Made by a program: the position numbers and the translations under genes
Shown here: one piece after another, positions 1-57,594 of the stretch
Numbering within the stretch: the first letter of the stretch is position 1
Layout: each line of letters starts with the position of its first letter
Virus record (IMG/VR): IMGVR_UViG_3300009604_000012
Location: 1-57,594 of that record
From: a virus
Length of the DNA stretch: 57,594 nt
Direction: 5' to 3' (one strand)
Notes under the pieces: generated by a model
What the model was told of the DNA's origin: nothing
What the model saw: only the letters and a program-made list of their open reading frames with translations
Database searches by the model: none

Positions 1-128
1 CCATAGGCTCTCTGGAGTTCTGCTGGATACCGCAACGCTTCTGCGCTGGTGATCTCCAACTCATCAATGAGGATGAGATGGTCCTGCGCGACGGTGCGTA
101 TGTGGTCTGTCGCTTTGATGAGTGTCAT
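1..128 (-). CDS. Hypothetical protein, 3' part off the left edge
   Basis: An open frame starts at ATG 126-128 behind the good SD AGGAGAG and stays open to base 1, giving 42 residues that begin MTLIKATDHIRTVAQDHLIL. The visible part is polar, with an acidic patch (IDELEITSAEAL), and no domain can be recognised. It is the most downstream visible gene of the leftward block that starts near 4.5 kb. The end lies outside the window, so length and function are unknown. Confidence 0.6.
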   Translation of the reverse strand, partial: MTLIKATDHIRTVAQDHLILIDELEITSAEALRYPAELQRAY

Positions 129-207
129 GATTTGTTTCTCTCCTCTTGGTGTAGTTGACTGGTTCCAGAAGACAGACAAACCAGAGGCTTGTCTGCCTGA
201 GCAACCT

Positions 208-375
208 TCAACGATCTTCAGCGTCCATCACGATATGAATGCGTCCGGGGAAATCCTTGACCGCTTCACGCAAGAGCTTTCGGAACTCTTCCCTGCCCCC
301 GCACTCTGCTAAGAATTCATTCGCCTCGGCTTTCCACTTCGCTCGCTCTTTCGGGTCTTTTGGATATGAGATCAT
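208..375 (-). CDS. Small charged hypothetical protein (55 aa)
   Basis: The ATG at 373-375 sits behind a strong SD (GGAGGGGAG) and gives 55 residues starting MISYPKDPKERAKWKAEANE. The protein is rich in Lys, Glu and Arg and probably mostly helical, with one Cys-Gly-Gly in the middle. The SD overlaps the stop region of the gene upstream at 390-1259, so the two are probably co-transcribed and translationally linked. No family is recognised. Compact size, good SD and tight spacing support a real gene. Confidence 0.6.
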   Translation of the reverse strand: MISYPKDPKERAKWKAEANEFLAECGGREEFRKLLREAVKDFPGRIHIVMDAEDR

Positions 376-389
376 TCGTTTCTCCCCTC

Positions 390-1259
390 CTATGCTGCTG
401 GAGCGAGCTTACGCTCCAGCGTTTGTACGATTTTTCCGTAGGCTACCTCGATGCTGTCTCCGAGGTCCGGCGCGATGCATACAGCGTTCTTCGGCATGAG
501 ACCGGGGAATTTGTGGTACAGGTCCCCGTGAACGGTTCGACCGTAGCTGCCGAAGCCTTCGCAGAATGCTCTGGTCTGGTCTAAACCCTGCCGTTCGCGA
601 AGCGCGAAGACCAAGCGTCTGAAAAAGGCTGGGTGCGCGATTCCAAACGCTAGCGCCGGGAGTTGCAGCGTGTCTTCGGGACGCTTGATGACGACGGTTG
701 CTGCATGGTACCGTCCGGCAGATTCGCTCAGAAACCACGCGGTCAGCTTGACCCGGATGCCTTTGGCTTCGATCTTTTCGACAGCCGCCAGCAGCGCTAC
801 GCCTTGTGCGAAGAGGTCCTCGGCGGTCACATTACAAGTGCCTCCACCCTTGAACCAGACATCCAGCACTGGATACTGCACCTCGTCGGTTTCGAGGTCA
901 TCCAAGTAGCATTCGGGGTCCCCTTCAAGGTATTTCCCAAGGTCCAGCTCCTCGCCGACGACATCGGCAACCCAGTCAGATGCAGTGACGGATTCCCATG
1001 TGGCCGCGATCTCTCCGACCTGCTCGTTGCGGAGCTTTTCGATCTTTTTGGCTCCATCAGCCCAGCCAGTTTGCACGAGTTTCAGGCTCCCTTTGTAGCC
1101 TAGGTCGAAGTCCCAGTCCGGCGCACGGTTAAGCCCTGACGTGCTCGACCAGTTCCGCTTGTTTGGAATGGACCGGGGTGTTTTTTCAATCCAGTCCACT
1201 AGCTCACTCAAGCCAGCGAAGTCATGCCGGACAAAGCCCGGTTTTGGTTCGGTTTGCAT
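390..1259 (-). CDS. Hypothetical protein partnered with the MoxR-like ATPase
   Basis: This 289-residue protein starts at ATG 1257-1259 behind AGGAGA. It has no signal peptide or membrane segment. Its N-terminal part resembles phage proteins encoded beside MoxR/CobS-type ATPases (SELVDWIEK, then a Trp- and Asp-rich stretch). The middle has a beta-strand and helix pattern with a GGGTCNVT turn, and the C-terminus carries GKIVQTLERKL. The neighbour upstream (1351-2538) is such an ATPase, and these usually act with a VWA-like adaptor. This protein may be that adaptor, but no MIDAS motif (DxSxS) is visible, so the role is inference from position. The 91-bp gap to the ATPase suggests one operon. Confidence 0.65.
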   Translation of the reverse strand: MQTEPKPGFVRHDFAGLSELVDWIEKTPRSIPNKRNWSSTSGLNRAPDWDFDLGYKGSLKLVQTGWADGAKKIEKLRNEQVGEIAATWESVTASDWVADVVGEELDLGKYLEGDPECYLDDLETDEVQYPVLDVWFKGGGTCNVTAEDLFAQGVALLAAVEKIEAKGIRVKLTAWFLSESAGRYHAATVVIKRPEDTLQLPALAFGIAHPAFFRRLVFALRERQGLDQTRAFCEGFGSYGRTVHGDLYHKFPGLMPKNAVCIAPDLGDSIEVAYGKIVQTLERKLAPAA

Positions 1260-1350
1260 CGTTTGTCTCCTGTTTGGTTTGGTTTGTATTCGTAAGTTCT
1301 AGGAGAGGTTGCAGAGCGAACCCTGCAACCCGACCTGCAACCAACGACTA

Positions 1351-2538
1351 CTACGCACAGATGAGATGGTTCCGGTCGGTCTGGCTCAGACCGGAGAGAA
1401 TCGTCGTTTCGATGACGACCTCTTCCGACTCGCCCAGACCGAGTAGTACAGCGCCCTGAATGGAAGCACGGGGGCTGATGATGACCCTGAGATTCTTCGC
1501 TGCTGCCTTGCGACGATACTCTTGCACCTTGGCGACCCAGTCATCGTTGCCAGCGACCTTACGCTCTAGCTCCTCGTCGTAGTCCCAGATGATCGGGACA
1601 AAACGGTCGAGGTAGGCACCGTCCAACTTTTGCCTCGCTGAGTACAGTTCGTTGGCCCCGTGACCGTGGGTGTTTTGCGTCGAGACGCACCGGAAATTCT
1701 CGTGTCGTTTGACCGTCTCCGCATTACCAAAGGTCACGTAGTCACCAGACAACGCGCTGTTCAGCCACGCCAGTGTGTTTGGATTGCCGTTGTCCGCTTC
1801 ATCGAGTAGGAAAACCCGACCGAATTTCCAAGCGCGGTAGAAGGCGGTCTCGACAAACTCTCCCGTCCCCGGCAGCTTGTAACCAGAGAACTTGGTCTCC
1901 CCAGTCAGTTTGGAAAGACTGATGGTCTCAAACTCCAGACCGAGTGCCTTCGCCGCATTGTACGTGGCTCGCGATTTGCCTGAGCCAGCGGGTCCGACAA
2001 GGTTGATGTTCAGTGGCTTGCCGTCGTTGTCCTTGCCATGCAGCCAGAGGACCAGCCGTGGGAAGCTGCAATGCTCGTCAGTCGCCTCGTAGGGCGGCAG
2101 CTCAGGCACCTCGATGACGATGCGCTGCGCGGGGCTGTTTTCGATGCCCTTTTTGATCAGCTCGTTGATCTGGTCAGCATCAAGCAGTCCGTCCAGCTTG
2201 CCATCAAGATACGGTTTCAACTCCCCGGCGATCAGTTCCCAAAGACCGCCCGTTGGCAGCGCTTCGGTGGTGTTTTCCACAGTCGTTTCCTTTCTTGCTT
2301 CGACGACGACTTTTGCCTGTGTTCGATGCGACTCAATCCTGCTCTTCGCAGAGGCAAGGTCACAAGGCGTTTGTCCATCGATATTGCGTCGACTCGGAGC
2401 ACCGGAGTGCCATTCATTTTTGGTGACATCCCAGTCGGCATAGACGGCGTTTCCGGCAGCAGAGTGCTTGTAGACTTTGCTGATGACCTGCGTCCCGCAT
2501 CCTGCCGCGCAGGTGTGAGCTTTTGACGTTCTCGGCAT
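1351..2538 (-). CDS. MoxR/CobS-type AAA+ ATPase
   Basis: A 395-residue AAA+ ATPase. The Walker A motif GPAGSGKS is at residues 182-189 and Walker B VFLLDEAD at 242-248, followed by the Asn-rich NPNTLAWLNSAL stretch typical of the MoxR/CobS branch, then sensor residues in STQNTHG and an arginine-finger region (YLDRFVPI). The N-terminal 60 residues carry Cys10, Cys14 and Cys59 and may bind metal or substrate. Family members remodel protein complexes or help insert metal cofactors; the phage role is unknown. The start has SD GAGGGAGA. The same leader GAGGGAGACCAAAATG precedes the small gene at 2631-2720. Confidence in the ATPase class is high; the substrate is unknown. Confidence 0.9.
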   Translation of the reverse strand: MPRTSKAHTCAAGCGTQVISKVYKHSAAGNAVYADWDVTKNEWHSGAPSRRNIDGQTPCDLASAKSRIESHRTQAKVVVEARKETTVENTTEALPTGGLWELIAGELKPYLDGKLDGLLDADQINELIKKGIENSPAQRIVIEVPELPPYEATDEHCSFPRLVLWLHGKDNDGKPLNINLVGPAGSGKSRATYNAAKALGLEFETISLSKLTGETKFSGYKLPGTGEFVETAFYRAWKFGRVFLLDEADNGNPNTLAWLNSALSGDYVTFGNAETVKRHENFRCVSTQNTHGHGANELYSARQKLDGAYLDRFVPIIWDYDEELERKVAGNDDWVAKVQEYRRKAAAKNLRVIISPRASIQGAVLLGLGESEEVVIETTILSGLSQTDRNHLICA

Positions 2539-2630
2539 TTTGGTCTCCCTCGTTTTGTGAAGCGTTTAGCGTTTGATTTAGTTTGGATTGATTCTAGGGA
2601 AGCCCCTGTCTCCAAGAGCCTCCCTGCAAC

Positions 2631-2720
2631 CTATCCAAATTGCAATGCGGTGAGGCTGATGCCCCAGATGATCAATGTGATGCCGATGAGCACAAACAAA
2701 GCATTCTCGATTGCGTCCAT
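2631..2720 (-). CDS. Tiny single-pass membrane protein (29 aa)
   Basis: ATG 2718-2720 follows SD GAGGGAGA and opens a 29-residue frame ending at TAG 2631-2633. After a short start (MDAIENALF) nearly all residues are hydrophobic (VLIGITLIIWGISLTAL), so it should span the inner membrane once. The SD leader is the same as that of the AAA+ ATPase gene 93 bp downstream. Such tiny membrane proteins are common in early phage regions, but a specific role cannot be given. The main doubt is its size. Confidence 0.5.
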   Translation of the reverse strand: MDAIENALFVLIGITLIIWGISLTALQFG

Positions 2721-2789
2721 TTTGGTCTCCCTCTTAGTAATGATGCATATCGCCATCAGAGACCCTGAGATTGCTCAGAGGCTCAGAAG

Positions 2790-2869
2790 GCGATACCCAC
2801 AATGTCACCGCCGAGTTGCGTTGCCTGTGGCAACTGCTAGGCAGCGGTCACTCTTTTGTTGGGTATCGC
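2790..2869. repeat. Nested long inverted repeat
   Basis: The outer arms GCGATACCCA (2790-2799) and TGGGTATCGC (2860-2869) are a perfect 10-bp match. Inside are ACCGC (2807-2811) with GCGGT (2844-2848), and a tight terminal hairpin GTTGCC-TGT-GGCAAC (2820-2834). All three stems nest in order, as expected of a folded RNA or extruded DNA. There is no U-tract on either side, so it is not a simple terminator. Confidence 0.65.
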
Positions 2870-3410
2870 TAGTCTCAGTTCGATGCTCGTAACTCTTGGC
2901 TCCGACTATTCAGTGACCCTCCGAACAGCCTAGCTGGTAGGGAGGACTGAAGACCTGTCTGCCTGCGCCTCCGAAGAGGTTATCGTGGCAAATTTTCGCC
3001 GGTCACGTTTTCGGGCTACGCGATGCCGTGGCACCGGAGAAGCCCTGAGACCCCGTATGATGTTCTGTCGCAGCCTAGTGATTTCCGCCGTTCACCGTGC
3101 GTCCCGCTGCGTCTCAGTTCTGGCCGTCAAACTTGGTCTGCCGCTGCGCCCACCGTTGGAATCGAGCCGGTCTCGCTGACCGCGTTTGACGTTGAGGGAA
3201 TAGTAGCACAGTAGATATAGTGACAGTTGTAAGCGTAGGGATTTGGCCTCTAACATGCTGCGGGTGCAGGGGTTACGGGAATGCGGGTCTTGGACAGTCC
3301 CATCTCTGCGTTTGGAATCGTGTAAGTCCTTTGGATTGTGATGGTTAGCGGGATGGTCAAAAATTAAGTGCTTTGTTTACAGTAAGTTAGGTGGAGTCGA
3401 TACAGTTTGG

Positions 3411-3424
3411 CCTTTAGAATCAAC
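3411..3424 (-). repeat. GTTGATTCTAAAGG repeat, copy 1 (reverse orientation)
   Basis: CCTTTAGAATCAAC is the exact reverse complement of the 14-bp repeats at 4700-4713 and 4756-4769. It lies in the gene-free stretch about 170 bp from the small genes at 3597-3874. It may be a protein-binding site; the orientation is opposite to the pair at 4.7 kb. Confidence 0.5.
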
Positions 3425-3526
3425 AGGTTACAGCGGGGGCTTTTGGGGCAATCCGCTAAGTCCTTATTACTCTAAGTATTTACGGGGAGGGTTTTTGGCA
3501 GTTTGGAATGGCTTTGGTGGCTACTA

Positions 3527-3571
3527 CGCCAGTGCCAGTGCTACGCCATTGGCGTCTAGGTGGCACTGGCG
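3527..3571. repeat. 11-bp perfect inverted repeat with inner hairpin
   Basis: CGCCAGTGCCA (3527-3537) pairs exactly with TGGCACTGGCG (3561-3571). The loop itself contains ACGCCA-T-TGGCGT (3543-3555), so a cruciform or a long hairpin is possible. It lies 25 bp past the stop of the leftward gene 3597-3698, where a terminator could be, but no T-run follows on the minus strand. Confidence 0.6.
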
Positions 3572-3596
3572 CAGCAGGGGACTTTCGGGCAGGTCA

Positions 3597-3698
3597 CTAC
3601 GGGTCGAGGCTTTTGGTCAGCTTGACCAGTCGCACGGTCAGGTCCGTTAGCTCGACGCTGAGACGCATTAGCTCAGCGAGCAATTCAGCGCGGGTCAT
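3597..3698 (-). CDS. Short helical hypothetical protein (33 aa)
   Basis: ATG 3696-3698 overlaps the TGA of the upstream gene (3695-3697) in an ATGA junction, so translation is probably coupled. The 33 residues have an amphipathic Leu repeat (LLAELMRLSVELTDLTVRLV) suited to a coiled coil. No family is recognised. The junction is the main support; the small size keeps confidence moderate. Confidence 0.45.
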   Translation of the reverse strand: MTRAELLAELMRLSVELTDLTVRLVKLTKSLDP

Positions 3699-3874
3699 GG
3701 TCGCACCTTGGTAGCCGCGAGGTAGGCCCGGACGAGTTGGTCTTTGACATCTGGTCTGAGCGTTTGCCAGTGCAGCCATAGCCAGTCATCGGTCTGCTGC
3801 TGGTCGGACTTATCCCCAGCAGTGCGGAGGATGTTGCAAGCGAGTGCTCTTTGCACTCGGGGTTTAGCTATCAT
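3695..3874 (-). CDS. Small hypothetical protein (59 aa)
   Basis: The chosen start is ATG 3872-3874, nine bases after GGAG; a GTG five codons upstream (3889) is in frame but has no SD. The protein is basic and begins MIAKPRVQRALACNILR; the C-terminal half (WLWLHWQTLRPDVKDQLVRAYLAA) is helical and Trp-rich. Its SD lies inside the 3' arm of a hairpin (3879-3922), which could hide it from ribosomes. It is coupled by ATGA to the 33-residue gene downstream. Function unknown. Confidence 0.5.
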   Translation of the reverse strand: MIAKPRVQRALACNILRTAGDKSDQQQTDDWLWLHWQTLRPDVKDQLVRAYLAATKVRP

Positions 3875-3878
3875 GATA

Positions 3879-3922
3879 TCTATCTCCACGGTGAGTCGGG
3901 ATTGACTCGCTATAGAGATAGA
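3879..3922 (-). promoter_or_regulatory. Hairpin that may mask the ribosome binding site of 3695-3874
   Basis: In the minus-strand RNA, the 8-bp arm at 3915-3922 (TCTATCTC) pairs with GAGATAGA (3879-3886), and GAGTC (3904-3908) pairs with GACTC (3893-3897), with a 6/6 internal loop between. The second arm contains the GGAG of the SD. This is the layout of a translational switch. The plus strand here also reads GACTCGCTATAGAGA, which looks partly like a T7 promoter; the hairpin explains it better. Confidence 0.45.
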
Positions 3923-3947
3923 CGGCTGAGGTGGCAGGGGCTGACAG

Positions 3948-4091
3948 TTAGAGCAGTCCAGCCTCGGCGGTTACATAGATGATGTAGGCAGCGAGGTGCA
4001 GCAGCCCGATAGTGGTGAGTATCTCAGCGACTGGGAAGGTTCGACGCTGGTGCAGTTCAACTGTGGTGGCTCTGTGGTCTTGGTTGGTCAT
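3948..4091 (-). CDS. Small C-terminally anchored membrane protein (47 aa)
   Basis: ATG 4089-4091 follows AAAGGAGA at good spacing. An upstream in-frame start at 4304 would add 71 residues with Pro/Arg-rich, non-protein-like composition, so it was rejected. The first 22 residues are polar (MTNQDHRATTVELHQRR); the rest is one hydrophobic span (AEILTTIGLLHLAAYIIYVT) ending in AEAGLL. It is probably an inner-membrane early protein. No family is recognised. Confidence 0.55.
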   Translation of the reverse strand: MTNQDHRATTVELHQRRTFPVAEILTTIGLLHLAAYIIYVTAEAGLL

Positions 4092-4174
4092 TGTCTGTCT
4101 CCTTTGTAGCTCTTGAGACGACAGTGGTCGGAAAAGGTTTTGATGGGTTACCCCCAGATGGCTTTTTGGAGAAG

Positions 4175-4486
4175 TCAATGTTGATGGGGGTTTTTGGATT
4201 TGGAATCGTCGATACTGGGTACGATGGTGCTCTGGGGGATGGAGTTGAGTAGCTCGGCGTGGGTCATCGGCTCGACCCAGACGGGGGTTCGGTCGCCAAC
4301 CCATGCATTGATGGCGTTGAACTCCAGATACTCTCGTGCCTCGTCGGGGTCCATACCATCTCGACGCATCAAGATGCCGATGGCGAGCGGGATGGAATAG
4401 ATAGCGAGGTCGGGCTGTCCGCAGCGGCGACCAATGCCAATCAGGGCATCATCGAGGTCCTCAGCCAAGAGTAGCTCTGCATCCAT
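4175..4486 (-). CDS. Conserved-looking phage hypothetical protein (103 aa)
   Basis: The 103 residues show the pattern of a recurrent small phage protein: an acidic start, LDDALIGIGRRCGQPDLAIY, a helical middle with MDPDEAREYLEFN, and AWVGDRTPVWV. I recall this layout from many phage early regions, but no function is known. The SD is weak, which fits its place as the first gene of the leftward block next to the control region. The T7-type promoter at 4974-4997 would transcribe it with a leader of about 490 bases. Confidence 0.7.
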   Translation of the reverse strand: MDAELLLAEDLDDALIGIGRRCGQPDLAIYSIPLAIGILMRRDGMDPDEAREYLEFNAINAWVGDRTPVWVEPMTHAELLNSIPQSTIVPSIDDSKSKNPHQH

Positions 4487-4691
4487 CCAGCGAGTGTATC
4501 ATTCTTTATGGGTCGACTGGAGTCAGACTGGCGTCGGGACGGACACTACTAATGATGGAGGCTCAGCCTAGCTTCGCGCATCATTCCCAACTGGATAGCT
4601 ACTCGCTGCTGGTGGGATGGTAGCCTGATGGGGCCATTCCAAAGTCATTCCAAATGATAGGGAATCTCGCTACGCCGAAACCCCGTATCAG

Positions 4692-4769
4692 TCTAAGTCG
4701 TTGATTCTAAAGGATAATGTGTTCGATGGGATTGATAGTCCCATCATTCTAAGTAGTTGATTCTAAAGG
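4692..4769 (+). repeat. Two 22-bp direct repeats (TCTAAGTNGTTGATTCTAAAGG)
   Basis: Positions 4692-4713 and 4748-4769 differ at one base (C or A in the eighth position). The start-to-start distance is 56 bp. A hairpin sits between them (4725-4745). The 14-bp core also occurs inverted at 3411-3424 and, with one change, at 5105-5118. This looks like a set of binding sites for one phage protein. Confidence 0.6.
4725..4745. repeat. 7-bp hairpin between direct repeats
   Basis: GATGGGA (4725-4731) and TCCCATC (4739-4745) are perfect arms with a 7-base loop. It lies midway between the two 22-bp repeats, so all three may form one site. Confidence 0.5.
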
Positions 4770-4836
4770 TTCAGGGTGTTGGAGATGGCAGTAAAGTAAT
4801 GATAGAAGGTATCCAAAGGCTGATGGTATTAAGGAA

Positions 4837-4857
4837 TGATAACTACCTTTGTTATCA
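4837..4857. repeat. 7-bp dyad TGATAAC/GTTATCA
   Basis: TGATAAC (4837-4843) pairs with GTTATCA (4851-4857) around a 7-base spacer. AT-rich dyads of this form are typical of helix-turn-helix operators. No repressor gene is seen next to it. Confidence 0.45.
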
Positions 4858-4899
4858 ATGAGTTAGGACCGACACCCCGCTTTTCGATGGACCCCCCTC

Positions 4900-4952
4900 C
4901 CCCTCTATAATAGAGGGGTGTAAATTCTGAGACAAAAAATGGGGTCTCAGAA
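4900..4952. repeat. Two tandem perfect dyads (9 bp each)
   Basis: The first dyad is CCCCTCTAT-A-ATAGAGGGG (4900-4918). The second is TTCTGAGAC (4925-4933) with GTCTCAGAA (4944-4952). They end 6 bp before the -10 box at 4959, so a bound protein or a folded strand would affect the rightward promoter. Neither is followed by a clear T-run. Confidence 0.55.
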
Positions 4953-4956
4953 AAGT

Positions 4957-4964
4957 GGTATAAT
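4957..4964 (+). promoter_or_regulatory. Extended -10 promoter, rightward
   Basis: The sequence TGG-TATAAT (TATAAT at 4959-4964) fits the extended -10 form TGnTATAAT. No good -35 is present at 16-18 bp, as is usual for this class. The first ATGTGTCATG site (4963-4972) overlaps the -10 and would cover the start point, which suggests repression. It would drive the terminase and late genes from about 4970. Confidence 0.5.
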
Positions 4965-4973
4965 GTGTCATGG

Positions 4974-4997
4974 CTCCCCTATAGTGAGTCTATAAGG
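4974..4997 (-). promoter_or_regulatory. T7-type phage promoter core, leftward
   Basis: On the minus strand, GACTCACTATAGGG (4990-4977) is identical to positions -11 to +3 of the T7 consensus promoter, preceded by the AT-rich CTTATA and followed by GAG. The upstream part (-17 to -12) differs from T7. The chance of a 14-base match in a window this size is very small. It points at the leftward block starting at 4486. No T7-type RNA polymerase gene is in the window, so a polymerase elsewhere in the genome or host is needed. A vector relic is unlikely because the flanks are not vector-like. Confidence 0.5.
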
Positions 4998-5104
4998 TGA
5001 GCGAAAAATGATGAAACATGCACCTAACCCCAAGAGAATCAACACGTTAGTATGTGTCATGATTTCGGGTATTCTCGGCGCGATTTGACACATTTGCAAT
5101 AACT

Positions 5105-5118
5105 CCTTTAGAATCAGC
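5105..5118 (-). repeat. GTTGATTCTAAAGG repeat, diverged copy (reverse)
   Basis: CCTTTAGAATCAGC matches 13 of 14 bases of the reverse complement of the repeat at 4700-4713. It lies just before the third ATGTGTCATG site, so the two repeat families are interleaved. Confidence 0.4.
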
Positions 5119-5441
5119 ACTTTATATGTGTCATGCAACACGATTTAGGCAAACGCGAAAAATCCATGCAACTCATTGAAAACAAAGACGTTAGCAGAAT
5201 GTTTCAAAATCGCGATTTGACCCCCATGACACATGACACATCATGGGAAAACTTGACAAACCCATACTCATATGTTACGGTGTTTTCAGCCTTTTCCACC
5301 CTTTTCATGGAGAAGACTCGTCGCCAAGCACCGCTGGTCCTACGTTGGACAGCAACCTTGCAAACGGTGGGAGAACAATATGATGAAGGCGATTCTCTCA
5401 CTCTTACAAAGGTTCTCTCCGACGTTCTGGCTTAACCATAG

Positions 5442-6074
5442 ATGGCTCCTCCCCCCTCGTTGAGTCACGGAACGTCGCGAGGGAATCCTGTAGGATTACT
5501 GGGGAAGAACCCCGCACTCCGTCGCGTGCGTGCGTTGAAGATTGTGCATGCACTCTTATCCCCCGGAGCTACCCGGAAATCTGTCGCACAGGAGATGGGC
5601 TTGAGCACCAAAACAATCGAACGCGAAGTCGCTTACGCTGAGAAAGAAGGTATACTCAAGGAAGCACAGGAGATGCTCGCGCAGGAACTGATTCCTCGGG
5701 CGATGGAAGTCTTTCGGAAACATCTCCAGATGCAACTCGAACGGTCGGATAAAAAAGGGGCAGACCCGCCCGACCTGGATGCTGCGAAGGAAATCCTAAA
5801 AGGCACCCATGTGCTGGCCGGTGCCAATCAACCTACGCTCTTCGAGGATGGCACAACAGAAGTGCTGACGTTATCGGCCTATTACGATCAAAGGAAACTG
5901 AATGCGCCAGAACCAGAACGTGACCCACGGATCGTTGTCGCTGAGGTCCAAAGTGCAGAAGAACCCCGAGACGGGGAAGTTTTATGCAGAGACGACGATC
6001 AACGGACAGACGATCAAGGGACCGGAAGCGAAGAGCGGGAACACCGCATCGATGCTCCTCCGACAACGAGTTGA
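5442..6074 (+). CDS. Terminase small subunit candidate
   Basis: The 210-residue protein precedes the large terminase. Residues about 25-70 hold a helix-turn-helix (KIVHALLSPGATRKSVAQEM then GLSTKTIEREVAYAEK), followed by a long helical part (KEAQEMLAQELIPRAMEVFRKHLQ), as in small terminase subunits that bind the packaging site. The last 60 residues are acidic and low in complexity, and the DNA under them is also read in another frame by 5902-6111. The start ATG 5442 has no clear SD; it lies 6 bases after the stop of an upstream frame. Position and HTH are the grounds for the call. Confidence 0.7.
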   Translation: MAPPPSLSHGTSRGNPVGLLGKNPALRRVRALKIVHALLSPGATRKSVAQEMGLSTKTIEREVAYAEKEGILKEAQEMLAQELIPRAMEVFRKHLQMQLERSDKKGADPPDLDAAKEILKGTHVLAGANQPTLFEDGTTEVLTLSAYYDQRKLNAPEPERDPRIVVAEVQSAEEPRDGEVLCRDDDQRTDDQGTGSEEREHRIDAPPTTS

Positions 6075-6111
6075 GCATGATGCCCTCAATGGACTGATTA
6101 ACTTTGGCTGA
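5902..6111 (+). CDS. Overlapping 69-aa hypothetical protein
   Basis: ATG 5902 has a good SD (AAGGAAA, 4 bases upstream) and is directly preceded by an in-frame TGA. The first 173 nt overlap the end of the small terminase gene in another frame, and the stop TGA (6109-6111) overlaps the TTG start of the large terminase. The sequence (NPETGKFYAETTINGQTIKG, then TASMLLRQRVEHDALNGLI) reads like a normal folded protein. It probably is translated and couples to the large subunit. Function unknown. Confidence 0.55.
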   Translation: MRQNQNVTHGSLSLRSKVQKNPETGKFYAETTINGQTIKGPEAKSGNTASMLLRQRVEHDALNGLINFG

Positions 6112-7774
6112 CCGGATTCCCTTCGAGGAGGCTATCGCAGAGCCGATACTCCTCAAGAAACCGTGGATGGACCTGAGTGGCCCACAGAAGGTCATTCTCA
6201 AAGCGCTCTATGGCTTACCATTAACCACGGAAGAACTCGTCTGGTGGAGCATCCTGCAAGGTCCTGGCACTTATGAGCATGACCAACTGGGTTACCCAAC
6301 CACGGTGCAGCATCAGGTTCCCTACACGCCAAAGGAATATGAAGAGTGCTGGGCGATTCTCGGACGACGTAGTGGCAAGAGTCACTCATATCTGGGCTTC
6401 GTCGTGGCCTATGAAGCGCTCCTCGGGGGACACACCCGGTATATTAGCAAGAAGCAAAACTCCCGTATCTTTGTGGTCGCCCAGAAACTCGACCTCGCCC
6501 AGGCGATTATCATGGAGTTCGTGGAGCCAATCTGCTCGGCCACCCCGCTGTTGGAACGAGAAATCAAAAATGTCAACAGTGACGGGATTGTCCTTAAAAA
6601 TCGGCAGGTAATCGCACCCGCGCCCCCGCATATCAAACCCTTCCGAGGATTTGCTGTGCCCGTGGTGGCAATGGACGAAGTGGCCTTCTGGTATAAGGAC
6701 AGCGAAAGCGCCAACCCGGACTACGAAGTCGAGCGAGCGGTCTCCAAGGCCCAAGCACAGTTCCCTGACCGAAAGCGTGTCGGGGCATCGACCCCCTGGA
6801 GTAAGGAGGGATTGCTCTACGATGCGCACAGAGCAGGGACACAAGGCTCCCGCTTGGCGCATGATGACCCCCAGAAGAGTCGATTCAAGCATGCGCTTGT
6901 CGTGCATGCCCCCACACCCGCGATGCAGGTGCCATTGATCGGGATGGACCGGAACTATTTCCAAAAAGAATATGACCGGGACCCCGAAGGCTATGTCAGG
7001 GAGTTTCTCGCGAAGTTCGTGGATGCGGTCTCGGGATTGTTCACTGAGGAGCAGGTGCGAGCCGCGCAGGAAGGCCAACCCTCCTATGCACAGGGGCGGG
7101 ATGCGCTCCCCCGCGCTGACCACCCAGAAGATATCATCCCCTACTATATCGCCGCCATCGACCCGGCGTTTCGTCGGGACCGCTTTGCATTTTGCGTAGG
7201 GCATTACGAACCGGAGCGGGGATTCGTCCAAGACCATTTGCAATGGTGGGAACCCGAACAGGGCAACCCGATCAACCCCGCATTTGTATTGGATGACATC
7301 AGCCATACGCTCCTGAGATTCAAGGTGGCGATGGTCTTCAGTGACCAATATCAACTGGAATCTCTCCAACAACTGGCCTTGGACAGAGGATTCAGCATCC
7401 AGGGGATGGACTTCACCGCGAAGAGCAAAGCGAAGGTCTATGGCAATCTGTTGACGTTGTTTAGAACCGAGAAGGTAAAGTTACTCAAATGTGAGGAACA
7501 GGTCCAAGAACTGATTTCTTTGGAACGCCACAACTCCGCATTGGGGAATGTGTCGATTAGTGGGCGCTCAGGGGTACATGATGACATTGCCACCGTAGTG
7601 GCGTTGTGTGCGCGGCAGGTGATTTGGCTCATGCCGAGAACCCCGGAGGATATTGCCAAGATCAACCCCCATCGGGACCCGTCAACACATGAGAAGTGTA
7701 TGACGCAGATCATCAATAAAAAACGCCGGAAGGACATGCTTGACAGGCTTGAACGTGGTGGCTACTATTTTTAA
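6104..7774 (+). CDS. terL: Terminase large subunit (ATPase/nuclease)
   Basis: This 556-residue protein powers DNA packaging and cuts the concatemer. Walker A GRRSGKSH is at 87-94 and Walker B VVAMDE at 187-192, then a coupling motif in GASTPW. The RNase H-like nuclease has Asp353 (AAIDPAFRRD), Asp414 (VFSDQY) and Asp493/Asp494 (GVHDDIA). The start is TTG 6104, in a TTGGCTGA overlap with the previous gene; no ATG lies nearby before residue 23. It is followed at 14 bases by the next gene with a strong SD (GAGGAGG). All catalytic residues are present. Confidence 0.95.
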   Translation: MADRIPFEEAIAEPILLKKPWMDLSGPQKVILKALYGLPLTTEELVWWSILQGPGTYEHDQLGYPTTVQHQVPYTPKEYEECWAILGRRSGKSHSYLGFVVAYEALLGGHTRYISKKQNSRIFVVAQKLDLAQAIIMEFVEPICSATPLLEREIKNVNSDGIVLKNRQVIAPAPPHIKPFRGFAVPVVAMDEVAFWYKDSESANPDYEVERAVSKAQAQFPDRKRVGASTPWSKEGLLYDAHRAGTQGSRLAHDDPQKSRFKHALVVHAPTPAMQVPLIGMDRNYFQKEYDRDPEGYVREFLAKFVDAVSGLFTEEQVRAAQEGQPSYAQGRDALPRADHPEDIIPYYIAAIDPAFRRDRFAFCVGHYEPERGFVQDHLQWWEPEQGNPINPAFVLDDISHTLLRFKVAMVFSDQYQLESLQQLALDRGFSIQGMDFTAKSKAKVYGNLLTLFRTEKVKLLKCEEQVQELISLERHNSALGNVSISGRSGVHDDIATVVALCARQVIWLMPRTPEDIAKINPHRDPSTHEKCMTQIINKKRRKDMLDRLERGGYYF

Positions 7775-7788
7775 TTGAGGAGGTAATT

Positions 7789-7956
7789 ATGCCAGTAGTA
7801 GATGGAAAGAAATACCCCTATACCAAAGCGGGGAAGGCACAGGCATCTCGGGCGAAGAAGGGAAAGGCGTCAGGGAAGGGTGGGAAAAACAAACCCAACA
7901 GCAGTAGCATGGGTGCAGGCAACATGCGTGGTGGACAACCGAAAGGCACCAAATGA
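7789..7956 (+). CDS. Small basic Gly/Lys-rich protein (55 aa)
   Basis: ATG 7789 has SD GAGGAGG. The 55 residues are strongly basic and of low complexity, beginning MPVVDGKKYPYTKAGKAQAS, then a Lys/Gly repeat and a Gly/Asn/Met tail. Similar short basic proteins occur next to terminases in many phages and may bind DNA or line the portal. The stop overlaps the next start in an ATGA junction. Confidence 0.7.
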   Translation: MPVVDGKKYPYTKAGKAQASRAKKGKASGKGGKNKPNSSSMGAGNMRGGQPKGTK

Positions 7957-8210
7957 ACTGGGGCCAACTCGGAGGCGCAGTGATTGGCAATATCGCGAGC
8001 ATCGTCAAGTTGGTAGAGGGTATTCGCGGGAAACGCGAGGGTGTGCAGAAGCAAAACCTTGCGGTGGATTTGTTTTTTGCCCTGATCTCTAGCCAAGAAG
8101 AGAACGAGGTCGTAGACCGTATCGAACACGCAGAGGATGAAGTGCGTGGGGTGATCGATGCCGTGGTTGCATTAGAGAACAAACTGCGGAGTTTCGGTGG
8201 AAATCCTTGA
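7953..8210 (+). CDS. Hypothetical protein (85 aa) with hydrophobic N-terminus
   Basis: Starts in an ATGA overlap with the basic protein. The first 25 residues (NWGQLGGAVIGNIASIVKLV) form a Gly-rich hydrophobic segment; the rest is acidic helix (QEENEVVDRIEHAEDEVRGV). It could be a membrane-active or virion protein. It is encoded between terminase and portal, where small head proteins are common. No family recognised. Confidence 0.65.
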   Translation: MNWGQLGGAVIGNIASIVKLVEGIRGKREGVQKQNLAVDLFFALISSQEENEVVDRIEHAEDEVRGVIDAVVALENKLRSFGGNP

Positions 8211-8249
8211 CAACAATGGGTTTCTCGTGCTACGGTGCTCTGAGATCGC

Positions 8250-8576
8250 ATGACCTTTCCGTTCTGGTGGCTTCCCTCGTGGCGACACCGTGTGCAGCTC
8301 GAAGCGAAGCTCGACCTCCTACTCTCGCAGCAGCAAGCCGCGCAAAAACAACTGATACACGCAGTTGAACGCATGACCGATGTCGCTGCCGCACAAACGA
8401 AGGTGTTCGAGACCTGGGTGGGTTTGTTTAAGGAACAGCACCATCAACCCACACGACGCTGGACTCGTGATGTGGCACAGGAGAATCAGGAGTTCCTCGC
8501 ACAACGGGGCATGCCTGACAACTTATCCGAGACAGAACAGGCGGAGTGGGTGAAGCAGGAGCTGGGAATAACCTAA
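8250..8576 (+). CDS. Hypothetical coiled-coil protein (108 aa)
   Basis: The protein opens with an aromatic patch (MTFPFWWLPSWRHR), followed by a helical, Gln-rich stretch (LEAKLDLLLSQQQAAQKQ) likely to form a coiled coil, and an acidic end. It ends 3 bases before the portal start, so it belongs to the head operon. The N-terminal Trp cluster may contact a membrane or a partner protein. No known family. Confidence 0.65.
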   Translation: MTFPFWWLPSWRHRVQLEAKLDLLLSQQQAAQKQLIHAVERMTDVAAAQTKVFETWVGLFKEQHHQPTRRWTRDVAQENQEFLAQRGMPDNLSETEQAEWVKQELGIT

Positions 8577-8579
8577 CTG

Positions 8580-10676
8580 ATGCCCAAAGAAGACCTCGCT
8601 GGCGATGTGAACGTGAAGTTCGAGGGGTGGCGAAAGGATAGACGCCCACACGAGCTTCAGTGGTTCATCAACGCCGCGCATCGTCGTGGGCAACAGACCA
8701 GCGAAGCCGAACCTGTCTGGAGACGGGTGCGCTCGGTAGATGACATCGAGGAACCGCTGAGTAAGCGGCGACCGTCGATCAATCGCCTGCAAGCCAAGCA
8801 TCGAGCACGGTTCGCGAAGTTCGCTCGGGCGCGTCCCATGCCCATCGTGGTGCCCTTTACCAGTGACCGCAAGGACCGACAGGACGCGAAAGCCTCCGAA
8901 CGTGCCTTGAATTACTACTGGGAAAAGCATGGCATGGAAACCAAATACCTCGATGCGCTGCTCTGGGCAGCGGATTGCGGGAAGAGTTTCTGGTGGGTGC
9001 ATTGGGATAATGACGCGATTGTGCCCGTGAGTGAAGAACGCGACGATGGCACGATGGGCCTCGCTGATGAACAACTTGGGGATATCCGGGTTGAAGTGGG
9101 CAATGCCTTTGAGGTGCTTGTCGCGGACCCGAAGATTTCGCGCATCTCCGACCAACCCGAAATCATGCGGGTGAAGGTGCGGGATGTCGAGGACCTACGG
9201 AAGCGCTACCCCAGCTCGGCCAAGAAAATCCACGGGGACACCACCTATCATCATTACTTTGAGTTCGAGCGGCAGATGGCAACATTGGCGACGAGACCCT
9301 TGGGGTCCTTGGCAAGTTTGTCCATGCCGGTGGGCGAGAGTGATGGCTCGAATAAAGCAGAACTCCCCAAGGCATTAGTGAAAGAACTCTTCACGGCACC
9401 GAATGCCACCCACCCCAAAGGACGGTATGTGGTGGTTATTGGGGATGTAGTGGTAAAAAAGCAGGATGAATTGCCATTTGGGTTCTTTGATTTGGAAAAC
9501 CCCTTCCCGGTGGTGGAGTTTCAGGACATGCCCCAGGTCGGGCAATTCTGGACCTCGACGTTCATTGAACAACTGATTCCGATCCAACGTGCCTATAACA
9601 ATCTCCGGGCGCAGTTGGAAGAACAGATTGACATGAACATCCACCCCAAGTGGTTGGTGCCCAAACAAGCACAGATTCCCGACACAGCATTCACCAATGC
9701 CACCGCAGAAGTGGTGGAGTGGAACTATATCCCCGGTATGCCGGAACCCCATGCTATTACGCCGGGGAATATCGCTGCCGATGCGTGGCGATTCGCGGGG
9801 ATGCTCCGTGAGGAACTCGATGATGTCTCCCAAATCCAACCCTCGATTGAGGGGAAAGTCGGTTCAGCAAAAAGCGGATTCCAAACGAACCTCCTCCAAG
9901 AAGCCTCCGACGCGGTCCACGCGCCCGATGCGCGGGGTTTTGAACTGTCCATCCAAGACGCCGCGATAAAAATAAGACGGATGATGCGCTTGGGGTATAC
10001 GTCTGAGCGCATGATGTCATGGGCCGGACGGAACTCCTCCCCGGAGGTATTCGCGTTTAGTAACGCACAGATTGATGAACATGCGTCGATTCGGGTGCAG
10101 GTCGGGTCAGCGATTGGTGGGCTGAAAGCCACACAAATCCAACAGGCCCTTGACTTGTATAGTGCCGGGTTGTTGGGTGATCCGAATGACCCCGAAGTCA
10201 AACGCAAGACTTTGGCATCGCTGGACCTGCGTGGGATGGAAGACGCGCAGGAACGGGCGAATCTGGACGAAGAACAGGCACGAGCGGAGACGATGGACAT
10301 GCTCCGTGGTGAAGCGGTCACCGTGCCGCAGTTCTATGAGAATCATGACATTCACATCGCAGCGCATACCGAGGAGCTAAAAGGTCCTGCGGCAAAGACA
10401 ATGGACCCGCAGATACGCCTCGACCTCCTCGCACATATTCTGTTGCATGTGAACTTTGTCAATCCACAGGTGGCTTTCGGCCTGACTCAGAAGTATGAAC
10501 TAACAGAGCGACTCGTACGACCGGGGTTGATCGAACCGCCGCCACCGCCTCCTCCACCGGGCGTAGGCCCACCGGGAGGGGGACCACCCGGACCAGCACC
10601 GGGACCGCCGGGTCCTCCTGGTCCACCACCAATGGGACCCCCGCCGGGACCTCCGGGACCGCCCACCGTGGGCTAA
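8580..10676 (+). CDS. Portal protein
   Basis: At 698 residues the size, and the position after terminase and before scaffold and capsid, fit a podoviral portal, the dodecameric ring for DNA entry and tail attachment. Features include an N-terminal charged region, a central beta/alpha domain (YVVVIGDVVVKKQDELPFG) and a stem-like part with PFPVVEFQDMPQVGQFWTST followed by long helices (AYNNLRAQLEEQIDMNIHPK). The last 60 residues are an unusual Pro/Gly tail (PPPPPPPGVGPPGGGPPGPA and onward), probably disordered. Similar Pro/Gly-rich stretches occur in the 153- and 148-residue proteins of this operon. Confidence 0.85.
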   Translation: MPKEDLAGDVNVKFEGWRKDRRPHELQWFINAAHRRGQQTSEAEPVWRRVRSVDDIEEPLSKRRPSINRLQAKHRARFAKFARARPMPIVVPFTSDRKDRQDAKASERALNYYWEKHGMETKYLDALLWAADCGKSFWWVHWDNDAIVPVSEERDDGTMGLADEQLGDIRVEVGNAFEVLVADPKISRISDQPEIMRVKVRDVEDLRKRYPSSAKKIHGDTTYHHYFEFERQMATLATRPLGSLASLSMPVGESDGSNKAELPKALVKELFTAPNATHPKGRYVVVIGDVVVKKQDELPFGFFDLENPFPVVEFQDMPQVGQFWTSTFIEQLIPIQRAYNNLRAQLEEQIDMNIHPKWLVPKQAQIPDTAFTNATAEVVEWNYIPGMPEPHAITPGNIAADAWRFAGMLREELDDVSQIQPSIEGKVGSAKSGFQTNLLQEASDAVHAPDARGFELSIQDAAIKIRRMMRLGYTSERMMSWAGRNSSPEVFAFSNAQIDEHASIRVQVGSAIGGLKATQIQQALDLYSAGLLGDPNDPEVKRKTLASLDLRGMEDAQERANLDEEQARAETMDMLRGEAVTVPQFYENHDIHIAAHTEELKGPAAKTMDPQIRLDLLAHILLHVNFVNPQVAFGLTQKYELTERLVRPGLIEPPPPPPPPGVGPPGGGPPGPAPGPPGPPGPPPMGPPPGPPGPPTVG

Positions 10677-10706
10677 TTCACTAACCATATGGAGTGAACT
10701 ACCGTT

Positions 10707-11564
10707 ATGCCTGATACCTTACCCTCGGCTGAAGAAACGCTTGAAGCGACTCAGAACACTGAGACTTCAGAAGCGTCATCTGAACAACCACACGCTGCCC
10801 CTGTACTTTCCGATGACACCACCGTCAAGATGGACATCGGAGGAGAAGAGCAGAATGTCAGCCTCAAGGACCTGCGTTCTGGGTTCATGCGCCAGCAGGA
10901 CTACACCCAGAAAACACAGGCAACCGCTGAAGACCGACGCTCCTTGGAAGCAGCGGCCCAGCAACTCCAGCAACGCGAAGCGGCATTAACAGATTTGCTG
11001 GCTGACCCACAGAAGCTCATGCAACTCGTCGCGGCTCGCGGAGGGCAACAGCAGCAGGAAGTGCCATTAGCTGATACAGATGTACCAACGGTTGGGACAC
11101 TCAAGAAACTCTTGGGGGAATCCCAGAACCAAGTGCGTCAGGAACAACAGGCTGTGCAACAACAGATGCAACAACAGCAGGTTGTTCAGCAAATGGAAGC
11201 GACTGCGAATGATGCCTTCGGGGAAGTGTTCTACAACATTCCAGATTTGAAAGCGGTGCCCTTTGTCGGGGATACGCTGAAGAAGATGGCATTGGAGAGC
11301 AATCCCAAAACGCTGGATCAAATGCGATCAGCGATTGTCGATGCAGGGAAGAAGCTGTCAAAGCAGTTAAATATGAAACCACCAAAAGCTGCCAAGCCGC
11401 AAGCGGTCTCGCAGCTTCAATCGGGGATTGAACCACCTGGAGGATCTGTTGCCCCACCACCACCAGACAAGACCTACGGCAAAGGCCGGAGTATTGACTG
11501 GGGGGACATCGATAAAGATGCCATGGCATGGGTGGAACAGCAAATTCAAGGAGGGAAATCCTAA
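10707..11564 (+). CDS. Capsid scaffolding protein
   Basis: 285 residues, acidic and Gln-rich, between portal and major capsid protein, which is the standard place for scaffold. The N-terminus is Thr/Glu/Ser-rich and disordered; the middle (DYTQKTQATAEDRRSLEAAA) begins a long coiled coil with a Gln run (QAVQQQMQQQQVVQQM); the C-terminus is basic, as expected for capsid binding. The ATG is preceded by GGAGTG. No protease is fused. Confidence 0.85.
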   Translation: MPDTLPSAEETLEATQNTETSEASSEQPHAAPVLSDDTTVKMDIGGEEQNVSLKDLRSGFMRQQDYTQKTQATAEDRRSLEAAAQQLQQREAALTDLLADPQKLMQLVAARGGQQQQEVPLADTDVPTVGTLKKLLGESQNQVRQEQQAVQQQMQQQQVVQQMEATANDAFGEVFYNIPDLKAVPFVGDTLKKMALESNPKTLDQMRSAIVDAGKKLSKQLNMKPPKAAKPQAVSQLQSGIEPPGGSVAPPPPDKTYGKGRSIDWGDIDKDAMAWVEQQIQGGKS

Positions 11565-11579
11565 AAGGAGTTCGTCATC

Positions 11580-12809
11580 ATGGCGAATATGAATCTCACC
11601 ACAGCCGCCAATGTGCTGAAGACGTTTTATCTTCCGCCATTGCGTCGGTTGTTGAACAACCAGACGATTTTTTGGAATCGTTTGGAACGCAACGAGAACT
11701 TCAACGTAGAGGGAAAAAACTTTACGGTGCCGTTGCATGTCAGTCGGCATACGCAGGCTGGCGCGGGACGTGCTGAAGAAGGCACACTGCCAGCGAAGGA
11801 TTCGCAGGGATATAACCAAGCGGTCGTTCCCGCCAAGTATATCTATACGCGCATCCAGATTTCGGGGCAGGTCATCAGAGCCACCAAGAGCAATGCGGGT
11901 GCCTTCATCCGTGCGGTGCGGTCTGAAGTTGAAGGAGCCACCCGCGATACCAAACGGTCAGCCAACCGGCAGGCCCATGGTGACGGTCGGGATGCGTTGG
12001 CCTACTACGTGAGCGGGTCAGGGACCTCGGTTGTTGCTGATGACAACTTGGGGAACTCCTTTACCCATGTGGGGCCGAAGGCCACCACGGTTGACTTGAT
12101 CGATGTCTCGGACAACTCGACCGTTCTCAACAACAGCACCACCATCTTGGCTGGTGCCGATGTCGCCACCGGGGTCACCATGACCTTGGGCGATTCCATC
12201 TCCGGGTCAAAAGCGGATGGGGACTATTGGGTGCTTGAAGATACCCTTGGGAACCAGATGACCGGGTTGGAAGCGATTGTGTCTGCATCGAATCCTCCGT
12301 TGTTGAGTGGTGGGTTGCATGGCATCGTGGTGTCAGGGAACAACTGGTGGCAGTCGCAGATTGTGGGCGATGACACCTCAATGGTAGACCTGCGCTTTGC
12401 GAACATGCAGCGTGTCATTTCCAAAATGTCACAGGCCAGCGATTATGATAAGGATGATATCGAGTTTGGTCTCGCCTCCTATTTCATGATCGATAAGTAT
12501 TACGAACTCTGCGCGAATGAACGTCGTGCGGTGAACGTGATGCAGTTGGACGGTGGGTATGAAGGTGTGGAGTTCTCGGGGATTCCGCTGGTTGCGGATG
12601 CCCAGGCGAAGCACAATCGTATCTACTTCGTCGTACCAGATGCGTTGAAGATTTGCCGGATGTCAGACTTCGACTGGATGGACGACGATGGCGCGGTCTT
12701 GAACCGTGTCGTGAATACGGATGCGTATGAAGCAACGCTGTTCCACTATGGCGATATCGCTTGCGTGGCACGGAATGCCTTGGGCGCATTGGTCGGTCAG
12801 AACGAATAA
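11580..12809 (+). CDS. Major capsid protein
   Basis: 409 residues following the scaffold, with SD AAAGGAG. The N-terminal arm (MNLTTAANVLKTFYLPPLRR), the long basic helix region (FIRAVRSEVEGATRDTKRSA) and the Gly/Ser-rich domain are in keeping with an HK97-fold coat protein of the kind found in podoviruses and siphoviruses. The E-loop region seems to lie around residues 40-80 (NVEGKNFTVPLHVSRHTQAG). A GC-rich hairpin follows the gene, which may set its higher expression level. Confidence 0.85.
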   Translation: MANMNLTTAANVLKTFYLPPLRRLLNNQTIFWNRLERNENFNVEGKNFTVPLHVSRHTQAGAGRAEEGTLPAKDSQGYNQAVVPAKYIYTRIQISGQVIRATKSNAGAFIRAVRSEVEGATRDTKRSANRQAHGDGRDALAYYVSGSGTSVVADDNLGNSFTHVGPKATTVDLIDVSDNSTVLNNSTTILAGADVATGVTMTLGDSISGSKADGDYWVLEDTLGNQMTGLEAIVSASNPPLLSGGLHGIVVSGNNWWQSQIVGDDTSMVDLRFANMQRVISKMSQASDYDKDDIEFGLASYFMIDKYYELCANERRAVNVMQLDGGYEGVEFSGIPLVADAQAKHNRIYFVVPDALKICRMSDFDWMDDDGAVLNRVVNTDAYEATLFHYGDIACVARNALGALVGQNE

Positions 12810-12859
12810 CTCTCGCACAGCGCGTTGTGGCGCTTCATACCCCTCTGAAGGACCAGAAG

Positions 12860-12883
12860 CCCCCCATCACAACCTCTGGGGGG
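12860..12883 (+). terminator. Possible GC-rich hairpin after the capsid gene
   Basis: Six C (12860-12865) and six G (12878-12883) can form a stem with a 12-base loop, in the 96-bp gap after the capsid gene. There is no T-run, so it may be a partial terminator, an mRNA-stabilising end, or nothing. The gap is one of the longest in the late operon. Confidence 0.35.
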
Positions 12884-12905
12884 TGGAGGTCTGGAGGATT
12901 GACTC

Positions 12906-13736
12906 ATGAATAAAGTACGCAAGATTAGCTCAGACGATACCGCACCCGCACCAGCCAGAGCAGACTACGGTCCCGCAACGGTAGGGGTGGATTGGGATGA
13001 TTACGAAGGACATCGCACCCTTGCAGTCAATCGAGCAGCGAATGACCGATTGCACATGGCAACACGCGATGTGCATCATGTCTCCACGTTTGTGGATGAC
13101 TTTTATGGTGATGCGTTGGATGGGGCATGGGTGCCGTTGAACGGGTCCGATGCTCAGGCGATTGACCCCGCACCCAGTGCGGCGAAGAACGGTGTTGTGC
13201 GGTTGACCTGCGGGGATGACGGCACGACCACGATGGCGGTGAACGGCTGTCAGTTGGCAACCGAGTTGAACTGGGATGCCTCGGCAGGTCGGTTGTTCGG
13301 GGAGTTCCGTATCAAGGTCTCCGCGATTACCAACATTGTGTTCTTCGTGGGGTTCACGGATTCCAAAGCCTTGGAAATGCCCTTTACCCAAAGTGGCACG
13401 ACCTTGACCTCGAACGCATCAGATGCCGTAGGGTTCATGTTTGATACGAACTCGACCAACGACAATCTGCATGCAGTCGGCGTTGCTGCGAATACCGATG
13501 CCACGCATGAGAATCTGGATGTCGCGCCTGTTGCGGCGACGTGGATTCGCTTGGGTGTGGAAGTCTTCGCGGATGGTACGGCGAAGTTCTATATCAATGG
13601 GGCGAAAACCGGGAATACCATGACTTCAGCGATTACTGTCGCAACGGACCTCGCGGCGACAGTGGCGGTGTTCTCGGAGACGACCACCTCGCACACCCTT
13701 GATGTGGACTACGTGCGCTTGGAGCAAAGTAGGTAA
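12906..13736 (+). CDS. Concanavalin A/LamG-like head decoration protein
   Basis: 276 residues, following the capsid gene. From about residue 65 on the sequence shows a beta-sandwich of the ConA-like lectin/glucanase type: FVDDFYGDALDGAWVPLNG, then LFGEFRIKVSAITNIVFFVG, FTDSK, and near the end WIRLGVEVFADGTAKFYING with DVDYVRLEQ. Phage proteins of this kind coat capsids and may bind sugars. The N-terminal 60 residues are charged. Start ATG 12906 follows GGAGG. The decoration role is inferred from position. Confidence 0.75.
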   Translation: MNKVRKISSDDTAPAPARADYGPATVGVDWDDYEGHRTLAVNRAANDRLHMATRDVHHVSTFVDDFYGDALDGAWVPLNGSDAQAIDPAPSAAKNGVVRLTCGDDGTTTMAVNGCQLATELNWDASAGRLFGEFRIKVSAITNIVFFVGFTDSKALEMPFTQSGTTLTSNASDAVGFMFDTNSTNDNLHAVGVAANTDATHENLDVAPVAATWIRLGVEVFADGTAKFYINGAKTGNTMTSAITVATDLAATVAVFSETTTSHTLDVDYVRLEQSR

Positions 13737-13738
13737 TC

Positions 13739-14290
13739 GTGCATATCCCGCAATCGTTTCGCGACCGACTCAAGACAGACTTTGATGGACGATTTCGGAT
13801 GCGATGGTCTGATGCGCGTGGGGAGTTTCATTTGGAACAGAAGCTCTCCACCGCACAGATTCTCGAACCCCCGTTACGTCCTGATGGAACGTGGGATACC
13901 TACAACGACGACTATATCCGCAGTCGAGATGGCTACGGGTATGTGATGTCGGTACGACAGGGGGACCGGATGCCGTGTATGCGTTGCCGTCGCACGGTGA
14001 AGGTGCCTATTCGTGAGACCCGAGAAGCGGTGTGTCGTGGATGTAACAAGCGACACAAAGCGGCGTTCTACCCACTGGATGATTTGTTGTTACTCCATCT
14101 GCGATGGATTGACCCGTTGAGTGGGGGGATTTCTCGGGTGCGGAAATACGTTAATGCACAGAATGCCCAACACGAACGGTCTCGCGACAATGCTGCCTAC
14201 GGAGAGATCGATGCGGCCACCGCAGATAACTTTGGACGACTCTTCGATATTCAGCAAGTTGGCTATACCGGTCGGGAGCGGTATCAATAA
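13739..14290 (+). CDS. Zinc-ribbon head/tail-region protein (183 aa)
   Basis: GTG 13739 starts 3 bases after the previous stop. Cys80, Cys83, Cys99 and Cys102 (CMRC and CRGC) form a zinc ribbon in a basic stretch. Before it is a polar domain (FRMRWSDARGEFHLEQKLS); after it a short helical part (LDDLLLLHLRWIDPLSGG). I know of such small zinc-ribbon proteins behind phage capsid genes, but the role is not known to me. The stop overlaps the next ATG as TAATG. Confidence 0.7.
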   Translation: MHIPQSFRDRLKTDFDGRFRMRWSDARGEFHLEQKLSTAQILEPPLRPDGTWDTYNDDYIRSRDGYGYVMSVRQGDRMPCMRCRRTVKVPIRETREAVCRGCNKRHKAAFYPLDDLLLLHLRWIDPLSGGISRVRKYVNAQNAQHERSRDNAAYGEIDAATADNFGRLFDIQQVGYTGRERYQ

Positions 14291-14613
14291 TGGAACATTC
14301 ACAATCTACTGCTGGATTCCTCGGTGTCTATGACTTTGAAACCATTACCGTGAGTACCACGGCACTTGGGTTTACGTCAGCGAAGATCGAGGGGAACCAG
14401 CCAGATGACCAGGGGAAATGTCGTGCGGTGCTCATTACCTGCGAGGATGAAACAGTGCGGTATCGCTTTGATTCGGCACCCACTGCCTCCGTCGGGCATG
14501 AGTTAGCTGCACAACAGAGTTTGGTCCTTGCAAACTACCAACAGATTAAAGACATTAAGTTTATTCGCAAGGGCAGTTCCGATGGAAAGCTCCAAGTAAG
14601 TTTCCAGAGGTGA
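14290..14613 (+). CDS. Small beta-rich virion protein candidate (107 aa)
   Basis: Starts in a TAATG overlap. The sequence is mostly short beta strands (FETITVSTTALGFTSAKI, CRAVLITCEDETVRYRFDS, IKDIKFIRKGSSDGKLQVS), with no membrane segment. The pattern suggests a small beta-barrel or connector protein. It precedes the first tail fibre by 4 bases. No clear family. Confidence 0.6.
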   Translation: MEHSQSTAGFLGVYDFETITVSTTALGFTSAKIEGNQPDDQGKCRAVLITCEDETVRYRFDSAPTASVGHELAAQQSLVLANYQQIKDIKFIRKGSSDGKLQVSFQR

Positions 14614-14617
14614 CGCG

Positions 14618-17600
14618 ATGAAAAAGTTGGTAGCGAGTCTCCTGTGTGTGGGGGTCCTAGGAGTGGTGTCTGCGTCCGCGCAAGACCCTTCAGCGGGTCC
14701 CTTTACCACAGTGACCGAGATTACAGTTACTGGCATTGCCGATGTTGATTCCCTGCGTTTCGACGCAGAGAACCTCGATGTTATGCTAGCCCGAGGTGGT
14801 GCGAATAGATTGGAATTGGCAGATGGAGATTCCTTCAGACTAATCAATGGCACATTCCAATTCGGGGGCGGCGATGGCGTTGCTGTCACGGAGGATGGCG
14901 ACGGAGCGATAACCTTTACAGGGGAAGGAAATGGGAGCGACGAGAACCTGACATGGAACTATGACGACACCGCGAACACCGTGGTGATTTCCAGTAGCTC
15001 CGGCGTCACAACCCTCACCTACACTTCCATCGGGGCGACCTTCGGGGCGGCTCTATCGGTGAGTAGTGGGGTGGTAACTATCTCCGATAGCTCCGCAGGA
15101 GCGTTGGATGTAGGAGGTGGTCTGAATATCGGGACCGGGAATGTGGCCTTGATTGGTACGGATGGGCGCATAAACGGTCCCTTGAGTTCCACGATTATTG
15201 ATGATCTCAGCGGAGCGAACCTCACGACACTCAACGCAAGCAACCTCTCATCTGGCACCGTGGCTACCGCAAGATTAGGAAGTGGCACTGCGAGTTCCTC
15301 TACCTTCTTACGGGGGGATGGGTCATGGACCTCAGTTGTTGCGGGACCCGGTGGGTCTGATACCCAGGTACAGTTCAATGATGGTGGTGCTTTGGCGGGG
15401 GATTCGGGGTTTGTTTTCGATAAGGATGCGAACTCGGTGGACATCACCGGCACAGGCGCAGATGCGCTGGATGTGGGTGGTGGGTTAAACATTGGAAGCG
15501 GCAACGTGGCGCTCGTAGGGACCGACGGGAAGATCAGCGGTCCCCTCAGTTCGACCATTATCGATGACCTGAGTGGCGCGAATCTTACCTCACTCAACGC
15601 TGGGAATATCTCGTCTGGCACCCTCGCGGTAGCGCGTGGAGGCACAGGAGCAGCATCTTTAACTGATGGGGGATTATTGTTTGGGAGTGGCACTGGAGCG
15701 GTCACAGCATTGGGTGTGGCGACGAATGGACAGATTCCTATTGGCGACGGCACGACAGACCCGCAGCTTGCTACTATTTCAGGCACCTCCAACGAAATTG
15801 ACATCACTAACGGGTCAGCCTCGATCACGGTGGGGATTCCGGCGTCAGCCACGATTACCACAGCCTTGACCATCAGTGGCACAGGGGCATCGTCGTTGGA
15901 CATTGGTGGTGGATTGAATGCTGGCACGGGAGATGTCGCGTTGGTTGGAGATGATGGCAGGATCAATGGACCACTCAGCTCAACGATTATTGATGACTTG
16001 AGTGCAGCGAACCTGACTTCGATCCCCGCAGGACAACTCACCGGGTCGATATTGAATGCACGGCTACCCACCAACATCGACATAGGCGGGACCCTTGATG
16101 TCACCGGAGCGACAACATTGGATAGCACCTTGGCACTCGTAGGGGCTGTCACATTTAACGATGCCGGGGGTGATGTCGACATTCGCGCCGAAGGCGATAG
16201 CGTCACCAATCTCTTCACCCTCGATGCCTCGACAGACCGTATTGGTATTGGTGTCACAGCACCAGACAACATCCTGCATGTATTACAAACCGGTGCAGAC
16301 TGGGGGATGTTTATCGATTCCTCCAGCACCTCCTACGCTCCGGGCATTCAGCTCAGACCCAACGGCACGGCGAAAGGGTGGGTCTCCGCAACCAACGCAG
16401 GTGCGTTGTTGTTGGATGGCAACTCGATTGTCGTGGTGAATGAGGGGTCAGCTGATAAGGACTTTCGGATTGAATCAGACGACAACGCCAATATGCTCGT
16501 GGTGGATGGAGGCGATGACCGGGTAGGGATCGGCAAAGCCTCTCCGACAGTGACCTTAGATGTAAATGGTGCAACGGACATTTCTGGACATACGGCACTC
16601 GACTCGACGCTGTCCATCGGGTACGGGTCGATTGGCGACTATCAGCAAGTCTTCATCGGCGGCACCCTTGCGTCTGGCGGGGCATCCAGCCACGCCGAAG
16701 CGATGGTAGTGCAGACCGCGATCACGGGCGCGACAGGCGATACTGGGTGGTTGGCTGGGGTGAAGATTGGACCTGCTATTACAACACAAGCCTCAGAGAC
16801 GATAGTCCATGCGACGGCGCTAATTGTCAACGAACCGGAGATCACCGTTGGCAGTGGCGCGACGGTGACGACGGCGAGCACGTTGTGGATTCCAAATGTC
16901 CCCACTGAGGGGACGAACAATTACGCCTTGTTCGTAGATGACGGTGTGTCTCGATTCGACGGCAATGTGGGCATTGGTGGGGTGACGGTTCCTGGCGCAC
17001 GGTTGGAAATAGAGGACGGCGGCATCTCACACCCTGGTCCGTTGTTTATAAGTCGGCAGGATGACGACGATGTGTGGAACATGATGTTGGTCAATGACTC
17101 CTACAGCACGACGGCAGTATATGGTGTGCGGATGACCGTTGCGACAGATGGCGATTTCAATATTTATGGATCGGACAAGACGAGCAGCCCCGGCCACATC
17201 TCTTTCTTTACAGACGAAGCACGGCGAATGCAGATCGGCAGTAATGGACGGCTGGCGTACAATCTCGCCGATTTCAACAATGTGTACGGCAATCTGGAAA
17301 TCGAGGGGATCGGAGACGACATCGGGGTCAATATGTATCCCGACGACGCTGACGCGCACCAGCTGGTGTCGATGGGTGCTGGTGGCGACGGAGATGCTGC
17401 CAGACGGGGCGTGTTGAAGATCCTCGCCACCGATGACGGAACAAACAATTCGATTGCGATGGGATCTGTCGGTGGCTTAAGTTCCGATTTCAACATTTTT
17501 ACGCGCCATCCCACCACTGGTCTTGGTAGGGTCATTCTGCGTATAAAGGGCGACGGATCGACTGAAGCAACTGGGGCATTTTCAAAAGCGAGTGGGAGCT

Positions 17601-18157
17601 TTAGAATCCCTCACCCGATCTGGCCTGCGACTCACGACCTAGTGCATAGTTTCGTGGAATCGACAGACACGTTGCTCCTGTATCGGGGTGTCGCAACGGT
17701 GGATGGTACAGAGACAATCGATCTCGATGCCTATCTTGATTTGGTTGATGATACGTGGGATGCCCTAACGCGAGACCCACAGGTATGGGTGAGTAATGCC
17801 TCTGGGTGGGAACAGGTGCGTGGCACCGTGACTGATGGCATCTTGACGCTCGAAACCCAAGACCCGACTGCGACTGGGGTTGAGGTAAATTGGCTTATTG
17901 CGGCTGAACGGCAGGACGATCATATTAAGGAAACAAACTGGACGGACGATGATGGGAACCCCATTCTTGAACCACTGAAGCCCCTGTTTAGTACCGTTGC
18001 ACCTCCGACATTTGAGGAGAGCGTTGGTGACATCTATCCAGACATCGAAGTTGAGGACACAACGCCAGTGGCACCAGAACGATATCCGGCATTCCGCTTC
18101 ACGGACGAGAACGGGAACACAATTACGGAAGACGAAACCGATGAAGATATCATTTGA
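14618..18157 (+). CDS. Large tail fibre with signal-peptide-like N-terminus and internal repeats
   Basis: 1179 residues. The N-terminus is a clear Sec-type signal (MKKLVASLLCVGVLGVVSAS then AQD), odd for a virion protein. Next come three or more copies of a beta-repeat: LDVGGGLNIGTGNVAL, GPLSSTIIDDLSGANLT, then GSGTASSSTFLRGDGSW and DTQVQFNDGGAL. A middle part has RIGIGVTAPDNILHV and VGIGKASPTVTLDV, motifs typical of fibre shafts. The C-terminus (SFRIPHPIWPATHDLVHSFV with TIDLDAYLDL) matches a beta-domain found at the ends of many fibre-like proteins. It is likely a receptor-binding fibre. The same modules occur in 22372-23700. Confidence 0.8.
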   Translation: MKKLVASLLCVGVLGVVSASAQDPSAGPFTTVTEITVTGIADVDSLRFDAENLDVMLARGGANRLELADGDSFRLINGTFQFGGGDGVAVTEDGDGAITFTGEGNGSDENLTWNYDDTANTVVISSSSGVTTLTYTSIGATFGAALSVSSGVVTISDSSAGALDVGGGLNIGTGNVALIGTDGRINGPLSSTIIDDLSGANLTTLNASNLSSGTVATARLGSGTASSSTFLRGDGSWTSVVAGPGGSDTQVQFNDGGALAGDSGFVFDKDANSVDITGTGADALDVGGGLNIGSGNVALVGTDGKISGPLSSTIIDDLSGANLTSLNAGNISSGTLAVARGGTGAASLTDGGLLFGSGTGAVTALGVATNGQIPIGDGTTDPQLATISGTSNEIDITNGSASITVGIPASATITTALTISGTGASSLDIGGGLNAGTGDVALVGDDGRINGPLSSTIIDDLSAANLTSIPAGQLTGSILNARLPTNIDIGGTLDVTGATTLDSTLALVGAVTFNDAGGDVDIRAEGDSVTNLFTLDASTDRIGIGVTAPDNILHVLQTGADWGMFIDSSSTSYAPGIQLRPNGTAKGWVSATNAGALLLDGNSIVVVNEGSADKDFRIESDDNANMLVVDGGDDRVGIGKASPTVTLDVNGATDISGHTALDSTLSIGYGSIGDYQQVFIGGTLASGGASSHAEAMVVQTAITGATGDTGWLAGVKIGPAITTQASETIVHATALIVNEPEITVGSGATVTTASTLWIPNVPTEGTNNYALFVDDGVSRFDGNVGIGGVTVPGARLEIEDGGISHPGPLFISRQDDDDVWNMMLVNDSYSTTAVYGVRMTVATDGDFNIYGSDKTSSPGHISFFTDEARRMQIGSNGRLAYNLADFNNVYGNLEIEGIGDDIGVNMYPDDADAHQLVSMGAGGDGDAARRGVLKILATDDGTNNSIAMGSVGGLSSDFNIFTRHPTTGLGRVILRIKGDGSTEATGAFSKASGSFRIPHPIWPATHDLVHSFVESTDTLLLYRGVATVDGTETIDLDAYLDLVDDTWDALTRDPQVWVSNASGWEQVRGTVTDGILTLETQDPTATGVEVNWLIAAERQDDHIKETNWTDDDGNPILEPLKPLFSTVAPPTFEESVGDIYPDIEVEDTTPVAPERYPAFRFTDENGNTITEDETDEDII

Positions 18158-18398
18158 TTACAAAGTGGCGTTCTTTGGATTACTTACTGTGCTTGCACTT
18201 GCATGGGCAGGGTATGCGGAATACCGTATCCAGACATTCCAAACAACACCTGCCATGGAATGGTTGTTCGCAGAGACAAACATTCGGAATACAGAAGGCC
18301 AAGCCCTCACTCGGGCGCAGATGCTTGATCAGGTAATGCAATCGGCGTTGGAAAATACGGCTGCTCAACAGCAGCCTCTTCCAAATGAAGAAGAGTAA
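18141..18398 (+). CDS. Small membrane-anchored protein (85 aa)
   Basis: The ATG at 18141 overlaps the fibre gene end by 17 nt and has GGAAGA 7-8 bases upstream. A longer frame from 17997 would lie inside the fibre gene and was rejected. Residues 7-25 (YKVAFFGLLTVLALAWAGYA) are one membrane span; the rest is polar helix (AMEWLFAETNIRNTEGQALT) ending in EEE. Layout (short N-terminus in, helix out) is like an inner-membrane spanin or a fibre-associated anchor; neither can be shown. The stop overlaps the next start (TAATG). Confidence 0.6.
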   Translation: MKISFDYKVAFFGLLTVLALAWAGYAEYRIQTFQTTPAMEWLFAETNIRNTEGQALTRAQMLDQVMQSALENTAAQQQPLPNEEE

Positions 18399-19324
18399 TG
18401 CTGACCTTTAAGGATATTCAAGATCAGGTCCTGCTCCTCTGGGATTCTCCGGGGGAGACAGGAAACTTTCTGACCATCGTGAAGAATGCAATCAACGACT
18501 CTCATGCAGAGCGGTGTAATGCACAACGGTGGAGCTTCATGCTGTGGGAGGATGTCCTCACCTTTACTACTGTAAGTGGCACCTTGAACTATCGTCTTCA
18601 TCCACTCTTCCACAGGTTCCACCGTGTTTACAATACGACTGATACGCACAAGATGGTAGAAGTACCACCTCGTGAATATTATGAAGCTCCCGAGACCAAG
18701 TTCCATTTCCACATGGTGGAACCCTCCCCGGTGGCGGCAGATTTGGCATCGGCGGGGACGCTCTCCATGGTGAGCAACTCAGCGTCAGACACGACACCAA
18801 CGCTCATATTGCGGCTTATTGATAATGATACTGCTTCAGGTTTGGTCGGCACGGGTGAGATATCGGAAACGCTCACCGCCAACGGTACGTCTACCGTGAC
18901 GACAGCAGCGAGCACCAGTAAGATACTGTCAGTGACCAAAGGGGGAACATGGGTAGGGACGATGACGCTCCGGGATGCAGACGGCAACATCTTACTCACC
19001 CTGTCACCGACAGAGTATGGAAAGGTCTACCCCCAGATTCGCCTCCTCAAAGACCCAGAGCAAGCCGATACTATTGAGTATCGCTTTTACCGTCGCCCGA
19101 GGATTCTGTCAGCGGATTACGACATTCCAGATATTCCATATCCCTTCAGTCGGATTCTCATCTGGGACACCCTGCTCCTGCTTGCGTCTTATGACGAAGC
19201 GAAAGAACCGGGGATGTGGGTGGAGCAACGTCGGCAGTGGGACAAGAAGCTCGCGGATAACTATCTCGAAGGCCAAGCCCTTGGTGGGCGTGTGCGGCAA
19301 GTGCGTGATGTCACGATGAGATAA
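18398..19324 (+). CDS. Head-tail connector/adaptor protein with inserted beta domain
   Basis: 308 residues. The N-terminal half (LTFKDIQDQVLLLWDSPGET, NAINDSHAERCNAQRWSFML) is the helical fold of podoviral tail-tubular/adaptor proteins that dock under the portal. Residues about 105-215 are a Thr/Ser-rich beta insert; the end returns to helices (YPFSRILIWDTLLLLASYDE). It is followed directly by the nozzle candidate, which supports the neck assignment. The family call is from pattern and order only. Confidence 0.65.
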   Translation: MLTFKDIQDQVLLLWDSPGETGNFLTIVKNAINDSHAERCNAQRWSFMLWEDVLTFTTVSGTLNYRLHPLFHRFHRVYNTTDTHKMVEVPPREYYEAPETKFHFHMVEPSPVAADLASAGTLSMVSNSASDTTPTLILRLIDNDTASGLVGTGEISETLTANGTSTVTTAASTSKILSVTKGGTWVGTMTLRDADGNILLTLSPTEYGKVYPQIRLLKDPEQADTIEYRFYRRPRILSADYDIPDIPYPFSRILIWDTLLLLASYDEAKEPGMWVEQRRQWDKKLADNYLEGQALGGRVRQVRDVTMR

Positions 19325-19326
19325 CG

Positions 19327-21534
19327 ATGCAATTCCGAGAGACCTTCAAGAGTTGGCCGCGAGGCGTGGTGAGTGCTGGTCGCCCAGACCGGATTCATGC
19401 GGAGTCTGCGACGGATGCGACCAATGCCGCATTGGTGCATATCACCGGCTCACCGGTCACTGCCGTGCCACAGAAGCGGTTGGGATGCAGTATCCAAACT
19501 GCTGCGGGAGTTACCGGGAATGCGTCGATTCTTGGGTTGGATTGGTTTCGACGACGGAGTGGCGCGACATATACCGATTACTCACTTGCGGCGAGTAGTG
19601 GTGGGCGTTTGGATAAGTTGGCAGGGAGTGCCTGGGCACAAGCCGATTCAGGCACAGCAGCGTGGGCCACGAATGATGCCGATGGTATTCCGTCGATGGA
19701 GACCATGAACAACTTGTGGTTCATTGTCAACGGGGCAGACCAGAAGAAGTTCGATGGCACGAACATTACAAATTTTGGAATCGCCGCACCCGCCGCACCA
19801 ACCGAAGCGGTGCTCGGAGATTCAGGGAATCTGAATGGCACCTATCAATTTAAACTTACCTATTACAACAGCAACACTGGACACGAGAGTTCCGCGAGTC
19901 TAGTCAGCGATGACTGTGTAGCAAGTAGTAAAAAGGTGACGGTGAGTTGGGTTGCTCCCGCAGGGGTTGATGAACAGGTTACGCATGTGCGCGTGTTCGT
20001 GCGCGAGACCAGCACCCAGTCAACGTGGTTCCGGTTAAACGCCGAAGCCGATGCGGTGTTGGATGGAGGAGCCTACGCAGCAGCGCATGGTGGGTGGGCT
20101 GTTATAGATGATGGAGCAGGGAGCATCCGTCTCGATATCACCACAGCGTCGATCAATGACCTGATTATCCAAGTGCCCGGTGAATCAGAGAATAACCCAC
20201 CCTCAAGCAGTGCATCATCGATTACCAAGTATGCCTCTCGGATGTTCTATACCGATGGGGTGGATCTCTTCTACAGTAAGATTGGCTTCCCCGAAGCCTT
20301 TGATACGAGTGATTATGAACGGGTCAATCCTGATGATGGGCAGCGCATTATTGGCCTCCTCGCAGTGACAGAAGGCATGCTCTTTATTTTCAAAGAGCAC
20401 TCGCTCTATGCCTTGCGAGGACTGGACCCGAACAGTTGGGAAATCAGACTCGTCAGTGAATCGATTGGCTTATCGGGTGTGCGGTCGTTTACAACACTCG
20501 ATGGCATTGCCTACTGGTGGAGTCAGTCGGGACCCTATCAGTGGTCATCAGGAAAAGGTGTGCAACCGATTGGCTTCCCTGATGTGTCGGATAAGTTTGA
20601 TGAGAGTAATGTAAGAGCAAACCTCTTGCACACTACTATCGTAAATAAGGATGTCGAGCGGCAGCGTATCTTCTTTGCCTATCCCCACGATACCGCGTCA
20701 GCACGGAACACGAAGCTCCTGGTGTATAACCATCGGCTTCAGGTGTGGGAAGGAACGTGGGACCCGATGGATATCAGTGCGTTAGGGAATCTTCCCGGCA
20801 CCAACAACGCGCCGTTTTTACATATCGGGAATTACTCAGGTCGTTTGTTTCGGATGTGGGATGGAGCCGTCGATGGGGTGCGGTTGAGTAGCGGAGGCAC
20901 GTTCTATACCCTTAGCGGGTCTCCATCTGAGACTTCGGGAGCAGCAACGCTGACCGATAGCACCGCGACCTTTGATACCGCGAACGATGGCTTAGACCAG
21001 TTGGTGGTAATTGCGATTGCCCCGGATGGCACCACCCAACGTCGGATTATCAGTTCAAGCACGGGCACCGTTTTGACGGTGACCGCGAATTGGTCACAGA
21101 AGCCTACGAGTAACTATACGTATGTGATTGCGGCCCCAGACTTTTCATGGTCGACCATCCACAGTGACCGGGTGCAGGGGCGGGATGGCTTGATGTTCTC
21201 ATCCCCCTTTCGTCGGAAGCGCTACAAACAACTGTTGGTCTCAGCGCTGAGTGCAACGGGAAATGCCAATGTCGATGTGGATGTGCATTTGGATACAAGT
21301 GACACACGCGCTCTGTCAGTTACCGCATCGGCATCGGAGGTTTCTGGTGCGATCTTCGGCACAGCGATCTTTGACACGAGTGTCTTTGGTGAAGCGGGGG
21401 TTGCGACGATTAAGAAGCGAATTGGGCGTTCAGGACGAGCGATTGGGTTCGTCGTGCGAAATCGGGAACCGAACACACATATCTTGTTACTGGCCTTGTC
21501 CTATATGGGGACCTTGGTCTCGGAGAAATCATAA
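19327..21534 (+). CDS. Tail nozzle/needle-hub protein, beta-propeller type
   Basis: 735 residues, directly after the adaptor. The N-terminus FKSWPRGVVSAGRPDRIHAE and later repeated beta blades (YASRMFYTDGVDLFYSKIGF, LLAVTEGMLFIFKEHSLYAL, FTTLDGIAYWWSQSGPYQWS) match the propeller-type proteins that close the tail tube in podoviruses (P22 gp10/T7 gp12 role). The C-terminal part has a beta-sandwich. It has no enzyme motif. The stop overlaps the next start (TAATG). Confidence 0.75.
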   Translation: MQFRETFKSWPRGVVSAGRPDRIHAESATDATNAALVHITGSPVTAVPQKRLGCSIQTAAGVTGNASILGLDWFRRRSGATYTDYSLAASSGGRLDKLAGSAWAQADSGTAAWATNDADGIPSMETMNNLWFIVNGADQKKFDGTNITNFGIAAPAAPTEAVLGDSGNLNGTYQFKLTYYNSNTGHESSASLVSDDCVASSKKVTVSWVAPAGVDEQVTHVRVFVRETSTQSTWFRLNAEADAVLDGGAYAAAHGGWAVIDDGAGSIRLDITTASINDLIIQVPGESENNPPSSSASSITKYASRMFYTDGVDLFYSKIGFPEAFDTSDYERVNPDDGQRIIGLLAVTEGMLFIFKEHSLYALRGLDPNSWEIRLVSESIGLSGVRSFTTLDGIAYWWSQSGPYQWSSGKGVQPIGFPDVSDKFDESNVRANLLHTTIVNKDVERQRIFFAYPHDTASARNTKLLVYNHRLQVWEGTWDPMDISALGNLPGTNNAPFLHIGNYSGRLFRMWDGAVDGVRLSSGGTFYTLSGSPSETSGAATLTDSTATFDTANDGLDQLVVIAIAPDGTTQRRIISSSTGTVLTVTANWSQKPTSNYTYVIAAPDFSWSTIHSDRVQGRDGLMFSSPFRRKRYKQLLVSALSATGNANVDVDVHLDTSDTRALSVTASASEVSGAIFGTAIFDTSVFGEAGVATIKKRIGRSGRAIGFVVRNREPNTHILLLALSYMGTLVSEKS

Positions 21535-21995
21535 TGAGTCAATTTCCAATTGGTGGTCCGTGGCACCAGCGTCCTCCATTTCCTCCACGGTGGCCTGTAC
21601 CTGGACGTGAGGGACCGATTTTCGATGGACCTCCGCTCAATGACGATGGCACGAGGCCGATACCAAGAAGACCAGGTGGTCCTATGCAGCGCACGGGTCC
21701 CTATGTACCCCCACCGGGTATGCCGATTCCAGGGGGTCCGGGCGATCCAAGGACCAACCCACGAGCGGGTGGGATACCTGAGCCAATGGGAGAGCGGATG
21801 CTAGCCCCTGTTGAGGGACCGCCGTTGGTTGCCAACACACCACTGGCTAGACGCCCGATGTGGACACCTCCACCGTTACCACCAACACCATACCCAGTAC
21901 CTCCGAACCAAGTAGGTGCTGCTCGATCACCGAGAGTACTGCCTCCTGAATTTGGAATGGCATTACGGCAGTACTTGATGAATAGGCGTGTGTAA
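21534..21995 (+). CDS. Proline-rich virion-associated protein (153 aa)
   Basis: Over a quarter of the residues are Pro, with many Gly and Arg (MSQFPIGGPWHQRPPFPPRW, PYVPPPGMPIPGGPGDPRTN). It should be disordered. Only the last 20 residues (PEFGMALRQYLMNRRV) look like a helix, perhaps a docking end. It sits between the nozzle and a small tail protein and is coupled to both by TAATG overlaps. Similar Pro/Gly composition is found at the portal tail and in 38757-39203. Confidence 0.6.
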   Translation: MSQFPIGGPWHQRPPFPPRWPVPGREGPIFDGPPLNDDGTRPIPRRPGGPMQRTGPYVPPPGMPIPGGPGDPRTNPRAGGIPEPMGERMLAPVEGPPLVANTPLARRPMWTPPPLPPTPYPVPPNQVGAARSPRVLPPEFGMALRQYLMNRRV

Positions 21996-22375
21996 TGGCA
22001 CTCGAACGTCAACCACCCGAGGACCGGCAGGACCACTTGCCGATCAATCGCCCAGACTCGTTAGCGCGTCCGAGTTTCGATGCGAATGTGCTCGAAACCG
22101 AACGGACGAAGCGGTCTCCGTTTGCGGCGTTTACGTTTGTGGATGTGACGTTTGGCACAGCGAATACGGATTACATCATCTCGCACACACTGACAACACC
22201 AGACCCCGAGGTGATTCGCTGGTGGGTAATACAGAATGACACCGCTGGAGTGGTCTATCGGGACCCGTCAGCATCGGGTGTCGCCCCACGCAACTGGGGA
22301 GAGGGGTATGTCGTGTTGAAGTGTTCGGTGGCAAATGCCAATGTGCGGTTACTGTTGTTTGTGGAGCAGATATGA
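21995..22375 (+). CDS. Small tail protein (126 aa)
   Basis: Starts in a TAATG overlap and ends in an ATGA overlap with the second tail fibre. The first 45 residues are charged; the rest is a beta fold (FAAFTFVDVTFGTANTDYII, DPEVIRWWVIQNDTAGVVYR, GYVVLKCSVANANVRLLLFV). This looks like a small tail or fibre-socket domain. Coupling to the fibre gene suggests they act together. Confidence 0.6.
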   Translation: MALERQPPEDRQDHLPINRPDSLARPSFDANVLETERTKRSPFAAFTFVDVTFGTANTDYIISHTLTTPDPEVIRWWVIQNDTAGVVYRDPSASGVAPRNWGEGYVVLKCSVANANVRLLLFVEQI

Positions 22376-23700
22376 AGAAACTAGTGCTTGCCCTCATGCT
22401 ATCAATGCTCTCTCTAAATGTGCATGCTCAGATTGATCCAACGAATACCTTTTCCGTTGGGCAGATCATTACGGCAAGTGGGATGAATACAAACTTTGTG
22501 GACCTAGGAGCGTCTGCACTCAATCGTGCATCTGGAGGAAATATCACAGGGAACATTACCGTCGCGGGTGGTATCACGATTGATGGTGCTGATGTCGGTG
22601 CTTATCTGGCGACCAATGTCTATGCACAGGATAGCGGTGCGGCAGGCGACCCCTCGTTTAGTTGGGTGGGGGACACCGATAACGGGATGTTCTTGGGTGG
22701 TACAAATATTGTGGACTTCGCCACCGCAGGGTCAGCACGGATGCGAATCGCCGCAGATGGCACCGTAGCGATTAACTCCACCTCTGCGAGTGCGTTGGAT
22801 ATTGCAGGAGGATTAAACGCAGGATCGGGGAATGTCGCAATCATCAGCGCAGCAGGGAAAATCCCTGCACTGCATGGGGATTTCTTCGCGGATACAGCGG
22901 TGGCCGCGAGCTTGCTGACAGGAACGGTGGCAACCGCGAGACTGGGATCAGGCACCGCGAGTAGTTCGACCTTCCTCCGAGGTGATGGGTCATGGCAAGC
23001 GGTGACAGCGGGTGTGGCAGGCAGTGATACCCAAGTGCAATATAACAATGGTGGAGCACTGGGTGGCGATTCAGGATTCACATTTAATGACTCTACGAAT
23101 GCCGTGACCATTACCGGCACCGCCGCGAACTCCCTTGATATCGGTGGGGGACTGAACGCTGGAACCGGGAATGTTGGGGTGATTAACGCTGCCGGGAAAA
23201 TCCCTGCGATTTCATCAACCTACTTCGCCAGTCTCGCATTGGCGGCATCAAACCTCACCGGGTGTTGCCGGGTGTTGCAGATTGTGGAAGGCACCACGAC
23301 AACGGATGCGAACACTGCGAGTGGCACCTATGCGGACACAAACCTCACAGCCGCGATTACGCCAGCGAGCACGGATAACAAGATTCTTGTCATCGTGACA
23401 CAGAATGGTGTGGTGGCCTATGACGTAGGGGGAGGAGGACCGTCAGCAACCGGGATGGATCTGAAGCTCCTTCGTGATGCAACGGATATCGGCCTGATCG
23501 TCGGTGATGGGGCAAACGCCTATGATAATGAGGGGTCAAGAACGGCAGCATTTGTCGAACTCGACTCGCCAAGCTCCACGAGTGCGTTGACATACAAAAC
23601 CCAATATCGCGTAGCGGGTGGGGGAGATAGTGATAGTCGTGCTCGGGTGCAATTGAATAGTTCTGAAAGCAAAATCATCCTGATTGAAATCGGGTATTGA
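22372..23700 (+). CDS. Second tail fibre, signal-peptide-like N-terminus
   Basis: ATG 22372 lies in an ATGA overlap with the previous gene, behind GGAG; a longer upstream frame inside that gene was rejected. 442 residues. The N-terminus MKKLVLALMLSMLSLNVHAQ is a Sec-type signal ending at an AxA-like site. The middle has the same fibre modules as 14618-18157: TVATARLGSGTASSSTFLRG, DTQVQYNNGGALGGDSGFTF, SLDIGGGLNAGTGNVGV. The C-terminal 130 residues are different, with beta strands (DNKILVIVTQNGVVAYDVGG), and probably form the tip. A 10-bp tandem duplication lies at the junction (23258-23277). Confidence 0.75.
   Translation: MKKLVLALMLSMLSLNVHAQIDPTNTFSVGQIITASGMNTNFVDLGASALNRASGGNITGNITVAGGITIDGADVGAYLATNVYAQDSGAAGDPSFSWVGDTDNGMFLGGTNIVDFATAGSARMRIAADGTVAINSTSASALDIAGGLNAGSGNVAIISAAGKIPALHGDFFADTAVAASLLTGTVATARLGSGTASSSTFLRGDGSWQAVTAGVAGSDTQVQYNNGGALGGDSGFTFNDSTNAVTITGTAANSLDIGGGLNAGTGNVGVINAAGKIPAISSTYFASLALAASNLTGCCRVLQIVEGTTTTDANTASGTYADTNLTAAITPASTDNKILVIVTQNGVVAYDVGGGGPSATGMDLKLLRDATDIGLIVGDGANAYDNEGSRTAAFVELDSPSSTSALTYKTQYRVAGGGDSDSRARVQLNSSESKIILIEIGY
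23258..23277 (+). repeat. 10-bp perfect tandem duplication in the fibre gene
   Basis: CCGGGTGTTG occurs twice in a row at the border between the shared fibre modules and the unique tip. Ten bases is not a multiple of three, so gain or loss of one copy shifts the frame. In the present state the tip is read in frame to the stop at 23700. Confidence 0.75.
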
Positions 23701-23711
23701 GGAATTTTGGA

Positions 23712-23936
23712 ATGCGTTTAGACAAGATTGATAACCTCGAAGATGTGCGCCAATGGATTTATGGGCATGACGCACGGTCAGAGGAGCGGTGGGAATACCA
23801 AGGGAAAGCCAACGAGACTATTGACCAGAAGCTCGCCTCGATCAACATGCGCTTGAGTGCATTGGAACGTCGGGTGATTTGGATTTCGGCGGTGTTCTCG
23901 GCTGGTGGCGCAGCAGGAGGATCGTTCTTCTTTTAG
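23712..23936 (+). CDS. XhlA-like holin candidate (74 aa)
   Basis: The ATG at 23712 is chosen over the TTG at 23697. The first 50 residues are a charged amphipathic helix (KIDNLEDVRQWIYGHDARSE, then DQKLASINMRLSALERRV), followed by one C-terminal membrane span rich in Gly/Ala (VIWISAVFSAGGAAGGSFFF). This is the XhlA/haemolysin-holin layout, and a lysozyme gene is encoded 1.2 kb downstream. It may let endolysin reach the wall. Homology was not tested. Confidence 0.5.
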   Translation: MRLDKIDNLEDVRQWIYGHDARSEERWEYQGKANETIDQKLASINMRLSALERRVIWISAVFSAGGAAGGSFFF

Positions 23937-23939
23937 ACC

Positions 23940-25103
23940 ATGGCTACTAGGATTGCTCTCAATATTGATCCATATCTGAAGTCCTGGCCGGTACAGGTGC
24001 GTCAGAAGCGGTTCGATGTACCGCCAGCTCCAGATCAAGGTCCGTTGGATCTTGAGTCGCTCTTAGCGGAACCTTTCAGGCCAGCGGAGGATGATCGCAC
24101 ACTCCTCAAACGAGGGGCGAATAACATAGCGGATTTCCTCTGGGGCACAACTCCAGAGGAAACGGTGTTTGGTGACCTTATGGGTGCGCTCATGGGCACC
24201 AACCTCATGGTCTCGGGTGCAGAACGCGCTGTACTCGATCCCGTCAGACGAGCATTGCTGAATAAAGAACTTACATCAGAGATCACGAAATATCTTACAG
24301 ATGTGCCCTCACAGCAAGCGACCATGCTGAATCTTGTGAAGAGTCATCCAAGAACCGCTGCGCTGTTCAAGCTCCGTGGTGGGACGATTCGAGCTGCGGA
24401 ACCGTCATCTACACGAGCGATTGCGGATTATTCACCCACTCTCGAACAAATCCGATTACATCCAGAGAAAGCTCTTGATGCGATAAGTACGGTTGATTGG
24501 CTTCGGGCAAAACTTGCTGCTGACCCGACTGCGATTACGTCGGCAGGAGTGCAGAGGTTGCCGGGGCAAGATAGAATCTGGCGGCATTTGACGAGGATTG
24601 GACGAACGGAGGGGGTCGCGACCCCATCTCCGATTACTCACGAGTTTGGTCATGTCGGGCAAGGAATCTCTGGAACGGGGCGAAGGAAGATCGAGGCCGC
24701 GAGAACAACGACCGGACGGAAGCAACTCACGGAAGTTGAGCTGGGTGCTCGCATTACCGAAGCGAATCAAACCTTACGCCGACGCTTGTCAGAGTATAAC
24801 AAGTTCGCAAAAGGACAGGCTTCTGTGCCTACCGTGCGGGTTTCCCCCGCTGATCGGATGAAGCTCGCACAGCACCATGCGCTAACTGATCCGGGGTGGC
24901 TTACATATCTCTATGACTTACCTGAGAACGCACTTGTGCAAACGAAGTCTCTCCGTGGTGGACGGGCGTTCACTGCGAAAGAGATTCGAGAGTGGGCTGA
25001 TACTGCGACTGGCCTTGGGCCAACAAAAACAGGCGGGGAGGTGGCATTGCCTCCCGACCGGCAGGATCTCTTTTCAGCAGTAATGGATTGGTTTGGGGAC
25101 TAA
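23940..25103 (+). CDS. Metallopeptidase-like virion protein with HEFGH motif
   Basis: 387 residues. HEFGH at residues 234-238 matches the zinc-binding HExxH of metallopeptidases (His234, Glu235, His238), with possible third ligands at Glu265, Glu267 or Glu274 (LTEVELGARITEANQ). The N-terminal part has a hydrophobic helix (FGDLMGALMGTNLMVSG). It lies between the holin candidate and the endolysin and is followed by the ejection proteins, so it could either help lysis or travel in the virion and cut cell-wall peptides. Activity is inference from the motif only. Confidence 0.55.
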   Translation: MATRIALNIDPYLKSWPVQVRQKRFDVPPAPDQGPLDLESLLAEPFRPAEDDRTLLKRGANNIADFLWGTTPEETVFGDLMGALMGTNLMVSGAERAVLDPVRRALLNKELTSEITKYLTDVPSQQATMLNLVKSHPRTAALFKLRGGTIRAAEPSSTRAIADYSPTLEQIRLHPEKALDAISTVDWLRAKLAADPTAITSAGVQRLPGQDRIWRHLTRIGRTEGVATPSPITHEFGHVGQGISGTGRRKIEAARTTTGRKQLTEVELGARITEANQTLRRRLSEYNKFAKGQASVPTVRVSPADRMKLAQHHALTDPGWLTYLYDLPENALVQTKSLRGGRAFTAKEIREWADTATGLGPTKTGGEVALPPDRQDLFSAVMDWFGD

Positions 25104-25106
25104 AAG

Positions 25107-25595
25107 ATGACCCCAACGATTGATACGCTCCTCGATGAAATCCTGGCCCGAGAGGGATCGAAGGATACCAATGATCCAAATGATTCGGGTGGGCGTACCA
25201 AATTTGGAATTAGCCAACGCTGGCACCCAGCTGCGTGGGAAGACGGACCACCCACACGCGAAGCGGCGAAGGAGATTTTCTTTAGTCTCTATGTGATGAA
25301 GCCTAAGTTGCATCTGGTTACCCCGGATTATCTCTTGGGACAGCTTGTGGATTATGCCGTGCTGAGTGGGCCACATCGAGCTATCGTCGCGTTGCAGCAT
25401 ATTGTGGATGTTTCCGAGGATGGGTTGCTGGGACCGATCACCTTGGGCGCACTAGCAGCACAGGAACCACGTACGGTGAATAACGCTATCGTAGATCGGC
25501 GTGTGTTGCTCATGACACGGTTAGTACAACAACGACCAAAAGACTTGGTGTGGCTCTATGGGTGGGTCTCTCGGGCACTGAAATTTAGGGTATAA
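25107..25595 (+). CDS. Endolysin, GH108 lysozyme type
   Basis: 162 residues. The N-terminus ILAREGSKDTNDPNDSGGRT then KFGIS is the GH108 pattern (E-G-x-x-x-x-D-P-x-D-x-G-G-x-T-x-x-G-I), with Glu16 as likely catalytic acid. The last 60 residues (VDVSEDGLLGPITLGALAAQ) match the peptidoglycan-binding domain type 3. No signal or anchor is present, so it needs a holin. Family enzymes cut the glycan strands of the cell wall. Confidence 0.85.
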   Translation: MTPTIDTLLDEILAREGSKDTNDPNDSGGRTKFGISQRWHPAAWEDGPPTREAAKEIFFSLYVMKPKLHLVTPDYLLGQLVDYAVLSGPHRAIVALQHIVDVSEDGLLGPITLGALAAQEPRTVNNAIVDRRVLLMTRLVQQRPKDLVWLYGWVSRALKFRV

Positions 25596-25597
25596 CT

Positions 25598-27955
25598 ATG
25601 GCTCTAGGTAATGGATACGGTTTGGTGAACAGTACGGGTGGGATTAAGCGGTGGGATGATTACGATGACCCGAATGCCTCCCAGTCCCAACAGGCGAATA
25701 GGAATGCCCAAGGGGGGTGGGATACAAATAATGATACTTCCTCAGGCGACGGGTGGGTGGCACAACCGGCGCAAGCAGCACAGCCAGCGGCGGGTGGGCG
25801 GACAGACAATTGGTCGAACTTTACCCTGAGTGGTTATGATGATCCGGGTCGTGACCCAGGTGAGCAATATACTCCGCAGGCCCCAGAACCACAGCCAGCA
25901 CCTCAACAGACCCCCGGAGGACGAGGGAGACACCCAGGACCATCTCCATCCGGTGATACCGCACTGTGGAATTGGTGGCAAAATTGGCAACGTAATGCGA
26001 ATGACCCACGAGTTGAAGCGTGGTGGGGACGGTATGCGCCAACAGTATATGGAGATCATCCAACAAATATACAATGGCAACCTTCGGCAAATCCTGCGTG
26101 GTTTGCACAGCAAGCAATAGACCCTGCTTTCCAATCCACGAGAGACCACTGGCTTCGTAACTTACAACAAGGATGGCATCAGGGATTTCTTCATGATCGC
26201 GACCCCTATCAAGAAGGCTTAACCTACTATAAAGACCAAGGTGGTGCTGATTACAATTGGACTGGAACGCAGTGGCGCACGGGTGTGCCAACAGGGTATC
26301 ACCTTGATCCTGAAACGAGTGAGCTTGCAGGCTATAAGGACTGGGCTAAAGAAAATAACATCGTTGGTCCGTGGACAGCAGGGCATGCTGACTTTGCCAG
26401 TTGGCGTGATGATGCCCAATTCCGCAATCAGTGGGCACAGAATACGTTAGCGGCATTTCAAGCGCGGGGCGGTGGTGGCGGAATCTATGCCGACCCACCA
26501 GATGGTATTAACGCCGAAGATTCTAAGTGGGACCAGTGGCTTCGTACCGATGGGGGGAGAGACCATACCTCAGCGAATATCTTAGGGTTTCTGCAAACGC
26601 ACTATGGTGGTCAGTTCAACAAAACAGGGTTAGCCGCCGCACTCCCCATAATGCAATGGCTCTTTGGGAGTCATATCAAAATCGTTGGGTCTGGTGGCGA
26701 TAAGATCGACTTCGGTCCCCCACTTGGTGTCGTAGACCTTATCCGAGATGTCAAAGGCGAGCATGGTGGCACGGCGTGGATTTGGTTACCGGATAAAGAT
26801 AATACCAATCTCCATGGTGGGGGAGGTGGTCGCGGGGCGGCTGGGGCCGGTGGTGGGCAATATGGTGGTGGCCCCCCCGGAGGGTATCAGCCGGGTGCGG
26901 GGGGATGGCAACAAAATCCCTATGGCTCGGGGCAGGGTGGATGGTTTGATCCAACGCAGACTCCTGTAGTGAACTTTCCTGCACCGGGCGTCTCATCACA
27001 GTATGCTCCCGGAGCACCACCCGCAGATGGCTTGCCAACGTATGGTGGGTATCAGTTTACGAATGAAGGACTCCCGGTCTATCAGCAGTTTCAATATGAC
27101 CCGAACATGACCTACCAAGCGGGACAGGTGGGGCAGTTTTCTCCACTGGATCAAAGTGGTCTCAATCAAGTGCAGCGCACTACGGTTCAGCAGATGTTGG
27201 AGAACCCCACACTCAGTGACCAAGTGCTCGCGCAGATGCGTGAACAGCACAAGGACACCGTGTTGAGTATGGGAGAACAACTAGGACAACAAGCAGCTCA
27301 ACGTGCTGCCGCGCAAGGCACCTTTGGTGGGGGGCAATACGGAAGTAGTCTTGGTGACATTCAGAGATCGATGGCTGGGGATATTACAAAAGGCTATCGA
27401 GACCTGAATGTGCAAGCTGCCGACATCAACCGACAGGCACGGGAACGCGCACTTGGGTTATCGGAAGATGTGCTCGGTGGACAGACGAGCCGTGGCATCG
27501 CTGGGTATCAAACGGCGTTAGCTGGGCAGATGGCCCAGGAGGGGTTATATCAACAAGCGGCAGAATCGCTGCGAAATGCTCAAGTACTCAGCGCACAAGA
27601 GCACCAACGCGCCTATCAGAATCAACTCGCGAATCAGGCATGGCTTCGTGAAGGACAGCAGCTTCAGGCTGGTGAGGATCGCTATGCGTTTGGTACGGAA
27701 CAGCAAGCCTCGCAGGATGCGTATCAACGCTATCTCTCCGGTGAAGAACTGCAACAGCGACAAGCGCAGCAGGAACTCGCTCGTTATCAAGCGTGGGCAA
27801 ATCAGCAGGCCCAGCAACAGCAGATGGCGATTCAGATGTATCTCGGTCGTGGCGGTCTCGCGGCTGGACAGGATCAGCTCGCACTCCAGCAGATTGCGGA
27901 GCAGAACAGATATAACAAGTGGCAGTGGGAGAACTTCGGTAATTTATTAGGATAG
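25598..27955 (+). CDS. Large Gly/Gln/Trp-rich ejection-type protein (785 aa)
   Basis: The first 470 residues are rich in Trp, Gly, Asp and Gln and look repetitive (DNWSNFTLSGYDDPGRDPGE, WYLP-like runs, and a Gly stretch GGGGRGAAGAGGGQYGGGPP). The C-terminal 300 residues are an alpha-helical Gln-rich rod (DQVLAQMREQHKDTVLSMGE, QQLQAGEDRYAFGTEQQASQ). It starts the block of ejection-type proteins and is similar in composition to podoviral internal virion proteins. No enzyme motif is seen. Confidence 0.6.
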   Translation: MALGNGYGLVNSTGGIKRWDDYDDPNASQSQQANRNAQGGWDTNNDTSSGDGWVAQPAQAAQPAAGGRTDNWSNFTLSGYDDPGRDPGEQYTPQAPEPQPAPQQTPGGRGRHPGPSPSGDTALWNWWQNWQRNANDPRVEAWWGRYAPTVYGDHPTNIQWQPSANPAWFAQQAIDPAFQSTRDHWLRNLQQGWHQGFLHDRDPYQEGLTYYKDQGGADYNWTGTQWRTGVPTGYHLDPETSELAGYKDWAKENNIVGPWTAGHADFASWRDDAQFRNQWAQNTLAAFQARGGGGGIYADPPDGINAEDSKWDQWLRTDGGRDHTSANILGFLQTHYGGQFNKTGLAAALPIMQWLFGSHIKIVGSGGDKIDFGPPLGVVDLIRDVKGEHGGTAWIWLPDKDNTNLHGGGGGRGAAGAGGGQYGGGPPGGYQPGAGGWQQNPYGSGQGGWFDPTQTPVVNFPAPGVSSQYAPGAPPADGLPTYGGYQFTNEGLPVYQQFQYDPNMTYQAGQVGQFSPLDQSGLNQVQRTTVQQMLENPTLSDQVLAQMREQHKDTVLSMGEQLGQQAAQRAAAQGTFGGGQYGSSLGDIQRSMAGDITKGYRDLNVQAADINRQARERALGLSEDVLGGQTSRGIAGYQTALAGQMAQEGLYQQAAESLRNAQVLSAQEHQRAYQNQLANQAWLREGQQLQAGEDRYAFGTEQQASQDAYQRYLSGEELQQRQAQQELARYQAWANQQAQQQQMAIQMYLGRGGLAAGQDQLALQQIAEQNRYNKWQWENFGNLLG

Positions 27956-27967
27956 GGATAGATACTC

Positions 27968-29167
27968 ATGGCAAATGGTATCAATAACATGGTTCCAGCA
28001 ACGCAAGCCTATTTTAATAGGTCCTCGAATCCATATAGGTCCTCGAATCCATATTCGGGTGCTGCCGCCTGGGGAAATCTCGCCAATGCCACTATGGGGG
28101 GTGCAGGCAACGACCGCTCCTTCGCAGAACGGTATATGCCGTATTTCCTCGGTGGTGCCCAATTAGGATTGGGAGCATATGGCGCATACAGAGGTGCTCA
28201 AGACCAACAAGAGCAGAATGCGCTGATGATGATGGAGAATCGGCGCGAGCAGATGAATCAATACCTCGCGGCGAAGGCGATGGCACAAGCGGATCTCTTC
28301 AAGGGATGGGATGCCGCAGCGGTGCAAAGTGCGGTGCAGGGTGTCGGTGCCACGCAGCTCGATCCCTACGCACGGAATCGATTTAAGTCGAGATTGCAGC
28401 TTGCGCGGCTGTTTGGAAATCAGGCAGGAGACTACTCCATTCAGCGTGGGCCACAAGGCTTAACGTCTGTCGGTGGGGCAAGTATTCCACTTGGTGGGCT
28501 TTCGCAATATATCCCTGCGATGTCGCCAGAGGAAATGGCAGAGGGGGCTTCGCGCTTTGATACGGCTGTTTCGGCATTGGTGCCAGCACAACGAGCGGAG
28601 TGGCAGCAGGGTGCGCTGGATGCCATCAATCAAATTCCCGGTAACCCCGACACGCTCTTCGATGACCCTGCGGGACAGTTGATGCAACAGCAGGCATTGA
28701 GAAACTTCTTGGGTGGAGGACAGGAGCAGCAGGAGGGGCGTGGCTTCTGGCGTAACTTCGCGAGGATTGCTGCTCCGATTGCTACGTTTGCGATACCGGG
28801 TGTCGGACCTATCGTTGGAGGAGCACTCGGTGCGTATGGCAACTCCCGGCCTGGAGAGTTTGGGTGGGGAAGTCTCGCAAAGGGTGCCGGAATGGGCTAT
28901 GCCGGGGGTGCGCTTATGGGTGGGGTTACGGGAACGCCTTGGCGTGAGGCATTCAATCCAAACTTTGGAAATCTCGCGAGTGGTGATGCGTGGCGTAGCA
29001 TGCCATTCACCTCGGCGTTTCGCAGTGCTGACGCAGGAGCGGTGTCACCCAGCGTTTTTACAGGTCCTCCAGACATGCGTGGTTGGCTCGGCGGTGGTAC
29101 TTATGGGAGTGGAACTCCTACCTTCACTGGTGGCGGTGCTACGGCAAGATTCCGAACAGGTAACTAA
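27968..29167 (+). CDS. Ejection-type virion protein with Gly-rich membrane-active segment (399 aa)
   Basis: The N-terminal part holds a repeat SSNPYRSSNPYS coded by an 18-bp tandem repeat. After a helical, Gln-rich stretch (DQQEQNALMMMENRREQMNQ) comes a Gly/Ala/Ile-rich segment (IAAPIATFAIPGVGPIVGGA) followed by another (KGAGMGYAGGALMGGVTG), of a type that can enter membranes. This fits an internal virion protein ejected with the DNA. No catalytic motif. Confidence 0.6.
   Translation: MANGINNMVPATQAYFNRSSNPYRSSNPYSGAAAWGNLANATMGGAGNDRSFAERYMPYFLGGAQLGLGAYGAYRGAQDQQEQNALMMMENRREQMNQYLAAKAMAQADLFKGWDAAAVQSAVQGVGATQLDPYARNRFKSRLQLARLFGNQAGDYSIQRGPQGLTSVGGASIPLGGLSQYIPAMSPEEMAEGASRFDTAVSALVPAQRAEWQQGALDAINQIPGNPDTLFDDPAGQLMQQQALRNFLGGGQEQQEGRGFWRNFARIAAPIATFAIPGVGPIVGGALGAYGNSRPGEFGWGSLAKGAGMGYAGGALMGGVTGTPWREAFNPNFGNLASGDAWRSMPFTSAFRSADAGAVSPSVFTGPPDMRGWLGGGTYGSGTPTFTGGGATARFRTGN
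28019..28054 (+). repeat. 18-bp tandem repeat (two copies)
   Basis: AGGTCCTCGAATCCATAT is present twice head to tail, inside the start of the 399-residue gene. The unit is six codons, so copy number could change without a frameshift. Confidence 0.8.
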
Positions 29168-29169
29168 CT

Positions 29170-30723
29170 ATGGCTTATTACGTTCGTCCCGGCGCAGGTG
29201 GTTGGGCATCAGTGGCATCGTATCTGTCCGGTGGTCTCGGGCAGATGAGAAATCAGCTTCAGGAAGATGCTCGGTATCAGGACATCAAGGCAGAGCGGGA
29301 AGCTGATCGCCTGTGGCGACAAGACCAAGCGAAACTCGATCAGGAGTTTCGGACCAGCCAGCTTACGATGGCTGAAGAGGCCGCAGAGGATAGGCGACAA
29401 CGAGACTTGTTGGAGGATGCTCGCGCTACAGCGAGGAATCTCTCCATAGGACAGCCGGTCGATATCCCAGGTCTGAAGGAAACATATGGGGATGCCTTTC
29501 AAAAAGTCTTTGGGTCACTGGTTGGTACTCGGAGGGAGATGTTACCACCCGGCTCATCGGGGGTTCCGTGGTCAGATGCAGCACTAGCGGAACCGAACAT
29601 CTGGCTCGGTGACGCAGACTCGCGGCTGGTGGCTGACCAGATGGCGCAGCGGTATGCTCAGGCGGCAGAAGCTACGAGGCAGTTTGGAGTGACCAGTGCC
29701 TTGTCACGAGACCGACTTGATGTTGATAAGTCCCTGCTTGAACTTAACCAAGCTAAGCAACTAAAAGACGAACTGGAGCAGAAGGTTTACAGCGTATTTA
29801 ACCTGCATGCTGGGGCAGTGTCGGAAGCAGCAAACGAGTTAGCAAACGCTCGATCTGATCTCTTTAATGCACAAGTTGAAGCGACGACGACAGATGATCA
29901 AATGGAAAGCTATCAGAGTAGAGTCACAGCTTTTGAGGCAGAACTCGCACGAGCGAAGTCAGCAGCTCTGGCTATGCAGGAGGGTTATGCTGCGTCGGGA
30001 ACGCCAGTACCAGTACAGGCACAGGTGTTGGCTGCCCTTGGTAGGTGGAGGCAACCAAGTGATGGTATGAATCTTAATGTCGATCCCATTGCTAATTTGA
30101 TGAACGGTGGTGGAGGGGATGACACCGGACCTCCTCCTCCTAGCGCAGAACGTATAACAGATCCAGAGTTACAGCGTTTGGCAGGAGTAAATCCATTAGG
30201 ACCTTTTCATCCTGACGCTGCCGAGTGGTACCGATCAAGGGCAGTGGCGGAGAATCGTCCAACGCCCCTCGCAGCGCAATGGCAAGCGAGTGATACTTGG
30301 AGGGATCTCGCTTCTCAGGTAGAAACGATTAAGCGTAACATTGCAGGCTTATGGACTGAAGATCAAACTACACCTGATGATGTATTTACGAGATGGCAGG
30401 ACCCCGACACACGAGCACGAAACCAAGCAATCATAGAAGCGCGAAATAGAGTCCTGAACTCCCCCGTGGGTTTCCCAGAAGCAATTGACGGTCGATTTTC
30501 CGGCAAACTTACCGATCCAGAGCAACTGATTCCTATGCGACTGGATCGAGCAATGGAACATCTTGGGCCGGAAGCAGTTGAGATGTTTCTTGGTGACCAA
30601 TTCGCCCGACTTCCCGGTACAGGACGGTTGATGCCCCATACCGGGGAATTACTTCGAGACTACCTTCAAGGAGCTAGGGAGTGGTCTGACGTTGAAGCGG
30701 CTCTTGGACATCGTTTCCGGTAA
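29170..30723 (+). CDS. Coiled-coil ejection-type protein (517 aa)
   Basis: Residues 20-100 are a charged coiled coil (LGQMRNQLQEDARYQDIKAE, ADRLWRQDQAKLDQEFRTSQ), and another helical stretch covers residues 160-290 (SLLELNQAKQLKDELEQKVY). The C-terminal part has mixed polar sequence with a proline hinge (GPPPPSAERI). It begins 2 bases after the previous gene's stop. Size, composition and place suggest one of the internal tube proteins. No enzyme signature. Confidence 0.6.
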   Translation: MAYYVRPGAGGWASVASYLSGGLGQMRNQLQEDARYQDIKAEREADRLWRQDQAKLDQEFRTSQLTMAEEAAEDRRQRDLLEDARATARNLSIGQPVDIPGLKETYGDAFQKVFGSLVGTRREMLPPGSSGVPWSDAALAEPNIWLGDADSRLVADQMAQRYAQAAEATRQFGVTSALSRDRLDVDKSLLELNQAKQLKDELEQKVYSVFNLHAGAVSEAANELANARSDLFNAQVEATTTDDQMESYQSRVTAFEAELARAKSAALAMQEGYAASGTPVPVQAQVLAALGRWRQPSDGMNLNVDPIANLMNGGGGDDTGPPPPSAERITDPELQRLAGVNPLGPFHPDAAEWYRSRAVAENRPTPLAAQWQASDTWRDLASQVETIKRNIAGLWTEDQTTPDDVFTRWQDPDTRARNQAIIEARNRVLNSPVGFPEAIDGRFSGKLTDPEQLIPMRLDRAMEHLGPEAVEMFLGDQFARLPGTGRLMPHTGELLRDYLQGAREWSDVEAALGHRFR

Positions 30724-30732
30724 GGACAGCGT

Positions 30733-33700
30733 ATGCCTCCTACTCAACCACAACTAAATCCTCGGGCGATGAAGCAGCAGCTTCGTCAACTGAACCCTAC
30801 GTTTCTAGGGACGGATGACGAACTCTATTCGGCGTGGCTCGTGCAGAATCCCCAATACCGAAGTGCTGGCGCGGGAAAGGAAGTCATCGCGGGACAGGCT
30901 CTCGAAGACCCTACATGGTTTTCACAAGCTGTCACCACAGGTGCTCGCATCGGCCCTGCGGTAATCGGGTCTATCTTGGGGTCACCCGGAGGGATTCCGG
31001 GGATAATGGCCGGAGGTGCCGCCGGGAGTGCTATTGGTGAAACGATGGCACAGGGGATTGAACAATACCTTGGACAGCGTGAAGGCTATAACCCTTGGAG
31101 TATTGGGATCGCAACAGGTATGGGTGCCGTGCCGGGTGCCGGGAAACTTCCTGCACTTGCCGGCAAAAGTCTTCCTGCTGTGCAACAAATCCTGAGTCAG
31201 CGTGTGCGGAAGGAAGCCCTCAAGGGTGCCTCGACTGCGACGTTGGGTGATGTCGGCTTCCAGCTCTCCGAAACGGGGGAGTGGAATCCAATGCAAACCT
31301 TTCTCGCTGGGGGGATTGGTGGTCTGGCTGGAGGGGGACTCCAGTCACTATCGCAGCGTGGTATCGCAAAACAGCAAGCAACTGTAGGTGTCTTGAAGCT
31401 TGACCAGATGGAAAAGGATTTCGAGAAGGCACTGGTCACATCCATGAGGACCCCCGGAGAGACGCTCGAAGCGGCAACCACCAGATTTCGTGAAGGGTTC
31501 ATCGATAAGGAATTTGGATATAAATCCTTTGTCCAGAAGCTGGCACACGGAGACTCGGCAGAATTAAGGAAAGGTGGCGTTGGCTGGGGGGATGGGAGTG
31601 AGTTCTCACCAACGGTTGCGGCTGATATTGCAGGGGGCACAGGGGCGAAGGTGGAGGGTGCCGTCGATCAGATGCGGGATATCTTCCATCGTATCTGGCA
31701 GCGGGACATGGCAGCCGATGTCAATCGTCTGCTTACGCTCAAGGGATTCCGTCGTGGCTTTGAGGATTACAACCACAAGCTCAAGAAAGCGCTGGAACAC
31801 GATGCCAAACACGGACTCGCAGGAACCCCGCAAGCCACAGCCGATCCTCTTCAGAAAAAGATGCTTGAAGGGAAGGTGCTGCCGCAAGGCTACACAGAGA
31901 AGGAAGTGCTGGATGATCTTCGCAAGGTAAAAGCTGGGTTGATATCGTCAGGACGGTGGGAAGAAGTCAATGCGTTTGCTGATGAGATTGTGCATTTTAA
32001 CCGGGAATCCCTGATGTTGATGCAGCACTATCAACTCATCAGTGCAAAGACTGCGAATGCCTTGAGGAATGTGCAGCCGCAGTTAAGCAAACTCCAGAGG
32101 AAGAAGCTCGGGTTAGAAGCGCTTGACTACGAGCAGTATGGTGGCAGGCGAGATAAATACGGCGAGAAGGCTTTGCGCGAGCACATTCCCCTTTTCCGTT
32201 TCATGGATGCCATTGGTGAAGACATCGGGGATCTTGATGAAACAGCCGCAGCAGTCGCTCGGGAAATTGGCGAGCGGGTGCAGAAGGGAAAGACAGGATC
32301 GTGGAAGTTCGATCCCTTTGGTGGGTCAGCAAAAGCAGTTGTCCCTCCAATGGAATCCTCGCTTCGGGCGCGGCGTGGCCTTGTCATTGCTGGCGAGGAC
32401 AACATGCGGAAGTTAGCGCTCGTGAATTTTGTCGAAGCTGATTTTCAGAAAGGGAGTCCAAAGATAGGACCGAAGGTGCAAGATCACATGCGCCTCAAGA
32501 AACACTTCGTAAACCTTACGAAAGAGAATAAAAAACTCAGCGACCTGCCGGGGCAGGGGTATGACTGGGAAACGTTCACGGTACTGAAAGACGGAAACCG
32601 CCAAACCTGGGCTGCACCTGAAGCAATCGTTGCCTCTATCAACCATCTCGATGAGGCAGGGTCTGCCATGTTGGGTGAGGTAGCCATGAACTTTGGTGCC
32701 CGTCTGACTGCCCGGTTTGCGACCTCGCTTAATGTTGGCTTCTCGATAACCAACGTCCTGCGCGACAACATGGACTTGGTGATGATGCGGAAGGTTGTAC
32801 ATAACCCAGTGCAGTTTGCGGGGTATCTCACGGAGTGGGGAAAGACCCTCGTGCAAGTGATCCGACAAGAACTCACACACGGAGCACGAGCGGGGGCACG
32901 AGCGATTCCATTTGGATTGGGGCGCAAGTTTGGAAAGCTCCCGATTCCAGCCTACAAGCAGGAAGTTGTTGATTGGAGCACGGGGGAAACTGGTTTGGTT
33001 GACCTGCAACAAGAAATGGTTGACGCAGGTGGCGCATTCTCCGGGTTGCAGCGACAAATTTCTCCCGGTGAATACATCGGTGGGTCCGCGATGGAAGAAG
33101 GCGGCAGTGCGATGACCAACAACTTGCTGAGTGGCATCGACACTGTGCTGAGTCCGTTCGCTCGCTTCTCGGGTGCACTGGAAGATACAACCAAGATTGC
33201 AGCGTATAAGACACTTCGTAAACAGGGTGTCTCTCCAAGAGAAGCCGCATGGCTCACACGGAAGTTTGGTGGGTCTCCTGACTTTGCGGTGCGTGGACGG
33301 TATGCACGGCATGCGGGGAGTATGGTGCTCTTCTTCAATGCCCAGATGCAGGGGATCGTGCGGAATGCGGCGGTGCTCAAGGATTTGAAGAAAGATAAAT
33401 GGGCATTTACCCAGATGATGATGGGCGCGACGGGTTTGGAATTGCTCCGCACCCAGTGGAACTCCAGATATACAGACCCTGATGGCACTCCATCGGCTGA
33501 CCGGATGACCACGAGTGACCGGGAGAATTACTGGACATGGGTGCTGCCCGAGACGGAAGTGATCCAAGGGGTGCCACGCCATAAGATGCTGAAGTTTTCC
33601 AAAGGGCATCTTGCGCGGATTATCTTTAATCCGATTGCTGATGTGTTACACGCCGCACATAGTGAACGCGAACAGTGGTCACCCACACAAACCACGCTGA

Positions 33701-34410
33701 ACCTGTTCGAGCAGTTCTCCCCTGGATCGATCAATTTGGAACCGGGACGGATGGGTGAAAGTTTCCTCGATGGTCTCGTCAGTAGCTCGACCCCCTTAAT
33801 CAAGACTCCGATTGAACTGGCATGGAACCGGCGCACCTTTAGCGGCACTCCGATTGAATCAATGGGGCAACAGCAACGGTCCCCATCCTATCGTGCAAGG
33901 GCAGATACCTCACCACTCTTCAAACATGGTGCAGCGATGTTGCGCGAGACGACGGGGATTGAAGCATCGCCAGTCTTGGGTGAGTATGCCATGCGAAGCA
34001 TCATCCCCGGATTGGGTGAGCAGGTGACCAAGGCTGGGGATGTCATCCTTGGTGGTGGGTCTATCCCCGGTGCTGTTGGAGCATCGCTGGTCGAACCTGT
34101 CTTGCGCCGATTCAAAGGGAGTCGGGGTGATCAGGTGCTACGTGACCTGAGCACCAAGTTCTATCGTGCTGTTGACCGCACACGGAAGGCCCATGCGGAT
34201 TTACGGAGTCTGCAAGTCAACGAACCGGGGAAAGCTCAGGCATTTGTGAATAAGCATCAGACACTCCTTCAGTATCGCCTGCCCTTGCAGCGAATCCAAA
34301 CGCAACTCGGACGGTTACAGCAACTTCCCGATGAGCAGAGTGCTCCGGTTATCCGACAGTTGCTTGAGAATGCCGCTACGATTATTGACCGGATGAAGAA
34401 CGATGGCTAG
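30733..34410 (+). CDS. Giant ejection-type protein, LPD38-like (1225 aa)
   Basis: Residues 68-200 are a Gly/Ala-rich module (GIPGIMAGGAAGSAIGETMA then QGIEQYLGQREGYNPWSIGI) likely to insert in membranes; it is shared with the 1040-residue protein. Residues about 660-1000 resemble the large polyvalent protein-associated domain LPD38: LNVGFSITNVLRDNMDLVMM, and later FARFSGALEDTTKIAAYKTL and NPIADVLHAAHSE. The C-terminus is helical. Proteins of this class are packed in the head and travel into the cell. No enzyme motif is seen. It overlaps the next gene by 8 nt. Confidence 0.65.
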   Translation: MPPTQPQLNPRAMKQQLRQLNPTFLGTDDELYSAWLVQNPQYRSAGAGKEVIAGQALEDPTWFSQAVTTGARIGPAVIGSILGSPGGIPGIMAGGAAGSAIGETMAQGIEQYLGQREGYNPWSIGIATGMGAVPGAGKLPALAGKSLPAVQQILSQRVRKEALKGASTATLGDVGFQLSETGEWNPMQTFLAGGIGGLAGGGLQSLSQRGIAKQQATVGVLKLDQMEKDFEKALVTSMRTPGETLEAATTRFREGFIDKEFGYKSFVQKLAHGDSAELRKGGVGWGDGSEFSPTVAADIAGGTGAKVEGAVDQMRDIFHRIWQRDMAADVNRLLTLKGFRRGFEDYNHKLKKALEHDAKHGLAGTPQATADPLQKKMLEGKVLPQGYTEKEVLDDLRKVKAGLISSGRWEEVNAFADEIVHFNRESLMLMQHYQLISAKTANALRNVQPQLSKLQRKKLGLEALDYEQYGGRRDKYGEKALREHIPLFRFMDAIGEDIGDLDETAAAVAREIGERVQKGKTGSWKFDPFGGSAKAVVPPMESSLRARRGLVIAGEDNMRKLALVNFVEADFQKGSPKIGPKVQDHMRLKKHFVNLTKENKKLSDLPGQGYDWETFTVLKDGNRQTWAAPEAIVASINHLDEAGSAMLGEVAMNFGARLTARFATSLNVGFSITNVLRDNMDLVMMRKVVHNPVQFAGYLTEWGKTLVQVIRQELTHGARAGARAIPFGLGRKFGKLPIPAYKQEVVDWSTGETGLVDLQQEMVDAGGAFSGLQRQISPGEYIGGSAMEEGGSAMTNNLLSGIDTVLSPFARFSGALEDTTKIAAYKTLRKQGVSPREAAWLTRKFGGSPDFAVRGRYARHAGSMVLFFNAQMQGIVRNAAVLKDLKKDKWAFTQMMMGATGLELLRTQWNSRYTDPDGTPSADRMTTSDRENYWTWVLPETEVIQGVPRHKMLKFSKGHLARIIFNPIADVLHAAHSEREQWSPTQTTLNLFEQFSPGSINLEPGRMGESFLDGLVSSSTPLIKTPIELAWNRRTFSGTPIESMGQQQRSPSYRARADTSPLFKHGAAMLRETTGIEASPVLGEYAMRSIIPGLGEQVTKAGDVILGGGSIPGAVGASLVEPVLRRFKGSRGDQVLRDLSTKFYRAVDRTRKAHADLRSLQVNEPGKAQAFVNKHQTLLQYRLPLQRIQTQLGRLQQLPDEQSAPVIRQLLENAATIIDRMKNDG

Positions 34411-35641
34411 TGCTTCAGAAATCATCAGACGGACATTGGAAGAAGCAACACAACGTGTCGCTGATCTGAAACGGATTCCGGGTGGTGATTACCTCGGAGG
34501 CTATGATGAGGTCGAGGACCGTGGTGGCTTTGGGCATCGACCAACAGGCATCCTGCCCCGCGATGTAGGCGCACCGGGGATTCAGGCTGAACCGGAACCA
34601 ACACTGTTTGATCGGTTAATCACACCATTGGTTCCCGAGTCTTCGATTCCGGGGCCAACGAATCTGTGGAGACATTTCACAGCACCCGTTGATGTGCTTG
34701 GGGGTGCTGCTGCGGGAGTAGTGCCAAAGCTCGTACGGGCTGGTAAGTTTGGTGTCAGTAACGCTGCACGAAGACTCGCCGGGTTGTCCAATGCACCCTA
34801 TGTCGCGTTGGGTGCTGAAGATGTCGTGGGTGGAATCACTGATGCTGACCCCATGCAAACAGCTTCGGGTTTTATACAAGCGCTGCTTGGGTCAGCGGGT
34901 GCGAAAGAAGCCTTTGTGCGTGGCTTCGACCCTCGTGCGGTCGTTGATGCCTATGCTCGATCCAGAGGACGACCTGTATCTTCTCCAGCGGGAGGTCTCG
35001 TAGACGAAGCGAGAGCACGACAGATTGCTGATCGCTATGCAGCCGGTGGCTACACAGGGTCGGAAGTTCCTATTGGTTATGGACGAATGTTTGATGAGAT
35101 GGCTGATCAGACGAGGTTCTTGGAAGATCAGGCAGGTCTCACCATCGAACCATGGACAGGTTCCGGTCAACCCTATGGAAGCTCAAAGGAGATGGTAGCG
35201 GATTTATTAGATCGAAGTCATTATTACTACTATCCCACAGCATCAGGCTTCGGGGAGACAAGTGGTGTGATAGACCCCACGATGGCAGCATTCCAAACGG
35301 GGTCGCGCCCCACCCGTCTTCGGAATGATGACTTGCGTATTGCCCATGATCTCATGGCTCATGCACCGGGGAGACATCAATTCGGACCCATTGGTGAAGA
35401 ACGCGCTTGGATTGAGCATATGAATCTGCTCCCCGCGAACACGCCATCAGATGACTGGATGCGACAGGCGTTGACCAATGAGACACGAGGGCAGAATAGT
35501 TGGGTTAATTTTGGACCCCACCTTCGACGACCGGATGGCAGTCTGCCACAGCGTGGAGATCCTGATTGGATACATCCCGCTGACCGACCATTCGCGGATC
35601 AAGTAATGCAATTCCTTGGTGGTGACCTGCATGTCAGATGA
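34403..35641 (+). CDS. Virion protein with HDxxxxH and ETRGQNSWVNF motifs (412 aa)
   Basis: The C-terminal 110 residues carry a motif set I know from large phage polyvalent proteins: LRIAHDLMAHAPGRHQFGPI, GEERAWIEHMNLLP, and ALTNETRGQNSWVNF. His315, His320, Glu332/333 and His339 could be metal ligands or catalytic residues. The function of this domain is not known to me. The N-terminal 200 residues have a hydrophobic stretch (VLGGAAAGVVPKLVRAGKFG). It overlaps both neighbours, so the three large proteins are probably made together. Confidence 0.6.
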   Translation: MASASEIIRRTLEEATQRVADLKRIPGGDYLGGYDEVEDRGGFGHRPTGILPRDVGAPGIQAEPEPTLFDRLITPLVPESSIPGPTNLWRHFTAPVDVLGGAAAGVVPKLVRAGKFGVSNAARRLAGLSNAPYVALGAEDVVGGITDADPMQTASGFIQALLGSAGAKEAFVRGFDPRAVVDAYARSRGRPVSSPAGGLVDEARARQIADRYAAGGYTGSEVPIGYGRMFDEMADQTRFLEDQAGLTIEPWTGSGQPYGSSKEMVADLLDRSHYYYYPTASGFGETSGVIDPTMAAFQTGSRPTRLRNDDLRIAHDLMAHAPGRHQFGPIGEERAWIEHMNLLPANTPSDDWMRQALTNETRGQNSWVNFGPHLRRPDGSLPQRGDPDWIHPADRPFADQVMQFLGGDLHVR

Positions 35642-38600
35642 ACGAAGTTCTCTTGAAGAACACCTGATTACAGCAATGTTGATGGGCACTCGTGTGCTGC
35701 CTGCATTGGGGGGACTTGCCTTTGGTGGTCCTGTTGGTGGGGCAGCAGGGGGGATGGCTGGCGAGACGCTGGCTCAGGGAATCGAACGGTATCTCGGTCG
35801 GAGAGAAGAGTTCAATCCTGCTTCGATAGGTATCAACACAGTCCTCGGAGGAGTGCCATTAGGTCGCGTTGCTCAAGCAGGACGCTGGGCACGGATGGGA
35901 AGAGAAGCCGCAAAGGGTGCGGGGATGGGTGTCGCGGCTGATGTGCCGTTGCAATTGGCAGAGACAGGAGCGTGGGACCCACGGCAAACGCTGATCTCTG
36001 CGGGGATGGGTGCGGGTCTCGGGAGCCTTGGTGGAATTGCCCGACCGAAAGCGAGGCTTCGTGCTGAACCAGCTCCTGTTGATTTGGATTTCGTGCCGTC
36101 AACCGCACCAAGCATCACGCAAGCTCAGGCTGCCAAGGGAGAGACCGGACAGCTCCTCCTCCCCGGAGCGAATCGTCTGTGGGAAAAGGTCGCGGTGTTA
36201 GCGAGTGGATCGCCGGGGAGTCAGGCGTGGGAACGATTGGGCGGGGTGACGCACGGTGGACCGAGAGCACTTCGAGGACGAGGGGAACGAGCAAGCTCGG
36301 CCTTGTTGCTTGAAGATATGCTTCAGCAAATCGCCGAACGAAAGGGAGCACCGAACACACAGTTCCTAAAACAGCTTGGTCAGATTGATAAAGACACGCG
36401 CATCCGTGCCACGAAGCTGCTGGAAAAACTGCAAGCGGGGAATGAAAAGGCCCTGACGTTTTTTGGAAAAGAGGCTGGTAAGAAACTTTCCAGATCCGAA
36501 CAGGGAATTATCAAGCGGCAAATCGCTGCGTTGACAAAGGTCAAGTCGGGATTGATAGACCCCATGGGTCCCAGTGGAAAATTCCCCGGATTCAAGAACA
36601 TCAATCTCCCTGGCACCCGGCACTTTAATTCCAAAGCTATCACCAAGCTCCGCTATCGTGCGAATAGTGATGGCACACAGGTGCCAAACTTCCCAACGCA
36701 ATCGGAGTTGAATGGACTCTGGGCACGAGGGAAACCGTGGGCTGCATTCTATAGCACCATACCCGAACAAATAGAAGGTGTCGTCCCTCCGCAGCATCAG
36801 ATTGCGTTTCTGAGCGACAACGCAGGGTATTCTCCACAGGCTTCCCCGAGAGAAGCGCTTGTGCATTCAGTCTTTGGTGCCTCGCGTCGAGAAGCTGGTC
36901 TACATACCCGTGGCACAGGTGTCGAAACGGCATGGGTGAATCGTCGTGCTATTGAATCTGGCATTGTTGACCCCATGACAGGCGGGTTTTCTAAACGAGG
37001 GCATGGTCAGGGGCTGGACGATGTTGGTGAAGGAGGGTGGGTGGAGATTGGGCAGGATGGTTTGAAGATACGGAACTATCGAGAGAACTTGCTTGAACGC
37101 TATGACACAGGTGATGGACCCATTGTGCGTATGACCCCGAATCTCGTCAAGAAACGGATGGAGAAGGGGGAGGATATGGTGGCATGGGTCAAGCATATAC
37201 AGGATGAGGCTGTCACGATTGATACCTGGATGGCATCGTTGTATGGCATTGATGCATCGAGGTTACAAAATACACAATGGGGCCGCGATATGTATGTCGC
37301 TATGGCGAATGACATACGACGGAAAGCGCGGAAAGCTGGTAAGACCCCCTCTGAATATCAAGCAGGCATCTGGGCAGGCGTTCGTCAGAATATGATGGAA
37401 GGTGGCGAGACGATTGGTGGTTCGCTCCGTGTAGATTATGGGCAGCGAAGTCTGCTTCCAAAATTGACCATCGCGCCCGGTGCAGCCGGGAAAGAAATCA
37501 CGACACCCATTCGTGAGCTGGTTGATGCGATTGGAGAGACCGAACTAGGTGCTGGAGGACAGGGTGTTCTTCCGCTTGAGATACCAACAGGTGTGCGCTA
37601 TATGCTCCCCGATGAAGAACAGATTAATGTCGGGGATGTCACAGCGGCGGGAAGAACACCGAGAGAAAAGGGTGGTGGTCTTCGTCCTGGGATCTCTGAA
37701 GTGTGGGCAAAAATTACCGCACCCCAAGTCTTGAACACCTTGCGAATGCAACGAAGCCGCAAGGATACCGTTGGTCTGTCGAAATCTATGCGAACGGGTG
37801 AGGATGTTGCAGATGCGCCCGTGATGTTTGTTGCGTTGAAGAATCGAGATCAGCGCACGGGGAAACTCGCACATTATTCCGAACGACAATGGGAAGGATT
37901 GCCGAACTTGAAGGACCTCTTGTCGTTCCTTTCGGACCAGTCGCATCGTCTTGCAGGGAAAGAAGGAGATACGGTTATGGGTGTCTTCTTTGAACAGGGT
38001 CGGCATGCGGTTACTGACCGCACACATCCCCTCTTTCGGTGGACAACATCTAAACACGGGGGACGCACGACAGCCGATGTTTCAAAGATGATCCCCGAGA
38101 AACCAGTCACAACAGCGAAGGAAGCTGCGCGACATGGATCGGGACGACCACCAGAGTATGAGCTACATGGATTCCGTACGGGGATGGACACAGCACGATT
38201 GAATGAACAGTTCTCTGTGTGGCACAACGAGTATTATCAACTCGTCCAAGTTGAGGACCTTGCGGTCACCGTCAATCCAAAGAATCCAAATCGCCTGGTG
38301 GTGAAAAAGAATCTCGGCACCCCACGCTTTGCTGATGAGTCCCGCCCGGAGAGTACGAAGTATGGCTTTACAAAACAACAGTCGGGAGATTTTGTGGGAT
38401 GGACGACAGATGAAGGACTCTCCTTCGCCAGAAACCAACCACCAAATACCCAGCGAGTTCGTGGAGAACTCATCTACGATCTCTTTGGATCACCGACACC
38501 TGTGGATGACATCACATCACAACAACTCTCCTTCCTCAAACGAAACGAGCATCTAGGAGCCGGTGCGGATTCTGTTGGTGGTGACTTTAGAGGCTTACTC

Positions 38601-38753
38601 CAAGGAACAGACACATCACGTACGGCTATCGAGAAGCAACTCAAAGAGATCGGATATCAGGGTTACTACACCGATGCGAGTAAGACAGAGATCGTCTGGT
38701 TTGGCGATGCTGTCGAAGGCTGGAACTACCCGTGGAAACCGAAAGGATACTAA
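35631..38753 (+). CDS. Giant ejection-type protein (1040 aa), paralogous membrane module
   Basis: ATG 35631 is chosen over TTG 35616 because it has GGTGGTG upstream. Residues 18-135 repeat the Gly-rich module of the 1225-residue protein: GETLAQGIERYLGRRE differs from its partner at 3 of 16 places. The middle 600 residues have no recognised family. The last 150 (KYGFTKQQSGDFVGWTTDEG, then LKEIGYQGYYTDASKTEIVW) resemble the end of ADP-ribosyltransferase-like polyvalent domains, but the catalytic residues cannot be placed safely. Probably ejected with the genome. Confidence 0.6.
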   Translation: MSDERSSLEEHLITAMLMGTRVLPALGGLAFGGPVGGAAGGMAGETLAQGIERYLGRREEFNPASIGINTVLGGVPLGRVAQAGRWARMGREAAKGAGMGVAADVPLQLAETGAWDPRQTLISAGMGAGLGSLGGIARPKARLRAEPAPVDLDFVPSTAPSITQAQAAKGETGQLLLPGANRLWEKVAVLASGSPGSQAWERLGGVTHGGPRALRGRGERASSALLLEDMLQQIAERKGAPNTQFLKQLGQIDKDTRIRATKLLEKLQAGNEKALTFFGKEAGKKLSRSEQGIIKRQIAALTKVKSGLIDPMGPSGKFPGFKNINLPGTRHFNSKAITKLRYRANSDGTQVPNFPTQSELNGLWARGKPWAAFYSTIPEQIEGVVPPQHQIAFLSDNAGYSPQASPREALVHSVFGASRREAGLHTRGTGVETAWVNRRAIESGIVDPMTGGFSKRGHGQGLDDVGEGGWVEIGQDGLKIRNYRENLLERYDTGDGPIVRMTPNLVKKRMEKGEDMVAWVKHIQDEAVTIDTWMASLYGIDASRLQNTQWGRDMYVAMANDIRRKARKAGKTPSEYQAGIWAGVRQNMMEGGETIGGSLRVDYGQRSLLPKLTIAPGAAGKEITTPIRELVDAIGETELGAGGQGVLPLEIPTGVRYMLPDEEQINVGDVTAAGRTPREKGGGLRPGISEVWAKITAPQVLNTLRMQRSRKDTVGLSKSMRTGEDVADAPVMFVALKNRDQRTGKLAHYSERQWEGLPNLKDLLSFLSDQSHRLAGKEGDTVMGVFFEQGRHAVTDRTHPLFRWTTSKHGGRTTADVSKMIPEKPVTTAKEAARHGSGRPPEYELHGFRTGMDTARLNEQFSVWHNEYYQLVQVEDLAVTVNPKNPNRLVVKKNLGTPRFADESRPESTKYGFTKQQSGDFVGWTTDEGLSFARNQPPNTQRVRGELIYDLFGSPTPVDDITSQQLSFLKRNEHLGAGADSVGGDFRGLLQGTDTSRTAIEKQLKEIGYQGYYTDASKTEIVWFGDAVEGWNYPWKPKGY

Positions 38754-38756
38754 GCA

Positions 38757-39203
38757 ATGGCATTTCCCCAAGGACAGGGTGTCCCTACCGCTATGGGCGT
38801 CACCCCCGCACGACCGTCGAACACCGGTATGAGCGCAGGACCATCAGGGATGAACCCCAGTCCCCCACCGGGTGGTGGCCCAGCCGTCATACCCCCCGGT
38901 CCAGTACCCGGAGTACCCATGGACGCACCTCCACCACCCATGACAGGCCAAGCAGTGCCCATGGAACAAGGTCGAGTCTATGATCTTAATCAGGATGCGC
39001 CGACAGACGGTGGTCCCGGTGGTGGTGTTATGGCACAACTCGAAGCATCAGGACTATCCGGGCAAGCCTTGATGGAAGCGCTCATTGGGGTCCTCTCACA
39101 GATGGGGATGAGCAAGGTGCGGTTTAATGGTGAAGAAATGCCATTGGGTCCAGGGGCAATGTCCGGTCCCGGCATGGGTCCCGGCGGACCACCACTCGCC
39201 TAA
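38757..39203 (+). CDS. Pro/Gly/Met-rich protein (148 aa)
   Basis: The sequence is largely Pro, Gly and Met with little structure (MNPSPPPGGGPAVIPPGPVP, GPGAMSGPGMGPGGPPLA). A short helix in the C-terminal half (SGLSGQALMEALIGVLSQMG) is the only ordered part. It ends the long ejection block. The composition recalls the portal tail and the 153-residue protein. Confidence 0.55.
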   Translation: MAFPQGQGVPTAMGVTPARPSNTGMSAGPSGMNPSPPPGGGPAVIPPGPVPGVPMDAPPPPMTGQAVPMEQGRVYDLNQDAPTDGGPGGGVMAQLEASGLSGQALMEALIGVLSQMGMSKVRFNGEEMPLGPGAMSGPGMGPGGPPLA

Positions 39204-39245
39204 CTCATTGATTCTTTAGGAGTTTACGTGTTACGTTAGCCTGCT

Positions 39246-39998
39246 ATGCCGAAGAAACGCAAGCGGAATGTGATCGTCTGGGATATCGAATCCACGAATC
39301 TCTCAGCGAATTTCGGCTATGTACTCTGTATTGGTTGGAAGCGTTTGGATTCCCCACGGGTCTACGTACCTGCGTTACGTGATTTCAATGGGGTGTGTAA
39401 GACATGCCACCAAGTGAACGATCCGATCAACGACCGTAGATTACTGGAGCATATCTATCCCATCCTTGCAGAAGCCGATGCGTGGATTACATGGTTTGGA
39501 AAGGGGTTCGACCAGAAGTTCGTCAACACCCGACTGATGCACCATGGCATGGCTCCACTGCCGCCAGTTCCACACATTGATGGGTGGCGCACCGCGAAAT
39601 CCAAACTAAAGCTCACCTCGAACCGACTCGCAACAGTCCAACAGTTCCTTGATCTCCCAGTGAGTAAGACCTCAGTGGGTGGAAAGCAATGGAACCTGGC
39701 AAGTGGAGGTGATCCGAAGGCAGCGGATTACATCATTGACCATTGCAGAAAAGATGTGAAGGTGTTGGAGCAAGCCTACGAAAAGATGCTCCCCCTGATT
39801 GTGGATTCACCACATATGGGGTTGATCAAGGGGAAGCCAGAGGGGTGTCCACGTTGTGGGTTGCCTACACTCAAGACGAATCCCTCTTGGTTTTATTCTT
39901 CGGCCACCCGCAGTTACCAACGATACCAATGTACCGCATGTGGGGGGTGGTGTAAGGGGAGTAAGGCGATTGATCGCTCTACCATTATGGCTATTTAG
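39246..39998 (+). CDS. DEDDh 3'-5' exonuclease with zinc ribbon
   Basis: 250 residues. Asp13 and Glu15 (VWDIESTNLS), Asp89 (GKGFDQKF) and His166/Asp170 (HCRKD) form the full DEDDh set of RNase H-like exonucleases. The C-terminus has Cys201, Cys204, Cys229 and Cys232 (CPRC, CTAC), a zinc ribbon. The fold resembles YprB-type nucleases rather than DnaQ. It is in the late strand, not with the other replication genes, and opens the accessory cassette. A second exonuclease is fused to the uracil glycosylase at 45031-46143. Substrate unknown. Confidence 0.8.
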   Translation: MPKKRKRNVIVWDIESTNLSANFGYVLCIGWKRLDSPRVYVPALRDFNGVCKTCHQVNDPINDRRLLEHIYPILAEADAWITWFGKGFDQKFVNTRLMHHGMAPLPPVPHIDGWRTAKSKLKLTSNRLATVQQFLDLPVSKTSVGGKQWNLASGGDPKAADYIIDHCRKDVKVLEQAYEKMLPLIVDSPHMGLIKGKPEGCPRCGLPTLKTNPSWFYSSATRSYQRYQCTACGGWCKGSKAIDRSTIMAI

Positions 39999-40018
39999 GG
40001 AGGATGAAGGAGTCGGAG

Positions 40019-40672
40019 ATGCGGTGGCTACTAGCGGTAAGCCTTGTGCTTGCCATGTGCATGACTCCCCAAACAATAGCGAAAGACCTGAGTGGGCTAG
40101 CAGAACAGATGCGGGAATCCATTACCCGCATTCGGATGACCGGACCTGTGGTGCGATGGGGCACCTGCTCTGCGTTCTCCATTAACCAAGAGCGCGGGTG
40201 GGGCCTAACCGCAGAGCATTGCGTGGTCACGGTGAATGGCTTTGAGTTTCGGGTGGTCGATGACCAGTCCAGACCATTGGAGATTATTGCTCGGTCTTCC
40301 ACCATCTTCCCACCACGACCGGAAGACGACCTTGCGTTGCTGGAGGGGGATATCTTTCGGGAACTCCCTGCACTCACCGCACTCACCATCGTACCCGAGG
40401 TTGGCACGGTTGTGGCGACGTATGGTTTTGCGCGTGGTGAACGGAATCCATTCTTCTATGTGAGTAATGTCGCTCGCACCCGACCGAGGTGGTTCAGTTT
40501 GGAAATGGCTGGCTCACTCCTCGGCGGGATGAGTGGTGCCCCTGTCGTGAATGACAAAGCACAGGTGATTGGTCTGGTGACCAAGGGCACAGCCTCGAAC
40601 ACTTACATCATTGGGAGTTGGCATTTCCAAGAACTCTACAAAGCTGCTGTCAAACAACATGAAAACCAATAA
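40019..40672 (+). CDS. Secreted trypsin-like serine protease
   Basis: The start ATG 40019 has AAGGAG at 6 bases; the earlier ATG 40004 has its SD too close. 217 residues. A signal peptide (MRWLLAVSLVLAMCMTPQTI then AK) sends it to the periplasm. The catalytic triad of the chymotrypsin fold is visible: His67 in LTAEHC, Asp103 or Asp104 in PEDDLALLEG, Ser172 in GGMSGAPVV. Cys50 and Cys68 may form a disulphide. The strand order (TCSAFSIN, GWGLTAEHC) is typical. It lies 13 bases before the PqqA-like peptide gene. Possible roles: cleaving a phage or host periplasmic protein, or trimming the peptide next door. Confidence 0.85.
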   Translation: MRWLLAVSLVLAMCMTPQTIAKDLSGLAEQMRESITRIRMTGPVVRWGTCSAFSINQERGWGLTAEHCVVTVNGFEFRVVDDQSRPLEIIARSSTIFPPRPEDDLALLEGDIFRELPALTALTIVPEVGTVVATYGFARGERNPFFYVSNVARTRPRWFSLEMAGSLLGGMSGAPVVNDKAQVIGLVTKGTASNTYIIGSWHFQELYKAAVKQHENQ

Positions 40673-40685
40673 AGGAGGAAAGACT

Positions 40686-40760
40686 ATGACTTGGACAAAA
40701 CCTGAGATCAAAGCGATTGCCTTGAACATGGAAGTTAGTCTGTATGTAACCGCGCACTAA
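40686..40760 (+). CDS. pqqA: PqqA-like peptide (24 aa), PQQ precursor type
   Basis: ATG 40686 follows the best SD in the window (AAAGGAGG, 7 bases). The peptide begins MTWTKPEIK and ends MEVSLYVTAH. It has the marks of the PQQ precursor: WxKP near the start and Glu16-x3-Tyr20, the two residues that PqqE joins. Known precursors have the same parts at similar spacing, for example LEVTLYISNR in Klebsiella PqqA and GMEVTSY in Methylorubrum. No pqqB, C, D or E gene is in the window, so host enzymes would be needed. A chance match is possible for so short a frame. If real, it would be a phage-encoded substrate for PQQ synthesis. Confidence 0.6.
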   Translation: MTWTKPEIKAIALNMEVSLYVTAH

Positions 40761-40764
40761 CCAC

Positions 40765-41295
40765 ATGGACAGCGCACTCGGGTGGATTGGGCAGATTGCG
40801 GCGTGGGTTCGGCAGTTTATTCCAAAATGGATCATCATCCCCACGACACATGGTGGGGTGAAGTGGGTCAGAGGGAAGCGACTGGTCGAACTCACGCCGG
40901 GGATACACTGGTATTGGCCGGTCGTGACGGTCCTGCAAACATATCCTATTGTTCGCCAGTCGGTGGACCTGCGCCCACAGGTGATGGTCGCCGCAAACGG
41001 GAAGACCTTCTCGGCGGGGGTGGTGGTGACCTATACCGTGGAGGACCTGAAGCAACTCCTCTCAACCACCTTTGATCCTGATGAGGTGATGTCTGAGATT
41101 TCCCTCGCGGCGATTTACTCAGTACTAACCACCTTGACACTTGAAGAACTCCAGACCAGTGATATCTCTGCGACACTGACGGAGGCGATTCAGGAACTGG
41201 TCACACCCTACGGGGTGCATGTGGTGCGAGCGGCACTCACGGAGATGGCTCCCTGCCGGGTAGTGAAGCTCATCATTCCCCCAGCTATCCAGTAA
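40765..41295 (+). CDS. SPFH/band-7 domain protein (176 aa)
   Basis: Starts 4 bases after the PqqA-like stop. An N-terminal hydrophobic part (GWIGQIAAWVRQFIPKWIII) may lie in the membrane. Then the band-7 fold is visible: VKWVRGKRLVELTPGIHWYW, a hinge, YPIVRQSVDLRPQVMVAANG, TFSAGVVVTYTVEDL, then a helical part ending in VVRAALTEM. Such proteins (HflK/HflC, stomatin) form ring scaffolds in membranes and can guard proteases such as FtsH. A phage copy could protect or reorganise the host membrane. Its job with the neighbouring peptide is unknown. Confidence 0.75.
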   Translation: MDSALGWIGQIAAWVRQFIPKWIIIPTTHGGVKWVRGKRLVELTPGIHWYWPVVTVLQTYPIVRQSVDLRPQVMVAANGKTFSAGVVVTYTVEDLKQLLSTTFDPDEVMSEISLAAIYSVLTTLTLEELQTSDISATLTEAIQELVTPYGVHVVRAALTEMAPCRVVKLIIPPAIQ

Positions 41296-41380
41296 GCGCG
41301 ATAAAGAAAATCACCAGCGCAAACCACAACGCCCAACGGAATCGCCTACTCTTCAGAGTCTTGCGGAAAGAGGACCTCAC
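41285..41380 (-). CDS. Possible tiny membrane protein (31 aa)
   Basis: A GTG start (41378-41380) with a weak, distant GAAGG opens a frame VRSSFRKTLKSRRFRW followed by one hydrophobic segment (ALWFALVIFFIALTG). It overlaps the 3' ends of the DUF1599-like gene (by 35 nt) and of the SPFH gene (by 11 nt, opposite strand). The basic front and single span look like a real small membrane protein, but the SD is poor. Confidence 0.3.
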   Translation of the reverse strand: MRSSFRKTLKSRRFRWALWFALVIFFIALTG

Positions 41381-41750
41381 AGAGAGGACGACCTTCGGAG
41401 TAGGAAACTGGGAGGCGTCTCTTCTGCTGTTCTTCCATAAAAAGGAGATACGCATAATCAATGTAGTTATGCACATCGGCAATCGTATCTTGGATAGATT
41501 CATCTTTGATCTCCGCTTCCACACCGGGAGACATCAGACTTGCCAGTCGCATCATCTTATCGCACAAGCGCACCAGGACCCCCTGACTGGGCGTGTCGAT
41601 GATCCCAAGAATCGCTGCGACTCGTAGGTTAAACAGGGTGTCACCTTGGTGTTGTTGTTTGTGGTTGTAGTCGTGCCCTTTCTTCTCGATGATCGACATG
41701 GACTGCTCGTGCATCTCCTCACGAAAGCGTTTCACTTCTTCCAGTGTCAT
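41346..41750 (-). CDS. DUF1599-like (nucleotide-modification-associated) protein
   Basis: 134 residues, all alpha. The motifs KGHDYNHKQQHQGDTLFNLR, GVLVRLCDKMMRLASLM and ESIQDTIADVHNYIDYAYLL give the K-x-x-D-Y, R-x-x-D-K-x-x-R-L and E-x-x-x-D-x-x-x-D-x-x-N-Y pattern of the DUF1599/Nmad1 group, also similar to all-alpha NTP pyrophosphohydrolases. These are thought to handle nucleotides in phages with modified DNA. Encoded directly next to the deoxyribonucleotidase in an ATGA overlap. The exact reaction is not known. Confidence 0.65.
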   Translation of the reverse strand: MTLEEVKRFREEMHEQSMSIIEKKGHDYNHKQQHQGDTLFNLRVAAILGIIDTPSQGVLVRLCDKMMRLASLMSPGVEAEIKDESIQDTIADVHNYIDYAYLLFMEEQQKRRLPVSYSEGRPLCEVLFPQDSEE

Positions 41751-42349
41751 GCTAGCTCCTCTTCCTGTAATGCTTTCATGGGTGTCGAGACTGGGGTAAT
41801 GCCAAGACGCTCTGCATGTTCTCCAGCAAAGAGCATGTTATAGGGATGCACTTGGAGATAGCACCGCACACTGGTTGTCGCATACGTATGGATGTCTGTC
41901 AGAATCTTCGGCTTATCATCGAGTACCACATCAGCGTCGAGGTCATTCACCACACCCCACTTCTTCATCGTAGAAACGACGATCACGGTAGGGTTGCGAT
42001 AACCACGCGCCCGAAGCCAGAGTTCGGTTTGGGTCTTGACCCGTGTTCCGACACGAGCGGTGACAAAGTAGACCTCATCCCCTAACATCCGCTGCTTCTT
42101 TCCGAGGAGGTGTAGTGTCTTCCCTGTCCACCTGAACTCACCGAGGTCCCGCCAGAAGAACGGACTGTCATGCACCCGTTCCCAGGCTTCATCGACATAC
42201 TCTCGGGGGAAGAACTGGTGCGGCCAGTTCCACATCTCAGGCCAAGTGCCTTTCTTTACCGGGATGATGGTGCCTTCCGGGTCCAGCACTCTCGCAAAGG
42301 CGGCATTGAAATCAGCCAAGACCCCATCCATATCGATCACGTATTTCAT
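41747..42349 (-). CDS. HAD-family 5'(3')-deoxyribonucleotidase
   Basis: 200 residues with the NT5C pattern: Asp6 and Asp8 in IDMDGVLADF, Thr97 in YFVTAR, Lys129 or Lys130 before the last motif, and Asp144/Asp145 in VVLDDKP. The 60-residue cap after motif I carries aromatic residues (WPEMWNWPHQFFPREY), as in this subfamily. It removes phosphate from dNMPs and could tune the nucleotide pool or clear unwanted nucleotides. It is coupled by ATGA overlaps to genes on both sides. Confidence 0.85.
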   Translation of the reverse strand: MKYVIDMDGVLADFNAAFARVLDPEGTIIPVKKGTWPEMWNWPHQFFPREYVDEAWERVHDSPFFWRDLGEFRWTGKTLHLLGKKQRMLGDEVYFVTARVGTRVKTQTELWLRARGYRNPTVIVVSTMKKWGVVNDLDADVVLDDKPKILTDIHTYATTSVRCYLQVHPYNMLFAGEHAERLGITPVSTPMKALQEEELA

Positions 42350-42621
42350 CCAACGAGTTCTCCTATTGGCACCAGTGTGGCGGTCTGTTTTTCGATGCCG
42401 ACAATTTCCATCTGATCAATCCGACTCCCAGTCTCGACCATCATGGGTCCCATGTCTTCATCGTCTGTGGCTTCAGTCAGTGCAACAAACGGAGCTTCCT
42501 TCGCGAGAGCGACTACCTCTTCCCATGATTGTGCAATGAGATGCACCTGGCCCATGGCTTGTGACCCGTTTGACATGAAGGTGAAGGTCACCTTCCAGTC
42601 AAAAGTTTTTTGAAAGTTCAT
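42346..42621 (-). CDS. Hypothetical protein (91 aa)
   Basis: ATG 42619-42621 follows GGAGA; a longer frame starting at 42765 lies inside the polymerase gene and was rejected. The protein reads as alternating beta strands and one helix (DWKVTFTFMSNGSQAMGQVH, SWEEVVALAKEAPFVALTEA), with an acidic middle. It is small, soluble and without cysteine. It is coupled to the nucleotidase (ATGA) and overlaps the end of the polymerase by 4 nt. No family recognised. Confidence 0.6.
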   Translation of the reverse strand: MNFQKTFDWKVTFTFMSNGSQAMGQVHLIAQSWEEVVALAKEAPFVALTEATDDEDMGPMMVETGSRIDQMEIVGIEKQTATLVPIGELVG

Positions 42622-44144
42622 ACCGTCTCCATGTCGGCCCAGTTTCTTCCGACCTTGACTTCCACATCTATCGTGAGTCCTCCCATTTGTGGGATAGGTC
42701 GCGTCATAATCTCTGTCAGTAAGGCCACTGCTGCATCGACTTTGTCTTCTGGCACATCGAGGCATTGCGAGTCATGGATATGTCCAATGGCACACATATA
42801 CGGTGCCGCCCAACTCTTCCCTAGCAAGGCAAGGTTCTCCCGTTGGAAGAGGGCATTCGAGGATTGCGGTTTGAACGCGACGACAGCGTTTGCATCCTCA
42901 CCCGGTCTGAATTGTTTCGTGCGAGTGTCCTTCGTATAGACCTGATAGTAATAATTGCGTAGTCCCCACGGGGTTTCAAGATAGCCATTGCGCCACGCTT
43001 CTTTTCGCAGGTCCGTGTGCCATGCGGCAAGATCGGGGAGCAGTTGCAGAAACCGGGCAATCTCTGCCTTCGCCTCCTTCACCGAGGGAAAGGCATCGGG
43101 ATACTGCTCATGCAACAGCTTTGCCCCCATGCCATAACTTACACCGTGGGTGACTCGTTTCTTCCGGGCATATAACAACGCATGCTTGGGGCTGTTCTTG
43201 ACCAAGCGTTTGTTCTCAGCGTTCCATTCCAAACCCAGCTCACGACAGGCAGCATAGGCATGCACTCCCTGTCGGGCAATCTCCATGTAGCTTTGTGATC
43301 CCATGAACCACCCCGACATCACCGCTTCGATAGACGAGGAATCCGCTTCAACAAACACACACCCTTCGCTGGGGATAATACATCGCCGCACATCGTCAGC
43401 ATAGGGGACATCCCCACGATGACTGACGTTCATCAGGTTGTGTTCCTGTTGCGCTAACCGAAAGGTCTCTGGGTTGTGGGTGTAGCGTCCATAGATATAC
43501 CCACGCGCATCAGGTATCCACGCATCGACATAGCGGGTCTTGGTGGTGTTGACCTTTCGGCCCTTGAGCACCAGTGCATAGATCGGATGGTCCGTGCCGT
43601 AGTGCTTGACGAGCTTCTGCAACTGGTCTTCATTCAACACCGACCGCTCTCCGGTGTCCTTGTTCAGTCCGAGTGCGTGTTGCTGGTGTGCGGCATAGTC
43701 TTTTAACTGGTCGGTGCTCAGGGGGTTAAACGGCAGACGCACATTGTATTCATTGATGCGTTCGTCTCGGGTGAGAATCTCCGCTTTGTAACAGGGGTTA
43801 AGGGGGATGCCCCCACGCCCCCCTTTCCTCGTGGTGTGCTTCGCTTTCGTAACGGGGTAGGCTCCACACCGTGAGCAAACTTTGGTGGGTTTCCTGACCG
43901 GGATCGGTTCAATGGGGAGGTCGGTCTCGGGTAGGTTCTTGAATCGCTTGGTCGGACGAATTTCCATCGGCGCATGCCGTGCCGCCCACGATTTGTAATG
44001 GTCAACCCGCCGATTGAGCTTGTGTTGTAGGTCAAGTCTCGCCTCATTATCCACACGCACCCCGTGGACCTTGCCCATTTGCCAGAGCACTGGGTCCAGA
44101 TGATGCACGTAGTCCAGATAGAAATCCCAACGGGTTCGTGCCAT
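42618..44144 (-). CDS. Family A DNA polymerase (no exonuclease domain)
   Basis: 508 residues. Motif A has Asp268 (FVEADSSSIEAVM), motif B has Lys329 and Tyr337 (KKRVTHGVSYGMG), motif C has Asp458 (HIHDSQ). Both catalytic Asp are present, but the usual Glu after the second is Ser, and the E. coli Phe762 position seems to be His. The N-terminal 250 residues have a Cys90/Cys93/Cys118 cluster (CSRC, NPC) that may bind zinc and no 3'-5' exonuclease motif. The exonuclease is on another gene (45031-46143). Weak SD. Replicates the phage DNA. Confidence 0.9.
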   Translation of the reverse strand: MARTRWDFYLDYVHHLDPVLWQMGKVHGVRVDNEARLDLQHKLNRRVDHYKSWAARHAPMEIRPTKRFKNLPETDLPIEPIPVRKPTKVCSRCGAYPVTKAKHTTRKGGRGGIPLNPCYKAEILTRDERINEYNVRLPFNPLSTDQLKDYAAHQQHALGLNKDTGERSVLNEDQLQKLVKHYGTDHPIYALVLKGRKVNTTKTRYVDAWIPDARGYIYGRYTHNPETFRLAQQEHNLMNVSHRGDVPYADDVRRCIIPSEGCVFVEADSSSIEAVMSGWFMGSQSYMEIARQGVHAYAACRELGLEWNAENKRLVKNSPKHALLYARKKRVTHGVSYGMGAKLLHEQYPDAFPSVKEAKAEIARFLQLLPDLAAWHTDLRKEAWRNGYLETPWGLRNYYYQVYTKDTRTKQFRPGEDANAVVAFKPQSSNALFQRENLALLGKSWAAPYMCAIGHIHDSQCLDVPEDKVDAAVALLTEIMTRPIPQMGGLTIDVEVKVGRNWADMETV

Positions 44145-44274
44145 AGCATTCGTCTAAAAGAATCGGGCGGGAGATCGTGACGGTCCCCCCACAGTCTGAG
44201 CATAGCTGCGCGATGAGCGTGGGTTGAACTATGCCACAGACTGTGCCGCACACCATGTGCGAACCCGAAAGCGT

Positions 44275-44715
44275 TTACCTTATCACAGCGATGAGTGACG
44301 GGAACGGAGCAGACGCTGCGGCACCCTCAAAGCGCAACCTCCCTCGGAGGAATCGGAGTTCAATGTCTGGTCTCGCTGCATGTGTGTGTTCATCCCACAG
44401 GTAATCCTGAAACCACTTTACGTCGGTTCGTGCCGGGAGGAGCATGACGCCATGCCGTTCCGTGACACCCTTCTCTACCCACCGCGTAAGCTCTCGTCCG
44501 TATGGAGGGTTGCACCACCACCAGCCTGACCAAGTGTTGGGTCTCCATGGAAGTGAAAGTGCATCTCTGATGTAGAAACTCTGGCACTTCGCATTCTCGT
44601 TCGACGCACACACATCGAGGGTAAAGGGGAACTCGGTGTGGAGTTGATCGAACAGGTCTTGTGGGGTTCCCCAGTCCTGTCGCTTCGCTACCGGCATGTA
44701 TCCTTCTTTATCCAT
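44275..44715 (-). CDS. Dam-type N6-adenine DNA methylase (phage)
   Basis: The start is taken at ATG 44715, which overlaps the previous stop (ATGGATAA); a downstream ATG 44697 is possible. The 146 residues show the phage N6-adenine methylase family: DWGTPQDLFDQLHTEFPFTL, DVCASNENAKC, and the catalytic NPPY (69-72) in WWWCNPPYGRE. Asp34 lies in the cofactor region. It methylates adenine in a target site, perhaps to protect the phage DNA from host restriction. The gene is one of the few in the block without strong SD. Confidence 0.85.
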   Translation of the reverse strand: MDKEGYMPVAKRQDWGTPQDLFDQLHTEFPFTLDVCASNENAKCQSFYIRDALSLPWRPNTWSGWWWCNPPYGRELTRWVEKGVTERHGVMLLPARTDVKWFQDYLWDEHTHAARPDIELRFLRGRLRFEGAAASAPFPSLIAVIR

Positions 44716-45034
44716 AGGCAATCGGCTCGGTTTCTTCGAGGACCTCTTCAGCTTCTGTTCGTGCTTCGTCTTTTGCGATTTCAATCTCAGCCCGTAATCG
44801 ACTCAGGGTTTTCTCCCAGAGATTCAGGAACTCTTCTTTCCAAACCTCTGCAAAGGTATGGTTCACATGACCGGACCATGGGCAACAGACCCTTCCGGCA
44901 GCAGACTGTGCATGGATGATGGTTCGTTCGATGTATTCTTGGAATTCCTCGTGATTCCCCGGCTGCTTGGCGATGGCTAAATCCTGTTGGCACTTTCGCA
45001 AGTCCCCAAGTTTGGTGGTCATATTGGTGGTCAT
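44708..45034 (-). CDS. Hypothetical coiled-coil protein (108 aa)
   Basis: ATG 45032-45034 overlaps the TGA of the UDG-exonuclease gene (ATGA). The C-terminal 60 residues are an acidic helix (TLSRLRAEIEIAKDEARTEA then EEVLEETEP). A short Cys-rich part (AAGRVCCPWSGHVNHTF) lies in the middle. It is co-translated with replication genes and may bind a replication protein. No known family. Confidence 0.6.
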   Translation of the reverse strand: MTTNMTTKLGDLRKCQQDLAIAKQPGNHEEFQEYIERTIIHAQSAAGRVCCPWSGHVNHTFAEVWKEEFLNLWEKTLSRLRAEIEIAKDEARTEAEEVLEETEPIAYG

Positions 45035-46143
45035 AGCTGTTGCCCTTTCAAGACACGTTCAATATGGAGGAAGTTCTCTAGTGCGGCATCCGAATCGATA
45101 CAGTTGTAGAGTGCAGGTTCTGCGAGGTTCAGATGTTTCCACGGTTGAATATGGTCAGAGCACAGTGAGGTCACGAACTCTAATCCTTTGGGCAGGTTCG
45201 GCAACCACACATGAAAGGCATTCATGCCATCGTGCAGGTCTCCGTTCACCTCAACACCAGCATCCCGCACGATAGGGATGTCGAATGCCTTGGCATTCCA
45301 TCCCACCATTGGCCTATTCACACCGAGGAGTGTGGTGATGATTGGCATCCATGGGGCTTGCCATGGCACCGACATCGCATGACCTACGCGAAATGAAAAG
45401 CTGATACGCAGGATGTCTGCGCTGGTGGATTCTCCAAGCTGTGATTCGTCTTTGTTTATTTTATAGGGGGTCTCGATGTCCCACGACAGATAGCAATCGG
45501 GTGTGCGTTCGTATTCCTGCACGAACCGCATCGCTTGGTGGGGGTGGGGGTCGAGGAGATATTTTGGAATGCGTTTGGTAAAGCCATCTCGTGCGATGCG
45601 TATCGCTTTTCTGATGTCACTAATCACTGGGCCTGTCCACTTGGCTGAACTCTTCTCTCGTTTCCGTGGAAGGAGGAAGCTCGGGTGGAAGGTGGGCACC
45701 ACGGGAATCCCCTTGGGTCCGTCGAGTATAGACCCACGGTAGCGCATGATTCCTAATTGACCAGTCAGCCGCCGCATGGGGACATTGCCCAAGGCTACGA
45801 GGGCTTTGGGGGCTAGCCTCTCAATGCTGCCATCAAGTAAGGGCCGACAATGATTGATCGCAGTGAACTCGTAGGGCGCATGTGAGAGTTTGTTCTGTGG
45901 TGGCTGGCAGTGGATGACGTTCTCCACAAAGATATCGTCTCGACTCAGCCCCGCCCGTGCGAGGAGCATACTAAGTTGCCACCCGGCGAGTCCCTGGAAA
46001 TGTTTACCAGTGGCGGCTTCATCTTTTCCCAAGGCTTCTCCCACAACCAGCACTTCCTTGGCGAAGCCTCCATCTGGTATTCCAAATCCAGTTCCCCGCT
46101 TCTCTAGTGGACACCCACGACAGAGCGGCGGTTTGGTGGTCAT
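45031..46143 (-). CDS. Family 4 uracil-DNA glycosylase fused to DEDDy exonuclease
   Basis: 370 residues. Part 1 (1-165): Cys8, Cys11, Cys79 and Cys99 fit the iron-sulphur site of family 4 UDG; VGEALGKDEAATGKHFQG and TFHPSFLL are its active-site motifs. Part 2 (215-365): Asp222/Glu224 (SWDIETP), Asp288 (KAFDIPI) and Tyr346/Asp350 (YNCID) complete a DEDDy 3'-5' exonuclease. The pairing suggests proofreading of a polymerase that lacks its own exonuclease (42618-44144), with uracil removal on the same protein. Start ATG 46143 overlaps the integrase stop. The order on the strand is recombinase, this gene, small coiled-coil, methylase, polymerase. Confidence 0.9.
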   Translation of the reverse strand: MTTKPPLCRGCPLEKRGTGFGIPDGGFAKEVLVVGEALGKDEAATGKHFQGLAGWQLSMLLARAGLSRDDIFVENVIHCQPPQNKLSHAPYEFTAINHCRPLLDGSIERLAPKALVALGNVPMRRLTGQLGIMRYRGSILDGPKGIPVVPTFHPSFLLPRKREKSSAKWTGPVISDIRKAIRIARDGFTKRIPKYLLDPHPHQAMRFVQEYERTPDCYLSWDIETPYKINKDESQLGESTSADILRISFSFRVGHAMSVPWQAPWMPIITTLLGVNRPMVGWNAKAFDIPIVRDAGVEVNGDLHDGMNAFHVWLPNLPKGLEFVTSLCSDHIQPWKHLNLAEPALYNCIDSDAALENFLHIERVLKGQQL

Positions 46144-46970
46144 GCCAGTCGAGCGATAGCTGCCCGGTCTTCATCTTCGACATCGGTGGCGTTGAGATAG
46201 CGCATGGTGGTAGTGATTTGCTGATGCCCCAACAGACGCTGGATGGTGGGTAGTGAGACCTTCTCATCGAGGAGTCTCGATCCAAACTCATGGCGCAAGT
46301 CATGCCACCTGATGTCAGGGGCATCGGCTTTCTTCCGTGCTTGGTCCCACGCATACTGGTTCCACTTAAACAGTGGCTTCCGTGTACCAACCTTCGCCAA
46401 GCGTTCCTTCAATAACACACACACTCGGTCGGTCATTGGAATCTTCTGTGTGCGTTTCTGTTTTTGGATATTTGCAGGTACGGTAATGGTGCGTTTCTTG
46501 ATATCAACATGCCGTGCATGCAGTTGGCACAAGGCACCTCGGCGCAAGCCGGTATCACAGGCCAGCATGAAGAGTGCGCGTAAGGAATCACCCATGTTCG
46601 CAAGCAGGTCACGTTCCTGCTGTTCGGTCAGGCGCACATCCCGTTGGTTCAGCTCAGGTTCCAACGTCAGGCATTGGGGAAACTGAAAGGACCCATACCG
46701 CACGCTCGGTGTGAGAAATTCGGGATACTTTCGGAGCATGTGCTTCATCACCGCACGATAGCGATTGCGTGTGGCGGCTGACCCAGGCATGTGTGTGAGG
46801 TAGGCTTCAAGTGCCTCAACAGTTGGGACATCGCCAAGGTGTTCAGCGATACGTCGAAGGCGACAGACATCTGACGAGATCGACTTACGATAGACACGCA
46901 AGTAGTTCTCTGTATAGCGTTCGACAATATCCGAAAGCGTAACACTGGGAATTAGTATGTTTGTTGTCAT
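46140..46970 (-). CDS. Tyrosine recombinase (integrase type)
   Basis: ATG 46968-46970 follows AGGAGG; a longer frame to 47111 has no SD and an Arg/Ser-rich start. 276 residues with a SAM-like N-terminus (TENYLRVYRKSISSDVCRLR) and a catalytic part with Arg143/144 (TGLRRGAL), a Lys in the 170-176 beta hairpin, His223-x-x-Arg226 (HDLRH), His249 (LLGHQQ) and Tyr258 (TMRYLN). All residues are present. No attachment site or excisionase is seen. It is coupled by ATGA to the UDG-exonuclease, inside the replication operon. Confidence 0.9.
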   Translation of the reverse strand: MTTNILIPSVTLSDIVERYTENYLRVYRKSISSDVCRLRRIAEHLGDVPTVEALEAYLTHMPGSAATRNRYRAVMKHMLRKYPEFLTPSVRYGSFQFPQCLTLEPELNQRDVRLTEQQERDLLANMGDSLRALFMLACDTGLRRGALCQLHARHVDIKKRTITVPANIQKQKRTQKIPMTDRVCVLLKERLAKVGTRKPLFKWNQYAWDQARKKADAPDIRWHDLRHEFGSRLLDEKVSLPTIQRLLGHQQITTTMRYLNATDVEDEDRAAIARLA

Positions 46971-47149
46971 AAGGTATGTCCTCCTACAAAAGTGGGAGTG
47001 ACCACAGCTCCGAACCAAAGAAAACCGTAGCCACTCCCTGCGAGAACTCCATCGGAGAACAGACCGTCGTGTCTCCGTCGAGGGAGGTACCGCACTGGGA
47101 GACGGCACCACGGGACCGGCAGTCCTAAGAGAATGGAGTCCCGCAATCC

Positions 47150-47806
47150 CTAGAGTTGCACCAGTGGTGTGTCCTTATCGGACGCAACCAGCTTGGTCAA
47201 CTCCGCACGAGCTTCAACCTTGTTCCCACTTGGACCTTCCCACAGGGGGATTGCTGTGCCCCGGTCATCCTTCGGGAACTTATCCTCACCTTGCAGGACC
47301 CACGTTCCCCAAGGCACTGAGCGATAGTCACCACCGTTGCGCTCCCGCTCTTCGTTGTAGTAATCACGGTCCTTCGCCACCCAATCAATCTTCGCAACGA
47401 AGGTTCGACCGGACTCGATGGTCTCGCCCAACCGACGCAAGCCATCGGTGCTGTCGGACCATGTCAGAGAGCGGTCGTGTGCCCTGATCAAATCAGCCAG
47501 CCTGTTGGATGTGCTGTTTCGATAGGGACGGTAGCTGAAGTTCTGAAACAGATACAGCTCACGACCTTCTGCACTCGCGGGTTCAACGATCTGAACTTTG
47601 TTAATCTTGATTTGCGGATACTTGTCATCGGCAAGCAAGGCTTCTCCCGCTGTGTTCGTTGGGATGGTCGCCTCTGTGATCAACAAGCGGTAGAACCCAG
47701 ACTTGGGTGGAGTCGGTGCCGTCGCTTCCTGATAGCTGTCAGGGTCTTCTACCCCCAACTCAGTCAATCCTTCAGGCAGTGCGCTCAGATCGAAATCAAT
47801 ACTCAT
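47150..47806 (-). CDS. OB-like single-stranded-DNA-binding candidate (218 aa)
   Basis: The promoter at 47849-47877 would start just upstream, and AGGAGA precedes the ATG. 218 residues, beta-rich (SGFYRLLITEATIPTNTAGE, PQIKINKVQIVEPASAEGRE), with an aromatic region in the middle (LYLFQNFSYRPYRNSTS) and an acidic start. Pattern and place, next to a RecA-like ATPase and a nuclease, suggest a DUF669-like or SSB-like protein. The call is inference; the last residues are not the acidic tail of classical SSB. Confidence 0.5.
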   Translation of the reverse strand: MSIDFDLSALPEGLTELGVEDPDSYQEATAPTPPKSGFYRLLITEATIPTNTAGEALLADDKYPQIKINKVQIVEPASAEGRELYLFQNFSYRPYRNSTSNRLADLIRAHDRSLTWSDSTDGLRRLGETIESGRTFVAKIDWVAKDRDYYNEERERNGGDYRSVPWGTWVLQGEDKFPKDDRGTAIPLWEGPSGNKVEARAELTKLVASDKDTPLVQL

Positions 47807-47848
47807 GTGTGGCTTCTCCTTGGGTTAGTGTGTTGCAGTCGAAGGGTT

Positions 47849-47877
47849 AGTATACTCGGTAAAGAATCCCATTGCAA
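47849..47877 (-). promoter_or_regulatory. Sigma-70-type promoter, leftward
   Basis: On the minus strand the -35 box TTGCAA (47877-47872) and the -10 box TATACT (47854-47849) are 17 bases apart. Transcription would start about 35 bases before the ATG of 47150-47806 and could feed the recombinase, UDG-exonuclease, methylase and polymerase. It is the best classical promoter I found. Confidence 0.5.
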
Positions 47878-47881
47878 GTTG

Positions 47882-48889
47882 TTAGACACCTTGCTTCAGT
47901 GCTTGTAGCTGGGCAATGCGTTCGGCACTCACCTTCCCTTTGGACTGTGAGTCCCTGTAGAACTCAAGGACAGCTTTCCCCGGTTCCTTGTGTGTGTAGT
48001 AGAGCGGCAGTCCCTCGCACCGTGCGCCAGCCCGGAACTCAATCATCTCCAATCCATCCGGGTCAAAGTGACTCCGAGTGTAGATGCGGTACTCTGGTTC
48101 CAACATCGACACGTTCTGTCCGGTGAGGTCATCCTTCTCTCTGATGTTCTTTGCCATAGCCGTATCGAAGTGTAGGCAGTTTCCAAAGAGACTCCCGATG
48201 GTGGCAGCTTTCGCTTTGCCACAGACATCAGGCCCGATGAGCTTCTTCCCTGTGATGATGCCATGCTTCCCACTGCGTCCCCCTTCGGTGAGGTCGGGGG
48301 CTTCGGTGGGGTGCGCGGTCCAGATGACCTTGCCTCTGAAGATGGTGCTGGTGCGAATCGCCCGTTCCAGTTCACGATAGGCTGTGCCGTGGTGCAAGCC
48401 TTGCACTTGCCCATGCCGTCGCCAATCGTCAGGCAGTCCCTCCTGCTTCTCATCAACAGTCACCAGCTCACCGCCTTCGTCTTTCACACCACCAATCTTC
48501 TGACCCTTGGCAATCTTCTCTGCGATATCTCCAAGCAGCCAGCTCTTGATGACGGTGGCTCCCTCATAGATCACCAAGCCGTGTGACTTGCCTTCCATAT
48601 ACTCAGCATCGGGTTTGCCCCAGACACCATCCTCTTTGGGTGCCCACCCTCGGGTCATCGCTTTCAAATAGGTCATCGCCGCCGGGAGATGACTGAACTC
48701 CACGACCTCAAGAATCCCTGCTTCGATTAACCCCGTCGATTGATAGGTGGCAACCCCACCATCCCCGATGTAAACCCTGGACTTCTTGCCTGTCTTGGCA
48801 TACACCTGTTCGACTAACTCAGCAATAGCTCTCGACTTCCCTTTCATGCTGTGTCCATAAAACAAATCAGCGTTACGTAGTTCTCCCAT
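47882..48889 (-). CDS. RecA-like P-loop ATPase (335 aa)
   Basis: The Walker A motif GHSMKGKS is at residues 12-19, with a strand-rich ATPase fold (YIGDGGVATYQSTGLI, HGLVIYEGATVIKSWLLGDI). The size and position, between an SSB-like protein and a RecB-type nuclease, match phage Sak4/RecA-like proteins used for recombination and replication. The Walker B is most likely in VIYEGATVIK. No helicase motif is clear. The stop of the nuclease gene directly precedes the ATG of this one. Confidence 0.7.
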   Translation of the reverse strand: MGELRNADLFYGHSMKGKSRAIAELVEQVYAKTGKKSRVYIGDGGVATYQSTGLIEAGILEVVEFSHLPAAMTYLKAMTRGWAPKEDGVWGKPDAEYMEGKSHGLVIYEGATVIKSWLLGDIAEKIAKGQKIGGVKDEGGELVTVDEKQEGLPDDWRRHGQVQGLHHGTAYRELERAIRTSTIFRGKVIWTAHPTEAPDLTEGGRSGKHGIITGKKLIGPDVCGKAKAATIGSLFGNCLHFDTAMAKNIREKDDLTGQNVSMLEPEYRIYTRSHFDPDGLEMIEFRAGARCEGLPLYYTHKEPGKAVLEFYRDSQSKGKVSAERIAQLQALKQGV

Positions 48890-49666
48890 TCATTTGTCCT
48901 TTCGCTTCTGTTCGCGTGTCCAACGATACAACGAGACCGCCGCTTGCCACGGGGCAATCAGTTCGGCAATCGGTGGCATCTCCACAATTTGGAATGGCTC
49001 TTCTCCCTCGCTCTTTGGCAAGAGCACAATCCATCCCGTCTCTGTTTTGATTCCCTCTTCAGCGAGAGCTAACCGATACGCACAGCCTTGCAGGAGAGCT
49101 TCTTCGTAGACGCGCTTGCCGGTTTTGAAATCGAGAATGCCCACCCGACCATCCACTTCAACCAGTGCATCGAGCGTTCCCGCATACTGTCCATGCAACG
49201 ATGCGACCATGCGTTCGGTATCGAGAACCTTGAGATTGGTCGCCTTGCGCCAGTCAGACGCTCGCCCGAAGGACCGTTCGGCTTCCGCTGAATCCAACGG
49301 CGGTGGAGTCTCCTTGCGTGGTCGGCCCAGTTCTCCAAGGAACTCCCACTCGATACGCTCGTGGACTTGGGTGCCGATCTTTGCCGCTTTCCGTAGGGAA
49401 CTCCGGTAGGCTTTCTCCTTTTCTATTTCTGTTGCTGTTAATTCCATGAACATCTCGGGGTCCGGTAGCTCTCCCAATTCCACCGTGTCCTCATACGCTC
49501 GCCGCACCGCAGCAATCACCGCTGTGCGTTCCTGAGTTGCGGCCCACGGAATGAGGGCTGGCTTGGCAATCACGCCCAAGATAGTGGTCACACTCGGGAG
49601 CTTGAGTCCGGTGTGTGTTTTGTAAAATCGTGCGCCCCGTTCGGTGGGGAGTCGTTCGAGTTCCAT
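48890..49666 (-). CDS. RecB-type PD-(D/E)XK nuclease (258 aa)
   Basis: The family signature is complete: His102 (GTQVHERIE), Glu151, Asp166 (GTLDALVEVD), Asp179 and Lys181 (ILDFKTGK), Gln193 and Tyr197. Cas4-type cysteines are missing, so no iron-sulphur cluster is expected. It should be a single-strand or end-processing exonuclease working with the RecA-like ATPase. Start in a TAATG overlap with the glycosidase gene. Confidence 0.8.
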   Translation of the reverse strand: MELERLPTERGARFYKTHTGLKLPSVTTILGVIAKPALIPWAATQERTAVIAAVRRAYEDTVELGELPDPEMFMELTATEIEKEKAYRSSLRKAAKIGTQVHERIEWEFLGELGRPRKETPPPLDSAEAERSFGRASDWRKATNLKVLDTERMVASLHGQYAGTLDALVEVDGRVGILDFKTGKRVYEEALLQGCAYRLALAEEGIKTETGWIVLLPKSEGEEPFQIVEMPPIAELIAPWQAAVSLYRWTREQKRKDK

Positions 49667-51072
49667 TAAGCGATCACCAATCTGGTTTGCCAGTCACCCC
49701 ACCGCTCAAGGTGAAGTGTCTCGATGTCCCCCGGCAGGTCATACCCTGCGGGTTCGCGTATGCTGAGTCCGATGTAGCTGCCATCACCTCTCCGCCTTCC
49801 CCAAATCCGCACGGGTCCGCGATGCTGTGGTGTAGAGTCCTCGGTCTGCGGGAAAACGTCTTTTCGGAACTCATAGAATGGACTCGACTGCCAATGTCCA
49901 TTGGTTGGTACACCATCCACAGTGATGGGGATCATATCGAGGGCTTGGGTCCATGCCGACAGGCATGCGTCGGTCGCGGGGTCAGGGATGGTTGGCTCCA
50001 GCAGACAGTGAGCATGGAACGCAGGGATGCAATGCTTCAATCGCAGCATCGCAGCAGTGGCGAAGGCGGTCGCCGTGGATTCCGTGCCAGCTCCCTTCCC
50101 AAGATTCATCCACTCGCCTGACATGAAGGGCATCTGTGTCTTGTCAACCTGTGTGTGTTCGACGAGGCGCTTGACTGACATCATGTAGTCATCACCCTCC
50201 ATGCGTCTCAGATGTTCATCGAAGAAGTCTGCCTTGCCTGTCATGTAGAACAGGTTGTCTTCATCACAGGGTGCGCCATAGTTCATGAGTCGGTCGGGCG
50301 CGAGGTCATGGCAATGGTCCCCCAGTTCTAGGATGATTTTGGAATCGTATCCAAACCCAATTTGACTTGGTTCGTTTGCCATCTCAAACAGCACACTCGG
50401 CACATCACGCAAGGTGCCCACCGCTTGGTCAAGGAAGCTGTGCATCTGTGCGATGGCTTTTGGATTGTCAGTAATCACGTCAGGTCTGCGATGATAATCC
50501 AGCTCTCCCCCGACAAAGGGTTCCACCCCACCAAACAAACAGACGCGGGTATAGAGTCCGTATTGTGCGGCCTTCTGTGCGAGGGGCACGAGTGCTGCCC
50601 AGAACTTATCCCCCTCGGTATACCAGTTGCTCCGTTGCTTCTGTGCCCAATACTTCGAGGCAAGATTCAGCAGGGGTCTGATGGCTGTGATGCGTCGTTG
50701 TCGACAATAGTCAAAGAACTCTTCAATCTCATCCCACTTCCGGTCAATGGCCCACCGCATGATCCCCATCGCAGTAATCTCTCGATAGTCCACAGGCTTC
50801 CGGTCGGGGTCCAGAAAAAAGCGAGACCCTGGCTCCACATGCAAGAGCGCGAGTGGATTCGGTGGGGCTGGCGGCGGCGTGGGGAACCACGATTGTGTCG
50901 CGGCCTCCACTGTGGCGAAGCGATTCGATTCAAACATCAAACGCCAGCGTATATGGTTGAGGTCCCGTGGCGTGGGGGGTTTGGTCTTGCCGGATTCATA
51001 CCATCGTTGAATGATGTGCTTGTCTGTGGCGTTGTAGGGCCACCCGTCACTCAGGAATTTTTTATAGTCCAT
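49666..51072 (-). CDS. GH5-like TIM-barrel glycosidase (468 aa)
   Basis: The N-terminal 65 residues (DKHIIQRWYESGKTKPPTPR) are a separate polar part. From about residue 80 a clan GH-A-like barrel follows: FLDPDRKPVDYREITAMGIM, RRITAIRPLLNL, then Asn233-Glu234 in VLFEMANEPS (likely acid/base) and Glu320 in MPFMSGEW (likely nucleophile). A C-terminal beta domain has FRKDVFPQTED. No signal peptide is present, so it is cytoplasmic, or ejected, or released at lysis. It sits between replication genes. Its substrate cannot be told; cell-wall or modified-DNA glycosides are possible targets. Confidence 0.7.
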   Translation of the reverse strand: MDYKKFLSDGWPYNATDKHIIQRWYESGKTKPPTPRDLNHIRWRLMFESNRFATVEAATQSWFPTPPPAPPNPLALLHVEPGSRFFLDPDRKPVDYREITAMGIMRWAIDRKWDEIEEFFDYCRQRRITAIRPLLNLASKYWAQKQRSNWYTEGDKFWAALVPLAQKAAQYGLYTRVCLFGGVEPFVGGELDYHRRPDVITDNPKAIAQMHSFLDQAVGTLRDVPSVLFEMANEPSQIGFGYDSKIILELGDHCHDLAPDRLMNYGAPCDEDNLFYMTGKADFFDEHLRRMEGDDYMMSVKRLVEHTQVDKTQMPFMSGEWMNLGKGAGTESTATAFATAAMLRLKHCIPAFHAHCLLEPTIPDPATDACLSAWTQALDMIPITVDGVPTNGHWQSSPFYEFRKDVFPQTEDSTPQHRGPVRIWGRRRGDGSYIGLSIREPAGYDLPGDIETLHLERWGDWQTRLVIA

Positions 51073-51250
51073 CGATTACCTCTTCAGCATTCTGTCTGAT
51101 TTCGGTGAGGGCGTGGTCGAAGGCGACACTGGCTTTGGAGAGGGCAACTTCGATTTGTGATTGGGTGAGTTGCGTATGGAGGGTAGTGTCCGTCGTGAAG
51201 TGGAGTGTGAGGGTGTAGCCCTTCGTTCGTAGTGTGCGTTCACCGCGCAT
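51062..51250 (-). CDS. Small hypothetical protein (62 aa), overlapping frame
   Basis: ATG 51248-51250 has GGAG at 8 bases. The chain (TLRTKGYTLTLHFTTDTTLH then TQSQIEVALSKASVAFDHAL) has a beta-then-helix pattern that reads well. Its gene shares 175 nt with 51076-51411 in another frame, and overlaps the start of the glycosidase by 11 nt. Both frames may be translated. Function unknown. Confidence 0.5.
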   Translation of the reverse strand: MRGERTLRTKGYTLTLHFTTDTTLHTQLTQSQIEVALSKASVAFDHALTEIRQNAEEVIDGL

Positions 51251-51411
51251 ATCAAGTTCTCCGCTGCTGTGATAATGGCTGGAATGTTTTTCTCCTGTGT
51301 GTCTGCGCGATAGGCACACTGCCCCGCAAGAATCTGAGCAGCGACACGTAAGAGTTCCTCCCGGTTATAAATATCGCGTTCATCGTTCGCGTTCATCATC
51401 TCCCCTACCAT
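51076..51411 (-). CDS. Hypothetical protein (111 aa), overlapping frame
   Basis: ATG 51409-51411 follows AAGGAG at 7 bases, an ideal SD; the earlier start at 51456 was rejected. Residues 5-55 (ERDIYNREELLRVAAQILAG then QCAYRADTQEKN) look like a normal helical domain. The last 50 residues are Ser/Pro/Lys-rich and overlap the 62-residue gene, so only the first half may be under selection. It is the first gene of its leftward operon, beside the divergent plus-strand ATPase. Confidence 0.5.
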   Translation of the reverse strand: MVGEMMNANDERDIYNREELLRVAAQILAGQCAYRADTQEKNIPAIITAAENLICAVNAHYERRATPSHSTSRRTLPSIRNSPNHKSKLPSPKPVSPSTTPSPKSDRMLKR

Positions 51412-51575
51412 TCTTGTTCTCCTTCTTCCCGCACCCATGACAGATGTCCTCGACATTCAGACATCCGCACTGCTTACAGCGCCACGGCATATCAGTGCTC
51501 TTGTAACCTCGCATAGAAAGTCCCACCCTATCATCATGGGATGGGTTGCGTCAAGCGCTCGGTCGGGTGTAGGCT

Positions 51576-52466
51576 ATGCGAATGTCTTCGTTTCTCCCTA
51601 CGGGAGAATACTTCTCGCGCTCATTACCAGAAGAGTCTTGGTTGATCGATCACCTCGTACCCAGAGGTGGGCTGGTTGAGCTATATGGCAAGCCCAAGTG
51701 CGGGAAATCGCTACTCACCATGACATTGGTGTCCGCGCTAACTGATGGCTACCCATGGTTCCTGCATCCAACATTCAAGATCAGAGACCGTGGCAACGTC
51801 CTGTTCATGCAGATGGATACCCCACCGGGACTCTGGACTGAGTATCTCAAGACAGCCAAGCGACAGTTCCGCTCGGTACTCTGGGCTGATCAGCTACAGA
51901 TTCCCCACCCGCCCTTTGATATCCACGATCCACGCCACCGTACATGGCTCCACAATCAGGTGCAGGATTTCCAACCGTTGTTACTGGTGGTGGATAGTTT
52001 ACGTAAGTTGCATCGGGGGGATGAGAATGATTCGTCAGTGATGACGAAGGTGATGGCGTTGCTCCGCCAGACAGTGGGGCTGGATGTGGCAATCGTCTTG
52101 ATTGCCCACCAGAAAAAGATTGGTGCCATGGATGTGGCTGACCTTGTGGATTCAGCCAGAGGATCAAGTGCGGTGGCAGGTGAGGTGGATGTCCTGATAC
52201 GCCTGAGTGGGGATCGCCCGACCAAGAAGCTCTTTGAATATACCGGACGCACTCGGGTTGTGAATAGTTCTCTTGAGTTATGGCAGGACCAAGACACAGG
52301 CTTGCTGATGCACGGTGTGCCCCGACACATGCGGATTGTCCAAGCGCACCTCGATCACCCCGGCTGCACAAACATCAGACAGCTAATCCAAATCGTCCGG
52401 TCCCTCGGTATCGAAGGGAGTGACTCGACTATCCGGCGTGATATTCAGGAGCTTGGTTTGTTTTAG
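51576..52466 (+). CDS. RepA/AAA_25-type ATPase, opposite strand (296 aa)
   Basis: The only plus-strand gene in the right arm. Walker A GKPKCGKS is at residues 38-45 and Walker B LLLVVDS, with Asp139, near 134-140; SSAVAGEVDVLIRLSGD is the sensor region. This is the RecA-like fold of RepA-type helicases and AAA_25 proteins. The last 60 residues (GCTNIRQLIQIVRSLGIEGS then DSTIRRDIQELGL) form a winged helix. It may load or drive replication, or regulate it. The start ATG 51576 is the first of two nearby ATGs; SD weak. Confidence 0.75.
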   Translation: MRMSSFLPTGEYFSRSLPEESWLIDHLVPRGGLVELYGKPKCGKSLLTMTLVSALTDGYPWFLHPTFKIRDRGNVLFMQMDTPPGLWTEYLKTAKRQFRSVLWADQLQIPHPPFDIHDPRHRTWLHNQVQDFQPLLLVVDSLRKLHRGDENDSSVMTKVMALLRQTVGLDVAIVLIAHQKKIGAMDVADLVDSARGSSAVAGEVDVLIRLSGDRPTKKLFEYTGRTRVVNSSLELWQDQDTGLLMHGVPRHMRIVQAHLDHPGCTNIRQLIQIVRSLGIEGSDSTIRRDIQELGLF

Positions 52467-52724
52467 GAGACGCTCAAGTCGTTGGCTCTTTCGGTAGTCA
52501 TCGTCCTGAAAGCGTAGGTCGAGGGGGTCGAACTCATTCTTACTATCTCCCTTGAGCATTCTCTTTAGTGCTTCCAGCTGTTCCCGTAGATAGATTGTTT
52601 CACCTCGGAGTTTTCGGATGCTCTTCAGGAGTGCCCGACGCTGCTGAACCAACTGCCTGAGTTCCTGCTTGAGTGCATCCCGTTCCTCAGACAATCGGTT
52701 CAGTTCTTCTTCAGGTGTAATCAT
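52383..52724 (-). CDS. Coiled-coil protein (113 aa)
   Basis: The first 75 residues form a strong coiled coil (EEELNRLSEERDALKQELRQ, LVQQRRALLKSIRKLRGETI). The gene overlaps the end of the plus-strand ATPase by 84 nt, tail to tail, and starts in an ATGA overlap with 52721-53179. The C-terminal residues are acidic. It may be a dimeric early protein. No family. Confidence 0.65.
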   Translation of the reverse strand: MITPEEELNRLSEERDALKQELRQLVQQRRALLKSIRKLRGETIYLREQLEALKRMLKGDSKNEFDPLDLRFQDDDYRKSQRLERLLKQTKLLNITPDSRVTPFDTEGPDDLD

Positions 52725-53179
52725 TTCTCCTGTTCTTTATCTCCAAGGAAGTCGATGACACTCTTGGCATTCGCCTTGTCACCCTCGGTGAACAGGTCCA
52801 GTTGCCCGTCGATCTCTGTATCTATCTTCGTAAGTTCCACATCAATCTCCTTTGCAAGCGGTGTAACTACTCGCGAGAGTGTCAGGATGAATGGTTCTTT
52901 GCCAGGGAAGTCTTCGCTCTGTGCAACGAGTGGAAGGTAGCCATTGAGACAGGTCTGAATAACAATCGCCTCCGCTACCGTGAGTTCCTTGGTGATTGCC
53001 TTGCGCGTCGTTGCCAGATAGTCTTTCTGCTTTGCGGTCTTATCCAAAGTTTCCTCCGTATTCCAAAGTGTCTTATGTTTCTGCTTTCGGTTTGGTTCGT
53101 TCCGTCTGGTGCGATGCGGTCCCGCCCCTGAGAACTTCAGGACAGGGACTCGTGGTCTATTCGACTTCTTCTTCTTCAT
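52721..53179 (-). CDS. Hypothetical protein, basic start (152 aa)
   Basis: ATG 53177-53179 follows GGGGAG; a longer frame (53305) is Arg/Ser-rich and overlaps the upstream gene, so it was rejected. The N-terminus is very basic (MKKKKSNRPRVPVLKFSGAG), the rest a helical domain (LDKTAKQKDYLATTRKAITK, EIDVELTKIDTEIDGQLDLF). It might bind DNA. It overlaps the upstream gene by 23 nt. Confidence 0.6.
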   Translation of the reverse strand: MKKKKSNRPRVPVLKFSGAGPHRTRRNEPNRKQKHKTLWNTEETLDKTAKQKDYLATTRKAITKELTVAEAIVIQTCLNGYLPLVAQSEDFPGKEPFILTLSRVVTPLAKEIDVELTKIDTEIDGQLDLFTEGDKANAKSVIDFLGDKEQEK

Positions 53180-53441
53180 TTGTCTCCCCTTTCTCCGAGA
53201 CAACACCCTGCTCCAACAGTTCGTCAATGAACATAAGCATCCGTTCTTCGTCGGTCTTCTCCGAGAGGACGCGTGACAAGATGACAAACGCTGTAGTGAT
53301 TCCACTCAGCGCGAGTGCGATACCCAAGGTGGCATCCAGCAGATGCACCATGAGTACACAGCCCCCTGTTATTATCCCCACCACTGTATGGTCTACGAAT
53401 CGTCGGAGACCGTGTGCGTTCTGCCTCTTAGTCTTCTTCAT
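53157..53441 (-). CDS. Two-span membrane protein (94 aa)
   Basis: ATG 53439-53441 follows GGGAGGGAG. Residues about 18-56 hold two membrane spans (TVVGIITGGCVLMVHLLDAT, GIALALSGITTAFVILSRVL). The tail is acidic (KGETNEEEEVE). The layout fits a small holin or superinfection-exclusion protein, but it lies in the early block, not with the lysis genes. It overlaps the next gene by 23 nt. Confidence 0.55.
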   Translation of the reverse strand: MKKTKRQNAHGLRRFVDHTVVGIITGGCVLMVHLLDATLGIALALSGITTAFVILSRVLSEKTDEERMLMFIDELLEQGVVSEKGETNEEEEVE

Positions 53442-53811
53442 CTGCCGTTCTCCCTCCCAGTACCTGTCTTCGACTATCTTGGTAGCCCTTGTTCCGTTTC
53501 TCATATCGTTGCAACCAGTGCTTGAAGCTCTCCTCTGCAACGATAGGCACACCGGGACCGCACTGTGTGCAGCCAGCACACTGTCCATGACTACGTTCCC
53601 ACGCCCAACACCACGCACGAGCCTTGTTGAACATGAACGGATTCAGGAAGCGTTCCTCCCCACGCTGTTCAGCAGCTCGTCCCAGCTTCACCGCCTGTTT
53701 GTAGTCAACACTAGCGTCGTAGGATTTCTTTGCGGGAGTTGTGCTTGTGGCATCCCGCTGAACTGTGCTGACGTACCCCCTGGAAAAGGGTTTGATCCGA
53801 GAGCTGCTCAT
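53428..53811 (-). CDS. Ribosome-modulation-factor-like protein candidate (127 aa)
   Basis: The middle shows LGRAAEQRGEERFLNPFMFN then KARAWCWAWERSHG, which recalls the G-x-x-x-x-x-NP-x-x-x-x-x-x-x-AWxxGW pattern of ribosome modulation factor-like proteins in phages, followed by a Cys-rich stretch (CAGCTQCGPG). The first 40 residues and the last 35 are polar. The relation is a guess from pattern. It overlaps the next gene by 4 nt. Confidence 0.4.
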   Translation of the reverse strand: MSSSRIKPFSRGYVSTVQRDATSTTPAKKSYDASVDYKQAVKLGRAAEQRGEERFLNPFMFNKARAWCWAWERSHGQCAGCTQCGPGVPIVAEESFKHWLQRYEKRNKGYQDSRRQVLGGRTADEED

Positions 53812-54134
53812 TCCAAATCATCCCGCACCACCTCCCATTTCCCAATGGAATTTCCATCGGAATCCCGCAAGTGAAACGAGAGCCGACTCGCTGGTGACTT
53901 GAGTACTTCACTGCTGAACTCCGGTTGGATGAGCTTGTCGGTTATACCAGCGAGGATGTTCGCAACTTCCTCAGTCCACCCCGACCATTTCTTGATGTCA
54001 ATGTCGATTGAGAACTTGTGATAGGTAGCCATTGATTCCTCTTGTGGCTCTGGTGTACTCGGGCCGCCTTGCCCCCACGCGAGTGCGTTCACCATGCGAG
54101 CCTGTTGTTCAGGAGCTAAGTGTTTAAAGGTCAT
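53808..54134 (-). CDS. Hypothetical protein, paralogue of 56507-56746 (108 aa)
   Basis: The ATG at 54132-54134 has GAGGAG; a second start (MATYHKFSID) with its own GAGGA lies 34 codons in, and the paralogue aligns from there. The end LRDSDGNSIGKWEVV matches IRDSNGNTVGSWRIV of the other protein. The N-terminal 34 residues may be a separate helix (HLAPEQQARMVNALAWGQGG). Function unknown. Confidence 0.55.
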   Translation of the reverse strand: MTFKHLAPEQQARMVNALAWGQGGPSTPEPQEESMATYHKFSIDIDIKKWSGWTEEVANILAGITDKLIQPEFSSEVLKSPASRLSFHLRDSDGNSIGKWEVVRDDLE

Positions 54135-54406
54135 TGCAACCGCTCCTCTCCCGTAAGGATGAGGACGTTCCCGACCAGCGTATCAAGGCCGGTGACTCCG
54201 CAATATTCGGTCGCTGCGGGGTTGGCTTCCAACCCGTGCAGCTTCCCTTCCTCATTCAGCACGACATCGAAGTCTTTCCCTTTCGGATTACGCAGTAGCT
54301 CGATGTATCCCCCGACCAGCTCCTGCAATTCATCAAGGGTGAAATGTTTCCCGTCCTCTGGGACAACATCACGGTGGGTGCCATCAGGATAGATTAAGTT
54401 TCCCAT
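54131..54406 (-). CDS. DUF3846-like protein (91 aa)
   Basis: Residues 18-50 (GKHFTLDELQELVGGYIELL) and the motif VVLNEEGKLHGLEANPAATE then LDTLVGNVLILTGEE match the DUF3846 family: an early phage protein with FTLxELQxxVGGxIE, NEEGKL and G-x-x-x-V-G-x-x-x-x. Family role unknown. The next gene starts in an ATGA overlap. Confidence 0.75.
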   Translation of the reverse strand: MGNLIYPDGTHRDVVPEDGKHFTLDELQELVGGYIELLRNPKGKDFDVVLNEEGKLHGLEANPAATEYCGVTGLDTLVGNVLILTGEERLQ

Positions 54407-54409
54407 TTG

Positions 54410-54589
54410 CTAATGCCTCTCATGTCTGTCGTAGTAATCATCCAACCACTGCTCTTCGATCAGGTCGTAGTCTGGTTCCGGTGACTGGTAGTCACACTCC
54501 GTACAGCAGTGTGTGAGTGCATCCAGTGGAGCATCGCAGTTCGGACACTCCGGTGGTGGGTCCGGCGGGTCCAGCGGCAGGTCAGTCAT
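54410..54589 (-). CDS. Zinc-ribbon protein (59 aa)
   Basis: ATG 54587-54589 is in an ATGA overlap with 54586-54939; a longer frame from 54715 lies inside that gene and was rejected. Four Cys in CPNC and CCTEC form a ribbon after a Pro/Asp-rich start. The C-terminus is acidic (PDYDLIEEQWLDDYYD). It could bind zinc and a partner protein. Confidence 0.6.
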   Translation of the reverse strand: MTDLPLDPPDPPPECPNCDAPLDALTHCCTECDYQSPEPDYDLIEEQWLDDYYDRHERH

Positions 54590-54939
54590 CCTCTTTTGTT
54601 CAGTCGCTTGATTGCTGCTGTCGCTGCACGTTGCATCTCTGTGGTCTGTAGCTTCTGCTTTGTGGAGATGCGCTGTTGCTTTGTGCTGCGTCGGAGTCCA
54701 CGCTGTCCTGCCCATGCACCCTTGAGCATGGCATAGACGTAGACATACACCTCTCGGATGGGTGCCCGTGGACAGACCTCATCTACCCTGTCGGACATCA
54801 GCAGTGGTTTCCGCAAGGTCCAGTCGAGTTTGTATTTCTCAGTAGGCAGCACGGTGTTGAGTGTCTTGACGAGACGATTGAGATCCGTTTTCGTTACTCG
54901 TGTACGCTTCCAGATTTTGTCCGTCGGTGTTGATGGCAT
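54586..54939 (-). CDS. Hypothetical protein (117 aa), basic C-terminus
   Basis: A small domain of beta strands and helices (RVTKTDLNRLVKTLNTVLPT then EKYKLDWTLRKPLLMSD) is followed by a strongly basic, Gln-rich tail (RGLRRSTKQQRISTKQKLQT, AATAAIKRLNKRG), which may bind nucleic acid. Starts in a TAATG overlap. No known family. Confidence 0.6.
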   Translation of the reverse strand: MPSTPTDKIWKRTRVTKTDLNRLVKTLNTVLPTEKYKLDWTLRKPLLMSDRVDEVCPRAPIREVYVYVYAMLKGAWAGQRGLRRSTKQQRISTKQKLQTTEMQRAATAAIKRLNKRG

Positions 54940-55163
54940 TACATCTCCCCTCGCTGTGTGTTGTCGTAAGTTGATTCTAACATAGTCCCATCCTTCTGTC
55001 GATTGCGTCCTTCAATTTTCTGGAACGCCTTCCATCGCTCGTAGAATTTACCATCCACATCACGGAAGCGCTCGACCACATCGGCACTCGTCCACTGTGC
55101 GCTGATGTATCCCACTGCAAGACCGCCGAGAAATACTGCGAGTAACCCTACTAGTTCTATCAT
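54939..55163 (-). CDS. Small membrane-anchored protein (74 aa)
   Basis: The first 22 residues are one membrane span (MIELVGLLAVFLGGLAVGYI), followed by a charged helical part (VVERFRDVDGKFYERWKAFQ). The topology is N-out or N-in with a cytoplasmic tail. SD GAGGAGAGG precedes the ATG. It overlaps both neighbours. No family. Confidence 0.6.
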   Translation of the reverse strand: MIELVGLLAVFLGGLAVGYISAQWTSADVVERFRDVDGKFYERWKAFQKIEGRNRQKDGTMLESTYDNTQRGEM

Positions 55164-55342
55164 TCCCTCTCCTCTTGAGGTCTCCTGTCAACACCATCCC
55201 ACGTTAGTTCCCCTACCCACACATCGCCGGTTTTTAAGTACACAATTTTCACCTTTAGCACATGGGGTGCCTCGTCATCTGTTGGGTCAGGAGATGGTCG
55301 GGCCATCTCGACTACGTAGTCGTTCCCTAATCTCGTCTTCAT
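55160..55342 (-). CDS. Hypothetical beta protein (60 aa)
   Basis: ATG 55340-55342 sits in an ATGA overlap with 55339-55551; the longer frame to 55447 was rejected. The sequence has several beta strands (NDYVVEMARP, HVLKVKIVYLKTGDVWVGEL) and a polar end. Probably a single small domain. Function unknown. Confidence 0.55.
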   Translation of the reverse strand: MKTRLGNDYVVEMARPSPDPTDDEAPHVLKVKIVYLKTGDVWVGELTWDGVDRRPQEERE

Positions 55343-55551
55343 GGTTGTCTCGCTTTCTGTATTGTTGGGATGTTGTGTTCCTCGATCCACGCAGAGCCTT
55401 CGCCACTGACCGGTTCGACTTGGAACCGTGAGTGTCCATAGCTGCACTTCCAGTCTCGTATGGTGTAGTTGATGATCGTCTCACCGGGACCTGCGATTTG
55501 CACTTCAGTATTCATAAAGGTCAACGCATCTTGTGCGGTCATCTGTTTCAT
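55339..55551 (-). CDS. Hypothetical protein (70 aa)
   Basis: ATG 55549-55551 starts a chain with a helix (MKQMTAQDALTFMNTEVQIA), then strands with an aromatic cluster (INYTIRDWKCSYGHSRFQVE). It is co-translated with the next gene (ATGA). No family; small and soluble. Confidence 0.55.
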   Translation of the reverse strand: MKQMTAQDALTFMNTEVQIAGPGETIINYTIRDWKCSYGHSRFQVEPVSGEGSAWIEEHNIPTIQKARQP

Positions 55552-55555
55552 GGTG

Positions 55556-55762
55556 CTATCCCTCCTGCTTCAGTGTGTGTGTGGGTCCGAAAAATGGATG
55601 ACTTGCACACACATGGTCCTCGCTCTCGATAGCGATCAACCATGCAACAAAGTCTTCCAGCTTACCGTCTCCATGCCAGTTCCCTCTGAACTGGGTGCCA
55701 CAGTTGGCACACTCCACGACGGTATCGAGTGTGCCATCGTCCACGAGTGTCATGATGGGCAT
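55556..55762 (-). CDS. Small protein with CxxC (68 aa)
   Basis: ATG 55760-55762 has GGAGGA upstream; the frame to 55882 was rejected because it lies in the next gene. Cys18 and Cys21 (CANCGTQF), a Cys near residue 53 and a nearby His (HVCASHP) could bind zinc. A helix follows (GKLEDFVAWLIAI). Probably a zinc-ribbon early protein. Confidence 0.55.
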   Translation of the reverse strand: MPIMTLVDDGTLDTVVECANCGTQFRGNWHGDGKLEDFVAWLIAIESEDHVCASHPFFGPTHTLKQEG

Positions 55763-55766
55763 AGTT

Positions 55767-56267
55767 TTAGTCCTCCACGAGAAAACACACTTCACTGCGG
55801 GACCCAAAGGCAAACTTCGGATCGTCTTTGGATACCTTCCACGTTGCCTTGATCGCAAGGCGTTCTCCGACTTCGGTGTCATCAGGCACGGTCACCCAGA
55901 CCCTGCTCTTGTTCTCGATCTTCAGCAGTCCCTTCAGCACATTGCGACTGGGCTTCGTACTCAGCACGATGCCATGCACTACTTGCCGACCTTCGGGTGC
56001 AGGTCCTGCATTCGCATCGTCCAATGCCCGTGCTTCATCCTGCTTCAGTGATCGCCGCACGGCATCGAGTTGTTTGTCACTGAGTGTTCCGTAGTGCCAG
56101 AACTTCCCGAGGACATCACGCACAAAGCTGTTCTTGCCATGCACCTCTGGTTTGGATTCGATAGCTCGCACCCAGTCCTGAATCTCCGGGTGTGCTTCGA
56201 GGAATCGCAGCACGTTTGCTGATGGGTCCCCCCGAAAGACATTGCTGTTTGGATTTTGTAGATGCAT
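55767..56267 (-). CDS. Hypothetical protein (166 aa)
   Basis: The N-terminal half is helical (SANVLRFLEAHPEIQDWVRA, FVRDVLGKFWHYGTLSDKQL), then an Asp/Ala linker, and the C-terminal half is beta (RQVVHGIVLSTKPSRNVLKG, KSRVWVTVPDDTEVGERLAI). The second half may be a small OB-like barrel. I think I have seen the pattern in phage early genes, but no function is known. Confidence 0.65.
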   Translation of the reverse strand: MHLQNPNSNVFRGDPSANVLRFLEAHPEIQDWVRAIESKPEVHGKNSFVRDVLGKFWHYGTLSDKQLDAVRRSLKQDEARALDDANAGPAPEGRQVVHGIVLSTKPSRNVLKGLLKIENKSRVWVTVPDDTEVGERLAIKATWKVSKDDPKFAFGSRSEVCFLVED

Positions 56268-56288
56268 CTATTTACCCTCCACGCCTGC

Positions 56289-56507
56289 CTAGACGATGAC
56301 GTTGCCGTCAGCGTCAACAGCTTCTACGAATTGCACGTTAGCGCTTTCCACCTGCACCGTGGTGTCAGGAGCAAGCTCGTCTCCCTCAAGTAAGGGGAGT
56401 AGTTTGATCGCGTCAGCGATAGCTTCGGCCCCATCGCGAGACCAGTCAGCAGTCCTGAAGACCACCTTGATATGTGTGTGATAGGTGTATTGTTTTGGTT
56501 TCAACAT
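56289..56507 (-). CDS. Hypothetical protein (72 aa)
   Basis: ATG 56505-56507 overlaps the stop of the gene upstream by one base. The chain begins with a strand (QYTYHTHIKVVFRTADWSRD), then a helix (GAEAIADAIKLLPLLEG), then strands with acidic residues (TTVQVESANVQFVEAVDADG). A small alpha/beta domain. No known family. Confidence 0.55.
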   Translation of the reverse strand: MLKPKQYTYHTHIKVVFRTADWSRDGAEAIADAIKLLPLLEGDELAPDTTVQVESANVQFVEAVDADGNVIV

Positions 56508-56746
56508 CAGTTGTCTCCACTCCGTTCTGTTTCATTCGCATCGAGCACAATTCTCCACGAGCCAACGGTGTTCCCGTTTGAGTCTCGGATTCCAACGACG
56601 CCTGCTCCTCCCGGCGTGGTGAATAGTTCAGGGTTCCGTTCGGTGATTTGCCTCGCTGCTTGTTCAAGGCATGCGACTAGCTCTGTTGATTGGTTCACGA
56701 TGAACGCATCGTTGTTCAGGTTGAGCGACAGGTGAAATGTTTTCAT
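56507..56746 (-). CDS. Hypothetical protein, paralogue of 53808-54134 (79 aa)
   Basis: The leader CTAGAAAGAAAGGACAACA precedes ATG 56744-56746. The sequence MKTFHLSLNLNNDAFIVNQS and VACLEQAARQITERNPEL is followed by IRDSNGNTVGSWRIVLD, which matches the end of the 108-residue protein at 53808. The pair probably arose by duplication in the early block. Function unknown. Confidence 0.55.
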   Translation of the reverse strand: MKTFHLSLNLNNDAFIVNQSTELVACLEQAARQITERNPELFTTPGGAGVVGIRDSNGNTVGSWRIVLDANETERSGDN

Positions 56747-56790
56747 GTTGTTGTCCTTTCTTTCTAGTTATAGGTAAGCACTCCATAAAA

Positions 56791-56812
56791 CGCAGGACCA
56801 GATTGTCCTGCG
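56791..56812 (-). terminator. Rho-independent terminator, leftward
   Basis: On the minus strand CGCAGGAC and GTCCTGCG form a perfect 8-bp stem with a 6-base loop, followed by TTTTA. It lies between 56827-57009 and 56507-56746, in an 80-bp gap, the clearest intrinsic terminator in the window. It would cut or reduce transcription from the far right. Confidence 0.8.
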
Positions 56813-56826
56813 CTTGGTTGCAATGC

Positions 56827-57009
56827 TTAGTCTTCTGACTTGTAGCCGCCGAGAATATCTGACGGGTTCACTATAAGATGGGAGCAGCCGTGGTCCTGCG
56901 CGACTTTATCTACGAGCTTAACAAACTCCTGCTTACCTCCAAGGTCTGCTATAAACTTGTCAAACTGTTCCTGAGTCAGTGGCTTTACGTGTGATGGTAG
57001 TGGCAGCAT
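56827..57009 (-). CDS. Hypothetical protein (60 aa)
   Basis: ATG 57007-57009 follows AAAGGA in a leader similar to those of 56746 and 57334. The chain is a short helix-rich protein (PLTQEQFDKFIADLGGKQEF, VKLVDKVAQDHGCSHLIVNP) with a single Cys. It ends just before the terminator. No family. Confidence 0.55.
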   Translation of the reverse strand: MLPLPSHVKPLTQEQFDKFIADLGGKQEFVKLVDKVAQDHGCSHLIVNPSDILGGYKSED

Positions 57010-57028
57010 ATGCTCTTAGTCCTTTCTT

Positions 57029-57334
57029 TTAATTGCCGTAACGATCTGAATATCCGACCATGCGATCCTGATAACTCCCTACGTGTTCTTCGAGTTCCGC
57101 TTCATCGATATTGCCGAACTCAATCCACAACTCCTCTCGTGCGAGTGCTACCGCAGCAGCGCTGCGTTGTTCAGCGATACCTTCCAGATACGCTTCTGCG
57201 AGTTCTCGCCAATCTTCAGCCTGATAGATCAACGCCGCGACTTCTTCAATCGGTGTATCAACCGTGACATCATGGGGCACATCGCATTGGTCACAACATT
57301 CAAAGTCGTAGTGAAAGTCAAGATTCTTTAGCAT
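57029..57334 (-). CDS. Acidic hypothetical protein (101 aa)
   Basis: ATG 57332-57334 follows AAAGGACAACA. The N-terminus has Cys13, Cys14 and Cys17 (CCDQC) and aromatic residues, the rest is acidic helix (TPIEEVAALIYQAEDWRELA, AREELWIEFGNIDEAELEEH). Very acidic for a DNA-contact role; it may mimic DNA or bind a host protein. Function unknown. Confidence 0.55.
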   Translation of the reverse strand: MLKNLDFHYDFECCDQCDVPHDVTVDTPIEEVAALIYQAEDWRELAEAYLEGIAEQRSAAAVALAREELWIEFGNIDEAELEEHVGSYQDRMVGYSDRYGN

Positions 57335-57351
57335 TCTGTTGTCCTTTCTCT

Positions 57352-57594
57352 CTAGTCATCCAACACCAAGAACCGACCATGCTCGACCGATTCGATTCCA
57401 AACTGATGCCATCGTGTAACGTGGGCGTAGCTCAGCAGGCAGTGGTTTCTCACGTCATCCATCTCCTGATTCCACACCAGTGCATTCGCTCTCGCCCACT
57501 GCCATGCCCCAAGTTCAGAGGTGATGCGGTTATCGCTGAACATGTCCCGCTGTCCAAGAATCGACGCGCTGATGTCTTGGTCGAGGTTGGGGAG
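57352..57594 (-). CDS. Hypothetical protein, 5' part off the right edge
   Basis: The frame is open from base 57594 to the stop TAG at 57352, giving 80 residues, so the start lies outside the window; the internal ATG at 57541-57543 is probably not the true start. The visible part (GAWQWARANALVWNQEMDDV, NHCLLSYAHVTRWHQFGIES) is a small alpha/beta domain. The stop is followed by the repeated AAAGGACAACA leader. Function unknown. Confidence 0.55.
   Translation of the reverse strand, partial: LPNLDQDISASILGQRDMFSDNRITSELGAWQWARANALVWNQEMDDVRNHCLLSYAHVTRWHQFGIESVEHGRFLVLDD

Follow-up and report, generated by a model that had tools for sequence, protein, structure and literature searches.

A stand-alone pqqA gene of acidobacterial type in a phage genome, and its counterparts in other phages

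The pqqA locus and the genome that carries it

The window, meaning the whole stretch of 57,594 nucleotides that was analysed (IMG/VR virus record IMGVR_UViG_3300009604_000012), encodes at positions 40686-40760 of its plus strand the peptide MTWTKPEIKAIALNMEVSLYVTAH. The gene, its landmark codons and its neighbours are as follows.

39246..39998, + strand: RNase H-like (exonuclease-like) protein in the gene run of pqqA (RNase_H_2, E = 8.9e-11)
40004..40672, + strand: trypsin-like serine protease, upstream neighbour of pqqA (Trypsin_2, E = 2.6e-10)
40672..40678, + strand: Shine-Dalgarno sequence AAGGAGG of pqqA, with a 7-nt spacer to the ATG, overlapping the stop codon upstream
40686..40760, + strand: pqqA, 24-residue PQQ precursor peptide (translation, sole PqqA match in two libraries, independent HMM, DNA identity to the UBA2990 pqqA)
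40692-40694, + strand: Trp3 of the phage PqqA
40698-40700, + strand: Lys5
40701-40703, + strand: Pro6
40731-40733, + strand: Glu16
40743-40745, + strand: Tyr20
40765..41295, + strand: short band-7/SPFH protein, downstream neighbour of pqqA (Band_7, E = 3.4e-17)
46140-47111, - strand: tyrosine integrase

The peptide (MTWTKP..., 24 residues) has the W-x-x-P leader and the length of roughly 22-29 residues that are typical of PqqA, and the pair of residues cross-linked by PqqE, a Glu and a Tyr with three residues between them, is intact as Glu16 and Tyr20; an earlier note on this DNA, which had described a 24-codon PqqA-like gene with W-x-K-P and Glu-x3-Tyr, was therefore correct in its reading. 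Its description of the Shine-Dalgarno site as the best of the window is essentially right, because the AAGGAGG core occurs only here among the 69 ORFs ranked, while the length of the anti-Shine-Dalgarno match (7 nt), one of the two longest, is shared with one other ORF. The gene is also as tightly packed as had been stated, starting 13 nt after the end of the protease gene and ending 4 nt before the band-7 gene. Scans of the window for promoters and terminators gave nothing beyond what was obtained with shuffled sequence.

The carrier is a genuine phage genome, with genes for a terminase, portal, capsid, lysozyme-like protein, DNA polymerase, Dam methylase and tyrosine integrase. A second contig of 46.5 kb (IMGVR_UViG_3300009620_000007), at least 99.97% identical to the window over the parts compared, spans the 57594/1 junction of the window with a real 100-nt bridge that is missing from the window itself, and the genome map closes into a circle of about 57.69 kb, of which the window is a circular permutation. 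Because this permuted contig bridges the ends of the window, the genome is effectively complete, and the earlier statement that no PQQ enzymes are present therefore applies to the whole phage: tblastn with the UBA2990 proteins (see below) found no PqqB, PqqC, PqqD or PqqE in the window, nor in some 130 other viral loci, and a PQQ alcohol dehydrogenase model found no PQQ-dehydrogenase in the window. The tyrosine integrase suggests that the phage may be temperate, so that pqqA could also act in lysogens. Searches for related phages with the protease, band-7 protein or DNA polymerase retrieved only the near-identical contig of the same phage; the synteny with protease and band-7 genes that had been suggested as a general feature is found in that copy alone.

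Two further features of the genome were observed. The uracil-DNA-glycosylase-domain protein (45031-46143, - strand) and the DNA polymerase (42618-44144, - strand) correspond to different parts of phrog_17, a single long PHROG polymerase family, and the window looks like a two-gene split of it. A CobS-like AAA ATPase (1351-2538, - strand) belongs to phrog_249, 'porphyrin biosynthesis'; such genes are frequently labelled auxiliary metabolic genes, a role that is doubtful.

Relationship to cellular PqqA

PqqA was the sole match of the phage ORF in both the Pfam library (PF08042; E = 0.008, 16.7 bits against a cut-off of 21.1) and the NCBIfam library (TIGR02107; E = 0.0054, 16.6 bits against a cut-off of 20). 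In the profile check that the earlier note had proposed, PqqA was the only family matched, although the peptide did not reach the curated cut-off of either library, and such a cut-off is a score convention rather than a biochemical feature. The shortfall is due largely to the substitutions T18S and R24H, the only differences from the closest cellular PqqA found, that of Acidobacteria bacterium UBA2990 (DEAE01000024.1), MTWTKPEIKAIALNMEVTLYVTAR, with which 22 of the 24 residues are identical. The UBA2990 peptide passes both cut-offs, with 23.7 bits (Pfam) and 23.2 bits (NCBIfam), and its gene adjoins pqqC, pqqB, pqqD and pqqE (assigned from sequence), the PqqE scoring 496 bits with TIGR02109. 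Because a relative only two substitutions away, from such a pqqA-C-B-D-E region, passes both cut-offs, the homology of the phage peptide is not in doubt.

An ORF of just 24 codons might resemble PqqA by chance. With an independent PqqA HMM, from which the window sequence had been left out, the phage ORF nevertheless scored 41.5 bits (E = 3.6e-12), compared with 5.0 for the next best ORF of the window and a maximum of 10.3 bits among the 238,519 small ORFs obtained by shuffling the window 200 times. At the DNA level the gene is 85% identical to the true pqqA of UBA2990, and this identity is confined exactly to the ORF. Sequence comparison thus confirms the ORF as a PqqA homologue, and a chance resemblance, already refuted by these values, has a negligible probability.

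The two genes differ by nine synonymous changes, a swap of stop codon and the two amino-acid changes. Since identity is restricted to the ORF and synonymous changes outnumber amino-acid changes by nine to two, the phage gene is homologous to the cellular gene and is under purifying selection. The same comparison bears on the view that the gene is passenger DNA, a recently acquired host fragment without function. The DNA of the gene is indeed host-like, and only one phage lineage of this type is known; the end of homology at the ORF limits and the mainly synonymous divergence nevertheless disfavour that view, as do the strong Shine-Dalgarno sequence of its own, the tight fit between two phage genes and the retention of the same stand-alone gene by unrelated phages (see below), and we regard it as unlikely.

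A genome scan with the pattern W-T-K-P-x7-N-M-E-V-x2-Y gave seven loci, of which six lie in MAGs of Acidobacteriota, and PqqE exceeded its curated cut-off in all seven genomes holding these nearest cellular PqqAs. The acidobacterial genomes with this PqqA have an unusually large repertoire of PQQ alcohol dehydrogenases, as counted by model matches: 108 in UBA2990, where about seven of the matches listed exceed the strict curated cut-off, and 36-102 in the five others (G001-G006 together, the genomes of loci L123-L126, L128 and L129). This agrees with the report of Acidobacteria genomes encoding up to 70 lanthanide-dependent PQQ dehydrogenases (PMC11996626).

The host of the phage is probably an acidobacterium, as judged from this one short gene and from weak matches of phage genes. 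A search with the capsid gave a single 37% match in 396 acidobacterial genomes, and in 392 planctomycete genomes a single match that was weak and partial; the acidobacterial genome concerned contained no PqqE at E <= 1e-60, so its match does not point to a host that makes PQQ. We also tried the DNA of the integrase region, for which a single 29-nt match in the 396 acidobacterial genomes was unconvincing.

pqqA in other phages

Scanning viral sequences with the pattern W-T-K-P-x9-E-V-x2-Y gave matches in at least 120 IMG/VR contigs. Those listed were all free-standing ORFs that end 22 codons past the Trp and start with an ATG at the Trp or slightly upstream, in most cases behind a Shine-Dalgarno sequence. 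Since Glu and Tyr were fixed in this pattern, the scan was repeated with Glu, Val and Tyr left open. All 123 ORFs matching the blind pattern, which came partly from the first scan, had Glu and Tyr at the correct spacing, Val being replaced by Ile in eight, and the same was true of each of the 15 loci that the blind scan added. The 123 ORFs represent 108 distinct DNA sequences, in which Glu and Tyr are each encoded by either of their two codons. The conservation of Trp, Pro, Glu and Tyr in other phages, on which the earlier note had made its proposal depend, was thus observed, with no loss of Glu or Tyr in any of the 123.

This invariance is informative about a quite different role, in which the phage peptide would act as a decoy or inhibitor that takes up PqqD and PqqE in order to block PQQ synthesis rather than to feed it. 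Such a decoy would need the leader and not Glu or Tyr, yet both residues are invariant, with synonymous codon change at each, and this disfavours the idea. Ser18, common in the acidobacterial-type phage copies where the hosts sampled have Thr18, lies within the Glu-x3-Tyr segment and could be taken to favour it, but Thr to Ser is a conservative change, and we consider a decoy quite improbable. Still less credence attaches to the proposal that the peptide is a RiPP with no connection to PQQ, modified by some other pathway under the direction of the phage: PqqA does form part of a wider world of radical-SAM peptides, and a sactipeptide model gave very weak secondary matches in two phage homologues, but the phage has no evident radical SAM, PqqD-like or peptidase partner, and both the residues and their spacing match those of PQQ synthesis exactly.

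A pqqA gene is also carried by cultured phages that infect obligate methylotrophs, namely Venkman, P19250A, MEP301, MEP401, MEP402 and Melnitz (the Methylophilales phage records with the gene are MT375522.1, KX815270.1, MW452941.1, OP830906.1, OP830907.1 and MZ577095-MZ577098). In these the gene is intact, and is either unannotated or overlapped by a 'hypothetical protein' on the opposite strand; ORFs as short as pqqA are frequently missed by gene callers. A tblastn search of the phage collection with the window peptide gave no match, whereas a methylophage-type peptide does retrieve phages.

The acidobacterial type of pqqA was also found in siphovirus contigs (loci L131, L134, L074 and L130), whose structural genes, including a Mu-type portal and a tape measure gene, are unrelated to those of the window. 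Here pqqA lies between genes that by position resemble those of the tail tube and tail chaperone. The phage pqqA genes in general are located in tail modules or behind structural genes, with strong Shine-Dalgarno sequences.

Residue 18 was observed to be Ser (E-V-S-L-Y; window 40737-40739) in most acidobacterial-type phage PqqAs, namely those of the window, L134, L074 and L130, and Thr in the cellular acidobacterial PqqAs found and in L131. The pattern could be due to exchange between phages, to an unsampled host group or to adaptation.

Two candidates were set aside. Contig IMGVR_UViG_3300025267_000020 (L177-L179) has a pqqA at each end, but the two ends repeat one structural module at 70-78% identity, so that two phage variants were more likely joined in assembly than two PqqA copies present in a single phage. 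The records of 'Acinetobacter phage MD-2021a' (CAKLQF020000010.1 and CAKLQH020000055.1) resemble bacterial chromosome DNA, and the PqqA of the former is probably mislabelled bacterial DNA, because pqqA-B-C-D and a radical SAM gene adjoin ppk.

Proposed role and comparison with known systems

We think it probable, at about 0.7, that this gene is a genuine pqqA which a tailed phage acquired from a bacterium able to make PQQ, most likely an acidobacterium, and that the phage provides its host with extra PqqA. The host PqqD would bind the N-terminal leader of the phage peptide with its W-x-K-P, the host PqqE would connect Glu16 to Tyr20 through their side chains, and PQQ would then be completed by the host protease, PqqB and PqqC. 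This follows the known pathway, in which PqqE together with PqqD links these two residues, after which a protease, PqqB and PqqC complete the cofactor (PMC10906245). The supply of PQQ in infected cells would thereby be kept up or raised, allowing periplasmic PQQ-dependent dehydrogenases to keep working, to the presumed benefit of the phage. The earlier note had named methanol or glucose dehydrogenases as possible targets, but neither is singled out by the data.

One molecule of PqqA is consumed for each PQQ made, so pqqA alone would be the cheapest route to a supply of PQQ. PqqA being a consumable, ribosomally made precursor, a gene of 75 bp could let a phage alter the supply of a cofactor, and the strong Shine-Dalgarno sequences and structural-operon positions of the phage genes fit a need for many copies of the peptide. 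In line with a precursor role, a methylotrophic PQQ producer has five copies of pqqA, and added PqqA was turned into PQQ in a cell extract (PMC9851590).

More tentatively, and with somewhat less than even confidence, we suggest that phages of the PQQ-dehydrogenase-rich Acidobacteriota have a slightly modified, Ser18 form of PqqA of their own, encoded in operons that are expressed late and at a high level, in order to provide the host pathway with an excess of precursor. If so, stand-alone pqqA would be a strategy that phages have evolved repeatedly and use generally across PQQ-dependent bacteria, extending beyond the phages of methylotrophs. Should the precursor role be correct, phage infection would be linked to the oxidation of methanol, alcohols and sugars in abundant PQQ-dependent bacteria. 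The unannotated genes of the cultured methylophages are open to direct testing.

The belief in the earlier note that no phage PqqA had been described has to be corrected, since Coutinho et al. in 2020 reported PqqA in a Methylophilaceae virus and proposed that it boosts PQQ for methanol dehydrogenase (PMC7678222), and a 2026 paper lists viral pqqA (PMC13188868). In the Melnitz, MEP401/402 and Venkman papers whose texts were searched (open-licence PMC), pqqA was not mentioned as a phage gene. What is new here is the acidobacterial type of phage pqqA, found both in the window and within the tail modules of unrelated tailed phages, and the breadth of occurrence of phage pqqA, which is widespread and mostly unannotated.

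Among known systems, the UBA2990 PqqA is closest, sharing with the phage peptide its length, W3-T-K-P6, Glu16 and Tyr20 in addition to the identities given above; apart from residues 18 and 24, the difference is that the phage gene stands alone among phage genes. The siphovirus peptides of L131, L134, L074 and L130 share the core LNMEV[ST]LYVT, mostly with Ser18, and have no pqqB-E found nearby, but their capsid, portal and tail genes are unrelated, and in their tail module pqqA has been inserted upstream of the tape measure gene. The six methylophages named above share the stand-alone gene and Glu-x3-Tyr, but differ in having a core of the MRFGFEVTMY type, unrelated genomes and known hosts, all obligate methylotrophs. 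VP_266, the Methylophilaceae phage population of Coutinho et al., likewise has a stand-alone viral pqqA proposed to boost host PQQ, but of another PqqA type and host group, and it also encodes a methanol dehydrogenase (PMC7678222), whereas the phage of the window has no PQQ dehydrogenase. Finally, the Glu16 and Tyr20 that are cross-linked in the PqqA of M. extorquens (PMC10906245) carry the same numbers in the phage peptide.
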